Assembly: GCA_022821275.1 (NCBI GenBank)
Contig: JAJEDY010000022.1
Coordinates: 1 to 59,834 of the forward strand
DNA length: 59,834 bases
Origin: Candidatus Latescibacterota bacterium
GTDB taxonomy: Bacteria > Latescibacterota > UBA2968
Reading direction: 5' to 3'
Each line of letters opens with the position of its first letter. The stretch's first letter is position 1. Below, one piece after another: positions 1 through 59,834 of the stretch. Under the pieces are notes generated by a model, which worked only from the letters and a program-made list of their open reading frames with translations, did no database searches and had not been told where the DNA came from. Made by a program: the position numbers and the translations under genes.

Positions 1-867
1 CATTAGGCTATGCATTTCCTTGTTATAGGGATAAATAGCTGCTTTTTTGATTTTATTTGGATCAAAGGACTGAGGCGTTGGAAAGGTCTCCGGTTGCAAG
101 CGAATCTTACGACCTGACGGAATTTCTTGCTGCACTTCTCGGTTGGCATTCACTTCCAATATGTATCTGATGTCATTCAGATTGGCTTTGGGAAAGGCTT
201 GCTTGATTAACGCGATAATGCCCGTGATGTGGGGCGCGGCAAAGCTACTGCCTTCAACAATATGCTCTCGCCCACCTGCCCAGAGAACGCGCTGCGTTGT
301 TCCCGGTGCGATACATTCAATAGACTCTCCTGCGCGAAACAGGTAATTGTAACGCCCTTTAATATCTCCCGCTTTCACACCGATTACATTGGAGAAATAG
401 GCGGGATAACTCTCCTGCCCTGAATTGTGTTCGGCAGCAACGGTTGCGATACCCTTTTTCGTTGCCACCTTACATATATCCAATAGCGCATGCTTGACTT
501 GTGCGTCCGTTGTTCCAAGACTCAGATTGATGATATCGACGTTCTGATCAATTGCCCAGCGAATGGACTCAAGGAGAATTTTTTGTTCGACAATCAGAGA
601 CTGATCAAAGATTTTTATCGCGTATAGCTCTGTACCCGGAGCCTTCTTTTTTATAATGCTGGCAACCGCCGTGCCATGACCAGATGTGTCTCGATAGTCT
701 TGAGATGTATGGACGCTACCCGCAGAAAGTTCAAAACAGATTCCTCTGATCACACTCTGCAACATTTCATGAGAGCGATCAATCCCGCTGTCAATAATTG
801 CAACTTTGACACCTTCTCCGTTTAGATCATGGAAATTGCATTTGTATTTTTGGGAGACGATATCCAT
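1..867 (-). CDS. Subtilase (peptidase S8), C-terminus beyond window
   Basis: Serine endopeptidase of the subtilisin family. The minus-strand frame stays open from the ATG at 867 to the window edge (289 codons seen). The catalytic triad is visible: Asp26 in IIDSGID, His64 in SGHGTAVAS and Ser208 in EGSSFAAPH, with an oxyanion-type Asn near 148. An in-frame stop two codons upstream fixes the start region. There is no signal peptide or propeptide before the catalytic Asp, so the enzyme is probably cytoplasmic, unlike most secreted subtilases. It is the last visible gene of a same-strand series with HlyD, ABC exporter and CPBP protease genes. By analogy with subtilases in ribosomal-peptide clusters, a maturation role is plausible but inferred. 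Any C-terminal extra domain lies outside the window. Confidence 0.9.
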   Translation of the reverse strand, partial: MDIVSQKYKCNFHDLNGEGVKVAIIDSGIDRSHEMLQSVIRGICFELSAGSVHTSQDYRDTSGHGTAVASIIKKKAPGTELYAIKIFDQSLIVEQKILLESIRWAIDQNVDIINLSLGTTDAQVKHALLDICKVATKKGIATVAAEHNSGQESYPAYFSNVIGVKAGDIKGRYNYLFRAGESIECIAPGTTQRVLWAGGREHIVEGSSFAAPHITGIIALIKQAFPKANLNDIRYILEVNANREVQQEIPSGRKIRLQPETFPTPQSFDPNKIKKAAIYPYNKEMHSLM

Positions 868-960
868 ACCTTAAATATCCTGTTCAAGCATCTGCCTCAA
901 AAGCGGCAATCACAGCCTTGAACAAACCGCCATTGAAATGATCGTGGTGTGACCCATAGA

Positions 961-1416
961 TCATTTTTTAACACCTTCTTCAGGAAGCCTTGCCTTTACC
1001 CTCTCGATCAGCTCTTTTGCCCACTCTTGGCCCGCCGTCATGGATTCTATAGTGATTTGAGGTTGAACCTTAATCAGCTTTTTTCCGATAGGAGATTCAT
1101 AAAATGCGATCAGTTGCTCAATTTCATCGTGAGTGAAATGCCTTTCATAAATGGGTATGACCATTTCGATAAACTCATTCATGTCAAATTCAGCCATGAA
1201 AGCATCCCAAGGAACTTTTGAACCGCGTTTCGTCAGGGTAAGCCTTATATGATTCATGATTTGAACGCCCATTTTTCTCGTCTCAGTTATTTCCATCAGA
1301 CGTTTGATATCCGCTCTCATGGATACAGCAGACGAATCCGACTTTTCATCTGCAAAGACATTAAGTGTCCCTATTAAAACCAATGAGGCCACCCACATGA
1401 TGATTCGTGTTTTCAT
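961..1416 (-). CDS. DUF2059 family secreted protein
   Basis: A 151-residue protein with an N-terminal signal peptide (MKTRIIMWVASLVLIGTLNVFA, cleavage likely after Ala22). The mature part is helical and carries the DUF2059 signature around residues 85-130, the FIEMVIPIYERHF and LIAFYESPIGKK segments. DUF2059 proteins are usually periplasmic or exported and of unknown biochemical role. The gene lies 93 bases upstream of the subtilase and about 100 bases downstream of a zinc-ribbon gene, all on the same strand. An AAAGGAG-like site precedes the ATG. Identification by motif is good; a role in the export cluster is only inferred from position. Confidence 0.8.
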   Translation of the reverse strand: MKTRIIMWVASLVLIGTLNVFADEKSDSSAVSMRADIKRLMEITETRKMGVQIMNHIRLTLTKRGSKVPWDAFMAEFDMNEFIEMVIPIYERHFTHDEIEQLIAFYESPIGKKLIKVQPQITIESMTAGQEWAKELIERVKARLPEEGVKK

Positions 1417-1518
1417 ACTGTATGTCTCCTTTCTGGATTTACGATGTTACACAGTACTCAAGATGAGCGCACGCTAAAAGGTGCCGGAATTATTGACATA
1501 TATGGTAATTCCAATCTC

Positions 1519-1827
1519 TCACTTTGCGTCAGGCCTCTGTGGTTCATACTTCTCTATAACTACCAGACTTATAAAACATACAAAAAATACCCCTAAACCG
1601 TTTATTACCGCAGAGATCCAAAAATCTACATGAGGCGTAATCCATAAATTGATTGATATGATAACCACAGGGAGCAAAATCAGGCATCTATTGATGCTAA
1701 ATTCCAGGGCCGTACCGCAATTCTTACAGGACCATTGCCCCAATATACCGGTAAATAATTTGCGACGCCATCCAACGGAATGTCCACATTTTGGACAGGT
1801 ATAAATGTTTTTTAGATTTATTGGCAT
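1519..1827 (-). CDS. Small zinc-ribbon two-TM membrane protein (copy 2)
   Basis: A 102-residue protein. Residues 11-37 hold two Cys pairs (CPKC and CKNC, about 20 residues apart), which would bind one zinc ion as a ribbon. Two hydrophobic segments follow at about residues 49-66 and 69-90. The arrangement resembles the cxxc_20_cxxc small membrane protein family (TIGR04104). It is paralogous to the protein at 3460-3798: same Cys spacing, same TM layout and a shared R-x-L/F-L-L-P run at the first helix. Function unknown. Two divergent copies flank the hydrophobic small protein and CPBP genes, so they may act as accessory or immunity proteins; that is inference. Confidence 0.75.
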   Translation of the reverse strand: MPINLKNIYTCPKCGHSVGWRRKLFTGILGQWSCKNCGTALEFSINRCLILLPVVIISINLWITPHVDFWISAVINGLGVFFVCFISLVVIEKYEPQRPDAK

Positions 1828-1883
1828 ATTTTAAGTTCTCCATCCTGGATGAGAGAATTTCCTGCATCCTCTACAAAATTGTT

Positions 1884-2816
1884 TTAATCACAGTCCTGAC
1901 TCGTCTGCTGGGCAAGTCTATCTGTAGTATCCTTGTCTGCTGACACAACATCCTTGCCTGATTCAGCACGAGCAGAGAGAGATGAACCAGCAGGCGGATC
2001 GTTTAATACAGGCCAAAGTCGAAAAATAAAAAAACCTGTGATCAAAATGCCAGGGATGAGTTGGATCAGCCCAAAGATGGTAAGAGAGACATTGATGTGT
2101 AGTAAAGATTCCAACTTGGCGAAACCGGAGATAAAAAAATAATAAAAAAAAACGAGAACATTATAAAGGGTGTGATATAAGATTGGAGCAAAGATATTTT
2201 GAGTTTTGATATAAATGAGCGCGGTCAAAAGACCCGCAATTAAGCCACTAAACTTATTCGGATGCACGACAGCAAAGACAACGGCGGAAATGAACAACCC
2301 AGTTTTCAATCCCCATCTGGCTGAAAGCCGTTGAAGCAAAAAACCTCTAAAGAACAATTCCTCTGCTGTTGGGCCTAAAATCACCAATTTAATAAAAGGT
2401 ATCAGATCAAATGGGAAATGTCCGCTTAAGTTATGGCGTTTTAAATACAGAGAACTTGAGCCCGTCTGAAAACCCAAAATTGGGCCTGTCTCGAAACCCA
2501 ACAATAGGATAACTAAAATCGTAAATCCAAAAACCAGCAAGACTTTCCCAATAGATATGGCAATAACTTCCAATTTCGAAAAGGTAATATTAACCCCTAA
2601 TAATTCACCCAAGGTCTTACCTGGTTTTCGCAGATTGAACAATATCCAGGTTATAACAAAACTTAAAAGCGATAGATCAATGACAGTTTTTCTTATATTT
2701 ACATAATTATTACTTATCTCTTTTAGAATGGCACTGACCAACACCATGAGAAAAAAGAATAAGAGCAAGTGAATCAGAAATTTTCTTGTTTTGAGGTGTG
2801 CAAACGATTTAAGCAT
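1884..2816 (-). CDS. CPBP family intramembrane metalloprotease
   Basis: A 310-residue polytopic membrane protein with roughly eight hydrophobic segments. The CPBP (Abi) signature is clear: GPTAEELFFRGFLLQRL (paired Glu then Arg) at about residues 150-165, followed by FAVVHPNKFSG, whose His is the second metal-site motif. Family members are Rce1-like membrane proteases. In bacteriocin and peptide loci they often process exported peptides or give self-immunity. The gene lies just downstream of the 141-residue Gly-rich protein, separated by a strong hairpin. That supports, but does not prove, that the small protein is the substrate. The C-terminal 40 residues are polar and low in complexity. Confidence 0.9.
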   Translation of the reverse strand: MLKSFAHLKTRKFLIHLLLFFFLMVLVSAILKEISNNYVNIRKTVIDLSLLSFVITWILFNLRKPGKTLGELLGVNITFSKLEVIAISIGKVLLVFGFTILVILLLGFETGPILGFQTGSSSLYLKRHNLSGHFPFDLIPFIKLVILGPTAEELFFRGFLLQRLSARWGLKTGLFISAVVFAVVHPNKFSGLIAGLLTALIYIKTQNIFAPILYHTLYNVLVFFYYFFISGFAKLESLLHINVSLTIFGLIQLIPGILITGFFIFRLWPVLNDPPAGSSLSARAESGKDVVSADKDTTDRLAQQTSQDCD

Positions 2817-2865
2817 ACGTGTTCTTTTATTCTTCGTATCAAGTTTGGGAGAAGATTGGGCTATT

Positions 2866-2903
2866 CAGGTATTGCACTCAAATATACGAGAGTGCAATAC
2901 CTG
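2866..2903 (-). other. Perfect 14-bp inverted repeat (mRNA hairpin)
   Basis: CAGGTATTGCACTC at 2866-2879 is the exact reverse complement of 2890-2903, with a 10-base A+T-rich loop. It sits between the Gly-rich small protein gene (ends 2950) and the CPBP gene (starts 2816). No T run follows on the minus strand, so it is not a textbook intrinsic terminator. An attenuator or 3'-end stabilising hairpin, as often follows peptide precursor genes, fits better. Confidence 0.75.
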
Positions 2904-2949
2904 CGCCATAACAAAGCTACTCCATACTTATCATAGATTTTGTGTACCG

Positions 2950-3375
2950 TTAGTGGAGAACTCTACCAGAGATAGCCTGCATGTCACCAGGATGGGGAGG
3001 AGAAGTTTCACCACCTCCGTGATCATCCAAAGCATCTACAAAGGCACCAACTACAGATCCGCCCCCCTCTAAGATCATCTCAGAATGGGCAGCCTCATCT
3101 CTTATATTCTGAATTTCAGCCTCATCATAGGCCTGCACTGCTTCTGTCACAAATTCAACAGTAGGTTCATGATGCGCGGCCATATTCCCTGCCCCTCCCA
3201 AAAGAGTAATAGCACTCCCAATACCGTTGAAAGGGGGAGGTAAAAAGATAGAGATTCCCCCTAAAAGAAGAAGACCAGCATTAATTTCATCTTCCCAAGT
3301 ATCATCTTCAGGATGATACGCCTCTACGGGCATAATGGTCTCGTAATGCATCTTTCTTTTTACCAGTTTTTGCAT
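2950..3375 (-). CDS. Hydrophobic Gly-rich small protein, candidate exported peptide precursor
   Basis: A 141-residue protein with no recognised family. The start chosen is the ATG at 3375 (MQKLVKRKMHYE), which has GGAGG five bases upstream; the TTG at 3387 would overlap that site. The N-terminal ~30 residues are charged and end in the acidic run EDDTWEDEIN. A long hydrophobic Gly-rich stretch with two LLLLGG/LLGG motifs and a PPP turn follows (about 32-67), then an acidic helical part, then a Gly/Pro-rich tail with GGG, SPPHPGD. A polar leader, double-Gly motifs and a hydrophobic core resemble bacteriocin-type precursors. The gene lies inside an exporter/protease cluster and is followed by a hairpin. 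The precursor role is inferred; a structural membrane protein is the alternative. Confidence 0.6.
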   Translation of the reverse strand: MQKLVKRKMHYETIMPVEAYHPEDDTWEDEINAGLLLLGGISIFLPPPFNGIGSAITLLGGAGNMAAHHEPTVEFVTEAVQAYDEAEIQNIRDEAAHSEMILEGGGSVVGAFVDALDDHGGGETSPPHPGDMQAISGRVLH

Positions 3376-3459
3376 GTGATCCTCCAATACTGTAAAAATT
3401 AGAAATCAGTGAATGTTTTCCATTCACCATGAACAAAGCACCGTGTAGTGATCTCTCAT

Positions 3460-3798
3460 TTACCCCCTTTCCTTGTCAAGAGGTGCTTTTTGACTATCAG
3501 TGTCAGAATTTTGGTCTGAAGATTGCACAATTCTAACGCGCTTGAATGAAAAAATAATAAAAACCCCAACTGGCAGAAGAAGACAATAGACGAGAAGGTT
3601 CCAGTGACTGACCCAATGATGCAAAAATAACCAGAAAGCCACAAATATTGGTAGCAGCAAGAAAGACCTTCTCAGATCATCTTTAAGCATGATGCCACAT
3701 TTCTTACAGGGCCAGGTGAGACCAGGTTTCCAAGTCCACCATTTATCTCTTTTCCAAGGGCTTTCATATTCACAGTTTGGGCACTTTGCTTTAAGCAT
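3460..3798 (-). CDS. Small zinc-ribbon two-TM membrane protein (copy 1)
   Basis: A 112-residue protein read from the ATG at 3798 (MLKAKCPNC), which lies one base after the TGA of the ABC transporter and is probably translationally coupled to it. CPNC and CKKC about 21 residues apart form a zinc ribbon. Two hydrophobic segments follow (about 53-67 and 72-92), then a polar tail. It is a divergent paralogue of the protein at 1519-1827. The longer frame upstream of 3798 lies inside the transporter gene and is not protein-like. Function unknown; the operon position suggests it serves the exporter. Confidence 0.75.
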   Translation of the reverse strand: MLKAKCPNCEYESPWKRDKWWTWKPGLTWPCKKCGIMLKDDLRRSFLLLPIFVAFWLFLHHWVSHWNLLVYCLLLPVGVFIIFSFKRVRIVQSSDQNSDTDSQKAPLDKERG

Positions 3799-3799
3799 A

Positions 3800-5515
3800 T
3801 CAAATCCTCGCGGCTCGCTCCTGGAGCATGGCATAAACACCATCTTGCAGCAGCAAAACTTCGTGGCTGCCTTCTTCCGCAATTCTTCCCTGATCAATGA
3901 CAACAATTTTATCTGCTCGTTGGATAGTTGACAGGCGATGGGCAATCACGATCACGGTCCTTTGCTTGCAAATTTCCTTCATCGCTTCCTGAATATAAAA
4001 TTCAGATTCATTATCCAGTGCAGCAGTGGGTTCATCTAAAATTAAGATGGGTGTGTTCTGTAGTAACACTCTTGCGAGCGCGACCCTTTGCCGCTGTCCC
4101 TCTGAAAGTTGCGCTCCCTGCTCACCGATGATCGTGTGATAACCTTTGGGAAGCCGCGTGACAAAATCGTGGATATAGGCTGCACGAGTCGCGGCTTCAA
4201 CATCGTTCATGGAAATCGGTTTGTTAAACGTCAAATTCTCCAGAATACTCCCTTGAAACAGGGCACTGCCTTGCATCACAAAGCCGATATTTTGTCGCAG
4301 GGAATTGAGGCGGTATTGCCTGATATCGACCCCATCAATCAAGACTTGACCATCCACCGGGTCGTAGAATCGCGGAATGAGCTTTGCCAGGGTAGATTTG
4401 CCTGACCCGCTTCTTCCGACAATGGCGACGGTCTGATCGACACCTATCTCGAGATTGATCTCGTTCAACACTATCCTTTCGGGTTGATATGCAAAACTGA
4501 CGTCTCGAAACTCTATCCTTCCATGAATCTCATTGAGTTCAGCTAACTGCGGTTCGTCGCGTATGTCGGGCGTGATATTATAGACTTCAAAAAAGCGATC
4601 CGTATGAACCAGCGTGGATTCAATGCGCCGCAACAGGCCAATGAGACTTTTAATAGGTCCATACAAATATCCTACATAGCCCGTAAACGCCATATAACTC
4701 CCCAATGTCAAATTGTCGGATAACACCTCGTGCCATCCGTAGAAGCCGTAGGCAAGTGATCCACCCGTCTTAAAAATAGTGCCAGCATAGCCACTTATTC
4801 CCTGAAATAGCGACAATTTCATTCTGAGATTTGCAACATTGATGAACAATCCCTGCAATTTCTAAAAAAATGAAGTCTCTAACCCCAAAGACTGGACTGT
4901 TCTAATCGAAGAGATGGACTCATAATTCTTTGCCGATAGCTCTGCTGAGCGTTCTGCAACTTCCCTTGTATATTTGCGGATAAACCGTCTCGAAATCAAA
5001 ACCAACAGCGTATCGAAGGGCAAGACCGTGAGGCTGATCAGAGCCAGTTTCCAGTTGATAAAGAACAGAATGGACGGAAATATCACGAGTTGGAGCGAAT
5101 TGATAATCAGCGTGTTAATCAAACTGATAACACTGGCAATTGAACTTCGCATATCCCGAAATCGAGATAAAATTTCTCCGGTCTCCCGGTTATCAAAAAA
5201 ACTGAAATCCAGTGTTTGGATATGTTTGTAAAAACGCACTTGAAAATCATATCCCATCCGGATGCCAACGCACTGACCAAAATACCCACTGATAAACCTC
5301 ATTCCACCCACGCCCAACGACATCAGCATGCCCAACAACAGAACAAAAGTCAAAAGAGAGAAATCTTTGTGCGGATACACGTCATCGATCATTATTTTCG
5401 TAAAATAAGGCCCGGGTATCTGAAACAGCAGGAACAAGATGCCAACACAAAGCGACTGAATGATATACCGCCAATAAGGCCGCAGCATTTTAACAATAGT
5501 GAATATTTGCGTCAA
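3800..5515 (-). CDS. ABC exporter (TMD-NBD), interrupted by an in-frame TAG
   Basis: Homodimeric-type exporter: an N-terminal transmembrane domain (about six helices) and a C-terminal ATPase. The nucleotide-binding domain shows Walker A (GRSGSGKST), Q-loop (VMQGSALFQ), signature (LSEGQRQR), Walker B (ILILDEPTA) and H-loop (IAHRLS). There is no N-terminal C39 peptidase, so leader removal would need another protease. One TAG at 4862-4864 interrupts the frame after SLGLETSFF; the frame and homology resume at once with KLQGLF. A single base substitution therefore splits it at the end of the TM domain. The second part could start at the TTG at 4858, but half an exporter is unlikely to work. The start at 5515 is a TTG with GGAG upstream. 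It lies between the HlyD gene and the zinc-ribbon gene. Confidence 0.85.
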
Positions 5516-5559
5516 GATTCCAACTCTCCAGTCTGCTTATGTGGTCAACAACCACCCGA

Positions 5560-6813
5560 TCAGAAAACCAGCGGATTTTGCTTGTCAACGATACCAAACG
5601 CCTCTTTGATCTTTTTCCACGCAATTTGCCATAAGAAACTTCTTTCAATAATAATCTTCGCATCTAAGTGCATGCCATACGCTACGGGATAAATCTGATC
5701 GCCACTGCGAACAAAAGGTTCATCAATCAATATCTTCACCGGGTACAATGTCAAAGCCATTGCATTTTGATGCACGACTTGATTCCTGCTGGGCAATTCA
5801 ATGACGCGACCACTGAAAATTTTGTAATTCATATGTGGAAACGCATGGATGTACAACTTGACATCTTGTCCCATCTCAATTTTTGAAATATCCACCTCTT
5901 GCACAAAAACCCTCGCCTGCCATTTATTTAACTGTGCCAATTCCAATACCGGACTGCCGACAGAAACCCTATCTCCTTCAATTGTTTCAATATCCGAGGT
6001 CAGCACAATACCTGCGATTGGAGAAATGATAACGGTTTTCCGTATTTGTTCCTGAATCCAGTCGCGTTCTTGCAGGAGCTTATCCCCGACCAGTTTTAGC
6101 GTCTGGATTTCTTTCTCTCTGACAACCAAAGCATCAAGCTCAATTTCCAGATAGGTCATGCGTTGCTGGACGCGGTTGAGATTGTTTTGTTGAAGCTTTA
6201 CTGGCAAAAGCGTCTCAAGAGACAGTGTCCGTTCCTCTCTCTCTTTGAGATATTGTTGATACAATTGTTGCTCTCGTAAAATCTGTTCAAGCCGAAGACC
6301 ACTTGCTTCGTGTTCAAGTCGTGCCTGATCGAGACTCGATGCTATTCTTTGCCGATCAAAAAACAATGTCTCTCTGAGTTCCTCTCTCTGTCGCTGATTG
6401 ATTGCGATCTCTTTTTCAATTTTCGCGGCCTCTTTTTGCCACTCCGAAGCGTCGAGAATAAAAAGTGTATCTCCTTTTGCAACCTGCTGACCAGCGTGAA
6501 TAAGCACCTCCTCTATCGTCCCCATGGTCTCTGATTTGACAAACTTTTTCTCAACAGGTTCAACGTGACCAGACGCCTCAACACTGATTTCCATTTCGAC
6601 ATCCCAGCCTAAAACCACAACCCCTGCAATAAGCAGAATAGTCGATGCTATCATAGACAGAATGAAGAATCTTATAAACTCGAAGCCCTTTAGCTTGATC
6701 TCATGATCAGATTCAGGCTGTTTGGTGGCTAAAGCCATACTGGTTTGATCTCTTGCCAGTGTTGCACATAAACTGTAATCCTCAATTCTGTTGCCTAACA
6801 ATCCATCACACAT
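5560..6813 (-). CDS. HlyD-family periplasmic adaptor (membrane fusion protein)
   Basis: A 417-residue adaptor that would link the inner-membrane ABC exporter to an outer-membrane channel. It has one TM helix at about residues 50-73 and a biotinyl-lipoyl half (GTIEEVLIHAGQQVAKGDTLF). A long coiled-coil hairpin (about 125-255, rich in Glu, Gln, Arg) is followed by the second lipoyl half (ISPIAGIV) and a beta-barrel. A start at the ATG at 6738 (MALATKQ) is also possible; neither site has a strong ribosome-binding sequence. It is the first gene of the leftward cluster, 44 bases before the ABC gene. No TolC-like gene is in the window. Confidence 0.9.
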   Translation of the reverse strand: MCDGLLGNRIEDYSLCATLARDQTSMALATKQPESDHEIKLKGFEFIRFFILSMIASTILLIAGVVVLGWDVEMEISVEASGHVEPVEKKFVKSETMGTIEEVLIHAGQQVAKGDTLFILDASEWQKEAAKIEKEIAINQRQREELRETLFFDRQRIASSLDQARLEHEASGLRLEQILREQQLYQQYLKEREERTLSLETLLPVKLQQNNLNRVQQRMTYLEIELDALVVREKEIQTLKLVGDKLLQERDWIQEQIRKTVIISPIAGIVLTSDIETIEGDRVSVGSPVLELAQLNKWQARVFVQEVDISKIEMGQDVKLYIHAFPHMNYKIFSGRVIELPSRNQVVHQNAMALTLYPVKILIDEPFVRSGDQIYPVAYGMHLDAKIIIERSFLWQIAWKKIKEAFGIVDKQNPLVF

Positions 6814-7022
6814 CCTGATTTTTGGTCTATTTTATTAGCAAATATAATATAAAAAAGCATCTTTGGGCGACCACATGGAAACCCTCATCAACCGCTATTG
6901 ACGCGAATGCAGTGGGCGATTTTTTTCTGTTTTTTCGAGCAACTTCTATGCATCTTAGCGGTTGAAAAAGAAGTAAGAAGGGAGAAGTCCACCCAACACT
7001 ACCCCAAAAGCTGGTGCTTCAT
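6814..7022. other. Divergent intergenic region
   Basis: Non-coding stretch between the leftward exporter cluster and the rightward GWxTD gene. It holds A+T-rich runs at 6835-6860 that could carry promoters for the exporter cluster. A purine-rich segment at about 6967-6988 is roughly complementary to the pyrimidine-rich tandem repeat that follows. I see no convincing gene here. Confidence 0.4.
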
Positions 7023-7099
7023 CACACTTCCTCCTTCACACTTCCTCCTTCACACTTCCTCCTTCACACTTCCTCCTTCACACTTCACACTTCACACTT
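7023..7099 (+). repeat. Tandem repeat, 4 x 14 bp then 3 x 7 bp, G-free
   Basis: Four exact copies of CACACTTCCTCCTT (7023-7078) are followed by three exact copies of CACACTT (7079-7099). The 77-base tract contains no G on the plus strand. It ends six bases before the GGAG ribosome-binding site of the GWxTD gene, so it would lie in that gene's 5' untranslated leader. Exact copies of this kind are prone to change in number. Confidence 0.95.
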
Positions 7100-7115
7100 C
7101 CTACCGGAGCCTCAA

Positions 7116-9209
7116 ATGATATTGCGAATGCTATTAATTCTCATATTCGTCACACCAACAAATGTAGCAGGGGCAAATATCGACTCTTTGCTCATTGCGG
7201 CCTCAGATACGACGCGTGCGTTTGACGAACGCGAGTTGCTGTTAAAAATGGCTGCAAAAAGCGATCCATTGGGACGCGCGGCCCACGCGCTGGGTGCATT
7301 GTACATGTTGCAGGGCAAAGCGTATGTACACGATGCAGAGCGATGGTTGAAAAGGGCGATGCAAAAACAACCCAACAATGGGAATATCTTAACCTCGCTG
7401 GCAGAGTATTACTGGCGCATCGGACGGCGAACAACCGCAATCGTATATGCCAAACGGGGTATTGAACGCGATCCCGACAATGTGGGGCCATTGTATTGGG
7501 CGGCGCGCTTTGAGATGTGGAATATGACGCGGTATCTCGATGGCGAGCGCAGAATTGTGAATTATGGTTCGGATTTCCGCAGCCCCAGACCGACAATCCA
7601 AACATTGAGTTTGGAAAATTACGGCATTGAGGCGCGCAATGCAGCCATTGGGTATTTAACACTTGCAATTGACAAAGCGCCAGACCACTGGCCCTCGCAT
7701 CACTTATTGGGGCTGGTCTATTACGAAGGCCGAATGCCTCGTGAATTGATTCCCCTATTTGAAAATTATGTGCAACGGCATCCCGACAATGCCCATGCAC
7801 ATTTTTTTGTGGGATTGGGTTATCAAGCCGAGGACCGATTGCAGGATGCGTACGCCTCTTATACCACGGGACTTTCGCGCATGGCAGAAGAAGAGCAACG
7901 CTTTATGATGAGCGTGTTCGTACTCGCCGATCCCGACTCAACTGCGCCAGATTACGCGGCAATTCGCAAATTCTGGACAGGGCGCGATCCATTGTACTTG
8001 ACCGAATACAACGAGCGATTGCTCGAACACTGTCGGCGCGTGGCTTATGCCAATTTGCGATTTGGCGACCCCCTCAAAGGCATTCCCGGCTGGACAACGG
8101 ATAAAGGACAGGTTTATATCCGCTACGGTCACCCAGTATCTCTGGTAGCGAGACCTGCAGAATTTAACACAGGTGTGGATTTGCCAGGGTATATGCAGGA
8201 TTATCTGGCCTGGTGGGCGCGGTGGCAGATGATGTCGCATAATTACGCGCATCGGAAGGAATTGTGGCGATACGAAGGCTTTACCATCATTTTTGAAAAT
8301 ACAGATACGCGCGATCACTGGAATTTCCGCCTGGGTTGGTTGGATTCCGAAATGAATCCTCTGGGCTTTAAGATGTTTGTCGAACGCAACCCCGACCATT
8401 TTCGAGACCCTTACTGGCATGAGCGTTACTATGCGCCACATCAGATCGCGCAGTTTCGCGGAGAAAACGACAATGCGCGTGTTGAAGTGTATTATGCCCT
8501 CGATGCCGATGAGGTCGAAACAAAAGACCTCCGCCCAGGTGTAAAAAGCGTCAATTTGCGCCAGGGCCTGTTCCTTTTTGACGCCCAGTGGGACACGTTG
8601 CGTCGGGATATTGGCCGGGTGCAGCGCATGCCCATTGTGAAGTACGACGCACTTGGCTCGGGCTATTTGCTGGCGGGTGATCGGCTCAATTTACAAGCCG
8701 GGCGTTATTATCTATCGGCTGAAGTCGAAGATCTCGCAAAGAAATCTGTGGGCACATTTCGAGATACGCTCGATGTACGACAATTTTCAAAAGTGCAACT
8801 GGACATCAGCGATTTACTGATCGCGCGGCGTATCGTTGAACGCGAAGACCGTCCCTTTGGACGCAATCGCTTTCTCGTGTTGTCAAATCCCTTGCGACAA
8901 TATGAACACAACGGTCAAGCCGTGGTGTATTTTGAAATTTACAACTTACAGCGCGATGTGTTCGGCGCGACCCATTACAAGCTCACCTTTCAGGTGCGGG
9001 CACTGAGCGATGCCAGCGATGTAGAGCAGGCGGCTTGGGTAACAGCCGTGTCTTACGAACAACGCGGCAACAGAGACTGGGAGCCATTGTTTCTATCGCT
9101 GGCACTGGACAAAACCATGCCGGGGCCCAAAGCACTTCGCGTGGTAGTCGAAGATTTGCAAACTTTGGAACGCGCAATTTCGACGACGCAGTTTCGCGTG
9201 ATGTGGTAG
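7116..9209 (+). CDS. TPR and GWxTD domain-containing secreted protein
   Basis: The start is the ATG at 7116: GGAG lies at 7105-7108, and the residues that follow form a signal peptide (MILRMLLILIFVTPTNVAGA). The frame is also open through the upstream repeat, but that part is low-complexity and not a gene. Mature residues of about 40-250 form TPR-like helical repeats (for example AHALGALYMLQGKAYVHDAERWL). GWTTDKGQVYIRYGHP (about residues 325-340) is the GWxTD signature. The C-terminal half is beta-rich. GWxTD proteins are exported proteins of unknown biochemical role found in several environmental phyla. The gene stands alone on the plus strand, about 125 bases before the sigma factor. Confidence 0.85.
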   Translation: MILRMLLILIFVTPTNVAGANIDSLLIAASDTTRAFDERELLLKMAAKSDPLGRAAHALGALYMLQGKAYVHDAERWLKRAMQKQPNNGNILTSLAEYYWRIGRRTTAIVYAKRGIERDPDNVGPLYWAARFEMWNMTRYLDGERRIVNYGSDFRSPRPTIQTLSLENYGIEARNAAIGYLTLAIDKAPDHWPSHHLLGLVYYEGRMPRELIPLFENYVQRHPDNAHAHFFVGLGYQAEDRLQDAYASYTTGLSRMAEEEQRFMMSVFVLADPDSTAPDYAAIRKFWTGRDPLYLTEYNERLLEHCRRVAYANLRFGDPLKGIPGWTTDKGQVYIRYGHPVSLVARPAEFNTGVDLPGYMQDYLAWWARWQMMSHNYAHRKELWRYEGFTIIFENTDTRDHWNFRLGWLDSEMNPLGFKMFVERNPDHFRDPYWHERYYAPHQIAQFRGENDNARVEVYYALDADEVETKDLRPGVKSVNLRQGLFLFDAQWDTLRRDIGRVQRMPIVKYDALGSGYLLAGDRLNLQAGRYYLSAEVEDLAKKSVGTFRDTLDVRQFSKVQLDISDLLIARRIVEREDRPFGRNRFLVLSNPLRQYEHNGQAVVYFEIYNLQRDVFGATHYKLTFQVRALSDASDVEQAAWVTAVSYEQRGNRDWEPLFLSLALDKTMPGPKALRVVVEDLQTLERAISTTQFRVMW

Positions 9210-9334
9210 TAGCCTCACCGCTAAAAACTAAAACATTGTAACCCAATCTTCACTCGCGCTTAATACGGAAGAAACAATGATACCTTATTTTTCAGCATCA
9301 TTATTCCGTGTCCCGTTCAGCAAGGAGTAGGGTT

Positions 9335-10183
9335 ATGGTCAATGCCTCATCCAAACAATCAGATACCAGCCTCGAACACTATCTCAAAGAACTCTCCCAG
9401 TCTCACCCCATCTCTGCAGAAGAAGAATTTGACCTCGCCGTCAAAATGAAGCGCGGTGACCTCAAAGCACGCAATCGTCTGATCAACGCCAACTTGCGTT
9501 TTGTGGTCAACGTGGCTTTGAAATACCGCAATCAAGGCGTAGCCCTGGCCGATTTGATCAGTGCCGGCAATATGGGGCTTATCACAGCCACCGAACGCTT
9601 TGACGAAACGCGCGGTTTTAAATTTATCTCTTATGCCGTCTGGTGGATTCGCCAATCTATTTTACAAACGCTCGCCGAACAGGGGCGTATGATCCGCTTG
9701 CCCATCAACCGACTGGATCTGCTGCGGCGAATTAAAAACTTTAGTGATCAGTATCAACACAATAAAGGCCACATGCCCACAGAGGCAGAAATCGCCAACG
9801 CATTTCACATCACAGAAGATCAGGTCAGCGATATGCTGTCTCACAGTCCAATTGTATTTTCTCTGGACAAACCGATTCAAGATGGGGATACGACCCTCAG
9901 CGATTTGATGCCCGACAAAGATCAAGCCCCAACAGATGCAGCAATGTTTAACAATGCCCTGCGGGATGAAGTCAACGATCTGCTCCATACCCTGGATAAT
10001 CGTGAAGCCGACGTCATCCGTCTCTATTTTGGCCTCGATGGTTCCAGTTGGACACTTCAGGCCATAGCCAACAAATATAATCTCACGCGTGAGCGTGTGC
10101 GCCAAATCAAAGAAAAAGCCCTCCGCAAATTGCGTCATCCCTCTCGAGGGCGCAAACTCATCGCGTATGCAGAAGCCGGCTAA
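9335..10183 (+). CDS. RNA polymerase sigma-70 family factor (RpoD/SigA-like)
   Basis: Directs RNA polymerase to promoters. The ATG at 9335 has AAGGAG seven bases upstream and is preferred over the GTG at 9308. Region 1.2 lies at about 13-45 (HYLKELSQSHPISAEEE), region 2 at about 55-125 with LRFVVNVALKYRNQG, LISAGNMGL and YAVWWIRQSI, region 3 at about 130-210, and region 4 at about 225-275 with the helix-turn-helix TLQAIANKYNLTRERVRQIKEKAL. At 282 residues it lacks the long region 1.1 of group 1 factors, so it is either a short primary-type or a group 2 sigma. A strong intrinsic terminator follows directly. Confidence 0.93.
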   Translation: MVNASSKQSDTSLEHYLKELSQSHPISAEEEFDLAVKMKRGDLKARNRLINANLRFVVNVALKYRNQGVALADLISAGNMGLITATERFDETRGFKFISYAVWWIRQSILQTLAEQGRMIRLPINRLDLLRRIKNFSDQYQHNKGHMPTEAEIANAFHITEDQVSDMLSHSPIVFSLDKPIQDGDTTLSDLMPDKDQAPTDAAMFNNALRDEVNDLLHTLDNREADVIRLYFGLDGSSWTLQAIANKYNLTRERVRQIKEKALRKLRHPSRGRKLIAYAEAG

Positions 10184-10208
10184 CGTATTATCTGATAAAA
10201 AATGAAAA

Positions 10209-10244
10209 GCCTCTGAAGACACGCGCTTCAGAGGCTTTTTTTTT
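10209..10244 (+). terminator. Intrinsic terminator of the sigma factor gene
   Basis: A perfect 10-bp stem (GCCTCTGAAG at 10209-10218 with its complement at 10226-10235), a 7-base loop, then nine T residues (10236-10244). It lies 25 bases after the sigma gene stop. Confidence 0.95.
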
Positions 10245-10272
10245 GACGCCAAAACTTGATTTGTCTGAGGTT

Positions 10273-10296
10273 ATTATGTACATTGCTGTACATAAT
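10273..10296 (+). promoter_or_regulatory. Palindromic operator upstream of the Phd/PIN module
   Basis: ATTATGTACA (10273-10282) and its perfect complement TGTACATAAT (10287-10296) are separated by four bases, 15 bases before the antitoxin ATG. Phd/YefM antitoxins repress their own promoters at such palindromes, so this is the likely autoregulatory operator. Confidence 0.8.
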
Positions 10297-10311
10297 TGTA
10301 AAGGAGAACAA

Positions 10312-10545
10312 ATGAAAACTGTGACTTTCACTGAATTTCGTCAGCATGCGGCGGCGTGTTTAAATGCCGTTGAACAGGGCGAGACGTTTCGTATCTTGCG
10401 GCACGGCAAGCCCGTCGCTGACCTAACACCAATAAAGACAAGCAATTCCGTGCCTTCCTGGAAACGATATATTGAACCGATTAGACTCAAAGGTATTTCT
10501 GTTTCGGATATGATAATGAAAGAAAGAGATGAGTACGGACGATGA
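10312..10545 (+). CDS. Phd/YefM-type antitoxin
   Basis: A 77-residue antitoxin. The N-terminal Phd fold is clear: VTFTEFRQHAAACLNAVEQGETFRI, then RHGKPVADLTP. It would bind DNA as a dimer and neutralise the toxin with its C-terminal tail. The start at 10312 is supported by AAAGGAG eight bases upstream. Its TGA overlaps the toxin ATG (ATGA at 10542-10545), so translation is probably coupled. The operator palindrome lies just upstream, and the sigma-gene terminator isolates the module on its left. Confidence 0.93.
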   Translation: MKTVTFTEFRQHAAACLNAVEQGETFRILRHGKPVADLTPIKTSNSVPSWKRYIEPIRLKGISVSDMIMKERDEYGR

Positions 10546-10964
10546 ATGCTTTTTTTGATTCTTCTGCCCTTGTCAAAAGATATGTTGAAGAAGATGGACG
10601 AGAAAGAGTCATCAATATCTTTGAAGAGGCAAGTGCTATAGGGGTAAGTGTTATCTGTTTTCCCGAGGTTATTTCGGCATTTTGCAGATTACAGCGAGAA
10701 GGGAATTTGGACAAATCTCAGTATGAGCGAATTAAAGGTGATATGATTACGGATTTTGAAGACTTCTTTATTTCTGCGATTACTCCACAAGTAAGAGGGT
10801 GTGTTACACGTCTTTTAGAGACATATTCTTTGCGTGCTATGGATGCACTGCACCTCGGAAGTGCTATTGAATGGCAAGCTGATACCTTTGTTTCGGGAGA
10901 TAAACGTCAGATTATTGCAGCTCAAAATGAAGGATTAGATGTACTTGATGTCCAGGATGAATAA
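10542..10964 (+). CDS. PIN-domain toxin (VapC-like)
   Basis: A 140-residue PIN ribonuclease. Acidic metal-binding positions are visible: Asp6 (FFDSSALVKRY), a Glu near 42 (CFPEVISAF), Asp near 99 (AMDALHLGSA) and Asp near 118 (VSGDKRQ). VapC-type toxins cut specific structured RNAs and stop translation. It is coupled to the Phd antitoxin through a 4-base overlap. All catalytic residues are present, so it looks intact. Confidence 0.93.
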   Translation: MNAFFDSSALVKRYVEEDGRERVINIFEEASAIGVSVICFPEVISAFCRLQREGNLDKSQYERIKGDMITDFEDFFISAITPQVRGCVTRLLETYSLRAMDALHLGSAIEWQADTFVSGDKRQIIAAQNEGLDVLDVQDE

Positions 10965-11044
10965 GGTTTTTTCCCTACTCTTTTGACTTTGCTTTATTTT
11001 TCTTTTCTCACGTCACTTTTACCGAAACCCAACAGGAGGAAACA

Positions 11045-11614
11045 ATGGACGTTTTGGAAGCTATTCACACGCGGCGCACAATTTTTAAGTTCAAACCGGG
11101 CGGTGTGCCCAAAGATGTGATTGAAAAAATTTTTGAAGCCGGCCTTTGGGCACCCAATCACCATTTGACAGAACCCTGGCGATTTGTAGTTCTGGGAGAA
11201 GAGACCAAAGAAATACTGGCGCAACGCTACAGCGAAATTCAGGAGGATAAAGCGGCTGAAGGTGCGAGTGATGAGGCCAGGCGAATATTAAAAGAAGCCG
11301 GTTATGCCAAGTTCATGTCAAAGCCCACAATTATTGCGGTGGCGTGTTTGCAAGATGGTGATGAAATCAAGAACCGAGAAGATTATGCAGCCGCGTGTTG
11401 CGCCATGCAAAATGTTCAGTTGGCTGCCTGGGCAGAAGGGGTTGGCATGCAGTGGAGCACAGGGCCGATTACACTGGAAGAAAACACCTATAAATTGTTG
11501 GGTGTAGATACCGACGGTGAATACATCATCGGATTTTTCTATACCGGATATCCCGATGAAATTCCAGAACCAAGGCGAAAACCCCTCGAAGAAGTACTGA
11601 GCTGGACGGATTGA
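11045..11614 (+). CDS. Nitroreductase family protein
   Basis: A 189-residue flavoprotein-type oxidoreductase of the nitroreductase family, short YdjA-like type. Family features are the N-terminal AIHTRRTIFKFKPG, the FMN-contacting APNHHLTEPWRFVVLG, and the C-terminal GFFYTGYPDEIPEPRRKPLEEV. The ATG at 11045 follows AGGAGGAAACA. Its stop lies 12 bases before the DsrM-like gene, so it may share that transcript. Physiological substrate unknown. Confidence 0.9.
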   Translation: MDVLEAIHTRRTIFKFKPGGVPKDVIEKIFEAGLWAPNHHLTEPWRFVVLGEETKEILAQRYSEIQEDKAAEGASDEARRILKEAGYAKFMSKPTIIAVACLQDGDEIKNREDYAAACCAMQNVQLAAWAEGVGMQWSTGPITLEENTYKLLGVDTDGEYIIGFFYTGYPDEIPEPRRKPLEEVLSWTD

Positions 11615-11625
11615 CTCCGCTAGCC

Positions 11626-12429
11626 ATGAATGGTTTTGAATTTTTCGTCCTCTATCGCCTGCCCTATCTCGCAGTCCCCTTCTATCTCATCATGTTGAGC
11701 GTGCGGATATGGGTGTGGATGCGGTTTTACAACCCCGCGCTCAAGCTATTGCCACGAGCCAGAGGATCTGTATATGGCGTGTGGAAGCAGCAGTACCGGC
11801 CAACCATTCACATTTTCCCCGGATCGCGCTCACAAAGTACAGAATGGAAGCGCGCGATAAAAGGCCTTGTTTTTTTTGCCGGTCTCTACAAGCGTGACAA
11901 AATACTGTGGCTGGGGTCCTGGTCGCTCCATTTGGGGCTGCTCCTGATAATCGTTGCCCACGTCCGCGTAATTTTGCCGCCCGACCTGGATCCGATCTGT
12001 TTGTACATCGCATTGATCGGCAGTGGATTGATGACCGTGTCGGGCTCTTATTTGTTGCTGCGCAGGATAATCGTTCAGCGCGTACGGGAAATTACGGACT
12101 TCCGGGACTATCTGGCGGAGATCATCCTCCTGTCTTTTTCTGCGACAGCATTTCTCGTCGTCTTAGACGGCGGCGTCTCATCCGAAACCTTGCGCCACTA
12201 TGTGTCTGGCCTATCGACGGGCACAGCGGCAGTTATTGAAGTGCCACACATTTTTTTCTGGCACATGCTCGCCGCACAACTCTTATTGATCGCAATCCCA
12301 TTTTCCCATCTGTTACATCTGGGCGGGATTTTTTTGAGCCGCGAATTTCTGGGCACATCCGATACATTTGCAGGGGAATTTGGATCGGGATTTTCAGGAT
12401 TAGAGGATGGACAGGATGAAAAACCCTAA
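11626..12429 (+). CDS. Membrane cytochrome b, NarI/DsrM-like
   Basis: A 267-residue integral membrane protein with five or six hydrophobic helices. His residues at the positions expected for heme b ligation occur in WSLHLG, IVAHVRV, FFWHMLAAQ and FSHLLHLGG. This matches the NarI/DsrM family, which moves electrons between the quinone pool and a partner iron-sulfur protein. That partner, a DsrK-like protein, is encoded 11 bases downstream. The ATG at 11626 is chosen; a TTG at 11611 overlaps the nitroreductase stop. Called dsrM-like by family and context, since no DsrAB is visible to confirm a sulfur role. Confidence 0.8.
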   Translation: MNGFEFFVLYRLPYLAVPFYLIMLSVRIWVWMRFYNPALKLLPRARGSVYGVWKQQYRPTIHIFPGSRSQSTEWKRAIKGLVFFAGLYKRDKILWLGSWSLHLGLLLIIVAHVRVILPPDLDPICLYIALIGSGLMTVSGSYLLLRRIIVQRVREITDFRDYLAEIILLSFSATAFLVVLDGGVSSETLRHYVSGLSTGTAAVIEVPHIFFWHMLAAQLLLIAIPFSHLLHLGGIFLSREFLGTSDTFAGEFGSGFSGLEDGQDEKP

Positions 12430-12440
12430 CCCCTAACCGC

Positions 12441-13808
12441 TTGAGAATCAGAAAATTGGAAAAGCCAGATAAAACAGTACGAGAAAAAAAATACATTCCA
12501 TCGGGCCTGGCGGGCACGTATATGCGGCGCATTGCCGAATCGGATCCGTTTGTCCGCGAGATCCAGGATGAACCGTCGGCATTGCGCCTGTACATGGATA
12601 CGTGTACCAAATGCGGGGTATGCGCGCAGGAATGCCCGGTGTATTACGGGCAACCAGACAAGCGCATGCATCCGGTGGAACGCTCGCGGCAAGTGCTTCG
12701 TTTATACAAAAAGTACACGACATTTTGGGGACGATTTTGGAATGCCATTTTTCCAAAGCCCGATTTTGAAGATAACAATGCCGAGTTATTTGCCGAGCGC
12801 ATGTATGAGTGTCTGACGTGTCGGCGGTGTGCGGCATTTTGTCCTGTGGGAATCGATCATTCGGTGATCTCGCGCGTTGGACGTTCGCTCGTCGATTTAA
12901 TGGGTTTGACGCCGCCATCCCTTGCACAGGGTACGCACAATTCATTTGAAACGGGCAATTTGGAAGGCGCGTCAGCCGAGGCATTTTTGGATGCGATTCA
13001 ATTTATCGAAGAAGAACTCAAAGAAGAAACAGGACGGGATATTTCAATTCCTCTGGACCGTGAAGGTGCAGAAATTTTCTTTTTGCCACCGTCGGGTGAT
13101 GTGCTGGTTTATGCCGAAAATTTAATGGGCATGGCGAAAATTTTTCACGCCATCGGCGCCGATTGGACGATGAGTTCGCGGGCGTTTGACGGATCGAATT
13201 TCGGGTTTACGACCGGCAATAACTTTTCGATGAAATACGAGAACAAGCACTACATCGACGCGTGCGAAAAATTGGGATGTAAACTCATGGTGATGGGTGA
13301 ATGCGGGCACGCGTATCGGGTGATGAAATTTATGGCCAGCGAAGGACGCTGGTGGGGTGCATTGCCTTTTGAGATTACCAGTGGATTTGAATATACGGCA
13401 CAACTTATTCGCACGGGCAAACTAAAATTGGATCCCGGCAAAAACCCAGATGTCGTAACCTATCACGACGCCTGCCAATTTGCTGCCGGATGTGGGATTG
13501 TTGAAGAACCCAGAGAGATTTTGAAAGCGGCATGTGCCGATTACCGCGAAATGCCCGATGGCGGGTACACGCAGTGGTGTTGCGGTGGTGGCGGTGGGTT
13601 ATCGGCACTGCGCTCGGTGCGCGCATTTCGGATGGAGGTCTCGGGCAAAAAGAAAGCAGAGCAAATGCGCGAGACCGATGCGAAGATCGTATCAACTTCG
13701 TGTTTGCAGTGCCGCACACAACTCAAAGAAATTGCGCGCCATCACAAAATGCCACTAAAAATTACCGGTGTACACGAAATGATAAACAATGCGATTGTAT
13801 TGGAATAG
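12441..13808 (+). CDS. DsrK/HdrD-like iron-sulfur protein
   Basis: A 455-residue cytoplasmic iron-sulfur subunit. Two 4Fe-4S ferredoxin motifs are visible (CTKCGVCAQECP near residue 55 and CLTCRRCAAFCP near 127). CCG-type cysteine motifs of the heterodisulfide reductase catalytic subunit follow (TYHDACQFAAGCG, WCCGGGGG and SSCLQCRTQ). In the DsrMK complex such a subunit takes electrons from DsrM heme and acts on a disulfide or trisulfide of DsrC. Here a DsrC gene lies two genes downstream. The TTG start at 12441 is the longest frame and lacks a clear ribosome-binding site, so the true start may be slightly different. Confidence 0.85.
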   Translation: MRIRKLEKPDKTVREKKYIPSGLAGTYMRRIAESDPFVREIQDEPSALRLYMDTCTKCGVCAQECPVYYGQPDKRMHPVERSRQVLRLYKKYTTFWGRFWNAIFPKPDFEDNNAELFAERMYECLTCRRCAAFCPVGIDHSVISRVGRSLVDLMGLTPPSLAQGTHNSFETGNLEGASAEAFLDAIQFIEEELKEETGRDISIPLDREGAEIFFLPPSGDVLVYAENLMGMAKIFHAIGADWTMSSRAFDGSNFGFTTGNNFSMKYENKHYIDACEKLGCKLMVMGECGHAYRVMKFMASEGRWWGALPFEITSGFEYTAQLIRTGKLKLDPGKNPDVVTYHDACQFAAGCGIVEEPREILKAACADYREMPDGGYTQWCCGGGGGLSALRSVRAFRMEVSGKKKAEQMRETDAKIVSTSCLQCRTQLKEIARHHKMPLKITGVHEMINNAIVLE

Positions 13809-13818
13809 CCAATAGCTC

Positions 13819-15012
13819 ATGTCTCATTTAATTTACATGGACAACGCGGCGACTACGTTTCCAAAGCCTCCTGATGTGCTGGAAGACGCGCTGGCGTTTT
13901 ACCGCAAATACGGGGTAAATCCCGGGCGCAGTGGCACAGATCTGGCGCAAGAGGCTGAAGCCATGGTTGCAGAGACGCGCGCATCGCTCGCGTCGTTTTT
14001 TGGAGCCACGGGCAGTCCCGATCGGCTCGTGTTTACACACAATGCCTCGGATGCGTTGAATATTGCGATTCAAGGCACATTGAAATCCGGCGATCACGTA
14101 ATTACAACGCTCCTGGATCACAATTCGGTCTTGCGCCCGATTTACCACCTCTCAAAATACGAGGGAATTGAGGTAACTTATGTGGGCTTTGGAGCAGATG
14201 GATTTATCGCTCCAGAGGATATGGCCAGAGCGATCAGGCCGAACACAAAACTCGTGGTAATGACCCATGCATCCAATGTACTCGGCACAGTGCAACCCAT
14301 AGCAGCAGTGGGCGAAATCTGCCGCGCACGCGGTGTAATTTTCTGCATTGATGTGGCGCAAACAGCGGGCATGTTGCCCATTGATATAGAGGCGATGCAG
14401 GCCGATATTTTGTGTTTTACTGGACACAAGTCACTCATGGGACCAACGGGTACTGGTGGGATGTACGTGCGCGAAGGCGTGACAATTGCACCCTTGCGAT
14501 ACGGTGGGACGGGCGTGCGGTCGGAGTATCCCGATCACCTGAGCGAGTATCCCTGGCGATTGGAGTGTGGCACGGGCAATCTGATGGGCATTGCAGGCCT
14601 ATTGTACGCGCAGAAATGGATGCGACGCGAAGGTGTGGAAAATATTCATGCACGCGAGATGGCGTTGTTCAAACAACTCGTCAATGGCCTGCGCGAAGTC
14701 GATGGGACCATTTTGTACTGCGCTGAAAATCACGATCAACACGTGCCCGTATTGTCGGTTAATATCAAAGGGATGACCGCAAACAATGTGGGTACATTGC
14801 TGGATGTGAAGTTCAATGTGGCAACGCGCACGGGATTGCAATGCGCGCCAAAGGTACATGAAACCCTGGGCACGAAAGCGATGAAGGGCACTGTGCGACT
14901 TTCGCTGGGCCCCTTCAATACCGAAGCGCATATTGAAACTGTGATCGAGGGCCTGAGCGATATTTCCAAACGGCACGGGCGAATAAAAGGTCAGGTGCGG
15001 GATGGCGTATGA
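13819..15012 (+). CDS. Cysteine desulfurase family aminotransferase (class V)
   Basis: A 397-residue PLP enzyme that removes sulfur from cysteine as an enzyme persulfide. Lys204 in CFTGHKSLMGP is the PLP lysine. Cys342 in TRTGLQCAPKVHE is the expected persulfide-forming residue. The N-terminus (YMDNAATTFPKP) is typical of the family. It begins 10 bases after the DsrK-like gene and overlaps the DsrC gene by 11 bases, so it is surely co-transcribed with them. The context suggests sulfur transfer to DsrC rather than general Fe-S assembly, because no scaffold gene (IscU, SufU, SufB) is nearby. That is inference. Confidence 0.9.
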   Translation: MSHLIYMDNAATTFPKPPDVLEDALAFYRKYGVNPGRSGTDLAQEAEAMVAETRASLASFFGATGSPDRLVFTHNASDALNIAIQGTLKSGDHVITTLLDHNSVLRPIYHLSKYEGIEVTYVGFGADGFIAPEDMARAIRPNTKLVVMTHASNVLGTVQPIAAVGEICRARGVIFCIDVAQTAGMLPIDIEAMQADILCFTGHKSLMGPTGTGGMYVREGVTIAPLRYGGTGVRSEYPDHLSEYPWRLECGTGNLMGIAGLLYAQKWMRREGVENIHAREMALFKQLVNGLREVDGTILYCAENHDQHVPVLSVNIKGMTANNVGTLLDVKFNVATRTGLQCAPKVHETLGTKAMKGTVRLSLGPFNTEAHIETVIEGLSDISKRHGRIKGQVRDGV

Positions 15013-15325
15013 GATTGTGACGCTGGGGAGTAAAGAAATTGAGGTGGATGAAGATGGATTTATCCAACAGCCCGAACTTTGGGACGAAGATGTAGCGCGC
15101 GATCTGGCCCAACAAGATGGCATTGAGGAGATGACCGCAGATCACTGGCAGGTGGTGTATTATATCCGCAATTACTGGTTGAAATTTGAAATCGCCCCAT
15201 TGATCCGCCGTTTATGCAAAGAGACAGAGAAAGATATCGATACGATTTACGACCTGTTTTCAGCAGGTCCTGCAGATGGCGCGTGTAAAATCGCAGGTTT
15301 GCCAACGCCTACGGGGTGTACGTGA
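15002..15325 (+). CDS. dsrC: DsrC/TusE family sulfur carrier with both C-terminal cysteines
   Basis: A 107-residue DsrC-family protein (DEDGFIQQPELWDEDVA, HWQVVYYIRNYW). The C-terminal arm ends GACKIAGLPTPTGCT, with Cys95 and Cys106 ten residues apart, exactly the two redox cysteines of genuine DsrC. TusE-type proteins used in tRNA thiolation keep only the last Cys. The two-Cys arm implies an intramolecular disulfide or trisulfide substrate for a DsrK-type reductase, which is encoded two genes upstream. The gene overlaps the desulfurase by 11 bases. It ends six bases from the convergent GarR-like gene. Confidence 0.93.
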   Translation: MAYEIVTLGSKEIEVDEDGFIQQPELWDEDVARDLAQQDGIEEMTADHWQVVYYIRNYWLKFEIAPLIRRLCKETEKDIDTIYDLFSAGPADGACKIAGLPTPTGCT

Positions 15326-15331
15326 CCAACT

Positions 15332-16228
15332 CTACCCCGTACGCGCCTGGATATTCGACATATCTTCAACAACCGTGAGCAAACCCGAATGGTCGAGTTC
15401 GCCACGGCCTTTGACCATTGCAGTCTTGAAAAGCTCAAAGACCTCGCTTGTAACGGGCAAAGGCACGCCGAAATCATTGCTCGTTTTCTGGATGATGTTG
15501 AGATCTTTGTAGTGCAGACGAATGCGAAAACCGGGATCAAAATCGCCGTTGACCATGCGCTCGCCCCTGTTTTCGAGCACACCGCAGCGGGCAAGGCCCC
15601 CGCTGAGCACCTGAACGATTTTGATTGGATCAACGCCCGCTTTGGTGCCCATAGTGAGAGCTTCAGATACGCCGGCAATAGTGACGGCAACGAGAATTTG
15701 GTTGCACGCTTTCACGGTTTGACCCGCACCGAGAGGTCCACACAAAATCGCACTTTGGCCCATAACGTCAAAGAGTGGTTTGACCGCGTTAAACGTATCT
15801 TCATCGCCGCCAACCATAATGGAAAGAGTAGCGTTTTGAGCACCGATGTCACCACCGCTGACGGGTGCATCGAGACTTTGGACGCCTTTTTTCGCAAGCA
15901 CCTCCCCCACCTGCGTGGTGACACTGGGCGCAATCGTGCTCATATCGACAAAAATCAGCCCCTCGTGCGCACCTTCAATAATGCCGCCCTCGCCCAAAGC
16001 AACGCTTTCAACATCGGGCGAATCGGGCAACATAGTGATAACGATATCGCTTTGTTCAGCCACTTCTTTGCCAGAGTGCGCTTCTGCCGCTCCTTTACCG
16101 ACGAGTTCATCAACTGCATCTCGATTGCGGTTGTGTACGACGAGTTCATATCCAGCATCTATCAAATGACCAGCCATTGGCTTGCCCATAATTCCGAGAC
16201 CGATAAACCCAATTTTTGGCTTCGACAT
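15332..16228 (-). CDS. Beta-hydroxyacid dehydrogenase, GarR-like (2-hydroxy-3-oxopropionate reductase)
   Basis: A 298-residue NAD(P)-dependent dehydrogenase of the 3-hydroxyisobutyrate dehydrogenase family. It shows the nucleotide-binding GFIGLGIMGKPMA, the substrate motif DAPVSGGDIGA near residue 120, and the catalytic Lys in GAGQTVKACNQ near 172. The ATG at 16228 has AAAGGAGT upstream and is preferred to the ATG at 16246. The closest reaction is tartronate semialdehyde to glycerate, but family members differ in substrate. It stands alone on the minus strand, convergent with dsrC. Confidence 0.88.
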   Translation of the reverse strand: MSKPKIGFIGLGIMGKPMAGHLIDAGYELVVHNRNRDAVDELVGKGAAEAHSGKEVAEQSDIVITMLPDSPDVESVALGEGGIIEGAHEGLIFVDMSTIAPSVTTQVGEVLAKKGVQSLDAPVSGGDIGAQNATLSIMVGGDEDTFNAVKPLFDVMGQSAILCGPLGAGQTVKACNQILVAVTIAGVSEALTMGTKAGVDPIKIVQVLSGGLARCGVLENRGERMVNGDFDPGFRIRLHYKDLNIIQKTSNDFGVPLPVTSEVFELFKTAMVKGRGELDHSGLLTVVEDMSNIQARTG

Positions 16229-16277
16229 GTATTGAACTCCTTTCAACGAAAAATATAATTTGTCAAAACAAGGATTT

Positions 16278-17216
16278 CTACAACTTCCTCAACTCTGCAA
16301 GTGATGGAAAGGCATGCCGTTCCCACACCCGAACGACCACCCCATCTACGATATATGCCAGTCGCGGATACCCATGTGCATGGGTCAAACGCTTGAAATC
16401 AGCTAAAGAAATATTTGCTATGGTAAAACGCGGTCGAAATTGCATTTTGAACTGCGTGGTCACCGGATGGTCTTTGGGATACTGGCTCAAAGCAATCAAT
16501 CTCGGCACCTCTGGATCGGCAGCCCAGACATTGAGCTTGGGCACGGCAGTCTGGCAATAGCTACAATTTGGACTGAACAACTCGATCAGATAGGCACCCT
16601 GAGTCAAATCGATATCCGTATCTAACAGGGATAAACCCTTCAGATAATCACCCACCTGCAGGTCTGAGTCAGCTATCCGATCGCGCTCGGGCATATATCG
16701 AAAACCCAGTACAGTCAGAGAAACCAATCCACCGATCAGAACCACCCACCTGCCCCATGCCCACAGCGCAACAGACCGCCGCCTCAACCCCCACCAGGAA
16801 AAGACCAGCAACCCCAGCATGAGGACATTTTCCACCATCGCCTCAACTGGCGATCGCTCGATTAGAGTGCCAAAACATCCGCAACTCTCTCCCATCCCCC
16901 GCTGTAAAGCATGAGCGGTAATCGCGATAAAAAAAACCATCATCACCGATCCTACAGGTAAAACGAGACGCGGCTTCCAATCGACCAGAAGTGCGAAACC
17001 CACCAGGCATTCCAGCGGACCGAGCAACAGAGCGAACCTGGCGACCGTTTCCACTGTCTCGTGCCCAACAAAAATCTGGGCAGGCATCACAGCCTCCCAA
17101 AAAAAGAGCACGGGATCCCATATCTTAGTCAGACCAGCCACCAGAAAAACCACACCCATAATCCGCTGGCTTACCCACAGACTCTTTTCTAATGCACTCA
17201 TAGATATTTTCCTCAT
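16278..17216 (-). CDS. MauE/DoxX-like membrane domain fused to thioredoxin-like domain
   Basis: A 312-residue membrane protein. Residues 15-170 hold about five TM helices of the MauE/DoxX type (VVFLVAGLTKIW and GESCGCFGTL with a Cys pair are typical). A C-terminal periplasmic thioredoxin-like domain carries LFSPNCSYCQTAVPKL, a CxxC redox site near residue 223. Such fusions pass electrons across the membrane or oxidise/reduce exported thiols. The ATG overlaps the TGA of mqnD (ATGA at 17213-17216), so translation is coupled. Link to menaquinone synthesis is by position only. Confidence 0.85.
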   Translation of the reverse strand: MRKISMSALEKSLWVSQRIMGVVFLVAGLTKIWDPVLFFWEAVMPAQIFVGHETVETVARFALLLGPLECLVGFALLVDWKPRLVLPVGSVMMVFFIAITAHALQRGMGESCGCFGTLIERSPVEAMVENVLMLGLLVFSWWGLRRRSVALWAWGRWVVLIGGLVSLTVLGFRYMPERDRIADSDLQVGDYLKGLSLLDTDIDLTQGAYLIELFSPNCSYCQTAVPKLNVWAADPEVPRLIALSQYPKDHPVTTQFKMQFRPRFTIANISLADFKRLTHAHGYPRLAYIVDGVVVRVWERHAFPSLAELRKL

Positions 17217-18043
17217 TCAACAAATAACGGCTGATCGGATCGCGGTACAATACCCGCTTCTTCTGCACGCGTAAAAAGATCGACCAGCGCTGCCTCGCCA
17301 TCTGCGCCATAATCCAATGTGTAGTCATTGACGTAGAGATCGATGTGTTGCTGCATCACGGCTTCGTCCATCTCCTGTGCGTGTTGGCGAATATAATTTT
17401 TAACTGCATCGGGATTAGAATGTGCATATTCCACACTGGCGCAAAGAGATATATCAATCTGTTGAATTTTTTCTTCGCCAAGATCGCGTCGGGCAAGAAT
17501 ACCGCCGAGCGGAATGGGATGTCCCGTAGATGCCTCCCACCATTCACCGAGATCTATGACTTTGTGCAAACCATAATCGGGATAGGTAAATCGCGATTCG
17601 TGGATGATCACGCCCGCATCGACATCGCCTTTTTGCGTGGCCTCCATAATCTCGTGAAACGGCATTGCGACGAGGTCGTCAAGCGCGGGATTAAAGAGAC
17701 GCAACAAGAGCGCGGCCGTGGTGAGTTTGCCGGGAATGGCGATGCGTTTTCCCAACAGATCGCGCGGATCAAGAGCATCGGACGCAATAACGAGCGGGCC
17801 ACATCCGCGCCCCAATGCTCCACCCGAATGCAACAGACAATAGCGGTCGCGCATAAGTGCAAACGCATGGAATGATATTTTGGTCATATCCAATTTACCC
17901 GCCATAGCCATGCGATTCAGTGTCTCGATATCTTCGAGAATCTCGCGACATCTGGGCGCACCGTCAATTTTCCCGTGAACCAGACCGTAAAAAATATACG
18001 TGTCATTTGGACACGGAGAATAACCGAGAGAAATGCGGGACAT
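17213..18043 (-). CDS. mqnD: 1,4-dihydroxy-6-naphthoate synthase
   Basis: MqnD converts cyclic dehypoxanthine futalosine to 1,4-dihydroxy-6-naphthoate in the futalosine route to menaquinone. The family start is evident: MSRISLGYSPCPNDTYIFYGLV at 18043, with GAGG six bases upstream. The longer frame to 18466 runs inside mqnB and is not homologous. Conserved segments include KISFHAFA, GRGCGPLV, IPGKLTTA, DAGVIIHESRFTY and IPLGGILARRDL. Length (276 residues) is normal. It lies 13 bases after mqnB and overlaps the next gene by four bases. Confidence 0.95.
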   Translation of the reverse strand: MSRISLGYSPCPNDTYIFYGLVHGKIDGAPRCREILEDIETLNRMAMAGKLDMTKISFHAFALMRDRYCLLHSGGALGRGCGPLVIASDALDPRDLLGKRIAIPGKLTTAALLLRLFNPALDDLVAMPFHEIMEATQKGDVDAGVIIHESRFTYPDYGLHKVIDLGEWWEASTGHPIPLGGILARRDLGEEKIQQIDISLCASVEYAHSNPDAVKNYIRQHAQEMDEAVMQQHIDLYVNDYTLDYGADGEAALVDLFTRAEEAGIVPRSDQPLFVE

Positions 18044-18056
18044 GGTGAACCTCGTG

Positions 18057-18776
18057 TCATAGGGCCTCAATGAATTTTCGCGCTGCAATTTGCACACGCT
18101 GAACAGCGCGTGGAATATCCCAGGCGTCTTTGTTGCGGTCTTCCACGCGATTGCTGATAGCGCGCAATTCGAGAAATGGAACCGTATAAAGCGTGCAGAC
18201 ATGCGCCGCAGCCACGCCCTCCATGTTTTCGCATATCGCATTGAAACGCGCTGCCAGTTCATTGCCAATATCCACGCGCCCCGTACATTGTTGCACCGTG
18301 ACAAAAGGACCTTGCACAACGCATTCCCCCGATTGTTCGAGTATGTGTTGTGAATTATCAACAAGTTTGGAATCGAGAGGATATGTATTGTAATAATCGC
18401 GGTCTGCTGACAGAACGGGAATACCGATCTCATCGGCAGGAAACCAGCCATCAGGTGCGACAACACCTAAATCGCCATAATTTTCTTCACTCGCAAGCGC
18501 GAGATCGCCCTTATCCAGGCCACTGCCGAGATAAGCACCGCCAATGCCGATTTGCAGGACGCGTTCGGGATCGATTACTTGTAGCGCAACAGTCAGAGCC
18601 TGCGCCGTATTGACCGCGCCAATACCCGTTTCAATCAGGACAACGGACCTGGTACCAATCATACCGCGAACCCAGACGCGATGTCCCCTGCGTTGTGTTG
18701 TCGCCTGTTGGAGGCCATCTCGCAAACGCTGTTGCTCATAAGCCGTAGCTGACAGAATGATCAGAGGGCCGGGCAT
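18057..18776 (-). CDS. mqnB: Futalosine hydrolase
   Basis: A 239-residue nucleoside-phosphorylase-fold hydrolase that releases the base from futalosine in menaquinone synthesis. Visible family features are IGIGGAYLGSGLDKGDLALASEENYGDLG in the middle and the C-terminal ICENMEGVAAAHVC (purine-binding Glu-Asn-Met-Glu) with ELRAISNRVEDRNKDAW. It directly precedes mqnD, the usual pairing. MqnA, MqnC and MqnE are not in the window. The ATG at 18776 is well placed after the phosphoesterase gene. Confidence 0.94.
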   Translation of the reverse strand: MPGPLIILSATAYEQQRLRDGLQQATTQRRGHRVWVRGMIGTRSVVLIETGIGAVNTAQALTVALQVIDPERVLQIGIGGAYLGSGLDKGDLALASEENYGDLGVVAPDGWFPADEIGIPVLSADRDYYNTYPLDSKLVDNSQHILEQSGECVVQGPFVTVQQCTGRVDIGNELAARFNAICENMEGVAAAHVCTLYTVPFLELRAISNRVEDRNKDAWDIPRAVQRVQIAARKFIEAL

Positions 18777-18786
18777 GATCCATCAC

Positions 18787-19806
18787 CTAAAAAGAAAAGG
18801 GCATCTTCAGAGACACGGTTCGCCGTGCAGGTTCGTACCATCCCTGAGGAGCAAAGTGACCGGAATGCAAATAGCATTTCACATCTACCTGATCGCGCCC
18901 TTCCGCAAAGGTCAAAACGCGACTCATCGGCACGTTCTTTTGCCCGTGAAATTTTGAAATCGCAGCGACGTTAATAAATGTCGCACCCCACTTTTGTTCC
19001 ACATGCGAACGCCCGCCGGTCGTATCCTCGGGATTTGTATGCGTATGCCCGCCCAGCCAGATATCACAAACACCGGGATTATCTGCCATAACACCTTCAA
19101 ATTGTGCGCTATCTGGTTTGCCACCCACCCAGTAGAGATACGAAGCCCCAATAGGCGCGCCATCGTCAAAACGACCGTGATAGCCTTCATCTACCCCCAC
19201 CCAATCGAGCGAAGCAACCGTCGTCTCTTTTAACATATGGTGATGTGCGGAAATGACAATTCTATCCCGATTGGAAAGCACCATATCGCGCCACCATTCA
19301 AATGTCTCCTGCGTGACCGCGCCCGCGGGATAACCACCCCTTTTTCCCCGCCCCACAGGTGGCCCACCGTCATTCCGATCACCCATACACAAAAACAGAA
19401 TATTGCCCACCTGAAAAGAATACCGATCCCACTGCCCGGTTACAGGATACGGTCGTTGATCGGCATAAACCCCCGAATATTCGGAACTCATACCCATCGG
19501 ATCCACCCACTTTTGAAACCACCACTGCGTCTCTTCATCGGGACCACTCGCATCGTGATTGCCCACGATATTGTAAAAATGCGACCGCGGATGCTTGGTC
19601 GATACACTATATTGCCGAACCACCTCCTCGCCTTCTTCATCGTCGGGCGGTTCCTGCGCCCCGGATAAATCGCCAATATCGAGCATCACATCCCATTCAA
19701 AATCCCGCTCTGCCTGCAAAATGGCTGTTTCCAGACTCTTTCGCCCCCGCCGCAAATCCGTTCCCACATGCGCGTCCCCACCAGCCCAGAGTGTGAATGC
19801 GCTCAT
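18787..19806 (-). CDS. Calcineurin-like metallophosphoesterase
   Basis: A 339-residue protein with metallophosphoesterase motifs: GGDAHVG near the start, MLDIGDLSG, YNIVGNHDAS, VISAHHHML and WLGGHTHTNP. These provide the two-metal site. No signal peptide is apparent. The ATG at 19806 forms an ATGA overlap with the end of the PhyH gene (19803-19806), which supports this start over the GTG at 19821. Substrate unknown. Coupling to a PhyH and Gfo/Idh pair suggests a role in breakdown of a phosphorylated or sugar-like compound, but this is inference. Confidence 0.87.
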   Translation of the reverse strand: MSAFTLWAGGDAHVGTDLRRGRKSLETAILQAERDFEWDVMLDIGDLSGAQEPPDDEEGEEVVRQYSVSTKHPRSHFYNIVGNHDASGPDEETQWWFQKWVDPMGMSSEYSGVYADQRPYPVTGQWDRYSFQVGNILFLCMGDRNDGGPPVGRGKRGGYPAGAVTQETFEWWRDMVLSNRDRIVISAHHHMLKETTVASLDWVGVDEGYHGRFDDGAPIGASYLYWVGGKPDSAQFEGVMADNPGVCDIWLGGHTHTNPEDTTGGRSHVEQKWGATFINVAAISKFHGQKNVPMSRVLTFAEGRDQVDVKCYLHSGHFAPQGWYEPARRTVSLKMPFSF

Positions 19807-20678
19807 TGCGACCCTCGCCAACCGATATCAATGCTCGTGTACCCATTCGTATATCGCTTCAAATGGTCCGGTATATTCTTTAAAAACCACCGGCCCGATT
19901 CCGGTATCTCCCACGGAATATCGATCCTGTGGTTGCGATCTCTAAACCCAATCGCGCACGAAAGGCGCGTCTCCTCCAACCGATTGGGAAATGCCCCGTG
20001 GTACGTGCGGTGGGCAAACACAATCATATCTCCCCCATTTGTGAACAGAGGCACCAATCCCGGAATATCAAATCCCGCGTAGCGATGTTCTTCCTCGCCT
20101 TCGGGATAAAACGAACGTCGATCTGTCGTCATCTTAAATCCTCTGGGACCTTCCCATCCCTCCACATGAGAATCTTCAATCACACACAGACCACCGTGAA
20201 CCGGACGCGACCCCGTCAGGTAAAACCACTTGCCCGACGGCCAGAGTCCGCGATTCAACACATCGCCCGAGTTCAAAATTTTATCGGAATATCCACACCA
20301 ATCGGTATGCCACCCCACGGGCTGAGATCTCGACATGCGGATAATCGCAGCAGAGCGATGGACGGTCATATCATCCGTACCAATCAAATGCCGGTGAATA
20401 TCCATAAATGGTTCGTATTCCAAAAGCTCCCAAGCGCCCGGTCCAGATTCGATCCACGCATGTCGCGTACGACTCTGTCCGCCCTTTAACGTTCCGTCTG
20501 GATCTGTGCCGTCATATACAGCCTGTTTGAGATTCTCAACAATCGCATCCGGCAACACATCTTTAATAATCGCAAACCCATGTGCCTCCAGGCATTCGGA
20601 CATTGCATCGAGTTCATCTGTAGCAAACTCATAACAATAGCCCAAATCGGGCTTTTTAATATGTGAATAGTCTGCCAT
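19803..20678 (-). CDS. Phytanoyl-CoA dioxygenase (PhyH) family protein
   Basis: A 291-residue Fe(II)/2-oxoglutarate-dependent oxygenase. The metal facial triad is visible: His124 and Asp126 in VGWHTDWCG, and a distal His in FAHRTYHGAFPN near 225, followed by the likely 2-oxoglutarate-binding Arg in ETRLSCAIGFR. Family members hydroxylate a range of small molecules; the substrate cannot be told here. GGAGGG precedes the ATG. It lies upstream of, and overlaps, the phosphoesterase gene. Confidence 0.9.
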   Translation of the reverse strand: MADYSHIKKPDLGYCYEFATDELDAMSECLEAHGFAIIKDVLPDAIVENLKQAVYDGTDPDGTLKGGQSRTRHAWIESGPGAWELLEYEPFMDIHRHLIGTDDMTVHRSAAIIRMSRSQPVGWHTDWCGYSDKILNSGDVLNRGLWPSGKWFYLTGSRPVHGGLCVIEDSHVEGWEGPRGFKMTTDRRSFYPEGEEEHRYAGFDIPGLVPLFTNGGDMIVFAHRTYHGAFPNRLEETRLSCAIGFRDRNHRIDIPWEIPESGRWFLKNIPDHLKRYTNGYTSIDIGWRGSQ

Positions 20679-20690
20679 TTTCCCTCCATT

Positions 20691-20742
20691 GATAATCGCG
20701 GATGAAACGGATGACGCGGATGACGCGGATGATTCGGCGGTT
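20691..20742. repeat. GGATGACGC-type short tandem repeat
   Basis: Imperfect 9-bp units (GGATGACGC twice, with variants GGATGAAAC and GGATGATTC) lie 13 bases upstream of the PhyH start. A close relative, about 80 percent alike by eye, occurs at 40972-41020 in the same position relative to larB. This looks like a dispersed repeat family of intergenic DNA. Confidence 0.7.
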
Positions 20743-20787
20743 TAGCGCGTATTTTGATACAGAACCGCGTTGAGTGAATTAAACTGC

Positions 20788-20822
20788 ATTCATCTGCGTC
20801 CATCTGCGTCTATCTGCGGATC
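20788..20822. repeat. CATCTGCGTC-type short tandem repeat inside a gene end
   Basis: Three near-identical 10-bp units (CATCTGCGTC, CATCTGCGTC, TATCTGCGGA) run over the stop codon of the Gfo/Idh gene. They supply its last eight or so codons (DPQIDADGRR). The repeat has evidently replaced or extended the original 3' end of that gene. Confidence 0.7.
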
Positions 20823-21821
20823 AGAAGACAGAGCATTTCCATCTGTCACCTGGCATCCGGCCAACAACACTTCTTGCACGGTCAAATCGTGTGCCTGGGA
20901 ATAATCCGGTTCTTTCTCGCCATTCATACACGCCCTCAACTCCCTCAACAGCGTAGGAAAACTATCGGGAGGTTCAATCTCCAATTCTTGCCAGCCGCTC
21001 TGATACCCTTCGGCTTCCTCTTCTAAGCACAAACTCAGATTATTGGAGCCAATGGGCGCGTGAAGCGCTGTTCCCGCTGTCCCATGCACCTCAATCCGCC
21101 GTGCCATACCCACCTGCATGGCGGCCATATCAATCGTGCCGAGACCGCGTTCAAAATCGTGTACTACAATCGCATTGTCAACGACAGTTCGTTTGCCATA
21201 ATGTTTTCGGAGAATCGGATGTACATCTGTCGGGCGTCCCATCAGAGCTACCATAATATCTACGAGGTGACCCGCCATCTCAAAATAAATCCCTCCGTGA
21301 TAAATACCATTCTCTTCTTCCAACTCTGTGCGCCAACTGTGGGGCTTTGGTATATGCCCGCGGTAAGCGTAAATATCACCTAACACACCCAGCCTTGCTA
21401 ATCGGATAATCTCGTGAACGCCCGGATTATACCGCCACATATAGGCCAAATTGAGGACCAATTGTTTGTCCGATGCCAATTTTTGGATGCGCTTAAACTG
21501 GTCCAGATTGACACCCGCGGGCTTTTCCAGTAACACATGCTTGCCTGCGGTGAGTGCTCGTTCGGCATAATCCAGGTTCTGATAGACATGGCCTTCTACA
21601 ATAACAGCATCGACCTCACTGTTTAACACTGCGTCAACCGAATCAAAAATGGGAATATTCAGCCCCTCTTCCTCGCTCTTTTCCCGCCTGATCGCAATTA
21701 CTGAGGGATCGGGATCGTACATGCCAATGAACTCAACCTCATCGGGTGACCGCGCAGCTTCGCGCAAGTGCATACCCGTGTGACTGTGCCAACAACCTAA
21801 GAACGCAATTTTTAATGCCAT
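20790..21821 (-). CDS. Gfo/Idh/MocA family oxidoreductase
   Basis: A 343-residue NAD(P)-dependent sugar-type dehydrogenase. The N-terminal Rossmann part begins MALKIAFLGCWHSHTGMHL, and the family EKP motif is in VLLEKPAGVN near residue 100. The C-terminal domain has GGIYFEMAGHLVDIM with the usual catalytic-region His. The substrate is unknown, probably a sugar, inositol or derivative. The last residues come from a short tandem repeat. It lies between the heparinase-like gene and PhyH on the same strand, so a joint catabolic role is likely. Confidence 0.9.
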   Translation of the reverse strand: MALKIAFLGCWHSHTGMHLREAARSPDEVEFIGMYDPDPSVIAIRREKSEEEGLNIPIFDSVDAVLNSEVDAVIVEGHVYQNLDYAERALTAGKHVLLEKPAGVNLDQFKRIQKLASDKQLVLNLAYMWRYNPGVHEIIRLARLGVLGDIYAYRGHIPKPHSWRTELEEENGIYHGGIYFEMAGHLVDIMVALMGRPTDVHPILRKHYGKRTVVDNAIVVHDFERGLGTIDMAAMQVGMARRIEVHGTAGTALHAPIGSNNLSLCLEEEAEGYQSGWQELEIEPPDSFPTLLRELRACMNGEKEPDYSQAHDLTVQEVLLAGCQVTDGNALSSDPQIDADGRR

Positions 21822-21835
21822 TGAAAACTCCTTTA

Positions 21836-24529
21836 TTATTTCATCTCAAAATCCCCCGAACCAACCGCGTGTCGTTCTACACTCCCCTCTCGAATGGTCA
21901 CAAACGCCGATGTCCGAATCTGCAACTGCACTGTGCCCTCAATCTCCCGAAGCGGAAAAAAGCAATGCGCCGCCCCCGTATTTGTAATGCGAAAACCGGG
22001 ATCGTCTTCGAGAATAACATGCTCACCCTCCATGCGTTGAACGTGCAACCCGCGCGTTGTACCATCGCCAAATGTCACCACGGCAATAGCGCCCCCTATG
22101 TCACCCATTTCAGGCATACCATTCACGACCAATGCATGATACGGCGCACCATCCTGTATTCGCAATACATCTGTAACCGGCTCCGTATAGATACCGTCAC
22201 CTGTTAAGTGATTGTTTTGCCATTGCACCTTCTCCCCACCCCATAAACCCATAACTCGCGCCTCACCATCCTGTTCGCGTACAAAACCAACTTCGCCTTG
22301 AAAAGTGAGATCGCCCCTGTGAAAAACTTCTGTTCCAAGTTGTAGAACAATATGGTCTGTAACCCCTCGGTGGCGCACTTTCATATACACGCCGTGCTCG
22401 CCAACATCCTCTGCCTCGACAGAATCAATAAACGCTTTATCTCGAAACGGTTCGTGAACAGCCATGAATCGACTCGGTGCTCTACCTTTTTGCCGAACCA
22501 TCAACATGGGCATCCGAAAGCGATCAATCAGTGTTTCATCTTCGTCTGCGCGCCGCACAGAAGGCGCGTCGCCCACAAAAAGTTCGCTATCCTTCAACCC
22601 CATAAGATGAATACGCACGGCAACAGCATCATCTCCTTGAAAAGTGACACGCGCATCCTGTACACGCTCGCTATGCAGTACATTTTGAAAAAATGCGAGC
22701 GTGACATTCCGCCCCTCTGCATCCCCCCGGTCGCGTTCGTGTTCAGGAAACCGCACCTTCACACCTGGTAGCAAATTTTCACCATAGTGCTGCAAAGGCA
22801 CACTGACCTCTGCCCGCATATCGCCATCCGCGCTTCCGTGCATCACCCAATCTCGCTGATCGCCGCCCCGAACGCGAAATACATCAACCGCATAGTGATC
22901 CTCTCCCCCCGCATTTACAAGCATGACGAATCGCCTATATTCTTCGGCAAGCCCGGGATACACATCCTCCCCACTCGCTTCTACCCATTGCACCGGATCA
23001 TAAGCGGCTTCAAAAGCCAGTAGAGAACCGTCTGTTATGTCCCTCCTATCGGTGTGCTGCTCTTTTTCATTGATCAATACGGTATTGTGACACAAGGTGC
23101 TCGCTGCCCAGCTTCGGTATCGGGTATGGGTATAACCCACATCGGAGAGCAATTCTTGCCCCTTTGCAAAAAGCATCAGATTCAAATTATCCGCATGGGC
23201 ATGCCCATAAGCTCCCGAAAAATGCAGATGCACCTGTATTTGATGTTCGCCCACCCCCCTTCCCAACCACGCATGCCCAACACCCGGCAGCAATGTCGGA
23301 TACGACTGTTCAAGCGGTTTGACATTGGGATCGACCCGTCGGCTATCCAACCGCGCCCAGGCATCGTGCATGGGAACCCAACGCCCATCTGGATATCTGC
23401 AAATATCCAGAAGCCGATTTGCCTTTTTCACAATATCAATATCTCGCTCCAAATCGAGATTGTCGTATCGCACGCCATCGTCCGACACATAGCCCAACGG
23501 ATCGGAATACCCTTTCAGCGCGTCAAATACGCCCCGCATACCGGCCATCGTCATCCGGTGGTACCCCAAACTGCCTTCATGCCAGAAGCCATCCGCATAA
23601 AATTGACGCTCAAATAGCCCCATACTGCGTCGAACCGCTTCATGCACAAGTTCTGGATCGCCCAAAACGCGGCCAATCACCGCATATCCGACGTAAATTC
23701 GAGGGCTTGCATTGCCATAAGTAATCTCTTGAAAACCTTCCTGGCGAATAGCCCCGCGAAAAAAATCGTCCTCAATCCGCTGTTTGACATCGGCCCCAAC
23801 CGCATCGGACAATCGCTCCAATTCACCACTTGCATAAATCGCATCATAGGCCATAACCAGATTGGTCGGCATTTCATCTGCGCGCCACCGACCCCACTTC
23901 CCCCCAAAATTTGGATAGGGTGGTTCAAATACAAATCCCTTTTGTTCGTGTGCCCGATCATAACTCACCAGAAAACCCGGATAATACCGGGCAAATGCGT
24001 CCAGAATCAGTGCCGCACGCCGCGCATACATCGCATCTCCTGTTGCCTGGTACAATTCTCCCAAATCTTCTGCAATCGCCGCAAAATACACACGCGCTTC
24101 CCGCCACGCCTTTGCTCGAAAATAATACCTAAAGCCCGTCTCATCTTCCCAAAACGGATATGTCACCGTCTCCCCCACCGGGTTGACGACCGTCAGCACC
24201 TGATCATCGGGATACGCCTCATTGGGAAACACCATCTCGCAATAGCGGCACTGCACGCGATGCGGATCTTTAATTGACCAGCGCAACTGCCCTTCCTGAG
24301 CACCCGCATCGCAATCGGGGCACCCCACAAACCGAAACCCCGTCTTATTGGGGATCAACGCCACCATCTCCGCTTCGGAAAACGCCATCACTGGCCGCAC
24401 ACGCCGTTTCAGACGCGCGACTTCCTTCTCAGTTAGATTCACCTGATAAACCGCGCGTTCACTGGCTTGCATAGCCAATACTCCTGTGAAAATTTGTATT
24501 GTAAGAAAAAGAAAAATACTTATTAACAT
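21836..24529 (-). CDS. Heparinase II/III family protein, exported
   Basis: A large (about 897 residues from this start) polysaccharide-lyase-like protein. MLISIFLFLTIQIFTGVLAMQASE at the ATG at 24529 forms a signal peptide; the ATG at 24577 is the alternative. The longest frame, to 24661, overlaps the PIN gene and is less likely. Two CxxC pairs (CPDCDAG and CRYCEMVFP) suggest a small metal-binding insert near the N-terminus. An alpha-toroid follows (RRAALILDAFARYYPGF, GSLGYHRMTMAGM). The heparinase II/III signature HFSGAYGHAHADNLNLMLF and SWAASTLCHNTVLIN is in the middle, and a beta-sandwich domain ends the protein. It probably cleaves acidic polysaccharides in the periplasm. The Gfo/Idh and PhyH neighbours fit sugar breakdown. 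Confidence 0.87.
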   Translation of the reverse strand: MLISIFLFLTIQIFTGVLAMQASERAVYQVNLTEKEVARLKRRVRPVMAFSEAEMVALIPNKTGFRFVGCPDCDAGAQEGQLRWSIKDPHRVQCRYCEMVFPNEAYPDDQVLTVVNPVGETVTYPFWEDETGFRYYFRAKAWREARVYFAAIAEDLGELYQATGDAMYARRAALILDAFARYYPGFLVSYDRAHEQKGFVFEPPYPNFGGKWGRWRADEMPTNLVMAYDAIYASGELERLSDAVGADVKQRIEDDFFRGAIRQEGFQEITYGNASPRIYVGYAVIGRVLGDPELVHEAVRRSMGLFERQFYADGFWHEGSLGYHRMTMAGMRGVFDALKGYSDPLGYVSDDGVRYDNLDLERDIDIVKKANRLLDICRYPDGRWVPMHDAWARLDSRRVDPNVKPLEQSYPTLLPGVGHAWLGRGVGEHQIQVHLHFSGAYGHAHADNLNLMLFAKGQELLSDVGYTHTRYRSWAASTLCHNTVLINEKEQHTDRRDITDGSLLAFEAAYDPVQWVEASGEDVYPGLAEEYRRFVMLVNAGGEDHYAVDVFRVRGGDQRDWVMHGSADGDMRAEVSVPLQHYGENLLPGVKVRFPEHERDRGDAEGRNVTLAFFQNVLHSERVQDARVTFQGDDAVAVRIHLMGLKDSELFVGDAPSVRRADEDETLIDRFRMPMLMVRQKGRAPSRFMAVHEPFRDKAFIDSVEAEDVGEHGVYMKVRHRGVTDHIVLQLGTEVFHRGDLTFQGEVGFVREQDGEARVMGLWGGEKVQWQNNHLTGDGIYTEPVTDVLRIQDGAPYHALVVNGMPEMGDIGGAIAVVTFGDGTTRGLHVQRMEGEHVILEDDPGFRITNTGAAHCFFPLREIEGTVQLQIRTSAFVTIREGSVERHAVGSGDFEMK

Positions 24530-24590
24530 TGACAGCCATCCACCGGTATTCTGCCATTGCACTAGATATCGAAGCATTGAACGTGCCCAG

Positions 24591-25100
24591 TTATAGAAGC
24601 TCGCTAATATTCTGAACAGGTGAAAAGTACCCTGCATCAACCATATCTTGAAGAACTGCATCAGCCGCTTGAGGCGTTAACATCTCATCACGGCAACACA
24701 CTTTGAGAATACCAATTGTTCCCGTAAATTGCACATTCCGTTCTACACAACAGTCTCTGGCAGCCTTATCATCTGTAGCGACAATTCCACCACGGCTTTG
24801 TACACAGGCAATACAGGAAGCTTCGCCGGGTGACAAGATTCGCAATAAATCACGAAAAATTTCTCTTTCCCGACCTTCCAAAATGTCCGCTTGAGCAAAC
24901 ACACCTGTCCTGACAGCATCTTCTATTTCTCGCAATGCATGATATCCTTCCGTAATACCATCGGTAATTTCATCTAAAACAGGAGATGTAATCTGAATTC
25001 TGGAGCCATAACGCACGATCAGCAAATCCAGATGGTTTGTCAGTGCAAAATTGCATAATGTCACTGTGTCAAAGTAATAATGAGACATATCTTCAGGCAT
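24591..25100 (-). CDS. PIN-domain-like toxin (DUF3368-type)
   Basis: A 169-residue protein read from the ATG at 25100, eight bases inside the antitoxin gene and after GAGGAT. PIN-like acidic residues are visible: Asp in YYFDTVTLCNFAL, Glu in SPVLDEITDG, Glu in SPGEASCIAC, and a paired Asp in IVATDDKAARDCC. That order matches DUF3368/PIN RNases. The overlap with an RHH/UPF0175-type gene makes this a toxin-antitoxin pair. RNA target unknown. Confidence 0.82.
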   Translation of the reverse strand: MPEDMSHYYFDTVTLCNFALTNHLDLLIVRYGSRIQITSPVLDEITDGITEGYHALREIEDAVRTGVFAQADILEGREREIFRDLLRILSPGEASCIACVQSRGGIVATDDKAARDCCVERNVQFTGTIGILKVCCRDEMLTPQAADAVLQDMVDAGYFSPVQNISELL

Positions 25101-25407
25101 TGGCTGTATCCTCATCGGCATACGCACTGTTCTGATCAATCCCATGTTCCTTGAGCCACTGTCTCAATTGTAAAATGTGCATTCCCATCACACGCGCCAG
25201 TTTACCAAGACTAATGAATCCACCTTGATAAGCTGCAAGTGCTTGGCTTTGATGCAGGGGCAGATCAGCAAATGAAATTTGGTAACATGCCGAAAGGGCC
25301 TCACGCACGAGTTGGTCTTTGCTTTTACGCCGAGATTTTGCCAATATCTTGAGTCTCTCATCCATCTCGCTGTCGAGTTTTACATGCAACGTCGTTCCTT
25401 GTGCCAT
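25093..25407 (-). CDS. Antitoxin, ribbon-helix-helix plus UPF0175-like tail
   Basis: A 104-residue antitoxin. Residues 1-45 resemble a ribbon-helix-helix DNA-binding segment (TTLHVKLDSEMDERLKILAKSRRKSKDQLVREAL). Residues 65-92 resemble the UPF0175 helix-turn-helix (YQGGFISLGKLARVMGMHILQLRQWLKEHGI). GGGAGG lies before the ATG. It overlaps the PIN toxin gene by eight bases. The same two-part antitoxin design occurs at 46348-46671 with another DUF3368 toxin. Confidence 0.85.
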   Translation of the reverse strand: MAQGTTLHVKLDSEMDERLKILAKSRRKSKDQLVREALSACYQISFADLPLHQSQALAAYQGGFISLGKLARVMGMHILQLRQWLKEHGIDQNSAYADEDTANA

Positions 25408-25560
25408 ATTACCTCCCTAAAATAGGTGTATTGACATGATATATACAGTAATCACCGAAGCTTTGGCAGAGGTAAATCAGGAACCAAAACCGCAATAATT
25501 ATTATTTACAAGTTGTCCTATTGTTTCAGCAAGCCTTGCAGAATCTTCTGTGAGGCTTTT
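25408..25560. other. Intergenic region with hairpin and T run
   Basis: Upstream region of the antitoxin gene. A long imperfect stem (AAGCCTTGCAGAA at 25531-25543, complement ending at 25558) is followed on the plus strand by T25557-25562. The T run is on the plus strand, although no plus-strand gene ends here. It may act as a bidirectional or antisense terminator between the MFS gene and the toxin-antitoxin pair. Confidence 0.5.
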
Positions 25561-26850
25561 TTATCTTATCTCATCCAAACGCGCGCGAAACCCGGGCAGA
25601 AGAGCTGTGACCAGAGCCGTTGCAACCATGGCGACACTGGTGTGTAAACCGAGGGCGAAAGGCGCGCCATAGACTTCGGTGAGTTTGCCAATTTGCAGAC
25701 TTCCAAGCGGTCCTGCGCCAATGGCGAGGACGAGTGTACCCATTGCGCGATCTCTCATATCATCGCGAGCCGCGATAAGCATAATAGAGCTTTGCATCAC
25801 AGTAAAAAATGCATGTCCCAGGCCGGCAAGTATGAGGAGAAAGATGGCCAGTGGAAAGGCAACCGACGTGCCGAACAGAGTGAACGCACCCACCCAGGAC
25901 GTGCCAAAGGCAAAAACAAACAGCGCGAAGGCCTGAAAAACCGATCCAATGGAAAATATCCAGCCACGGCTGAGCCGCGAGCGCAACACATTGACCGCGT
26001 AGAGGCCAAAAAGCGCACCAATGCCATTGCATGCGCCCAATATGCCGAATTCGAGTGGGCCTTTGTGGAGAATATCGTGTGTAAAAATGGGCAGTATGGT
26101 CTGGTAGGGAAACGCCAGAAAATTCATGATCACAGTAATGAGCAGCGTACCCATAATCGGCTGACTCGTGCGTATGTATTGCAAGCCCTCGCGCATCAGT
26201 GTCCACGGAGAAGTCTTGAGAATCGCGGGGTGACGCGGCACTTTGACGCGCAGCATGATCAGGAATGAGATAAGGGAAATAAAAAAAATAGCGATATAAC
26301 AGTCCTGTACGCCAAATAGAGCGTAAATATATCCGCTCAAAAAAGGGCCGATCACGCGAGCGATATTCTGGGTAAAGCTTTCGAGCATCATCGCTTCAAC
26401 CGTGCGCTGCTTGCCTACCAGGTCGGGCACCAGAGCACGGCGAGCAGTCCAGTTGAGAGACCACGAGAGGCCAAATAGCACTGCGGCAACCGCAAGATGC
26501 CAGAACGCCAGTCGATTGGCCCAGATCAGCATGCCAATCGTTGCGAGGACCAGTACGCTGAGCCACTGCGAGAGAATCACGATACGAACGCGCCCAACGC
26601 TATTGATCAATGGCCCGGCGATAAAACCGATGAGCAACAGGGGAATAGATCGGTAAAAGCCAATCAGTGCAACGGCAAACGCGGAATGGGTAATCTCAAA
26701 CACAAGCCATCCCGCGACAATCATTTCCATCCACATGGCCTGCCACCAGAGCATATTGCTCAGGATCAGGTAGCGAAAGCCGGGGTTACCCAGGGGGGCA
26801 AGGGACCCGCGAAAGGAAATGGCAAATTTTCCCATTCTTCTGATGCGCAT
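25561..26850 (-). CDS. Major facilitator superfamily transporter
   Basis: A 429-residue membrane protein with 12 predicted helices. The MFS pattern is clear, with AVALIGFYRSIPLLLIGFIAGPLINSVGRVRIVIL resembling the loop 2-3 motif, and ARRALVPDLVGKQRTVEAM typical of the DHA/EntS-like (MFS_3) exporters. The substrate is unknown. ATG codons at 26850 and 26835 are both possible starts. It lies 55 bases downstream of the peroxiredoxin-like gene on the same strand and may be co-transcribed with it. Confidence 0.9.
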   Translation of the reverse strand: MRIRRMGKFAISFRGSLAPLGNPGFRYLILSNMLWWQAMWMEMIVAGWLVFEITHSAFAVALIGFYRSIPLLLIGFIAGPLINSVGRVRIVILSQWLSVLVLATIGMLIWANRLAFWHLAVAAVLFGLSWSLNWTARRALVPDLVGKQRTVEAMMLESFTQNIARVIGPFLSGYIYALFGVQDCYIAIFFISLISFLIMLRVKVPRHPAILKTSPWTLMREGLQYIRTSQPIMGTLLITVIMNFLAFPYQTILPIFTHDILHKGPLEFGILGACNGIGALFGLYAVNVLRSRLSRGWIFSIGSVFQAFALFVFAFGTSWVGAFTLFGTSVAFPLAIFLLILAGLGHAFFTVMQSSIMLIAARDDMRDRAMGTLVLAIGAGPLGSLQIGKLTEVYGAPFALGLHTSVAMVATALVTALLPGFRARLDEIR

Positions 26851-26905
26851 GGCCGAGTTTCAAATCCAATCTTCAGAGCTCAAATGATATAACCTGTCGC
26901 GATAG

Positions 26906-27478
26906 CTACCGCCCAATTTCAAAATCGCGCACCACAGCCTTTACCATCGCCACGAGCACATCGTTGTCGATACGCTCGCGATAATTGGGGTTAATATATT
27001 GAAATTGGATCTTGCGATTGGGTGCGATCACAAAGACCGATGGTACGGGCAAAGAGCGGTTTCTATTGTTTGTAAACGCAACGCCATAAGCCTTTGCTGC
27101 CTCAAATTCTACATCCGATAATAGCGCAAACTCGAGACCCACGCGATCGCGCACCTCAGCCAATTTTTCAGGCGGATCGGGCGCAATCGCAATAATTTCA
27201 AAACCCAAACCATCTAACTGTGACTTCAGTTCTTGCAGTTGTCCCAACTGCCGTCGGCAATGCGGTCACCAGTATCCGCGATAAAAAACCAAAATCGTCG
27301 GCTTTTTGTGCGCGCCCAGGTCAAAATCCCGTCCATTCGCATCGACGAGCATCAGCGCGGGAACTTCATCGCCAACCATCAGGGGATGCACTTTATTGGG
27401 CGCATCGGGCAATTGCGCGTGCCCCCATCCAAAAGAGCCACACACCACCAGCAATGCGATCCAGATTATTTTCTTCAT
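26906..27478 (-). CDS. Probable selenoprotein: exported peroxiredoxin-like protein with UxxC
   Basis: A single reading frame of 190 residues, interrupted only by an in-frame TGA at codon 71 (27266-27268). The text on both sides is continuous peroxiredoxin-like sequence: LVFYRGYW-TGA-PHCRRQLGQLQEL. Relatives have Cys at this place (FYRGYWCPHC), so TGA stands where the peroxidatic Cys of a CxxC site is expected, as in selenocysteine-containing Prx-like proteins. Cys74 is the resolving residue. An N-terminal signal peptide (MKKIIWIALLVVCGSFGWGHA) sends it to the periplasm. A 7-bp hairpin lies at SECIS distance downstream of the TGA. Without Sec insertion the product would be 70 residues and dead. 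No selA/B/C/D gene is in the window. Confidence 0.82.
27235..27251 (-). promoter_or_regulatory. Candidate bacterial SECIS hairpin
   Basis: On the minus strand GCAGTTG-GGA-CAACTGC forms a perfect 7-bp stem with a loop that starts with two G residues. The loop begins about 21 bases after the TGA at 27266-27268, within the usual bacterial SECIS distance (about 16-37 bases). Stem, G-rich apical loop and spacing all fit. Confidence 0.75.
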
Positions 27479-27508
27479 AAAAATCTCCTCTATATTAAAT
27501 AACGAACA

Positions 27509-28978
27509 TTACAATGAGAGAATCTTCCCAATCTTCCCCGGCTGTGCCCAGTTGCATTTCCCCTCTCCGTTGAGTTGTCTCAACAAAGTGGGAATACCCG
27601 GATGTTGAAGTGCAGCGCAAATCCGCTCTGCATCGGCCTCGTTCCAACAAGGGATAAACGCCTGCATAGCTTGATTCGCCTGCCACACCTGTGCTTCCAA
27701 ACTGTTTAAAATCACCGGATGAAAGTCGCTCTTGCCATAAGCCTCCCAGATGACCTTGTAGGGCGCAAAAGAATACGGTCCAACGCCGAGCAGCGACCAC
27801 CAGACACCTTTGCCAATAGCAGATCGGATCAAAGTACCTTTCCGACCTTCCAATTTGTCTCTAACCTCAATGAGATATTGTTTGAGACCGGCATATAGCT
27901 CAATGCTGGCCCACGAAAGCGGTCTTCCCGTATTTTTATCATAGGGAAGCAAAATCCATTTATGCGGAGCCATATCCCCATTCTTCCAGATCTCCTTTGT
28001 CGCAAGCGGAAAGAGAAATTCCTCGGGCAGATGCGTTGGCTTATCCTCAAACATAAAAATCGAATTTGCTCCACAAGTATTCACGCCCTGACGCGGTTTC
28101 TGGTCAGAAGACAATTCGACTTTGATGGAGCTATCGAGATCAGCAGTATCCCCGCATTGAAGAACCCGCCACTGATCCTCAGGGAACTTGAGAGGAACCG
28201 CCTGATGTTCTATCCACTCTCCCCCTCGCTCTCTGAAATACTTGACGGGGAATTTATGTGGCACATCCATGCGAAACCTGACGCAGCAATAAGATGTGCC
28301 AATACCCTCAAACACCTTAGTCCCGGTAAATTCACAGACCTCCTCCACCGCAAATCCCCGACCATTGGCGACATAGTCCCTGAATCCTCTGTGGACATCA
28401 CCTGAGAAGAGAGAAAGTGGCACAAAAAAACACCCTATCCCATTCTCGCGCAGTAGTTTACCAAGAACAATCTTCAACACCAGAGCCGCTATATCGGCGC
28501 GCGAGGAACCGAGAAGAACCCGTTTTTTATCGGGAACCAGCCCCTCTGCCACAAAATAAGGTTTAAGTCTATCTTTGTATGAATCGGACAAATCCGCAAA
28601 ATTTGCCCACGGCGGGTTGCCAAACAAGATATCGTAATCGGTATTCGGGGGATTAGTAATCACATCTAAAGCGAGAAGTTGCGATACGGGAAAATCAATC
28701 TCAAATTTCCGACGCGCTTTAACCTGGAACGCGTAGAGATGTGACGCCTTGACCTCGATCAAAGTCAGCCGTGAAAGAAGCTCTGGCGATACCCGAACAC
28801 CTCTCGATCTGGCAAGACGAAACAGCGCGAGCGCAAAAGCCCCCTGTCCCGCAGTCGGGTCGCAAATAGAAGCGCCGTCAATCCACGCATCGAAAATACC
28901 CCATCGCTCGATAAGCCATTCTGCCCATTTAATCGGGGTAAAGATCTGCCCGACTTCAACACTGCAAAGAGCGCTCAT
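27509..28978 (-). CDS. N6-adenine DNA methyltransferase (type IIG/Eco57I-like), orphan
   Basis: A 489-residue class I methyltransferase. It shows SAM-binding motif I (CDPTAGQGAFALALF near residue 40), catalytic motif IV NPPW (FGNPPWANF near 120), and an N-terminal GQIFTPIKWAEWLIERW typical of N6-adenine methylases. The C-terminal half (about 250-489) is likely the target-recognition region. No nuclease motif is evident inside, and no restriction gene is adjacent. It may be an orphan modification or regulatory methylase. It lies 30 bases upstream of the selenoprotein gene on the same strand. Confidence 0.87.
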   Translation of the reverse strand: MSALCSVEVGQIFTPIKWAEWLIERWGIFDAWIDGASICDPTAGQGAFALALFRLARSRGVRVSPELLSRLTLIEVKASHLYAFQVKARRKFEIDFPVSQLLALDVITNPPNTDYDILFGNPPWANFADLSDSYKDRLKPYFVAEGLVPDKKRVLLGSSRADIAALVLKIVLGKLLRENGIGCFFVPLSLFSGDVHRGFRDYVANGRGFAVEEVCEFTGTKVFEGIGTSYCCVRFRMDVPHKFPVKYFRERGGEWIEHQAVPLKFPEDQWRVLQCGDTADLDSSIKVELSSDQKPRQGVNTCGANSIFMFEDKPTHLPEEFLFPLATKEIWKNGDMAPHKWILLPYDKNTGRPLSWASIELYAGLKQYLIEVRDKLEGRKGTLIRSAIGKGVWWSLLGVGPYSFAPYKVIWEAYGKSDFHPVILNSLEAQVWQANQAMQAFIPCWNEADAERICAALQHPGIPTLLRQLNGEGKCNWAQPGKIGKILSL

Positions 28979-29273
28979 ATTTATTCTCTACAACCCTTTA
29001 CAACACAGCGGATTACATCAATCATGTAATGAATTTTATTCAGCGTAAACAAATACTGAGCTCGAATTCATTTCGCCATTGAAAACACATCCCGCATCAA
29101 TGCACACCTGTTCGCCTGAATTCAACTCTATTATACCCGCCTGAAAATACCTGTCAACCGATTTGTGTCAATGAGGTGTGGGAATATCTCATTCCAAAGG
29201 TAGATCGCATTGAGTATTAAGGCGACTCCGCCAGATAAAAATCAAACCTCGTGTGCGCCTTCAATAACACCGC
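28979..29273. other. Intergenic region with a fragment resembling a GarR-type gene
   Basis: Mostly featureless. At about 29235-29273 the plus-strand text resembles part of the GarR-like gene at 15945-15990. The shared pattern is CCTCGTG, then GCGCC or GCACC, then CTTCAATAA (24 of 29 positions by eye). On the minus strand it reads GVIEGAHE against GIIEGAHEG in the intact gene. A frame change follows directly. It is probably a decayed remnant of a beta-hydroxyacid dehydrogenase gene; the match is short. Confidence 0.4.
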
Positions 29274-29870
29274 TCAATTGTTTATTGTCTGTTGCGCTGC
29301 TTCCAGGAAAGTCGCATAGCTTCGTGTACCGCGAAACTTTCGGACAATCACACCTTTGGCATCAATAAAAATAGAGGTGGGAATGGCCGCAACCTCGTAT
29401 TCCCTGGCAACAGCTCCGTTTGAATCGAGAACAAATGTCCAGGAGAATCCGCGATCTCGGAGAAAATTCTGCACAGTGGAAAGCGATTCTCTAATATCAA
29501 TACCAACGATCAGGATACGATCGCCCATAGCCTGTTGCAGCTTTTCCATGTCGGGCATTTCGACACGACATGGCCCACACCATGTTGCCCAAAAGTTAAG
29601 GAAGACGGGCTTGCCGCGTTGTTCAGAAAGTTTGAAAGACTCACCGGTGATAGTTTTAAGGGTAAAATCGGGTGCTCTCTGCCCCATTTGAATACCAATA
29701 GGAACGGATGTAGCTGTTGTTTCCTGACTGGGAGATGGGACTGTTTGGCTGTCAGAAGAAGTTTGGCTGTCAGAAAGCAGGTCGGGAGATCGGGTCGGTT
29801 TCTGGTTTTTGCCACAGGCAACGACAAAAAACGCTAGCACAAGGATTAAACCGATGGATAGATATTTCAT
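29274..29870 (-). CDS. TlpA/ResA-like thioredoxin lipoprotein
   Basis: A 198-residue lipoprotein. The signal peptide ends with a lipobox (FFVVAC, Cys19). A Ser/Thr/Gln-rich linker (residues 25-55, with an SDSQT repeat) precedes a TlpA-like domain: GQRAPDFTLKTITGESFKLSEQRGKPVFLNFWATWCGPCRVEMP. The CGPC redox site lies near residue 97, and the cis-Pro segment is EVAAIPTSIFID. It would reduce disulfides at the outer face of the membrane, for example in cytochrome c maturation. It stands alone. Confidence 0.92.
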   Translation of the reverse strand: MKYLSIGLILVLAFFVVACGKNQKPTRSPDLLSDSQTSSDSQTVPSPSQETTATSVPIGIQMGQRAPDFTLKTITGESFKLSEQRGKPVFLNFWATWCGPCRVEMPDMEKLQQAMGDRILIVGIDIRESLSTVQNFLRDRGFSWTFVLDSNGAVAREYEVAAIPTSIFIDAKGVIVRKFRGTRSYATFLEAAQQTINN

Positions 29871-30205
29871 GACATTCTCCTTCGGTCAAGCGGTTTGAAA
29901 AATGGCATCGGCAAAACTGTACCTATAAGATATTATTTTTTTTAGAAGAAATTCAAGTCGAATTTTATATCTTTCGGACGCTATAGAGCCTCTAAGACTT
30001 TATGGCGTCCTTCTGTCTTGTTAATTCTGGAAACGATTGCCTTACTAACGCATCTGTACCCCACCCGCGCTGTGCAAATCCAGTGGCAATTTCTACACCG
30101 CGCTCATTTTTCATTGGGACAGCAGGTACTTTGCACTTTGCACATTGCCTTAAAAGCGATACTTTATGCGAGAATCGGATGGACTGACCACTGACTACTC
30201 GCCTC
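29871..30205. other. Intergenic stretch, no supported gene
   Basis: A+T-rich to 29960, then more balanced. A 71-codon open frame on the minus strand (29992-30207) has no recognisable family and no ribosome-binding site, and it overlaps the glycosyltransferase start. The plus strand presumably carries the promoter of the glycosyltransferase operon, but I cannot point to a clear one. Confidence 0.5.
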
Positions 30206-31303
30206 ATGAATGACCTTGCAATCTATCTCACCACAAGCCTTTGCGTTGTGTACATCACGCTGGTCGCTATTTTTGTATTTGGCCTTTTGCGCAGATCATG
30301 GTCAGTAAATACCCGGAGCCTATCTGTTTCTATTATCGTGCCCGCTCGCAATGAAGCCGCCAACATCGATGCGTGTTTGCGGTCATTGTCCGCACAAACC
30401 TATCCCGATGATTTCCTGGAAATAATCGCTGTAGATGACAGATCCACTGATGATACCGCTGCTCGAATCGACAAATGGGCGCGCTGTTTACCCAACCTGA
30501 GTCGCGTATCTGTCACACAGCAGGACTACGATTGCCCCAAAAAAAACGCCCTGTGGCAGGGCATCAAACACGCGCGTGGAGATATTATTTTTACAACGGA
30601 CGCCGATTGTCGGCCCGGTCCCAATTGGATAATCTCAACCCTCGCGCACTTTGCGCCCGAAGTCGGCATGGTCATCGGCCACGCTCCCCTGCTACAAAAC
30701 AAAAAAGCACTATCGGGCTTGCTATCTCTCCAGGCACTCATAGTCTCAACGCTCGCAGCGGGCAGCGCGGGCATTGGATTTCCGCTCACCTGTTCGGGGC
30801 GCAACATGGCCTATCGCAGAAAAGCCTTTGATGAGGTCAACGGCTTTAGCGACATCGGCCATATCATCGGCGGCGACGATGTATTGCTCATGCGGCAGGT
30901 CGCACGAAAAAGCACGTGGAAAATTCGGTTCAACGCAGACGCCGATGCATTCGTCCCCTCGGCATCACATCCCGACAACCTCATCAATCGACAGGTACGC
31001 TACCAATCCAAAACCATCCACTACGGCATTCCCACCTTGATTCTGGCTCTTGCGGTATATATATTCCATGTCATTCTGGCGGCACTACCCATTTTGTCCT
31101 GGACCGACGCTGAATTATTTTATGTGGTCGGCTCTTGCCTGGGAATAAAAATAATCGCCGATGCCGTTTTTTTGCTCCTGGGCAGCATCCGGTTCAAAAG
31201 CCCGAAATTGCTCCTGTGGTTTCCTGTTCTCGAAATCCTGATCATTCCCTATATTGTCATCATCTGCGCGCTCGGCACATTTTCACCATTCAAATGGAAA
31301 TAA
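30206..31303 (+). CDS. Family 2 glycosyltransferase, membrane-bound
   Basis: A 365-residue GT2 enzyme with one N-terminal TM helix and two or three at the C-terminus. The catalytic domain shows SIIVPARNEAANI, IIAVDDRSTDDT, the metal-binding TTDADCRPG (DxD) and GGDDVLL in the acceptor region, with QVRYQSK as the Q/RxxRW-like motif. It transfers a sugar from a nucleotide or lipid donor at the cytoplasmic face. It is the first gene of a tight plus-strand array and is paralogous to the GT2 gene at 32370-33485 over its whole length. Confidence 0.9.
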   Translation: MNDLAIYLTTSLCVVYITLVAIFVFGLLRRSWSVNTRSLSVSIIVPARNEAANIDACLRSLSAQTYPDDFLEIIAVDDRSTDDTAARIDKWARCLPNLSRVSVTQQDYDCPKKNALWQGIKHARGDIIFTTDADCRPGPNWIISTLAHFAPEVGMVIGHAPLLQNKKALSGLLSLQALIVSTLAAGSAGIGFPLTCSGRNMAYRRKAFDEVNGFSDIGHIIGGDDVLLMRQVARKSTWKIRFNADADAFVPSASHPDNLINRQVRYQSKTIHYGIPTLILALAVYIFHVILAALPILSWTDAELFYVVGSCLGIKIIADAVFLLLGSIRFKSPKLLLWFPVLEILIIPYIVIICALGTFSPFKWK

Positions 31304-31304
31304 T

Positions 31305-32363
31305 ATGTTGTCAATCAAACTCCTGCCCGAAACCTTCATGCGATACCATCGCGCAATCACACCCCGGCGGATATGGAATGCCTCAAAAGTGGTCTCGTCC
31401 TACGCCCTCTCCAATCTGTTTCGGCGGGATATCCGCATGGGCAAACCCTTTGTGCTTATGGTCGAACCCACCAATTTCTGCAACCTCAAATGCCCGCTCT
31501 GTCCCTCTGGCAATGGCGACATGACCCGCGAGCGCGGCATTATGCCATTTGAACACTTTAAACATGTCTTCGAACAACAGGCGGATCACCTTCTACTCCT
31601 CATGTTGTGGAATCAGGGCGAACCCTTTATCAACAAGCATCTCACGGACATGATCCGATTGGCCTCCGCGCACAATGTTCCCACACTAACCAGCACCAAT
31701 GTACACTACATCAAAAACCGGGAAACCGCCCAGGACATCGTCGATTCCGGCCTTTCCGAACTCGTGGTCTCTCTGGACGGCGTCACACCCGAAAGCTATG
31801 TCAAATACCGCGTGGGAGGCAATTTTGACCGCGTGCTCGACGGCATCCGCCTGCTCGTTCAGGCCAAACGCGATCTACAAAGCAGCCATCCCCTGATCCA
31901 CCTGCAATTTATCATCATGAAACACAACGAACACGAAATTGAATCCGCACGCAAATTCGCTCGAGAGTTAGGCGTAGATCGCCTCTCACTCAAAACAGCC
32001 CAGGTTTATACCGAATCCGATGCAGAGACCTTCTTGCCTTCCGACGAGCAATTCAGCCGCTACGATTACACTGCCGACCACCTCTCGACCAAAAGCAAAA
32101 TCAGCAATACCTGTCGGCACCTGTGGTACAGCACCGTCATCAATTGGGACGGAGCTGTATCGCCCTGCTGCTTTGACAAAGACGTTCACTACGGCCTCGG
32201 CGACGCCCTCAATGAGTCGGACTTCGATCAGATCTGGACCGGTCAAAAATACACGGACTTCCGCAACGCCATCCTCAAAGACCGCAAATCTGTGCCGATA
32301 TGTAACAACTGCTCAGAAGGCGTAAAAGGCATGTTTTACGATATAGAAAAAGTCGAGCACTGA
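31305..32363 (+). CDS. Radical SAM/SPASM domain enzyme
   Basis: A 352-residue iron-sulfur enzyme. Cys59, Cys63 and Cys66 (NFCNLKCPLCPSG, CX3CX2C) bind the SAM cluster. A C-terminal SPASM-type region has NTCRHLW, SPCCFDKD and VPICNNCSEG. SPASM enzymes modify peptides, sugars or other small molecules by radical chemistry. The ATG at 31305 starts one base after the first glycosyltransferase stop, and the second glycosyltransferase starts six bases downstream. It therefore probably acts on the same cell-envelope glycan or lipid. Substrate unknown. Confidence 0.88.
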   Translation: MLSIKLLPETFMRYHRAITPRRIWNASKVVSSYALSNLFRRDIRMGKPFVLMVEPTNFCNLKCPLCPSGNGDMTRERGIMPFEHFKHVFEQQADHLLLLMLWNQGEPFINKHLTDMIRLASAHNVPTLTSTNVHYIKNRETAQDIVDSGLSELVVSLDGVTPESYVKYRVGGNFDRVLDGIRLLVQAKRDLQSSHPLIHLQFIIMKHNEHEIESARKFARELGVDRLSLKTAQVYTESDAETFLPSDEQFSRYDYTADHLSTKSKISNTCRHLWYSTVINWDGAVSPCCFDKDVHYGLGDALNESDFDQIWTGQKYTDFRNAILKDRKSVPICNNCSEGVKGMFYDIEKVEH

Positions 32364-32369
32364 TAGAAT

Positions 32370-33485
32370 ATGGATATCGTCCTTCACTTATTGCTGCTCT
32401 CCACGGCCCTCTATGTCCTCGTCGCGCTGTATTTTTTTTTCGGATTATTCCGCCTGAACAACCAGCCGCGCACTGCTGAAACGCCATTTATATCCATCGT
32501 TATCGCCGCGCGCAACGAAGCGGATTATATCGGTCTGTGCCTCAATTCTCTGAAACAACAGACCTATCCTCCCGACAGATTTGAAATCCTCATCGTTGAC
32601 GACGACTCGACTGATAATACATCCCAAATCGTCGCCTCCACGCGCCTGGACAATCTTCGCCTTTTGTCTGTCGATAACAGATTTCCAGAAATGGCAGCCA
32701 AAAAACGCCCCCTGTCTGTTGGCATTCACTGCGCGCAGGGCGAATGGATCCTCACGACCGATGCCGACTGCACCGTGCCGCCCACCTGGGTCGCCAGCAT
32801 GGCGTCTTATATGGCGGCTGATACTGGCGTTGTCATTGGATTTTCACAACTTATATCGCGCTCATTTTTCGGTCAATTACAGGCTTGTGATTTTCTCGCC
32901 CTTATGGCCGCGGCTGCTGGCGCTGTCGGGATGGGCATTCCCCTGGCTGCTTCGGGACAAAATTTCGCCTATCGCAAAGGTCTTTTTGAAAAAGTCGGCG
33001 GTTTCCACGACATCGCACACCGCCCATCTGGCGACGATGTGCTACTACTCCAATTGCTACGCCATGCGTGGGATAGACGCATCGCTTTTGCCAATGATCC
33101 CGGCGCATTTGCAACCACCCATCGCCCCGAAACGCCATCATCGTTCTGGCAGCAGCGCAAGCGATGGGCATCCAATGCCGCATATCAACTGCGTCTCAAT
33201 CTCGTTTTTTTTTCGTATATTACAGTAGTCTTTTTGACCAACGCGCTCATTCCCACTGCTTTTCTCATCTCAATAACAAACGGCACATACACACTGCCCC
33301 TGATTTGCTGGGGCGCGAAAGTACTGGTAGATCTACTCGTGGCGGGAAAAGGCGTTTATACTTTCAAACGTGCGGACCTGTTCATCATGTTTCCTCTTTG
33401 GGAGATCGTACAAATCCCCTATACCATCCTCATCGGCCTCGCGGGAACCCTGCGTGGATTTACATGGAAAGGCCGAGAGCATTGA
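32370..33485 (+). CDS. Family 2 glycosyltransferase, membrane-bound (second copy)
   Basis: A 371-residue paralogue of the gene at 30206. It has the same layout: an N-terminal TM helix (VLHLLLLSTALYVLVALYFF), a GT2 core (ISIVIAARNEADYI, ILIVDDDSTDNT, TTDADCTVPPTW), an acceptor motif SGDDVLLLQ and QQRKRWASN (QxxRW), then C-terminal helices. The QxxRW motif is more canonical here than in the first copy, which suggests processive or lipid-linked transfer. It is tightly packed with the radical SAM gene. Confidence 0.9.
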   Translation: MDIVLHLLLLSTALYVLVALYFFFGLFRLNNQPRTAETPFISIVIAARNEADYIGLCLNSLKQQTYPPDRFEILIVDDDSTDNTSQIVASTRLDNLRLLSVDNRFPEMAAKKRPLSVGIHCAQGEWILTTDADCTVPPTWVASMASYMAADTGVVIGFSQLISRSFFGQLQACDFLALMAAAAGAVGMGIPLAASGQNFAYRKGLFEKVGGFHDIAHRPSGDDVLLLQLLRHAWDRRIAFANDPGAFATTHRPETPSSFWQQRKRWASNAAYQLRLNLVFFSYITVVFLTNALIPTAFLISITNGTYTLPLICWGAKVLVDLLVAGKGVYTFKRADLFIMFPLWEIVQIPYTILIGLAGTLRGFTWKGREH

Positions 33486-33498
33486 TATGAGGTACCCC

Positions 33499-34626
33499 AT
33501 GACCAAAATCCTTTTCTCCCTCCTCAGCCTGCTACTCGCAATCCCATCCCATGCACAGCGTCCACGCGCCCGGGATCTCGGCATTCAGATTGGCACATTG
33601 CCCACGGGTACATACAACGCCATTACCGATGTCAAAGGCGTTCTCGTCGGTCACGTCACATTAATCGAAGGCAGTGGCGAACTCGTCGTGGGCAAAGGTC
33701 CCGTGCGAACGGGTGTCACGGCTGTTGTCCCACACAGTGAGGATATCTATCGAAATAATGTATTCGCCGCAGCCGAAGCCCTCAATGGCAACGGTGAGAT
33801 GACGGGCATGGCATGGATTAACGAACGCGGACAACTCGAAGTGCCCCTTGTACTTACGAATACACTCTCTGTGGGAGAGGGCTATAGCGGCGTGGTCGCG
33901 TACATGCTCAAACAGGGCGCCGGACGAGTCCCCCTACCCGTAGTCGCCGAATGTTACGACGGCGGCCTCAACGACATTGCCGGGCGACACGTCAAAGTCG
34001 ATCACGTTGTCGAAGCCATTGAAACCGCCACAGACGGCGCAGTGCCCGAAGGCTCAGTCGGCGCAGGCACGGGAATGCGCGCGTATGGATTTAAAGCGGG
34101 CATTGGCACGGCCTCGCGCGTTGTCCCAGACGGACATACTGTAGGCGTGCTCGTCAATGCCAACTGTGGGCGCAGGCGGGAACTCCTTATTGCCGGCGTT
34201 CCCGTTGGACGCGAAATACCCGTACAGGCTTCGCCAACGCGCGATGGCTCGATCATTGTGGTTATTGCCACCGACGCACCCCTGGTGCCACATCAATTGC
34301 GCCGCCTGTGCAAACGCGCCGTCATAGGCATTGGTCGCACGGGCACTGTTTCCCGCACCAGCAGTGGGGATTTTGCCCTTGCCTTTTCAACCGCCTATCA
34401 CCTAACTCGCACCCGCGCCGACCGCGATACAATTACCACACTGCGCGATAACCGGCTAAACGCTATATTCCAGGCCACTATTGAAGCAACCGAAGAAGCC
34501 ATTGTCAACGCCATGTGTGTGGCAGAACCCATGACGGGTCGAGACAATCGCACAATGCCCGCTTTGCCGCATGACAAATTAATCGAGGTGATGCAAAAAT
34601 ACGGTCGGAGACAAGCTCAGGAATAG
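33499..34626 (+). CDS. P1 family (DmpA-like) aminopeptidase, exported
   Basis: A 375-residue protein of the DmpA/L-aminopeptidase-D-esterase family. A signal peptide (MTKILFSLLSLLLAIPSHA) follows the ATG at 33499, which has GAGG six bases upstream; the ATG at 33487 is the alternative. Family segments include RARDLGIQIGTLPTG, ITDVKGVLVGHVT, VRTGVTAVVPH, GAGTGMRAYGFKAGIGTASRV and IGRTGTVSRTSSGDFALAFSTA. These enzymes are Ntn-type hydrolases that self-cleave and release N-terminal residues, including beta- or D-amino acids. The gene begins 13 bases after the second glycosyltransferase, and its stop abuts that of the convergent lipoprotein gene (TAG/CTA). Confidence 0.9.
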   Translation: MTKILFSLLSLLLAIPSHAQRPRARDLGIQIGTLPTGTYNAITDVKGVLVGHVTLIEGSGELVVGKGPVRTGVTAVVPHSEDIYRNNVFAAAEALNGNGEMTGMAWINERGQLEVPLVLTNTLSVGEGYSGVVAYMLKQGAGRVPLPVVAECYDGGLNDIAGRHVKVDHVVEAIETATDGAVPEGSVGAGTGMRAYGFKAGIGTASRVVPDGHTVGVLVNANCGRRRELLIAGVPVGREIPVQASPTRDGSIIVVIATDAPLVPHQLRRLCKRAVIGIGRTGTVSRTSSGDFALAFSTAYHLTRTRADRDTITTLRDNRLNAIFQATIEATEEAIVNAMCVAEPMTGRDNRTMPALPHDKLIEVMQKYGRRQAQE

Positions 34627-35466
34627 CTATTGATGCGTGAGGCTTCGAATGACGAATCCCCTTTCCTCGTCAGCCATATTCTCGTGGTAATCTACAAAGA
34701 ACTGCTCCGGATAGCCGAACTCCTTGTTGTACGTGACGTCAATGCGGGCGGCATCTTCGTCCAGCGCGGTCTGCAACAGGACGAACAGATCCTTAACCGA
34801 AACGAACCGCTCAGGATCGGGGATATTGGGCACCGCCGGGTCGGCAGAGGCGATGCGCACGACTATACCTTCGCGCACGGTTACCTCCGCGTCAGCGGTA
34901 TAGTCGATCGGGCAGAAGCAGTTCCACGCGCCTGTATAAACGTAGTTCGCAACCCTTCTTCGCTCCCACCGCCCCTGATGACGGAGCAAGTCCGCCTGTA
35001 GGGAGCCGGGATCGCGCACGAGAAGGACGTCCTCGAAGATCGGTATGTCGATCTCCCTGCCGCCAGCGGTGATGCCGGTTACAGTGCGGGCGTACCTGCC
35101 CGCAGGCAAATCTACGTCAATCAGCGGCATATCGACAATTCTGTGAAAAGGCACGGGCAGTGTGCGCGTTGGTTCAGGCAGGTCTATAACCGTTGTCTGC
35201 GATCCCCCGTTGCCGGTTAGCTGGACGCGCACTGCGATAATGGTTCCGTCAAACTCGCAACTGCCGGTGTTGATGGCGTCAACCGACGTGGGCACGGCAT
35301 CTTTGCCAATCACCGCCATGAGGTAGTCGTTCGAGTAAGCCTCTGTAACCCCACACGCCACTTCCGAGGCATCCGGGAAAGTAGGCGATGGATTAAGGCC
35401 ACAGGCAACCGTGAGTCCGAGAACCAATAGTGTCCCTGATCTTGCAATATGGCGTCTGACGTTCAT
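34627..35466 (-). CDS. DUF6174-like lipoprotein
   Basis: A protein of about 279 residues with a signal peptide and a lipobox-like VACG (MNVRRHIARSGTLLVLGLTVACG). The C-terminal 110 residues look like DUF6174: RRRVANYVYTGAWNCFCP, EVTVREGIVVRI, SVKDLFVLLQTAL and DVTYNKEFGYPEQFFVDY. The middle part is beta-rich and unassigned. GGAGG lies before two adjacent ATGs (35469 and 35466); the second has better spacing. It ends exactly at the stop of the convergent peptidase gene. Function unknown. Confidence 0.78.
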   Translation of the reverse strand: MNVRRHIARSGTLLVLGLTVACGLNPSPTFPDASEVACGVTEAYSNDYLMAVIGKDAVPTSVDAINTGSCEFDGTIIAVRVQLTGNGGSQTTVIDLPEPTRTLPVPFHRIVDMPLIDVDLPAGRYARTVTGITAGGREIDIPIFEDVLLVRDPGSLQADLLRHQGRWERRRVANYVYTGAWNCFCPIDYTADAEVTVREGIVVRIASADPAVPNIPDPERFVSVKDLFVLLQTALDEDAARIDVTYNKEFGYPEQFFVDYHENMADEERGFVIRSLTHQ

Positions 35467-35604
35467 CATTACCTCCAAATGAGTTGCAATAACAGGCAAA
35501 GTTAATTCATACGATTGGTATTAAAACGCACAAGGCGCAGGGAAAGTTTCTTCTGAACCTTCTCGCGCGCCGAGAAATTCTGAGAAAATACCGGAGGACC
35601 AGAT

Positions 35605-37080
35605 ATGTCTCAACTACCCGTCATCATTGGCCTTTGCGCCTATGTTTTTTTCACCCTCCTGGTCGGCGTCTATGCGGGCAGGCGCGTCAAAGATTCTGCC
35701 GATTTTGTCGTTGCGGGTCGGCGTCTGGGCATCTTGCTGGCCACGGGCACGCTTTCCGCCACCTGGTTTGGCACAGGCACCGTGCTCGGCGCAGCGGGCG
35801 CGGCTTACAAAGGTGGCTTTTTAGCCATTATAGCCGATCCCTTTGGCGCAGCCCTGTGTCTGTTTCTCGCGGGCTTGTTTTACGTGCGAATGATGCGCCG
35901 CATGGGCGTTTCAACCATTGCCGAATTTTTTGAACGGAGATTTGGCAAAACAGCCGGTGTGGTCGCTGCTGCGTGTACGATTCCAGCTTATTTGGGCTGG
36001 GTCGCATCGCTGATGGTGGGATTTGGGAAAATTATCCACGCGCTCACGGGATTGGATGCGGTATTAGGCACCTGTCTGGGCGCTGCTATCGTGCTGATCT
36101 ATACAACAATAGGCGGCATGTGGGCGGTAACACTGACAGACTTCATTCAGGTGGCCGTTTTAACTCTGGGGCTAATTTTTATGACCCCCGTTCTCCTGAG
36201 CGATATGGGCGGATGGGCCGCCATTCGAGCACAACTACCCGATGACCAATTTTATCTCTATCCCCGCGATGCAGACATGACCACCTGGTTTAATTATGCG
36301 CGCGCCTGGTTGGTAATTGGCCTGGGCAATCTCGCAGGGCAAGATCTCTTACAGCGCAGCCTGTCCAGCCGAAATGAATCCGTCGCCCAAAACAGTGCGT
36401 ATCTCTCCTGTATTATTTACCTGACCGTTGGCCTCTTGCCCGTTTTTCTGGGTATTGCAGCCACCCTCACATTTCCCAATCTGGCCGACCCCGAACAGGT
36501 GATGATGAAACTCGCCGAAACCTATCTTCCCCCACTCGGCATGGCCGTTTTTATCGGAGCTTTAATCTCTGCGCTGATGAGCAGTGCAGACAGCGCCTTG
36601 CTCGCTCCTGCCAGCGTGATCGGCAACGATCTGATCCGCTATCTGCGTCCCGATATTGACGCGCGAACCCAACTTCGCCTGTGCCGCCTGAGCGTCCCTG
36701 TCCTCGGCATCATCGCGCTTTATCTCGCCCTTTCGCACGACACGGTTTACACGCTGATGGTCGATTCCTGGTCCATCTTGCTGGCAACCCTCTTTGTACC
36801 TCTCACTGCAGGTATCTGGTGGCGAAACGCCAATCGCTCTGGCGCACTCTGGTCGATGATTTCAGGTGCTATCGCCTATCTCATCCTGCTTCAAATCGCA
36901 CCCGACCAACCCGCCGACCTCCTCGCGGTACCCGTCGGCCTTCTCGCGCTTGTCATCATAACCAAAGCGACTGCAAAAATAGATCCCCCCTTGCCCCTGA
37001 GCAATACGGAAGGAACGCCACTCGCTTATGAGAATCGCCTGGGTGCTCTAAACCCACTTCGAGGTTCATCCAATAGATAA
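35605..37080 (+). CDS. Sodium:solute symporter (SSS family)
   Basis: A 491-residue transporter with about 13 hydrophobic helices. Family features are the N-terminal GVYAGRRVKDSADFVVAGRRLG, GTLSATWFGTGTVLGAAG, VYTTIGGMWAVTLTDFIQ-like segment (IYTTIGGMWAVTLTDFIQ) and SALMSSADSALLAPASV with the sodium-site Ser residues. It would import a sugar, amino acid, acid or osmolyte using the sodium gradient. GGAGG precedes the ATG. No catabolic gene is directly coupled, so the substrate cannot be told. Confidence 0.93.
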   Translation: MSQLPVIIGLCAYVFFTLLVGVYAGRRVKDSADFVVAGRRLGILLATGTLSATWFGTGTVLGAAGAAYKGGFLAIIADPFGAALCLFLAGLFYVRMMRRMGVSTIAEFFERRFGKTAGVVAAACTIPAYLGWVASLMVGFGKIIHALTGLDAVLGTCLGAAIVLIYTTIGGMWAVTLTDFIQVAVLTLGLIFMTPVLLSDMGGWAAIRAQLPDDQFYLYPRDADMTTWFNYARAWLVIGLGNLAGQDLLQRSLSSRNESVAQNSAYLSCIIYLTVGLLPVFLGIAATLTFPNLADPEQVMMKLAETYLPPLGMAVFIGALISALMSSADSALLAPASVIGNDLIRYLRPDIDARTQLRLCRLSVPVLGIIALYLALSHDTVYTLMVDSWSILLATLFVPLTAGIWWRNANRSGALWSMISGAIAYLILLQIAPDQPADLLAVPVGLLALVIITKATAKIDPPLPLSNTEGTPLAYENRLGALNPLRGSSNR

Positions 37081-37098
37081 TTCAAAGGAGACGCAATC

Positions 37099-37326
37099 AT
37101 GCCCCAACTTCTCGAAAAAGCACTCCATGAAGTGTCTAAACTTCCCCTTGAAAAGCAGGAGGCTATCGCAAGTATAATCATTGAAGAACTCGAAGATGAA
37201 CGCCGATGGGATGAAGCGTTTGCCGCATCACAAGATAAACTCGCCAAACTCGCCCAAAAAGTCCGGGAGGATGTCAAGGCGGGCCGTTTCAAAAAAATGG
37301 GACAGAGGATAACGTATGTTCAATAA
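37099..37326 (+). CDS. Small antitoxin-like protein
   Basis: A 75-residue helical charged protein (LLEKALHEVSKLPLEKQEAIASIIIEELEDERRWDEAFAASQDKLAKLAQKV). The pattern matches small antitoxin-like proteins known beside ParE/RelE-like toxins in cyanobacteria and other groups. AAAGGAG lies upstream. Its end overlaps the start of the PD-(D/E)XK nuclease-like gene by 11 bases, rather than a ParE-type toxin. That arrangement suggests it could be the antidote to, or partner of, that nuclease, although the family assignment is by pattern only. Confidence 0.7.
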   Translation: MPQLLEKALHEVSKLPLEKQEAIASIIIEELEDERRWDEAFAASQDKLAKLAQKVREDVKAGRFKKMGQRITYVQ

Positions 37327-38263
37327 CTTGTTTTCCACTTATCGCCAGGGTGAGAATCGCATCACCTCTACGTTCTTAGCTGTTCTTCAACGGTTGAGCC
37401 TACCCAACATAGACCGGATACTTAGAACACTTATTGAAGATACAGCTTTTAGTCTTGTCTCTTTCGAGAATCAGCCAAAAAGAGAGAGATCGACACCTGA
37501 CGCCAGAATTAGGACGGGACCTACTATCTGGATTGAGACCAAGACAGCCTCTAATACGGTGCGTTCCGGACAGATCAGGAGGCATTTGGAAAGTCTTGGA
37601 GATGGCGAACGTCTATTATTGCTGACGCCAGACGACGATCAGCCAGGAGACCTGAGAGATGAGGTTATCTGGTCGAACTTCAGAACCCTGATCAAAGCCA
37701 TTGAAGAAATCCTTGAGGATAAAAGTGAGCCTCCTTCCGAGAAAGAGGCATTTCTTCTGAGGGAGTTCATATCGATGATCCAGGAAGACGGGCTTATAGG
37801 CTCTACTGAATCCAGGGTTCTCGTGGTCGCCGCCAGAGAGGCGTGGCCGATATACAAGAACCTCAATGCATATCTATGCCAGTCTAACCGTAGTTTCCAG
37901 CCTTCCACACATCTGGCTTTCTACGCAGAAGGCGCAGTCCAACCACTTGTGCCCAAAATCAAGGAGATAGTTGAATCGGTAAATCTAACGCGGGAAGGAA
38001 TCGAATATCTTGAAGGCGATCAAAAGAACCTTGCTGAAGAGTTGCTGACGCAGATTGAGAAACTCTACCCAAATAATAAATGGACTCAAGGAAAGGTTAT
38101 GTTTCTGAGCGAACCTGATGATGACGAGACAGTAAAACTAAAACAGAAGATTATCAACGACAAGAAAGATAAAAATGAAAAGAATGTGGCATTTGTAATG
38201 GGCCACGGATATGTGACCCTGGAGTCGCTCAAAACAGCAAGCAAGACGAGTGAATTAAAGTAG
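37316..38263 (+). CDS. PD-(D/E)XK nuclease-like protein
   Basis: A 315-residue protein. Residues 61-76 give the nuclease pattern P-D62-x11-E74-T-K76 (TPDARIRTG, IWIETKTA). An upstream GENRITSTFLAVLQRL helix with Glu13 resembles the first helix of this superfamily. The remaining 220 residues are unassigned and helical, with a Lys/Asp-rich end. It may cut DNA or RNA. It overlaps the antitoxin-like gene by 11 bases and is the last intact gene of that pair. Possible roles are a toxin, a solitary defence nuclease or a remnant of a restriction system; I cannot choose. Confidence 0.65.
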   Translation: MFNNLFSTYRQGENRITSTFLAVLQRLSLPNIDRILRTLIEDTAFSLVSFENQPKRERSTPDARIRTGPTIWIETKTASNTVRSGQIRRHLESLGDGERLLLLTPDDDQPGDLRDEVIWSNFRTLIKAIEEILEDKSEPPSEKEAFLLREFISMIQEDGLIGSTESRVLVVAAREAWPIYKNLNAYLCQSNRSFQPSTHLAFYAEGAVQPLVPKIKEIVESVNLTREGIEYLEGDQKNLAEELLTQIEKLYPNNKWTQGKVMFLSEPDDDETVKLKQKIINDKKDKNEKNVAFVMGHGYVTLESLKTASKTSELK

Positions 38264-38285
38264 TGGGAATAAAGAGGTTTTGACG

Positions 38286-38537
38286 ATGAAACACCCACAC
38301 TAGACACAAGCTGATTCACGCGAAGCCAAACAGATCTGGGATGAATATCAAAATCAGCATAATCTCTCGGATCGGATTGGACAAACAGCGGGTATTGATC
38401 CAAAAAGTAAGCGCATTTGGTTTGGTTCTTCAATTAGAGATATTGTCCTCCAAAGAAATACTGAAGGATTGCATTCTCCTCTATTATTTCAACGAGTCGG
38501 TTCTGAAACCTATTTTCGTAAAGGAGTTCGTCGGTGA
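38286..38537 (+). pseudogene. Small hypothetical gene broken by a TAG at codon 6
   Basis: Frame from ATG 38286 to TGA 38535-38537, with a TAG at 38301-38303 after MKHPH. The rest reads as a real protein: ADSREAKQIWDEYQNQH, GIDPKSKRIWFGSSIRDIV, SPLLFQRVGSETYFRKGVRR. It recalls short uncharacterised proteins ending in RVG-x-x-x-Y-x-RKG, but I cannot name a family. No alternative start codon lies between the TAG and the conserved part. It is either a recent nonsense pseudogene or a sequencing error. Confidence 0.6.
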
Positions 38538-38538
38538 T

Positions 38539-38772
38539 TCACGGAACCACTTTAGCTGATGAATACGATTCTGTCAGTGTATAAGGCACTTCTTCATCTA
38601 CCATACCACGCATCGCCGATGTGAGAGATAAGTCGGTCCACATAGTATCTTCTTCACGAGCTTTCGGTATTTTGTGCCGCGATTTAAGAAATTCGACAAA
38701 ATCGAGCACTTCCCGTAGTACAGGTTCTGGAAGAGTTTGCAAATGTTGAGAAATATGATCTAATGTTGTCAT
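38539..38772 (-). CDS. DUF2281-like antitoxin-type protein
   Basis: A 77-residue protein. Residues 10-35 (HLQTLPEPVLREVLDFVEFLKSR) match the DUF2281 helix found in antitoxin-like proteins. GAGG lies seven bases before the ATG. No toxin gene accompanies it on this strand: it ends against the broken small gene and starts 22 bases from the right-end hairpin of the TnpB element. The TnpB insertion may have separated it from a partner, or it may be a solitary antitoxin. Confidence 0.75.
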   Translation of the reverse strand: MTTLDHISQHLQTLPEPVLREVLDFVEFLKSRHKIPKAREEDTMWTDLSLTSAMRGMVDEEVPYTLTESYSSAKVVP

Positions 38773-38774
38773 AA

Positions 38775-38850
38775 CAAAATCCTCGTGACTACTCCCAACG
38801 CTAAAGCTCTCTGCGAGTGGGCTTCTTGGCGGTCAAGCCGCCTGACGTTG
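38775..38850 (-). ncRNA. Likely right-end reRNA (omega-RNA) region of tnpB
   Basis: In TnpB elements the guide RNA comes from the 3' end of tnpB and the right end, and the guide follows the end. Here the minus strand after 38850 holds a GC-rich stem (GGCGGCTTGACCGCC, 38828-38842 roughly) and the terminal hairpin at 38794-38821. The guide would come from bases just left of the element. Position is inferred. Confidence 0.45.
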
Positions 38851-39954
38851 TAGCCCCAACGTCAATATGTTTATGGCAGCATTATGGTCTCTGTCCGTTG
38901 TATAGCCACACTTTTTGCAATGATGCACACGATCAGAAAGTGCTTTCTTCTCTCTATGTCCGCATGCCGAGCAATCTTGTGAGGTATATTCAGGTTTGAC
39001 GGCTTTGAATCCAATACCAGCCTCTTCCGCTTTGTATTTGAGACAGTGCCGAAACAGGGACCATGCTACGTCTGATATTGATTTAGCCAATCGTCTGTTC
39101 TTTTGCATCTTTTGGACTTCCAATTTCTCGATGGCTATGAAACCGTGACGATTGACCATTTTTCTTGATTCTTGATGGGCAAAGTTATGTCGCTTATTGC
39201 GGATACGCTCATGCACTCTACCAATGACTTTACGACGCTTTTCTCTTACGGCATCGGTCTTGGGTCTTTTTTTTACCGCGTCCCATTTGCGCTGTGCTTT
39301 GGCAAGAGTCTTTTCTTCTTTGCGAAAAAATCGCTGGTTGGCTATTGTCTGCCCGTCACTGGTTACAGCAAAGGAATTGAGACCCACGTCAATGCCTGTT
39401 GGCGGGCGTTGCTCGTCACAAGGCTCTGGCTCGCCAATATCACAAGGGATAGATGCAAACCATTTACCCGTCGCCGTGCGAGTGATAGTGCAAGACTTTG
39501 CAATGCCGCCGAGAGGTCTATGCTGGACAACGCGAATACAGCCTATTTTGCTCAATCGCAAGCCCTTGCCGTCCAATCGGCAACCACTGGAAAAATTAGG
39601 ATAGGTGATAGAATCATAGCGATTCTGTCCCTTATATCTGGGAAAGCCCGCTTTCTCGCCAGTCTTTGCCCTCTCTTTGAGTCGGCGAAAGAAACCTTTG
39701 AATGCCAAATCGACTCTTGCTGATACTTGCTGCAATACCTGACTATATACTTGCGTAAATTCAACATGCTGTTGCTTCAGCAGTGGTATCGTATTCGTCT
39801 GGTCATACTGGGACAAAGACTTATTCTCGTTTTTCCATGCTTGCTTTCTGGCACAGAGGAGTTGATTGTAGAGAATGCGACATTCGTTAATATGCGCCAG
39901 CAAGATTCTTTCTTGCTTTTTCGTTGGTCGCAATCTGTATTTGTACGACTTAAA
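38833..39954 (-). CDS. tnpB: TnpB, RNA-guided nuclease of IS200/IS605 type
   Basis: A 373-residue TnpB of normal length. The N-terminal segment (MFKSYKYRLRPTKKQ) and wedge-type helices lead to a RuvC domain split over PPTGIDVGLNSFAVTSDG (first Asp), GFIAIEKLEVQKM (Glu) and CGYTTDRDHNAAINIL (last Asp). A zinc-ribbon insert CSACGHREKKALSDRVHHCKKC lies between. All three catalytic acids are present, so the nuclease looks active. TnpB cuts DNA next to a short motif under guidance of an RNA made from the element's right end. I chose the ATG at 39954; 39972 is also open. Confidence 0.92.
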   Translation of the reverse strand, partial: FKSYKYRLRPTKKQERILLAHINECRILYNQLLCARKQAWKNENKSLSQYDQTNTIPLLKQQHVEFTQVYSQVLQQVSARVDLAFKGFFRRLKERAKTGEKAGFPRYKGQNRYDSITYPNFSSGCRLDGKGLRLSKIGCIRVVQHRPLGGIAKSCTITRTATGKWFASIPCDIGEPEPCDEQRPPTGIDVGLNSFAVTSDGQTIANQRFFRKEEKTLAKAQRKWDAVKKRPKTDAVREKRRKVIGRVHERIRNKRHNFAHQESRKMVNRHGFIAIEKLEVQKMQKNRRLAKSISDVAWSLFRHCLKYKAEEAGIGFKAVKPEYTSQDCSACGHREKKALSDRVHHCKKCGYTTDRDHNAAINILTLGLQRQAA

Positions 39955-40082
39955 CATAAGTAAAATATACACTTATGATCGTATTTTGTCAAGCAGAACC
40001 AAAGGACGAGCCTTGTTGACTCACCGCCCACCTTACCTTGTGCAATGTGCCACCATGCTAAAGCACCACCCCATAAGCATGT

Positions 40083-40098
40083 CCCTGCGAAAGCAGGG
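40083..40098. other. GAAA-tetraloop hairpin
   Basis: CCCTGC-GAAA-GCAGGG, a perfect 6-bp stem with a GNRA loop, lies between tnpB and its outer hairpin. The sequence resembles widespread short palindromic repeats (TGCGAAAGCAGG type). It may be part of the element's left end or an independent repeat. Confidence 0.6.
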
Positions 40099-40196
40099 AT
40101 TCTAAGCCCTTCGCCATGCGACCCAACGCTAAAGCTGTTGGGTTTTACGGGCTTGCCTGATAAAAAATCGGCGGACACAAGTTCGTTTCTCCGTAA

Positions 40197-40955
40197 TCAC
40201 CCCATCCGAAGCCGATTGATCTTGCTCGCGGCGACACCTGCGCCAAATCCGTTGTCGATATTGACCACAGTCACGCCTGACGCGCAACTGTTCAACATAC
40301 CCAGCAACGCTGCCAACCCCTTAAAACTCGCCCCATATCCCACACTGGTCGGCACGGCAATAAGCGGTACCTCGACCAAACCACCAACTACGCTGGGTAG
40401 CGCCCCTTCCATACCGGCCACCACGATAATCACACTCGCATCCGATAGGCGTTCTCGACATGCCAGCAACCGGTGAATCCCCGCAACCCCCACATCGTAA
40501 AGTGTTTCGACTTCATTGCCCATCACCCGCGCGGTTTCCACGGCTTCTTCTGCCACGGGCAAATCGGATGTGCCTGCAGATACGACCAGAATTTTGCCGA
40601 CGGTTTCCGCAACGGGAATCTCTCCTGCGACAACTACTGTGCGAGCGAGCGCGTTGACATTTGCACCGGGATATTTTGCGACCAGGGCATCCCGCATCTC
40701 TGCATTTGTGCGCGTCGCCAGCAATGTCGCGCCCGATGACACAATGCGGTCTGCGATGGCGACCACCTGCTCAACCGTCTTTCCCTCACAAAAAATAACC
40801 TCGGGAAACCCCTGCCTCAGCGTGCGGTGATGGTCAATGCGCGCAAAACCAAGCTCTTCAAAAGGCAAGTGCGCGAGGTTTTCAAACGCCTCATCCACAT
40901 CTGTTTGCCCCTGTGCAACAGCCTCTAACAACGCGCGTATGCGTTCTGGTGTCAC
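40197..40955 (-). CDS. larB: Nickel pincer cofactor biosynthesis protein LarB
   Basis: LarB carboxylates and hydrolyses nicotinic acid adenine dinucleotide, the first step to the nickel-pincer nucleotide of lactate racemase-type enzymes. The 252-residue protein shows the family blocks: [63 protein letters not shown] and [28 protein letters not shown]. larA, larC and larE are not in the window. It has its own leader with a GGATGACGC-type repeat upstream. Confidence 0.95.
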
Positions 40956-40971
40956 GCTGCCCCCCCCGGAT

Positions 40972-41020
40972 CGCGGATTAAATGGATGACGCGGATAGCG
41001 CGGATTGATGCGGTGGCTTG
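40972..41020. repeat. GGATGACGC-type short repeat (second copy)
   Basis: ATCGCGGATTAAATGGATGACGC and following units resemble the repeat at 20691-20742 and lie 17 bases before the larB start. Orientation and place relative to the minus-strand gene are the same at both sites. Confidence 0.65.
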
Positions 41021-41082
41021 TCGTGACCGGATTGCCACAATGCGACCTCTGATTGAATCTGTGGACTGAGCGTATTGGTAAG

Positions 41083-42066
41083 TCATGATAAGACCTCTGA
41101 TTTGATATGGTGCAATAAATCCATGAGATGATTCGGATCGTCTTCTGTCATCAACGTGCGACGATAACGCGCTGCGCTGGGCACCCCCTTGATATATGCC
41201 GCGAGATGCCGGCGCATTTCCAGGACGCCATAGCGCAGTCCCTTAAACGCGATAGATACCTTGAGATGGTGAACCGCCATTTCCAGACGGTCTCTATCCG
41301 TCGGTCCGGGCAATAATTCTCCCGTATCCAGAAAGACTTCCATACGCTTGAAAAGCCAGGGATTGCCAATAGCCCATCGCCCCACCATCACCAGATCGCA
41401 ACCCGTTTTCTGCATCATTTCCTTTGCGGCCTCTGGCCCGCGCACATCGCCATTGCCGATTACGGGAATCGAAACCGCGTTTTTGACTTCCGCGATAATA
41501 TCCCAGTCTGCTCTGCCCGCAAATTTCGCCTCGCGCGTGCGCCCATGCACGGCGATTGCCGCTGCACCAGAATCTTCAGCAATCCGCGCAACTGCAACTG
41601 CCTGATTGGCTTCTGCCCATCCACTTCTAATTTTTAGCGTCACGGGAATATCCACAGCACGCACCATTGACGCAATGATCTGTCCCAGTCGGTCAGGTGT
41701 ATTGAGCAGAGCCGCGCCCGCATTTTTCGTCACGATTTTTTTTACCGGGCACCCACAATTGATGTCGATAATATCCGGATTTCGCTCTGCCACAACCCGA
41801 GCACCTTCGGCCATAACCTCGGGTTCTGAGCCGAACAACTGCGCGGAAATCGGAAACTCATCGGGTTCAAAATCGAGATATTGATTCGACCGCTCACTGC
41901 CCTCGGCCAGCCCTTTAGCACTGACCATCTCCGTGACCGCAAAACTCGCGCCCTGTTGCCGGCACAGCATGCGAAATGACCGGTCTGTAATACCAGCCAA
42001 TGGCGCCAGCGCCGTCCGCCCGGGAATATTTACATTGCCGATTTGTACGCTCATATCATCATTCAT
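41083..42066 (-). CDS. dusB: tRNA-dihydrouridine synthase
   Basis: A 327-residue FMN enzyme that reduces uridines in tRNA. Family motifs: [50 protein letters not shown] with the catalytic Cys, [22 protein letters not shown] and [11 protein letters not shown]. Length and motifs fit DusB. The ATG overlaps the stop of the epimerase gene (ATGA at 42063-42066), so the two are coupled, an unusual pairing for a tRNA enzyme. Confidence 0.94.
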
Positions 42067-42911
42067 CCCGATGTTTCTCGCGCCTCTAACAACACTTTTG
42101 ACAATTGTTCTGCAAATTTCACCTGACTATTGTTCTCGGGTTCATAGCCGATTTTCTTTCGCGCATTGGAGATCGTCCAGAAATTGTGTGAATTGCCACT
42201 AATACCGTAAAAAATTTGAAATGGAATGCCATGTTCATTTTCGATATTTTCCGCCTCAATGCTCTTCACTATCAACTGCACCTGATCTCTAATACTCAAA
42301 TACGCACCCAACCCCCGATGCATGCTTTTCAAATTCGTAGATTTTGCGCGATCCATATCGGTCTCGCGCGGGCCACCTATCCGAATCTGCACATTTTCCA
42401 ATTTCTTGCCATCATTCATCAATCCCGTTGCAAAGGTAAAGCCCAACAATTCGTATTGCGCCTTTGCCCAGCCGTAATAATTGTCCGAAAGCGGGTACAT
42501 CTCTGGCGTCACAAATTCCTGCTTACCCGCCCAGATTAGATTCTCGTAATAATCTGCCGCGTGATTTGAACTGATGATCACGGCGCGCCGAACATTTTCC
42601 TCCACACACGTCTGATACACATTATATGCCATATCGATATTCGTCATCTCCGCCCAGAAGCGATCCGCATCGTCTTTTGTCCGCACAAATCCGCAGTGGA
42701 TAATCGCATCCTGTCCCCTGAAATACTCCCGATACGCATCCCGATCTCGATTCGTCAAATCCGCAATCACCACATCGCGGACTTCCTCGCCTTCGCGATT
42801 GGTCGTCTTCACATCTAAAACCGTCAGGTCATACCGCTCGCGCAATACAGGCAACATCCGCCCGGCCACATAACCTGTTCCCCCCGTAATGAGCACTTTT
42901 CTCTTTGACAT
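42063..42911 (-). CDS. NAD-dependent epimerase/dehydratase family protein
   Basis: A 282-residue short-chain-type dehydrogenase/epimerase. The ATG at 42911 begins MSKRKVLITGGTGYVAGRML (GxxGxxG) and follows GGAGC. The catalytic segment is NYYGWAKAQYELLG (YxxxK) near residue 150. No membrane segments. Substrate probably a nucleotide sugar or sugar acid, not determinable. It overlaps dusB by four bases. The PhyH gene upstream on the same strand ends at 42929. Confidence 0.88.
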   Translation of the reverse strand: MSKRKVLITGGTGYVAGRMLPVLRERYDLTVLDVKTTNREGEEVRDVVIADLTNRDRDAYREYFRGQDAIIHCGFVRTKDDADRFWAEMTNIDMAYNVYQTCVEENVRRAVIISSNHAADYYENLIWAGKQEFVTPEMYPLSDNYYGWAKAQYELLGFTFATGLMNDGKKLENVQIRIGGPRETDMDRAKSTNLKSMHRGLGAYLSIRDQVQLIVKSIEAENIENEHGIPFQIFYGISGNSHNFWTISNARKKIGYEPENNSQVKFAEQLSKVLLEARETSG

Positions 42912-42928
42912 GTCTGCTCCTTCAATCA

Positions 42929-43687
42929 TCACGACAATGGAAATGGCATCCCGACCTTTGGAAAATGTCCAAATCGATCTTCGCCACGCAATACAATAGG
43001 TTCCCACGCCTGCTTATGTGAATTGAGCGTCGTCTGTTTGACATGCGGGGGAATAAATCGAACCGTCAACCCGCATCGCCGTCGGTTTGACCGATTGGGA
43101 TTGCTCGCGTGAAATAATTGCCCGTCGTGAACCGACATCTGCCCGGCCTTTAACACAATATCGACCGCCGCGCTATCATCCACATATTCATCTGGAATCT
43201 CCTGGTTAATACTCAGCAAATTGCCTTCGCGCGCCGATTTGCCATGTGCTGCAATCCCATTTTTGTGCGATCCCGAGATAAAACGCATACACCCATTCTC
43301 CACATCCGCGTCGTCAATAGCGATCCAGGCCGTGTGTGCAATGGGCGGTTCCAGGCCCCAGTACGTAATATCTTGATGCCACGCCACAAATATCTTTGCC
43401 TCTGGATCGGGATATTTGCAAAAAAAGTGGGTTGATAACAGCATCACATTATCGCCCATCACAGCCTGCATCACGTCTAAGATCCGCTCATCCGTTGCCA
43501 GTTGCCAGATAAATGCCTCGTCAAAATGCCGCCCCTGCAAACCGATCTGACATTTCTCCTTGCCTTCACGCGCTTCCAAATCGTCAAATAATGCGCGAAA
43601 TTGACCGATCTCGCGTTCTGAAAACACATCAACTTCTGTCAAAAATCCCTGCGTCTCGTAAGTTTCGACCATAGAATCCAAAGGCAT
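42929..43687 (-). CDS. Phytanoyl-CoA dioxygenase (PhyH) family protein
   Basis: A 252-residue Fe(II)/2-oxoglutarate oxygenase. Metal ligands: His and Asp in VAWHQDITYW and a distal His in DGQLFHASNPNRSNRRR, whose Arg residues include the 2-oxoglutarate partner. HTAWIAIDDADVENGCMRFISGSHK is a typical PhyH block. The ATG at 43687 has AAAGG upstream; the frame to 43765 is less likely. Same strand as the epimerase gene, 17 bases apart, so the two may act on the same compound. Confidence 0.9.
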   Translation of the reverse strand: MPLDSMVETYETQGFLTEVDVFSEREIGQFRALFDDLEAREGKEKCQIGLQGRHFDEAFIWQLATDERILDVMQAVMGDNVMLLSTHFFCKYPDPEAKIFVAWHQDITYWGLEPPIAHTAWIAIDDADVENGCMRFISGSHKNGIAAHGKSAREGNLLSINQEIPDEYVDDSAAVDIVLKAGQMSVHDGQLFHASNPNRSNRRRCGLTVRFIPPHVKQTTLNSHKQAWEPIVLRGEDRFGHFPKVGMPFPLS

Positions 43688-43864
43688 GATGCGTTCCTTT
43701 CGTGAGCAATGGTGAGTTGCATATAAACTATGAGGAATATCCCAAATTCGCAACCCGTTTTCCAAATTGTTAAAAAAAGAACCGGTTCAAAAGCGAAGCC
43801 ACGCAGAACTTACCCCACGCAGTATTCGCATATCAAACCGGCTTTCAACCGTTTTATCACCTGT

Positions 43865-44737
43865 TCAGACGCCGATCTCGCGCAAAAAAGACGGACTCAG
43901 CGTACCGCGTGCCACCTCTGCCACAGGTCCCGCCATTGTCAGATTAAACGCATCATCCACATCGATCATCAACGTGCCTCCAGGAGCTTCCACTGTCACC
44001 GGTGATGCCACCAGTCCCAAACGCACCGCAGCACTTGCCGCAGCGCATGACGAAGACCCCGACGCCTGCGTTTCGCCTGCGCCGCGTTCCCAGATCAAAA
44101 TGAAAATTTTCTGGTCGCCTGTGGGCACGACCAACTGCACATTGGTTCGCCTCGGAAAAAGCTCATGGTTCTCCAATTCAGGTCCCAGGCGCAACAAATC
44201 GTCGCGCGACCACGCCTCGCCCCTGGGCTTAAACACCACACAATGGGGATTGCCCACGCTCACACCCGTAAATACCATATCCTCGCCAGCAGCGGTAATC
44301 TGCTGTTCGATCAGTTCCTTCACCTCAAGAGAACAGGGCAGGGCCCCTGGTTCAAACGTCGCCTGTCCCATCTCCACAGTCGCCGCACTCGCATCGCCCC
44401 ATTCGTCGATATGCAAATCAATATGAACCAGTCCCCCCGGCGTATCGACCGAGAATGAGGTTTTATCTACCTTACCAGTAGCATGCAAATACCGCGCAAA
44501 AATCCTCAGTCCATTGCCCGATTTCTCCGCCTCACTGCCATCAGGATTCCATATCCGCAACCCAAAATCCGCGCGGTCAGACGCTTCCAATGTCAAAATA
44601 CCATCACTCCCCACTCCCCAATTGCGATCACAGATTTTCTCAATGCGCTCTGGCGTCAATTCAAATGTCAGTTCTTTTGGATCCATCACCAGATAATCAT
44701 TGCCCAATCCATGACCCTTAAAAAATCCGTTCTCCAT
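43865..44737 (-). CDS. dapF: Diaminopimelate epimerase homologue with both catalytic Cys replaced by Ser
   Basis: A 290-residue protein clearly of the DapF fold: FFKGHGLGNDYLVMD, NWGVGSDGIL, EAEKSGNGLRIFARYL, SVGNPHCVVF and ERGAGETQASGSSSCAAA. Normal DapF uses Cys73 (in CGNG) and a second Cys (in ACGTG) as its acid-base pair. Here the first is Ser73 and the second is Ser226, both exactly at those positions. A nearby Cys231 matches the non-catalytic Cys of the motif. Other DapF-fold proteins with SGNG exist, and some may use serine or work on another amino acid. Whether this enzyme makes meso-diaminopimelate is therefore uncertain. No dap operon partner is adjacent. Confidence 0.85.
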   Translation of the reverse strand: MENGFFKGHGLGNDYLVMDPKELTFELTPERIEKICDRNWGVGSDGILTLEASDRADFGLRIWNPDGSEAEKSGNGLRIFARYLHATGKVDKTSFSVDTPGGLVHIDLHIDEWGDASAATVEMGQATFEPGALPCSLEVKELIEQQITAAGEDMVFTGVSVGNPHCVVFKPRGEAWSRDDLLRLGPELENHELFPRRTNVQLVVPTGDQKIFILIWERGAGETQASGSSSCAAASAAVRLGLVASPVTVEAPGGTLMIDVDDAFNLTMAGPVAEVARGTLSPSFLREIGV

Positions 44738-44764
44738 AATTGCTCCTGTTTTTTATCTAAAACC

Positions 44765-46060
44765 CTAACCAACGATCACCGCGACCCGATGCATCGAATT
44801 ATTGAGATACCCTTTAGGATTCCATACAATGGCGTGCGGTTGGCTAACGCCTTGCGAATCGGTTGCTCTTGCCCAGATCTCGTAATATCCCGCTTTGGGA
44901 AACGCGACCTCCGCCCGCCAATTCTGCCAGGCGTATTCATTCACTGGCTCATCGAGCTTCGTATCAATCCATGTTGCACCAAAATCGATGGACAGTCGAA
45001 CAGAATCGACCTTCCTATCTCCCGCCCAGGCGTGCCCGCGCACTTCCAGAGTCCTCCCAGCCATCTTGTGACCGGTAGCAGGATTCGTAATTAACGACTT
45101 AACCTTCATCGCATGGATGATATCGAAGTCCTTCTCCTCTACCTTTTCCCCGGGCGCTATCATCCGATTGGGTACCCGATAATCCATTCCCGTCATCTTC
45201 GGACCATCGTGAACCCGATCTCGCAACCAGATGCGAGTCAACCATTTCTGCGAGCATGACCCCGACCAACCGGGAATGACCAGACGCAACGGCGCACCAT
45301 TCATGGGATGGATCAGTTTACCGTTCTGAGCAAACGCAATGAGATTGTGCTCATCCATCGCCTTCTCAATCGGCACCCCGCGCGAGAGAGGAAGCCGTCC
45401 ATCCTCACCAGAAACGTGGGTATCGGCACTCACATGTGCGGTATAGACCACATTGTCTTTCACTCCAGCAGCCTTGAGAACATCGGATAGGCGAACTCCG
45501 GTCCACTCCGAGCAGGCCACAGCGCCATAGGTCCATTGGCTACCGTCCGCAGGAGGCTCGAAGAAGGCGCGTCCATTGCCGCCGCACTCCAATGTCAGCG
45601 CTCTGGTCACAACCTCAAATCGCTGTTTGAGGTCGTCAATGCTGAGTGTCATGGGATTATCCACCAGACCATCGATCGTCAGCATCCAGCCCACTGCATC
45701 CGTATTCTCCGGCAGAATGCCATTGTTGCGGATAAAATGCCTCTCCGTCGGAGTGATCGCGTCATCGAGCAAGTGCGGTGGCGTTTCCGCATTCAATGGC
45801 CGCTCATTGAGCACGGTCAAGCCATCCTTGCCCTGAATCATATCCTCCGCAGCGAGCGCGACAGGAATAAAATGAGCCGGGATATTTCGATGAAATGGGA
45901 TCGCCGCCCCGACCATTGCCCCCATCATCGCCAGCCCGGCCTTCTTCAAAAATCCCCGCCTGTCGGGATGCGTCTCCCGGCCAAATAATAAGTAATCGGC
46001 CTCATCGGGATCGCTCTGATAAAGTTCGAATAAACCTTGTTCTTTAGTGTTTTTGTTCAT
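44765..46060 (-). CDS. Sulfite-oxidase-type molybdopterin oxidoreductase, Tat-exported
   Basis: A 431-residue molybdoenzyme. Residues 34-60 are a Tat signal ([23 protein letters not shown]). The Mo-ligand Cys lies in [16 protein letters not shown] near residue 158. [39 protein letters not shown] and the C-terminal dimer domain ([29 protein letters not shown]) follow. It would oxidise sulfite or a similar substrate in the periplasm with a cytochrome as acceptor; no cytochrome gene is adjacent. The ATG overlaps the stop of the HigA-type gene (46057-46060), so translation may be coupled to an antitoxin gene. Confidence 0.92.
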
Positions 46061-46323
46061 TGTCGCTCTCTCCTACGCACCTGCACCAGATTATAAGCGG
46101 TCTGACGCCGTAGCCAGAACTCGGCGTTGAACCATCCCGCCTTCTCCAACCGAATAGCCATCTCCGGAGAAATAGCCGCGTGACCATTCAGTACGCGTGA
46201 AAGCGCGTGACGGGCTACACCCAACACCTTCGCAGCCTCAGTAATATTCAGATCGAGAGGTTCCAGACAGTTCTCTTTAATGCTGAGGCCGGGGTGTGAT
46301 GGATTCTTCATAGCCATCGACAT
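46057..46323 (-). CDS. HigA-type XRE antitoxin
   Basis: An 88-residue protein with the HigA/VapI helix-turn-helix ([42 protein letters not shown]) and the C-terminal [18 protein letters not shown]. The N-terminal [17 protein letters not shown] is typical. HigB toxin normally precedes HigA, but here the next gene upstream is another antitoxin (UPF0175-like). It is probably a solitary HigA or a regulator. Its stop overlaps the molybdoenzyme start by four bases. Confidence 0.88.
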
Positions 46324-46347
46324 CTCTGATCGCCCTTCAATGGATAT

Positions 46348-46671
46348 TTACTGTCGGTTCAGGCTTTTCTGGATGGTTCCCAGATCCCGGTTGAGATCTT
46401 CGAGATCGTATTGCGCTGGCACTTTTCTGACACGGGCATAGTCCATCATCTCCCACAAGGAAACACCAGCATCGCGAGCAGCTCGTGCAAGTGTGAGCTT
46501 TCCATCCCCGTATAGACGAGCGTAATGCTCCAGCTTCCATTGCTGGATCGCTTTTGACAACAGCCGCCTCACAGTGGTTGAACGATCAGACTGCTCGACA
46601 TCCTCGATGAGTTCCAATTCACGCACTAAATCCAGGGGGAGCCTGGTGCCTACCATACGTTCTTTTTTCAT
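46348..46671 (-). CDS. Ribbon-helix-helix plus UPF0175 antitoxin
   Basis: A 107-residue antitoxin read from the ATG at 46671 (MKKERMVGTRLPLDLVRELELIEDVEQSDRSTTVRRLLSKAI: ribbon-helix-helix). A UPF0175-type helix-turn-helix follows (YGDGKLTLARAARDAGVSLWEMMDYARVR). Its start overlaps the toxin stop by four bases (46668-46671). The toxin therefore comes first, the reverse of the pair at 24591-25407. Confidence 0.88.
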   Translation of the reverse strand: MKKERMVGTRLPLDLVRELELIEDVEQSDRSTTVRRLLSKAIQQWKLEHYARLYGDGKLTLARAARDAGVSLWEMMDYARVRKVPAQYDLEDLNRDLGTIQKSLNRQ

Positions 46672-47183
46672 AGCTTCGCCTCCCGTGCAAGTCTCAATAC
46701 TTCCGATACAACAGCTGGAGAGATCCACAAGATCTGACTGAGATCTCGAAGCAGGACCTCCAATTCTCCCAAGTTAAGATGCTGTAGCAAGTACGCTTCC
46801 AATAATGTACCGGCAGTGCCCAGGTATTCTACCCCGACAGCCTCAGCTGCACTGCGGGCCTCCTTATCGTCAACGATTAGCCGCAAGTCACGAATACTCG
46901 CCAGTGCGATGGATTCAGATTCTCCTTGATCCAGCCGGGAGCGCCTCGTCAGACGTTGCATCAGGTTGCGCTCCTCAGGGGTCAAATGAACCGTTTGTAA
47001 CCAATCGTCTTCCAAGGCGGCCTCAATCTGCTCTACACCCAGGGCATGTATAGCTCTGCCAGCATCAATTGTTTCCGCCTTCACGATAGGTCCGGTCAGA
47101 ACCTTACCATAGAGGTCATTCAAGAGCCGCAAACGCTGGAGCTTGGCGAGGACTATCAATGGGGAAGCGTCGGCTACAATCAC
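46668..47183 (-). CDS. DUF3368 PIN-type toxin
   Basis: A 171-residue PIN-like RNase. Acidic residues: Asp in IVADASPLIVLAKL, Glu in DQGESESIALA, and paired Asp in LIVDDKEARSAAEA, followed by the LGTAGTLLEAYL block typical of DUF3368. It is coupled to the UPF0175 antitoxin by a 4-base overlap. All motifs look intact. Confidence 0.9.
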   Translation of the reverse strand: MIVADASPLIVLAKLQRLRLLNDLYGKVLTGPIVKAETIDAGRAIHALGVEQIEAALEDDWLQTVHLTPEERNLMQRLTRRSRLDQGESESIALASIRDLRLIVDDKEARSAAEAVGVEYLGTAGTLLEAYLLQHLNLGELEVLLRDLSQILWISPAVVSEVLRLAREAKL

Positions 47184-47395
47184 TTGATCTCCTTACATAC
47201 CATGCCATCATTACAGTTTTAAGTTAACAAAATCAACAAATGTTTTCAAGGCCAATCTCCAACACAAACCGTTATATATGATTCAGGAGAAAGAGCGCGT
47301 AATCACCCACTTCATGGTCGTGCTCACCATCAAAACATATCATATTGGCAAAAATATAATAAATGATTACTTTTCTAAGTACCAAAGGAGAAACA
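47184..47395. other. Intergenic region upstream of the chimeric HTH gene
   Basis: A+T-rich stretch with divergent genes on both sides. TATAAT occurs at about 47355, about 40 bases before the ATG at 47396, and is a possible -10 box; no good -35 box is seen. No small gene found. Confidence 0.4.
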
Positions 47396-47596
47396 ATGGC
47401 TGATGAAAATTACATTGCCGCGAATATCGCCCGGCTACGGCTGAATCAGCAGTTGACCCAGGAGGAATTCGCTCGAAGAGCAGGCCTCGTACGGCAAGCA
47501 CTTGAGATGGAGTACATATCACTCGGGCGTGCCGCCGAGATTCTGGGACTAAGTCGCGAGGAAATGAGAAGGTATTTGCGTGAGTGGGCGAGGTAA
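47396..47596 (+). CDS. Chimeric small HTH protein
   Basis: A 66-residue protein: MADENYIAANIARLRLNQQLTQEEFARRAGL is the first half of an XRE-type helix-turn-helix. It then switches to VRQALEMEYISLGRAAEILGLSREEMRRYLREWAR, which is the C-terminal pattern of UPF0175 or XRE-ImmA proteins. The XRE domain lacks its recognition part and later helices, so an internal deletion has probably joined two halves. AAAGGAG precedes the ATG. It may be a truncated antitoxin or repressor remnant; an activity is unproven. Confidence 0.6.
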   Translation: MADENYIAANIARLRLNQQLTQEEFARRAGLVRQALEMEYISLGRAAEILGLSREEMRRYLREWAR

Positions 47597-47609
47597 ATGG
47601 GGGTGACCG

Positions 47610-48286
47610 TTATTTCATCACCCCAAACAGTGCGAAGGAAAAATTTGGTGCGGGATCGACAAGGTCGCTTCTATCCTTTAGATAACGGCGTTTTTGCTCC
47701 TCAGACGGAATAGTCTCTATCTCCACAAAGCCAATGCGCGACATCTCGTCATTCAATTCCTCGGGCGTAAACACGGACAACATCGGCTCCCCGCGGCGAG
47801 CCACGAATCGGTCCAACCTGTCGGCGAAAGGCAAGCTCTCTTCGGGAATGAGATGCCTGGCGAGCTTATAATCGAAAACAATGCGGCTGCCCGGCGCGGC
47901 AACATCTGTAACGCGACCAAGCGTCTCTCGTATCGCATCCTTTGTGAGGTAATAAGTCGTCCCCAACCATGAAAAAAAGGCAGGCTTCTGTGGATCGAAA
48001 CCAGCCCGGATAAGCGCCTCGTTCAGTTGATCGGTCTCAAAATCAATGGGAACAAATACCAGATTGGACGGAACAAATGGAACACCTTGTGAACAACGAA
48101 CCGACCAAGCAGTCTGTTCTTAGCGATCACACGCCAGATAAACGGCACCATGTCAACCGCATAATCGTCGGCAAAAACTGGGGATTTGCTCTGCTGTTGA
48201 TGATACGCACGTACACTTGCTGCGAGTGCCGCCGTCTTGCTCGTCCTGTGCTTGTGTGCAGATATTCCAGATTGAGGTGAAGACAT
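47610..48286 (-). pseudogene. SAM-dependent methyltransferase (TIGR00027 type), internally deleted
   Basis: Two parts of one gene in different frames. The 5' part (48286 to about 48066) reads HRTSKTAALAASVRAYHQQQ, DDYAVDMVPFIWRVIAKNRLLGRFVVHKVF. The 3' part (about 48060 to 47610) reads NLVFVPIDFETDQLNEALIRAGF, AFFSWLGTTYYLTKDAI and CTP-type FTPEELNDEMSRIGF. In full-length relatives about 80 residues separate the two, including the SAM-binding GAGLDTRA motif. Here they meet near 48060-48066 with a frame change. A deletion has removed the SAM site, so this is a pseudogene. Confidence 0.82.
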
Positions 48287-48287
48287 A

Positions 48288-49259
48288 CTAATCCTTCCAA
48301 ACCATCACCACAGCCATAGCTTCATCAAGGCGCGAGTACAACAGATCAAATGCGTCTGCGGCATCATCGCAATCAAAACGGTGGGTCACCATTGTCCGGG
48401 TCTGGATCTTATCTTCCATCAACAATTGGATCGCCGTATCCGATCCCTGTGGCCGGTACGCGCTATCCAGATATCCCCCAATCAGGCGTTTGCCCTGAAT
48501 TTTTGACGAATCCAGAGGCAACGGCTCGCCCTCATACAATCCCACAACCTGCAACAACCCACCCCCCCGCACCATATCTTGCGCCTGTGCAAACGCCTGT
48601 GTGCCCGCACGTCCGCCCACCGCTTCAACCACAACATCTGCACCCCGATCATCAGTAAGCACTTTCACCGCTGCAATCGGATCGGTCTCGCCCGCATTCA
48701 CCACATCATTAGCACCCAACTGTTCCGCCAAATCACAACGCAGGGACAACGCATCGACCGCGATCACGCGACAATCGTGCAAATGCCGCGCAACCTGCAT
48801 ACAGCAACTCCCCACCAGCCCCTGCCCCAAAATCACCATCGTATCGTTTGGACCAGCCCCTGTATCCCGCATCCACAGCACCGAACTCGTAGTCAGGGGC
48901 CAAAAAGTCGCCGCTTCGGATGTAACCGCATCGGGCAGCGAAACCACGGATGGTTTATGGCGCGAATTGACGACCTCAACAGCTACATACTCGGCGTGCG
49001 GTGCCAGAGCCGCCACCCGTTCCCCCATCGAAAAGTCCTCGACCTGCGCGCCCACCTGCACAATCGTACCAGCGAGCGAATACCCCATAATCTGGTGATC
49101 AATCGCTTCTTTTCGCACATACCGCCGCCAGATCTCAGATCCCCTGCTAATCAGCGTGCGTTCTGTTCTGATAAGCACCTCTGTCTGCCGAATTTCCGGC
49201 AAAGGCACATCTTCAATCTCGACCTGATAGGCGCCTTCGGGTTTAATCACGCGCTTCAT
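48288..49259 (-). CDS. Zinc-type alcohol dehydrogenase-like (MDR) oxidoreductase
   Basis: A 323-residue medium-chain dehydrogenase/reductase. N-terminal GroES-like fold (LISRGSEIWRRYV, MGYSLAGTIVQVGAQV), cofactor-binding Rossmann part with VILGQGLVGSCCMQVARHL, and ADVVVEAVGGRAGTQAFAQA. The structural-zinc Cys cluster is absent and catalytic zinc ligands are not conserved, as in the sorbitol-dehydrogenase-like or BchC-type members. Substrate unknown. It lies two bases from the methyltransferase pseudogene. Confidence 0.86.
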   Translation of the reverse strand: MKRVIKPEGAYQVEIEDVPLPEIRQTEVLIRTERTLISRGSEIWRRYVRKEAIDHQIMGYSLAGTIVQVGAQVEDFSMGERVAALAPHAEYVAVEVVNSRHKPSVVSLPDAVTSEAATFWPLTTSSVLWMRDTGAGPNDTMVILGQGLVGSCCMQVARHLHDCRVIAVDALSLRCDLAEQLGANDVVNAGETDPIAAVKVLTDDRGADVVVEAVGGRAGTQAFAQAQDMVRGGGLLQVVGLYEGEPLPLDSSKIQGKRLIGGYLDSAYRPQGSDTAIQLLMEDKIQTRTMVTHRFDCDDAADAFDLLYSRLDEAMAVVMVWKD

Positions 49260-49312
49260 GAAACACCCCCTGGTAGTCAGCAGTTAATCCGCCCACCCCC
49301 CCAGCCCCCACC

Positions 49313-51238
49313 TTATCTCATCACCCAATCGTACATCTCTCCAGCGCGTTCGACAGCGCGATCTACATCTTCTCGCAACATCAACCGCTCCTCCACCAAT
49401 TTTTGAGCCGCTTGCGCCATACATTCCAGATACGCTTCGCGGCTACCATAGCGCTGGGCAATCGACAGTCGCGAATCACCCTCGCGATCATCCTCATCGC
49501 GCGCAAATGGCACCCACATCCCATCGAGACCAACGAGCGCATCGGTTGCGCCGCGTTGTCGATACCGCCATCCCGTAAACGTCCCCAAAGGCGCAACCAC
49601 CTCTGGCATGCGAATACCCGCGATTTCATTGCCATCTTCATCGACCTGGGGCACGCGCACCCCAAAAGGACGCCCTTTTTCAGGCGGCTCGCAATCGATG
49701 ATCCCCTCATGCCATCTATTTCCCCAATTCAGCCGCAAAGGCCGCCGCATGCGAACGGGACTTTTCAAATCTGGAATCGCGGGAAATTTCAAATCGTCCG
49801 CATCCACCAGAGAACCATCCGCAATACGACCATACCTGCTCTCAGGTGGCGCAACGCCCTCGCGCACCCAGCGGTCTAACGCAATGAGAAGCGCGCGCTC
49901 TGCATAGCGAAAATTCACGGGATTTGGCGGCACTGTTTGACGCGGTTTTTTGGGCACATCACCCGGACCGTGTTTTGTACTTGCAAAATGATAAACGCGA
50001 ACCAAAGGATGAACCTCGACATCCTCTTGTCCGTTTACATCTGTGTGAACCAAAGACGCGCTGCGATTCCAGTATTCAGTTGACGTATTGGTATAAAAAA
50101 TGTGAGGCGTCACCCCCTCGGCGTCACAGCGATCCAGCAAACCACCCTTCTCCCCAGTTTCGGGATCTATCTGCGACAAATCTGTAAACGGAAACCACTC
50201 CGTGGGATACAACGCATCAAAATGCGCGCTGGCATGCCGCGAAGGCTGTGCAAACCGATGGTTAAACGATCCTCGCGCGCCGCCTGCAACATTGGCAAAA
50301 ACCCCATCGAAAACCTTTCGACCAGCCTCATCTCCATTAAAGCCCTCATACAACATGTGCCGCAAAAAACGTCCGCTTTGCGACGACCCAAAAGCATAAG
50401 CCCGCTCAATCGCATTGCCCAGTGGATTGCCATGTATCCCGTGTTTCAAAAACGATATAAAATCTCGGGTCGCGGCAAAACCCGTTCCCATCACATTTGG
50501 ATTTTTGCCCGTATAAACCAGATTGTAAATGCGCCCCGGTTCAAATCCCTGCGGAAATCGGATCGCGGCACGCCCATCTTTCAACCGATCAAACGACCAC
50601 TGATCGCGCCCAATTTCTTCGGCTTCATCATAAGGATATGCCCGCACAGTGAGCACCGCATCGCCATCTTCCACAGGTTCATAGGGATCGTGATAGCGAC
50701 TCCCCAGAGAATGCAAATCCGTCTTTGCATCAACGACAATCTCACACGACACGGGACCGGTAACATCGACCACGGGCGCGTCCAGCGTCATCAAATTGGT
50801 AGCACCCTCTGCTTCAGGCGGCACATCGGCCTGCCAACCACACGCAGCAATCGTATAACCCTGCCGCATCAAAAAGCCATCGCCAAAATTTGCGGCAGTC
50901 TCTGGCATATTCGACCCAGTTGCCAGATTAAACATGGGCAAAATATTTTTGCGCCCGCGATTGACCACATTGTAAAACACCGTGCCATTACCCCGCGCGA
51001 CATCAACTGGCTTGAGCAAATGCACATCCGCTCGAAAAATCACCCGCCCATTCTCATCAACGGGCGCGAGATTTAAATCGACAATCGCCTCGTTTTGTTT
51101 GTGGCCAGGATCAAGCGCGAACCACGCATTGCCACACAGCGCTTCATAAGCCCCCACAGCGCCGTATAATTTGCCATTGAGCACAATTTTCCGAGACGTA
51201 ATTTCCAATTGCGTAAGCACACCCGCTCCAATTCTCAA
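49313..51238 (-). CDS. Alpha/beta hydrolase domain protein (Abhydrolase_10 type)
   Basis: A 641-residue hydrolase-like protein. The nucleophile elbow is AFGSSQSGRFLRH near residue 270. The long N-terminal beta-rich part (VNRGRKNILPMFNLATGSNMPE, MRQGYTIAACGWQADVP) and LVYTGKNPNVMGTGFAATRDFISFLKH are characteristic of this family. No signal peptide. It probably acts on esters, lactones or aromatic side chains; the substrate is not known. It begins an array of minus-strand catabolic genes with the PHP and amidohydrolase genes upstream. Confidence 0.85.
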   Translation of the reverse strand: MRIGAGVLTQLEITSRKIVLNGKLYGAVGAYEALCGNAWFALDPGHKQNEAIVDLNLAPVDENGRVIFRADVHLLKPVDVARGNGTVFYNVVNRGRKNILPMFNLATGSNMPETAANFGDGFLMRQGYTIAACGWQADVPPEAEGATNLMTLDAPVVDVTGPVSCEIVVDAKTDLHSLGSRYHDPYEPVEDGDAVLTVRAYPYDEAEEIGRDQWSFDRLKDGRAAIRFPQGFEPGRIYNLVYTGKNPNVMGTGFAATRDFISFLKHGIHGNPLGNAIERAYAFGSSQSGRFLRHMLYEGFNGDEAGRKVFDGVFANVAGGARGSFNHRFAQPSRHASAHFDALYPTEWFPFTDLSQIDPETGEKGGLLDRCDAEGVTPHIFYTNTSTEYWNRSASLVHTDVNGQEDVEVHPLVRVYHFASTKHGPGDVPKKPRQTVPPNPVNFRYAERALLIALDRWVREGVAPPESRYGRIADGSLVDADDLKFPAIPDLKSPVRMRRPLRLNWGNRWHEGIIDCEPPEKGRPFGVRVPQVDEDGNEIAGIRMPEVVAPLGTFTGWRYRQRGATDALVGLDGMWVPFARDEDDREGDSRLSIAQRYGSREAYLECMAQAAQKLVEERLMLREDVDRAVERAGEMYDWVMR

Positions 51239-51276
51239 AAATTCTCTACCAGTTCCGATACATCCATCCCCACGAC

Positions 51277-52212
51277 CTAAAGCGAGGTGAGATCAAAGGG
51301 ATTGGACCACGCCTTGTCGCCATTTGGCGCAATAATCTCAAAACGCACGTGTTTTGATCCGAGTCGCAACACAAAAGTGGCGGTCTCAAACAGCTTACCG
51401 CCCTCGTGGTATTCAGTCCCCCTCGAATCTAACACCGCGGCAATGCGCTGTGCGGGTGAACATTTTATTGTGGCTTCAACCGTGCGACCTTCCCCACTAT
51501 GCAACTGAATATCAAAAATTTGTGGACCCGTTGACGAATAACCCGCGCCAGATTCCAGTGCTTCGACAATGGCTTCGGGTGACCGTTCCCTCACGCGCAC
51601 CATAGTCCAGCCCTGATACGTATCGCGCGCTTCTGAATCAGCCGCATGGGAATCGTCATTGCCCAGGGCAGGGAGCAATTGTCCGGACAAATCCATCCAA
51701 TCGTCCCAGTGCACAGAAGACTCACCCCGTCCAGCGCACCGACATGTCGTATTAAAAACTTCTATCCCCGCCAAACCCGTCAGCGGCATTGTATCGCGCA
51801 AAATATTGATCCCACTCCAGTGCGGATGTGCGAGCCAGATCGAGCCCCCCTGTTTTTTTACTTCATCAATCACATGTTGCGGGGGCATCGCTCGCGCATC
51901 CATATCCTCTGAAATATTGAGTGCCACAAAGTGGTGGCGGTCACCGCCAAAGGGATTATCGGGATGCAATTCAGCACCCTGAATAAGCGTAAAATTTTCC
52001 GGACAGGTCAGTGTTTCGACAAATGTGATATTATTGTGGTCGGACACACACAAATAATCGTACCCATGATTGACATACCCATCCACGCGTTCTTGCGGCG
52101 AGACCCGCCCATCCGAATTTGTCGAATGGCTGTGCAAATTGCCCTTCAGCCACATATAACCATCGCCATCAGATAAAACAAACGGATTTACCAACCCATT
52201 TTCCTCGGACAT
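51277..52212 (-). CDS. PHP-domain phosphoesterase-like protein
   Basis: A 311-residue PHP-domain protein. Metal-binding motifs: KGNLHSHSTNSDGRVSPQE, YLCVSDHNNI, IQGAELHP, SIWLAHPHW and ALGNDDSHAADS. These form the tri-metal site of PHP hydrolases. A C-terminal beta-sandwich (about 240-311) follows. The ATG at 52212 has AGGAG eight bases upstream and replaces the longer frame to 52263, which would overlap the amidohydrolase gene. Substrate unknown; it may be a phosphate ester. Confidence 0.88.
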   Translation of the reverse strand: MSEENGLVNPFVLSDGDGYMWLKGNLHSHSTNSDGRVSPQERVDGYVNHGYDYLCVSDHNNITFVETLTCPENFTLIQGAELHPDNPFGGDRHHFVALNISEDMDARAMPPQHVIDEVKKQGGSIWLAHPHWSGINILRDTMPLTGLAGIEVFNTTCRCAGRGESSVHWDDWMDLSGQLLPALGNDDSHAADSEARDTYQGWTMVRVRERSPEAIVEALESGAGYSSTGPQIFDIQLHSGEGRTVEATIKCSPAQRIAAVLDSRGTEYHEGGKLFETATFVLRLGSKHVRFEIIAPNGDKAWSNPFDLTSL

Positions 52213-52237
52213 ATCAAAACTCCTTTGTGTTATTTTT

Positions 52238-53371
52238 TTACCCCTGCCACCAGACCTTTCCATCTCGAACAGATGCGCGGCAAACCAATCGCTGCTCGCC
52301 CATCAAAACCTGCTGCGTCGCATCGGTCAGCTCAAATGTCCCCTTTTCCAATTCAAATACAGCGACATCGCCCGCAGCACCAACCCTTAGGTGTCCAAGA
52401 TCATCCTCTCGATCAATTACTTGCGCTGGTTCAATAGTTGATCGTTGAATCACTTCCCCAAGTGGCATACCCAAATTCAGAAACTTGGACATCGTCGTCG
52501 GCAAATCGTACACGGGACCGTCGATATTGTACGAATGGATATCGCTGCTGATGGTATCGGGAGGAAAACCATCTTCCATAGCTGCGCGCCCCACGTCGTA
52601 ACTAAAACTACCCAATCCATGGCCAATGTCAAAAATCACCCCGCGGTCGCGCGCATCCCATGCTTCAGAAATCACCTTTCCCTGGTCGTCGATAATAGAC
52701 GCTGGCTGTGTACCGTGAAAACAATGGGTCACAATATCGCCCGGGCGCAGAGGCTGAATCAGATTGCGCAAAGGCACATCGGCATTGCTGACATGAACCA
52801 TCAATGGTTTTTCGCACCGATTGGCAGCCTCCAGAGCAATTTGCAACAAATCGCGAATATCCGTATCACCACCCACGCCCTTGTACAAACGCACCTTAAC
52901 ACCCAGCGCTGTTTCCGGGTGATTCAAAACCGTCTGCGCGCATTCACTGGCCGATACATAGCCCTCATACACCATCTCGCCGCGCCGCCAGGGCAACCCG
53001 ACGCCCGACAAATTGACATAGGCCAAAATGCGCGTTGAAGACGGCTCCATGACATAGCGTTCCAATCCGCGATAATTGATCCATCCCGCCGTCCCCGTAT
53101 CAACGCTCGTTGTCACGCCCGTGCGCGGACACAAATCATCGGCTTCTATGCCAAAACTCGACACATCTTTGTACACATGGGTATGCAAATCGATCAGTCC
53201 CGGCGTCACGAGACACCCGCTTGCATCAATCGCGGAATCGGCCTGACCCAAATCGCGCCCAATAGCTGCCACCACGCCATCCTTCAACGCCACATCCCAT
53301 GCGCCCTGCACGCCATTGGCCGGGTCTATCACCGTGCCACCTGTTATCAACACATCGTATTGCTCAGCCAT
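52238..53371 (-). CDS. Amidohydrolase/deacetylase family metallohydrolase
   Basis: A 377-residue dihydroorotase-like amidohydrolase. Motifs: DVLITGGTVIDPANG, PGLIDLHTHVY (first two metal His), a carbamylated-Lys candidate in GVKVRLYKGVGG, MVHVSNAD, THCFHGT and SSDIHSY with the catalytic Asp. It is closest to the amidohydrolase/deacetylase metallohydrolases found beside N-acyl-amino acid and selenocysteine-type lyase genes. The ATG at 53371 has GAGGAG four bases upstream. It lies 8 bases downstream of an epimerase gene on the same strand. Confidence 0.9.
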   Translation of the reverse strand: MAEQYDVLITGGTVIDPANGVQGAWDVALKDGVVAAIGRDLGQADSAIDASGCLVTPGLIDLHTHVYKDVSSFGIEADDLCPRTGVTTSVDTGTAGWINYRGLERYVMEPSSTRILAYVNLSGVGLPWRRGEMVYEGYVSASECAQTVLNHPETALGVKVRLYKGVGGDTDIRDLLQIALEAANRCEKPLMVHVSNADVPLRNLIQPLRPGDIVTHCFHGTQPASIIDDQGKVISEAWDARDRGVIFDIGHGLGSFSYDVGRAAMEDGFPPDTISSDIHSYNIDGPVYDLPTTMSKFLNLGMPLGEVIQRSTIEPAQVIDREDDLGHLRVGAAGDVAVFELEKGTFELTDATQQVLMGEQRLVCRASVRDGKVWWQG

Positions 53372-53379
53372 ATCTCTCC

Positions 53380-54378
53380 TCACGATCGCTCTGCAATATA
53401 CGTTTCAGCATCGATTTTTCCCGCAACAATCAAATCGCGAAACAGCGCTACAGTTTCAGCCACGCCATCTGTCAGCGGCTTGTGCGCCACTGTGCCAATC
53501 GCAGCCTCTAATCCCCTCCCATCGACTTCCTGGGGAAATGGCAACTGGATATCCTCAAACGTAATCTTATCTGTCGCCTCGGGTGCTGCTCGATCAATCG
53601 CATCCTTCACATCTTGCATATCGGGAGCAAATCCACCCAAATTAAATGCCCCAGCACCCGCGTAATCAGCCCGTGCAGCTTGAATAAACGCACGCGCCGT
53701 ATCATCAGCATACTGAAAAACCGTGCGTCCGCCATAAGAAATATGATAGGGCAAGTTAGCCGCTGCTGCAAGCATGGCCGTCGTCGGCGTTGAAGTAATC
53801 CCCTGATCGCGCCCCACGCCATAGACCACATAGGGCCGAAAACCGATAGAAGATACCCCCTCGTCGAGCCAATACACATGTGCGGTCCCTTCATTCGCCT
53901 GTTTATACACACCGTAATGCGTATGGGGCATCAACGTGGAATCATCTCGCATCACAACGCCCGGCTCGTAATCTTCAGGCGCACCAAAAACAGCGACAGA
54001 ACTCGCATAGACCACTTTGCCAATGCGCTCCTGCCGGCGTTTCACAGCTTCAAAAACATTTGCAGTACCCACCACATTGACGCGCGCACCGAGCGGCGGA
54101 TCGGCTTTGCAAAACGGCACTTGAAGCCCGGCCAGATGAATGACATGCGTGATGCCATTGTCGTCCAACGCCCGTTCAAAAGCGGGCAAATCCGCAATAT
54201 CGCCAGCCACAAAATTTACCTGCGCCAGTTCGTCATCCGACAACAACAATCGCAACCGTCTTGGCTCTGTCGCCAGATCAAATACCGTGACCGGCACCCC
54301 TTCGCGCACGAGATTGTGTACAGTCCATGCGCCAATACACCCCAATGCACCCGTAATTAAAAAACGCTCGTCAGCCAT
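53380..54378 (-). CDS. NAD-dependent epimerase/dehydratase family protein
   Basis: A 332-residue extended short-chain dehydrogenase. N-terminal FLITGALGCIGAWTVHNL (GxxGxxG), VIHLAGLQVPF, VYASSVAVFG and YGVYKQANEGTAHVYW (YxxxK). It would act on a nucleotide sugar or related polyol. It is followed on the same strand by the amidohydrolase gene, so they are probably co-transcribed. The operon starts downstream of the terminator at 54391-54428. Confidence 0.9.
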   Translation of the reverse strand: MADERFLITGALGCIGAWTVHNLVREGVPVTVFDLATEPRRLRLLLSDDELAQVNFVAGDIADLPAFERALDDNGITHVIHLAGLQVPFCKADPPLGARVNVVGTANVFEAVKRRQERIGKVVYASSVAVFGAPEDYEPGVVMRDDSTLMPHTHYGVYKQANEGTAHVYWLDEGVSSIGFRPYVVYGVGRDQGITSTPTTAMLAAAANLPYHISYGGRTVFQYADDTARAFIQAARADYAGAGAFNLGGFAPDMQDVKDAIDRAAPEATDKITFEDIQLPFPQEVDGRGLEAAIGTVAHKPLTDGVAETVALFRDLIVAGKIDAETYIAERS

Positions 54379-54390
54379 AATTCCCTCTAA

Positions 54391-54428
54391 AAAAATCCGT
54401 TGGCATACACAATCACCAACGGATTTTT
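54391..54428 (-). terminator. Intrinsic terminator after the OPT-like gene
   Basis: A 13-bp stem (AAAAATCCGTTGG at 54391-54403, complement at 54416-54428) with a 12-base loop. The minus-strand arm ends in a run of T. It is nearly symmetric, so it may work in both directions, and it separates the OPT/FtsX-type genes from the epimerase operon. Confidence 0.9.
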
Positions 54429-54451
54429 GTCGTTAAAATAAACCTTCGCGA

Positions 54452-56896
54452 TTAGAACAACAAGACCGATACCGACTTCTGAATCATGGCAATAGACACC
54501 GATGCCATACCCACGAGAGCCATGCCCACGGAAAAGCCCACCGCCAGCACTGTCGCGTAAAGACGCCATTGTTTCTTGCCAAAACGATTCCAGAAATAGT
54601 AGCGGGCAATCAACGCACCGATGATCTGGGTGATCATCGTATGTGGAATACTGGTCAAACTTTGCACATAACCAAAAATGAGCAAAATGGGCAACCCAAA
54701 CACAGACAATACAAAAAAGAACACAAGCCCAACAGCAAATCCAGTGCCAATAACCCAGGGTTTCAGAGCCTCGAACAAAATGGGCTGATCATCTGACGAC
54801 TGCAAAAATGCCCCGTCAAAAGAAGGCACCTGGTCGATCTCATATTGATAGAACAGCTCGCGATCTTGCGGATCCATCGCCCTGGAAATGACCATTTCCG
54901 GATTTGGCGTATTCATGTGCGCGCCACTGTCCGCACTGCGTATTTCTGGCGCAGAAGGCAACCCCTGTGCCAGAGCATCGGAAATATCGGGCGGACCGCG
55001 ACTCATAGTTGCGGGCGGGTATGGCGGAGGCTGTGTCTCATCGTAATTGGTATAAAAATAAGCGGTACTCGACCACGGCCCATACCTGCGCTCTTCAGCA
55101 GGTACGCCATCTGGATCATCGGGCGTAGCCCGCACCCGCCAGTACCACCACGCATTATTCGACAAATTGGCCGGCGTCCACGTCACCGTGCCCTCTTGAG
55201 AATAGTCAACTTCGCCGCGCATGGTGCTGGTAATCCACACACACCGCTGAAGGGCGCGCAACGGCCAGAACAATTGCACATAGGGATATGCATCGGAAGG
55301 AATGGGCGCGAGTTTCCAGATATACGACCAGTACATAAAACTGGTTAGAAAAACCAGCGGCACCATAAAAATTTCGGCTCTCAGAATACTCCTGAAGTTG
55401 GTACCCGTCAACTCAATTTCCCGGAAGCGCTGCGCTGCCGCGCCATAGTTGTCCAGGCCAAAATCTACAAACCAGATATGAATACCCCTGAAACCACTCA
55501 GGAAAATGGTAGCTTCCTTAATGTACGGAATGCTCACATTTTGCCCCACCATACCGTCTAAGCGGGCATTCACAAATGAAATGAGGGGCGTGTACACAAA
55601 TGCAAAAATAAAGAAAAACACCAGCAGAGTTGTGGTTACCAACTGAGGAAATAAAATTTTTGACAGAACAATGGTGTACAAACTCGCCAGGCAAAACAGT
55701 ACCACACAGAACCAGATCTTAAAATCTCCCCGTCCGGGCGGCGTCTCCCAGGACCCCTTCTCGGTCTTTTCAATCCGCGCGGTTCGCACCCCCCGCCACA
55801 CCTGATAAAATCCAATGACAGTAATGGCAAATGTAATGCCAATACCAAAGCTCATCCAGAAGTCAATACCCGTCACAAAGTGCGTCTGGATGGTGTCCAT
55901 TCCCATAAACCAGTGGGGCATATATCCATACTTGTGTAAAAGTGGACTTGCAATTGTATGGATGACCACCCCGACGAAGGACCCTATCACCGCCCAAAAA
56001 GGAGCGAGAAAACCCGTAAAAATGGGTCCCAGATGCAGGGTGAAACCCAGAGGCGTTGCGGGTAAAAAATATCCCGTATATTGCGTGAAATCGACCCAGG
56101 GAATTGGAATAAGCTGCACGGGCTGTTCCATAAACGCACCCGTAATAGCCGGCACAGCTACATAAACCATTCCCCACACCACGCCGATCACCGCGCCAAT
56201 AGAAAACATGCGCCAGCGCCACGTAATATCCCCGCTGCTTTCCTCGGCCAATGCCATGGCCCCATGCGCGTTGATGGGTGCAAACGGAAATGGCAGATTC
56301 TCGTAATCGGACGTAATGCGGAACAATACATAACTGGCGGTAAACCAGGCAATACGCCCCATAATCGTGCCCAGCACCAGAAATGCAATGGGCCAGAACC
56401 AATCGGCGTGTAAAAACGTGCGCTCGATCAGCGCCTCGGAATTTGCCGGAGGCGCCCACCACCACAATTCGCCCAATGCCTTCTGTATGCCAAATTGCAC
56501 GGCTGCGGGCGACTGCACAAAATACTGATGCCACAACAAACCTTCAAAGGCATTGGACTCCCGATTGACCAGCGAACTCGTCACGTAATAAAGCAGATAG
56601 ACTTCCTGGCGCTTGAGTATCGTAAACGAGCGCTTCGCAAGTTCTATGAACAAAATAATCGTGACCCATTGCGCCGCTGCACCGATCGAGCCACCGATCA
56701 TCAGATCCAGATAAATATTGCCGGGAACCATCACAATCGACACGAACAACGCGCCCACAATGGTCTTGCTATTGAACCCATGGACAAATTCGTCTGGCTC
56801 GTCGAGCAGATCGCGATACTCTTCAATCTCCTCAAATTGCGTATTTTTCTTTGGTTCTTTGTCTTTGTTGCGCCTTAAAAGATTGCCTAAAGCCAT
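54452..56896 (-). CDS. OPT/DUF6785-like membrane transporter with an extracytoplasmic Fn3-like insert
   Basis: An 814-residue polytopic membrane protein with about 14 TM helices. Segments such as LPFPFAPINAHGAMALAEES and PTWFMGMD-like (MPHWFMGMDTIQTHF) resemble OPT/DUF6785 proteins. Between helices at about residues 560-625 there is a beta-sandwich-like insert: VTWTPANLSNNAWWYWRVRATPDDPDG then GPWSSTAYFYTNYD, which has the WRVRA/GPWS pattern of fibronectin type III repeats. Substrate unknown; peptides or metal chelates are moved by OPT proteins. It lies 24 bases downstream of the FtsX-like gene and ends at a strong terminator. Confidence 0.8.
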   Translation of the reverse strand: MALGNLLRRNKDKEPKKNTQFEEIEEYRDLLDEPDEFVHGFNSKTIVGALFVSIVMVPGNIYLDLMIGGSIGAAAQWVTIILFIELAKRSFTILKRQEVYLLYYVTSSLVNRESNAFEGLLWHQYFVQSPAAVQFGIQKALGELWWWAPPANSEALIERTFLHADWFWPIAFLVLGTIMGRIAWFTASYVLFRITSDYENLPFPFAPINAHGAMALAEESSGDITWRWRMFSIGAVIGVVWGMVYVAVPAITGAFMEQPVQLIPIPWVDFTQYTGYFLPATPLGFTLHLGPIFTGFLAPFWAVIGSFVGVVIHTIASPLLHKYGYMPHWFMGMDTIQTHFVTGIDFWMSFGIGITFAITVIGFYQVWRGVRTARIEKTEKGSWETPPGRGDFKIWFCVVLFCLASLYTIVLSKILFPQLVTTTLLVFFFIFAFVYTPLISFVNARLDGMVGQNVSIPYIKEATIFLSGFRGIHIWFVDFGLDNYGAAAQRFREIELTGTNFRSILRAEIFMVPLVFLTSFMYWSYIWKLAPIPSDAYPYVQLFWPLRALQRCVWITSTMRGEVDYSQEGTVTWTPANLSNNAWWYWRVRATPDDPDGVPAEERRYGPWSSTAYFYTNYDETQPPPYPPATMSRGPPDISDALAQGLPSAPEIRSADSGAHMNTPNPEMVISRAMDPQDRELFYQYEIDQVPSFDGAFLQSSDDQPILFEALKPWVIGTGFAVGLVFFFVLSVFGLPILLIFGYVQSLTSIPHTMITQIIGALIARYYFWNRFGKKQWRLYATVLAVGFSVGMALVGMASVSIAMIQKSVSVLLF

Positions 56897-56920
56897 AAAT
56901 TTTCCCGTATCATAATACGA

Positions 56921-59834
56921 CTATGCGTTGGCCGTAGCTGGGGGAGCAGAGAGCAATTCTCGCCCTTTTTCCGTGTATTTGTCGCGATTGGTTGGATCAA
57001 CCGTTCGCCAAATCAAAAACTGTTTTCGCAACGCATTCATAAAGCCCTGATTGACCCGCCGCCACGATGCCGCATCGCCCGAAAGCCGATCTATTGTCAA
57101 CGTCATGGCAAAAATATTGTGCTCACCCGTTGGCACGGCTTCAAAATGCACCTGTTGGCTCACGCCCAAATCATAAGGCGCCAACCATATCGTCGTATCA
57201 ATCGTATATCCCGAGCCGGTTGCTGCTTCAACCGAACCAAACCGCGCACCATCTGTATAAAATGCCCCCATGGACTCGCCCATGTGGGACTCAAAATAAT
57301 CCACCAAAAACACCGACAGCCCAAACACATCCTTGCCACCCACAGTAAATGGAAACTCAAAATGCCAGTGATCGCCATCTGGATCGGGCAATTTCCAGCG
57401 GCGCGTCACATCAGGCACGGCCATCATTGACGCCTGACGCGCGGGATAGAGCGATGACAGCAAAACCACCACCATCACCAGTGCCGAAGAAATCACCGTT
57501 GACAATGCCGAATAATTCACATTAAGCCCTTGCAACCACTCCTGCCACAACAAAATTTTAATCACGCCTTGACCGAGCAAATACCCCGACACAGTTCCCA
57601 ATACGGCATAAACACACGCCTCGGCAATAAACAAAAAGGCGATGTGTACAGGCGCCAACCCCACAGCAGAATAAATACTGATCTCGCGGAAACGCTCGTA
57701 CACCGACCCCATCATCGTATTCAGCACAATCAGCGCAGCCACCAGAATGGGAACGAACAAATTGGCGAGGCCGGGCAATGGTCCCCACCCCAGCGAACTG
57801 TAAATGGACACATGGATTTTGCCATCTTCTCCGGGAATACCCGCGTACACCACGACCGACAACCGCGACACGTATTCTTTGACCTGTTCTTCGACGTCCA
57901 CGCCTTCGTGCAAACGAATTGCCACAGATTGTAGCGGACTGCCCACTTCTCGCAATATCCTATAGGGAATAATGGCAATATTATCGGGATCAATATGCTC
58001 GAATGGCATGTTCTCGAGTTGGGGCTGTTCCAAACCCTGTTTTTCGCGATTCTCCTGCTGGGTCATCTGGGAGATGATTTCATCATCCGTCAGCTTAAAA
58101 TCTGCCGGGCTCAAAATCTCGCCATCCAGATCCGGGTGATTGCGCATCTTTTCCGCATCGATCAACCCCACGACTTTCAATTGCTTGCCAAATAAGCGCA
58201 CGCTCTTTTTGCCGACATCTTCGGGACCTACCTCGAGCAATTCAGCCATTTTACCGGGCAAAATACACGCAAATTCGCCCTCGTTAAACCACCGCCCCTG
58301 GGTCAATAGCGTATCTATTCTCGTCACCGCAGGCTCATTGATCGACAGCCCCAATATACCCAGAACCTTGGTCGATTTATCCACCGTTTCAATAGGCGTC
58401 TTTTTCAAGTCTCGCGTCACATACCAACTGCGAGGCGCAATCTCACCCTGATCAAAAAAATTGATGCGGGCATAATCATAAGCCGTATCCTCCAGCGGTC
58501 CCCAAAACTGGCTGCGGATCAACAGCCCGGGATACTTGCCTTCGGTGTCCAGCGGAAGTTGATGAAAATCGAGTGTCGTTTTGATAGACGTAAAGGACAA
58601 CACCGTAAATGTCAACAAGACCAGAGTCGCAAACGTCAGGCCAGTGCGCATTTTGCGCTTTTTCATGTTGGCAATACCCAACTGAAATGCCGCCACCGAG
58701 GCACTTATCCGCCCCACATCGGTGTCGTGTAACAACACCTCTTCTGTGCGCAGTTGTCGAATATTGTCGTGAAACCGCCCCGACACAATGGAAATCACAA
58801 AAATCGCCAGTGCCAAAATCACAAAAGCCAGTAATATCACAAACGGATTGGAGAGATCAAAAGCGGGATGCACCTGCGAGAGAACGATCCAGATCACCAT
58901 AAAAACCGCGCCAAAACCGCCGATTTGCACCCGAATATCGGAAAATGTAAAAAGCAATCTCTCGATAAAAAACGCGCACGGAATGACCAGTATCATAAAG
59001 AAAATCACGCCGCGAATCACATCGTTTTGGGTTGATTTCACGTCCGGATAGGCGCGAGATTCGAGGCCCATGCCCGCGCGGGTGTGTTTGACAAACAAAT
59101 CCCATTTCTTGTCTTGCATCGCTTCTTCGGCCAGATCCAGATGGTATTTGGCCTGTTCGTGCAAATTGGTCATCCGCTGGTTCTCAATCGAATACTTCGC
59201 CAATTCGCGCATCCGCGCCTCATTCAGCGTCCACATATCTTTTGCGGCCTGGAATGAAGAGCGAACAAACGCCCCTCCGTGTTGCAAAATCTGAAATCCT
59301 TCGCCGCGCGCGGCTTCTACGCTTTCCGCGCTCTTTGAGTTCAACAACAAATAGCGCACGCCAATCTCTCGCTCCCGCATCACAATTTTGACCCGTTCGC
59401 CCGGTGTTGTAAAAATGGTCCCCACCGGTTCTTCTGGACCAAAGCCAATGGCATAGCCGTATTCCTGCGGCGCAGTATTGCCGGGGCCGAGCACGCTGAT
59501 GCTCGACAATTTGGTGAGATAACGCGGATCGACGGTATCGTAAAAGTCCGTTGCAATACACGGGAACAAAATACGCCTGCGCTTGGATATCCACCAGTCC
59601 ATATCAAACTCGCCCCGGTATATGCGCGCCTGGCGTCCGTGATTGGGCGCGTACGTAATTTCGCCGCTTTCTGGATCCATATAAAAAGCTTTCACATCCA
59701 CGCGGCGCTCGGCAATGCCCGGCATGTAAAATTCGCCATTTTCGTCGGCAATATCGTAATAGACACGACGCACGCCTTTGATCGATTTGTCATTCCCCAT
59801 TCGCAACGAAGCCACTGCACCGGGACGGGCGCGA
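56921..59834 (-). CDS. FtsX-like permease (MacB-type), N-terminus beyond window
   Basis: At least 970 residues; the frame runs open past 59815 to the window edge, so the true start is not seen. The first visible part is a beta-rich segment like carboxypeptidase-regulatory repeats (RVYYDIADENGEFYMPGIAERRVDVKAFYMDPESG). Helices follow around residues 275-360. An FtsX-like core then begins with KMRTGLTFATLVLLTFTVLSFTS and ends with LFVPILVAALIVLNTMMGSVYERFREISIYSAVGL, the classical family signature. A long loop between them would be periplasmic. A partner ATPase should lie outside the window or elsewhere. It is joined to the OPT-like gene and shares its terminator. Confidence 0.85.
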   Translation of the reverse strand, partial: RARPGAVASLRMGNDKSIKGVRRVYYDIADENGEFYMPGIAERRVDVKAFYMDPESGEITYAPNHGRQARIYRGEFDMDWWISKRRRILFPCIATDFYDTVDPRYLTKLSSISVLGPGNTAPQEYGYAIGFGPEEPVGTIFTTPGERVKIVMREREIGVRYLLLNSKSAESVEAARGEGFQILQHGGAFVRSSFQAAKDMWTLNEARMRELAKYSIENQRMTNLHEQAKYHLDLAEEAMQDKKWDLFVKHTRAGMGLESRAYPDVKSTQNDVIRGVIFFMILVIPCAFFIERLLFTFSDIRVQIGGFGAVFMVIWIVLSQVHPAFDLSNPFVILLAFVILALAIFVISIVSGRFHDNIRQLRTEEVLLHDTDVGRISASVAAFQLGIANMKKRKMRTGLTFATLVLLTFTVLSFTSIKTTLDFHQLPLDTEGKYPGLLIRSQFWGPLEDTAYDYARINFFDQGEIAPRSWYVTRDLKKTPIETVDKSTKVLGILGLSINEPAVTRIDTLLTQGRWFNEGEFACILPGKMAELLEVGPEDVGKKSVRLFGKQLKVVGLIDAEKMRNHPDLDGEILSPADFKLTDDEIISQMTQQENREKQGLEQPQLENMPFEHIDPDNIAIIPYRILREVGSPLQSVAIRLHEGVDVEEQVKEYVSRLSVVVYAGIPGEDGKIHVSIYSSLGWGPLPGLANLFVPILVAALIVLNTMMGSVYERFREISIYSAVGLAPVHIAFLFIAEACVYAVLGTVSGYLLGQGVIKILLWQEWLQGLNVNYSALSTVISSALVMVVVLLSSLYPARQASMMAVPDVTRRWKLPDPDGDHWHFEFPFTVGGKDVFGLSVFLVDYFESHMGESMGAFYTDGARFGSVEAATGSGYTIDTTIWLAPYDLGVSQQVHFEAVPTGEHNIFAMTLTIDRLSGDAASWRRVNQGFMNALRKQFLIWRTVDPTNRDKYTEKGRELLSAPPATANA

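Follow-up and report, generated by a model that had tools for sequence, protein, structure and literature searches.

Peroxiredoxin-like (Prx-like) selenoproteins with a UxxC motif have been described in the Sargasso Sea set (as 'Prx-like'; PMC1088965), in Geobacter and others (PMC1794560), and in GOS (as 'Prx-like 1', pfam00578; PMC2398784), and a 2026 catalogue includes a PF00578 UxxC class with thiol:disulfide oxidoreductase as the predicted activity (PMC13188914). In the literature searched, no report was found linking Latescibacterota with selenocysteine (Sec) or selenoproteins. The window analysed here is the whole 59,834-nt stretch of contig JAJEDY010000022.1 from a Candidatus Latescibacterota bacterium (GCA_022821275.1), and its gene at 26906..27478 on the minus strand very probably encodes a genuine selenoprotein (probability about 0.93). 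The sequence evidence shows an intact reading frame, a conserved TGA, sel genes, a covarying SECIS, selection and the fold family; that Sec is inserted, that the product is exported, and its catalytic roles and substrate are inferred. An earlier sequence-only reading had called this a probable new selenoprotein, which holds for the orthologous group and fails for the kind: UxxC PF00578 Prx-like proteins entered selenoprotein catalogues around 2005. New here are the orthologous group, the lineage in which it occurs and its predicted export, within a known selenoprotein class.

By domain and motif, the protein is likened to the Prx-like thiol:disulfide oxidoreductase selenoproteins (PF00578, UxxC/UxxU; e.g. 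WP_010940744.1), with which it has in common the domain family, a Sec-first UxxC, and a bacterial SECIS directly downstream. Redoxin family selenoproteins (PF08534, UxxC) have the same motif, and PF08534 also matches, but PF00578 scores higher here; peroxiredoxin-like family selenoproteins (cd02970) have an AhpC/TSA-type domain with Sec first, but in a UxxS rather than a UxxC motif. Profile similarity to SelL-related NF040769 (48.7 bits, cut-off 120) and to WAxxUGC_long NF041054 (27.9 bits, cut-off 300) was weak, the motifs differ, and both assignments were rejected. The Sec-peroxiredoxin encoded in the same genome (PxxxTxxU, contig 13:22523-22894) has the same fold, at 22% identity over 138 residues, but has its Sec three positions further on, in the peroxidatic column, where the present protein has Cys74; the present Sec71 replaces the Thr of that motif.

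The frame runs on the minus strand from an ATG at 27478 to a TAG ending at 26906 (190 codons), preceded by a Shine-Dalgarno-like GAGGAG (27485..27490, minus strand, 6 nt before the ATG). Its sole in-frame TGA is codon 71 (27266..27268, minus strand; context FYRGYW-U-PHC), predicted to be read as Sec and to form the first residue of UxxC, with Cys74 (27257..27259, minus strand) as the second. The uninterrupted 190-codon frame, the TGA at codon 71 and Cys74 had all been pointed out earlier without a strand, and all are present at the coordinates then claimed. The N-terminus looks like a Sec/SPase I signal peptide (27416..27478, minus strand; MKKIIWIALLVVCGSFGWGHA, followed by Q, with predicted A-Q cleavage), a prediction made by eye, in keeping with similar N-termini in orthologues and with low confidence for residues 1-27 in the AlphaFold2 model. 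The earlier description of a signal-peptide-bearing, Sec-decoded Prx-like protein with a SECIS is well supported, its signal peptide by eye. Other in-frame TGA candidates were listed in the window, none of them in a similar context.

The source genome (5.66 Mb, 97.5% complete) contains the SelA, SelB, SelD and tRNA-Sec genes that characterise the setting of a bacterial selenoprotein gene: SelB (388 bits) and SelA (584 bits) are encoded by adjoining genes on contig 71, and SelD (368 bits) is encoded on contig 84 next to a tRNA-Sec gene with anticodon TCA (70 bits). The selD gene itself has a TGA within its frame, where the encoded motif is CGGU. Among the carriers discussed below, SelA was not found in one genome (G031) and was present only as a fragment in another (G044). 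Phylum-wide, carriage of the gene and presence of SelA were weakly associated (14/16 vs 31/48, p=0.07), because SelA is present in most of the class.

The TGA-bearing gene was searched for in 64 genomes of the phylum, most of the genomes being metagenome assemblies. It was found in all 11 genomes of the genus (11/11, 73-96% identity); 5 further genomes of the class have TGA in the corresponding column (40-48% identity), and database records matching the genus copies were mostly labelled Candidatus Latescibacterota. The 37 more distant homologues sampled as TGA-less, most of them from Acidobacteriota and Bacteroidota, carry Cys in the TGA column, so that the UGA is both aligned with a homologue Cys and kept across species, and the C71 and C74 columns were invariant in alignment A3. 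In a 62-row tree, the 16 Sec rows of this group formed one clade (100/97), and Sec rows overall fell into three clades, and the supported branches require two or more changes; the exact number of Cys/Sec changes is unsure because of long branches. Gene order is fixed genus-wide, the selenoprotein gene lying between a gene weakly similar to Eco57I methylase and an MFS transporter gene. One TGA-bearing homologue (L040, genome G019, contig 67) is split across two frames, probably from an assembly indel or as a decayed copy.

A hairpin follows the TGA at 27235..27251 on the minus strand (GCAGTTG-GGA-CAACTGC, read from 27251 to 27235). The perfect 7-bp stem and G-first loop of the sequence-only reading were confirmed, with the correction that the roughly 21 bases given as the spacing are the distance to the loop, the stem starting 14 nt after the UGA. 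The published bSECIS model allows an apical loop of 3-9 nt that has a G in its first two positions and lies 16-37 nt from the UGA, a stem of 4-16 bp, and an MFE <= -7.5 (PMC13188914); the hairpin fits it, with a 3-nt loop (GGA), a 7-bp stem, a distance of 21 nt, and -10.4 kcal/mol over 48 nt. Taken as a single sequence, the hairpin was mildly unusual, a 7-bp stem arising in 3% of synonymous recodings (p=0.03), and folding energy alone was uninformative, 30% of synonymous recodings over 36 nt being equally stable; comparative evidence was therefore relied on. Across 14 distinct TGA-bearing sequences, the seven pairs were formed in 89.8% of cells (slid controls, 2-47%), 16 doubly changed cells over four pairs gave covariation, and in almost every TGA-bearing sequence the hairpin lay 13-14 nt after the UGA. 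A palindrome could be promoted by the encoded QLxQL/QLxEL repeat, and Cys homologues are the better control because they share similar residues; best stems averaged 6.4 bp in Sec sequences vs 4.0 bp in Cys homologues. The consensus hairpin was absent from homologue L039, and in homologue L030 a competing fold won when the UGA region was free to pair, the hairpin being optimal from +13 on. A Cys homologue from Pyrinomonadaceae (Acidobacteriota; L062) has a 6-bp hairpin at the exact SECIS offset, which could be a fossil SECIS after a Sec-to-Cys change, or chance.

Two other ways of reading the TGA were weighed. If it were a true stop, in a decayed gene or through sequencing error, translation would restart downstream, and an ORF beginning at a TTG after the TGA does exist; against this, the TGA is fixed throughout the genus and kept in the more distant genomes, the sel gene set is full, the SECIS covaries, and purifying selection is equal on both sides of the codon (dN/dS 0.17 over codons 25-70, 0.15 over codons 72-190). 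A ratio as low after the UGA as before it indicates that the downstream part is translated and selected, and a true stop is accordingly very improbable. The sequence-only reading had itself named absence of sel genes, and a TGA that was an error or a lone mutation in a decayed gene, as grounds for giving it up, and had proposed looking for selA, selB, selC and selD in the same genome and aligning homologues at codon 71; the sel genes are present, tRNA-Sec(UCA) included, and relatives conserve the TGA where distant homologues have Cys. The intact frame across the TGA would also fit a lineage in which UGA had come to encode a different amino acid, such as Trp or Cys, but UGA is an ordinary stop in 6/13 window genes checked, which points to selective recoding rather than a genome-wide change of code, the tRNA with a TCA anticodon is of the selenocysteine type and is accompanied by SelA, SelB and SelD, and the TGA column is Cys in homologues. 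Reassignment is hardly credible on these grounds, and decoding of UGA71 as Sec is the reading retained.

The protein matched Pfam AhpC-TSA (PF00578) at 94.4 bits over residues 35-159 (cut-off 26) and Redoxin (PF08534) at 69 bits, and no NCBIfam model scored above its own cut-off for the selenoprotein. An AlphaFold2 model (pLDDT 86) matched the folds of PrxQ/Bcp, AhpE and ResA, with residue 71 directly before the first long helix (72-90), where CxxC usually sits; FYRGYWUPHC has UxxC instead of CxxC. Alignment to Aeropyrum Bcp by phmmer and to the genome's own Sec-peroxiredoxin (FYPRASTGGU) by BLASTP put Cys74 in the peroxidatic column and Sec71 at the Ser/Thr of the S/TxxC motif of true peroxiredoxins. 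The earlier placement of the TGA at the peroxidatic position was therefore wrong, and assignment to the Sec-containing peroxiredoxins proper (PxxxTxxU) was rejected. Since Sec71 aligns with the Thr of TxxC, it is taken to open a UxxC site of the thioredoxin-like type. By sequence, the protein belongs to the class of Prx-like thiol:disulfide oxidoreductases (PF00578, UxxC), with that activity predicted.

SelB with Sec-tRNA-Sec(UCA) would bind the hairpin just after UGA71 and insert Sec, and the product, probably exported, would act as a thioredoxin-fold thiol:disulfide oxidoreductase or as a reductase of oxidised substrates. In thioredoxin-fold CxxC oxidoreductases, nucleophilic attack falls to the first Cys, and the second then resolves the mixed disulfide. 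By analogy with these enzymes, Sec71 would be the selenolate attacking a disulfide or oxidised thiol, and Cys74 the resolving thiol that yields a selenenylsulfide, to be re-reduced by a partner. That partner may be of the DsbD type, a hint and no more, taken from a DsbD_N-bearing relative in the same class. The main rival is a selenoprotein that works chiefly as a peroxidase, Sec71 or Cys74 reducing H2O2 or organic peroxides, as the best fold matches (the PrxQ/Bcp and AhpE peroxiredoxins) and the PF00578 and Redoxin profiles would suggest; yet the Prx PxxxT/SxxC motif is absent, the UxxC site resembles that of CxxC oxidoreductases, the close fold matches also include the thiol:disulfide oxidoreductase ResA, and a related Sec protein of the class carries a fused DsbD_N domain. 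A mainly peroxidatic role is thus rather unlikely, and the thiol:disulfide oxidoreductase role is somewhat favoured over it.

Standard gene callers are likely to truncate the protein at residue 70 or to place its start downstream of the UGA, and it would then be misannotated across the genus. With this gene, the catalogue gains an orthologous group whose SECIS is backed by covariation, in a phylum for which the literature searched yielded no selenoprotein report; understanding of Sec decoding is unchanged.

Family searches, which sample the selenoproteome of the source genome as a lower bound, returned at least six more genes for redox or Sec-pathway proteins that contain a TGA (the Sec-peroxiredoxin, a WAxxUGC ResA-like gene, selD, a GYGUPTC redoxin, a GYNUGTC redoxin, and a UGSC-family protein), and the lineage thus devotes selenium to several redox proteins, of which some seem to be exported. 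The class also has a second subfamily of Sec Prx-like proteins (L043-L048 and L050, genomes G041-G043 and G046-G049; FYRGFFU[GS]xC), with a lipoprotein-like N-terminus by look and its own hairpin 13 nt after the UGA. A third group (L042 and L051, genomes G058 and G059; FYRSASWUGFCR) is fused to DsbD_N (PF11412, 26.8 bits in L051), a hint of a link to DsbD-type electron transfer. A wider reading, offered tentatively and at less than even odds, would make Latescibacterota (most of the class) a previously unreported selenoprotein-rich lineage, in which the Cys-to-Sec change occurred in UxxC Prx-like proteins at least twice, probably three times, and which may have a dedicated selenium-dependent system for extracytoplasmic disulfide or peroxide handling.

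The WAxxUGC ResA-like gene, which has an in-frame TGA, is found a short way upstream of selD (contig 84:51000-54200), and the two form a small selenium cluster with the tRNA-Sec gene. The GYGUPTC and GYNUGTC proteins (L100, contig 21:2000-4500, and L101, contig 56:43300-45500, one motif or the other in each) have an N-terminal redoxin domain and repeat-bearing tails, with choice-of-anchor D repeats and a dockerin-like C-terminus in L100 (NCBIfam) and similar-looking repeats in L101; such surface-protein-like tails on selenoproteins look unusual. The UGSC-family selenoprotein (contig 81:18800-20800) scored 152 bits and contains a TGA. Within the window, about 1.8 kb from the selenoprotein gene, a TlpA/ResA-like protein with an ordinary WCGPC site is encoded at 29274-29870 on the minus strand.
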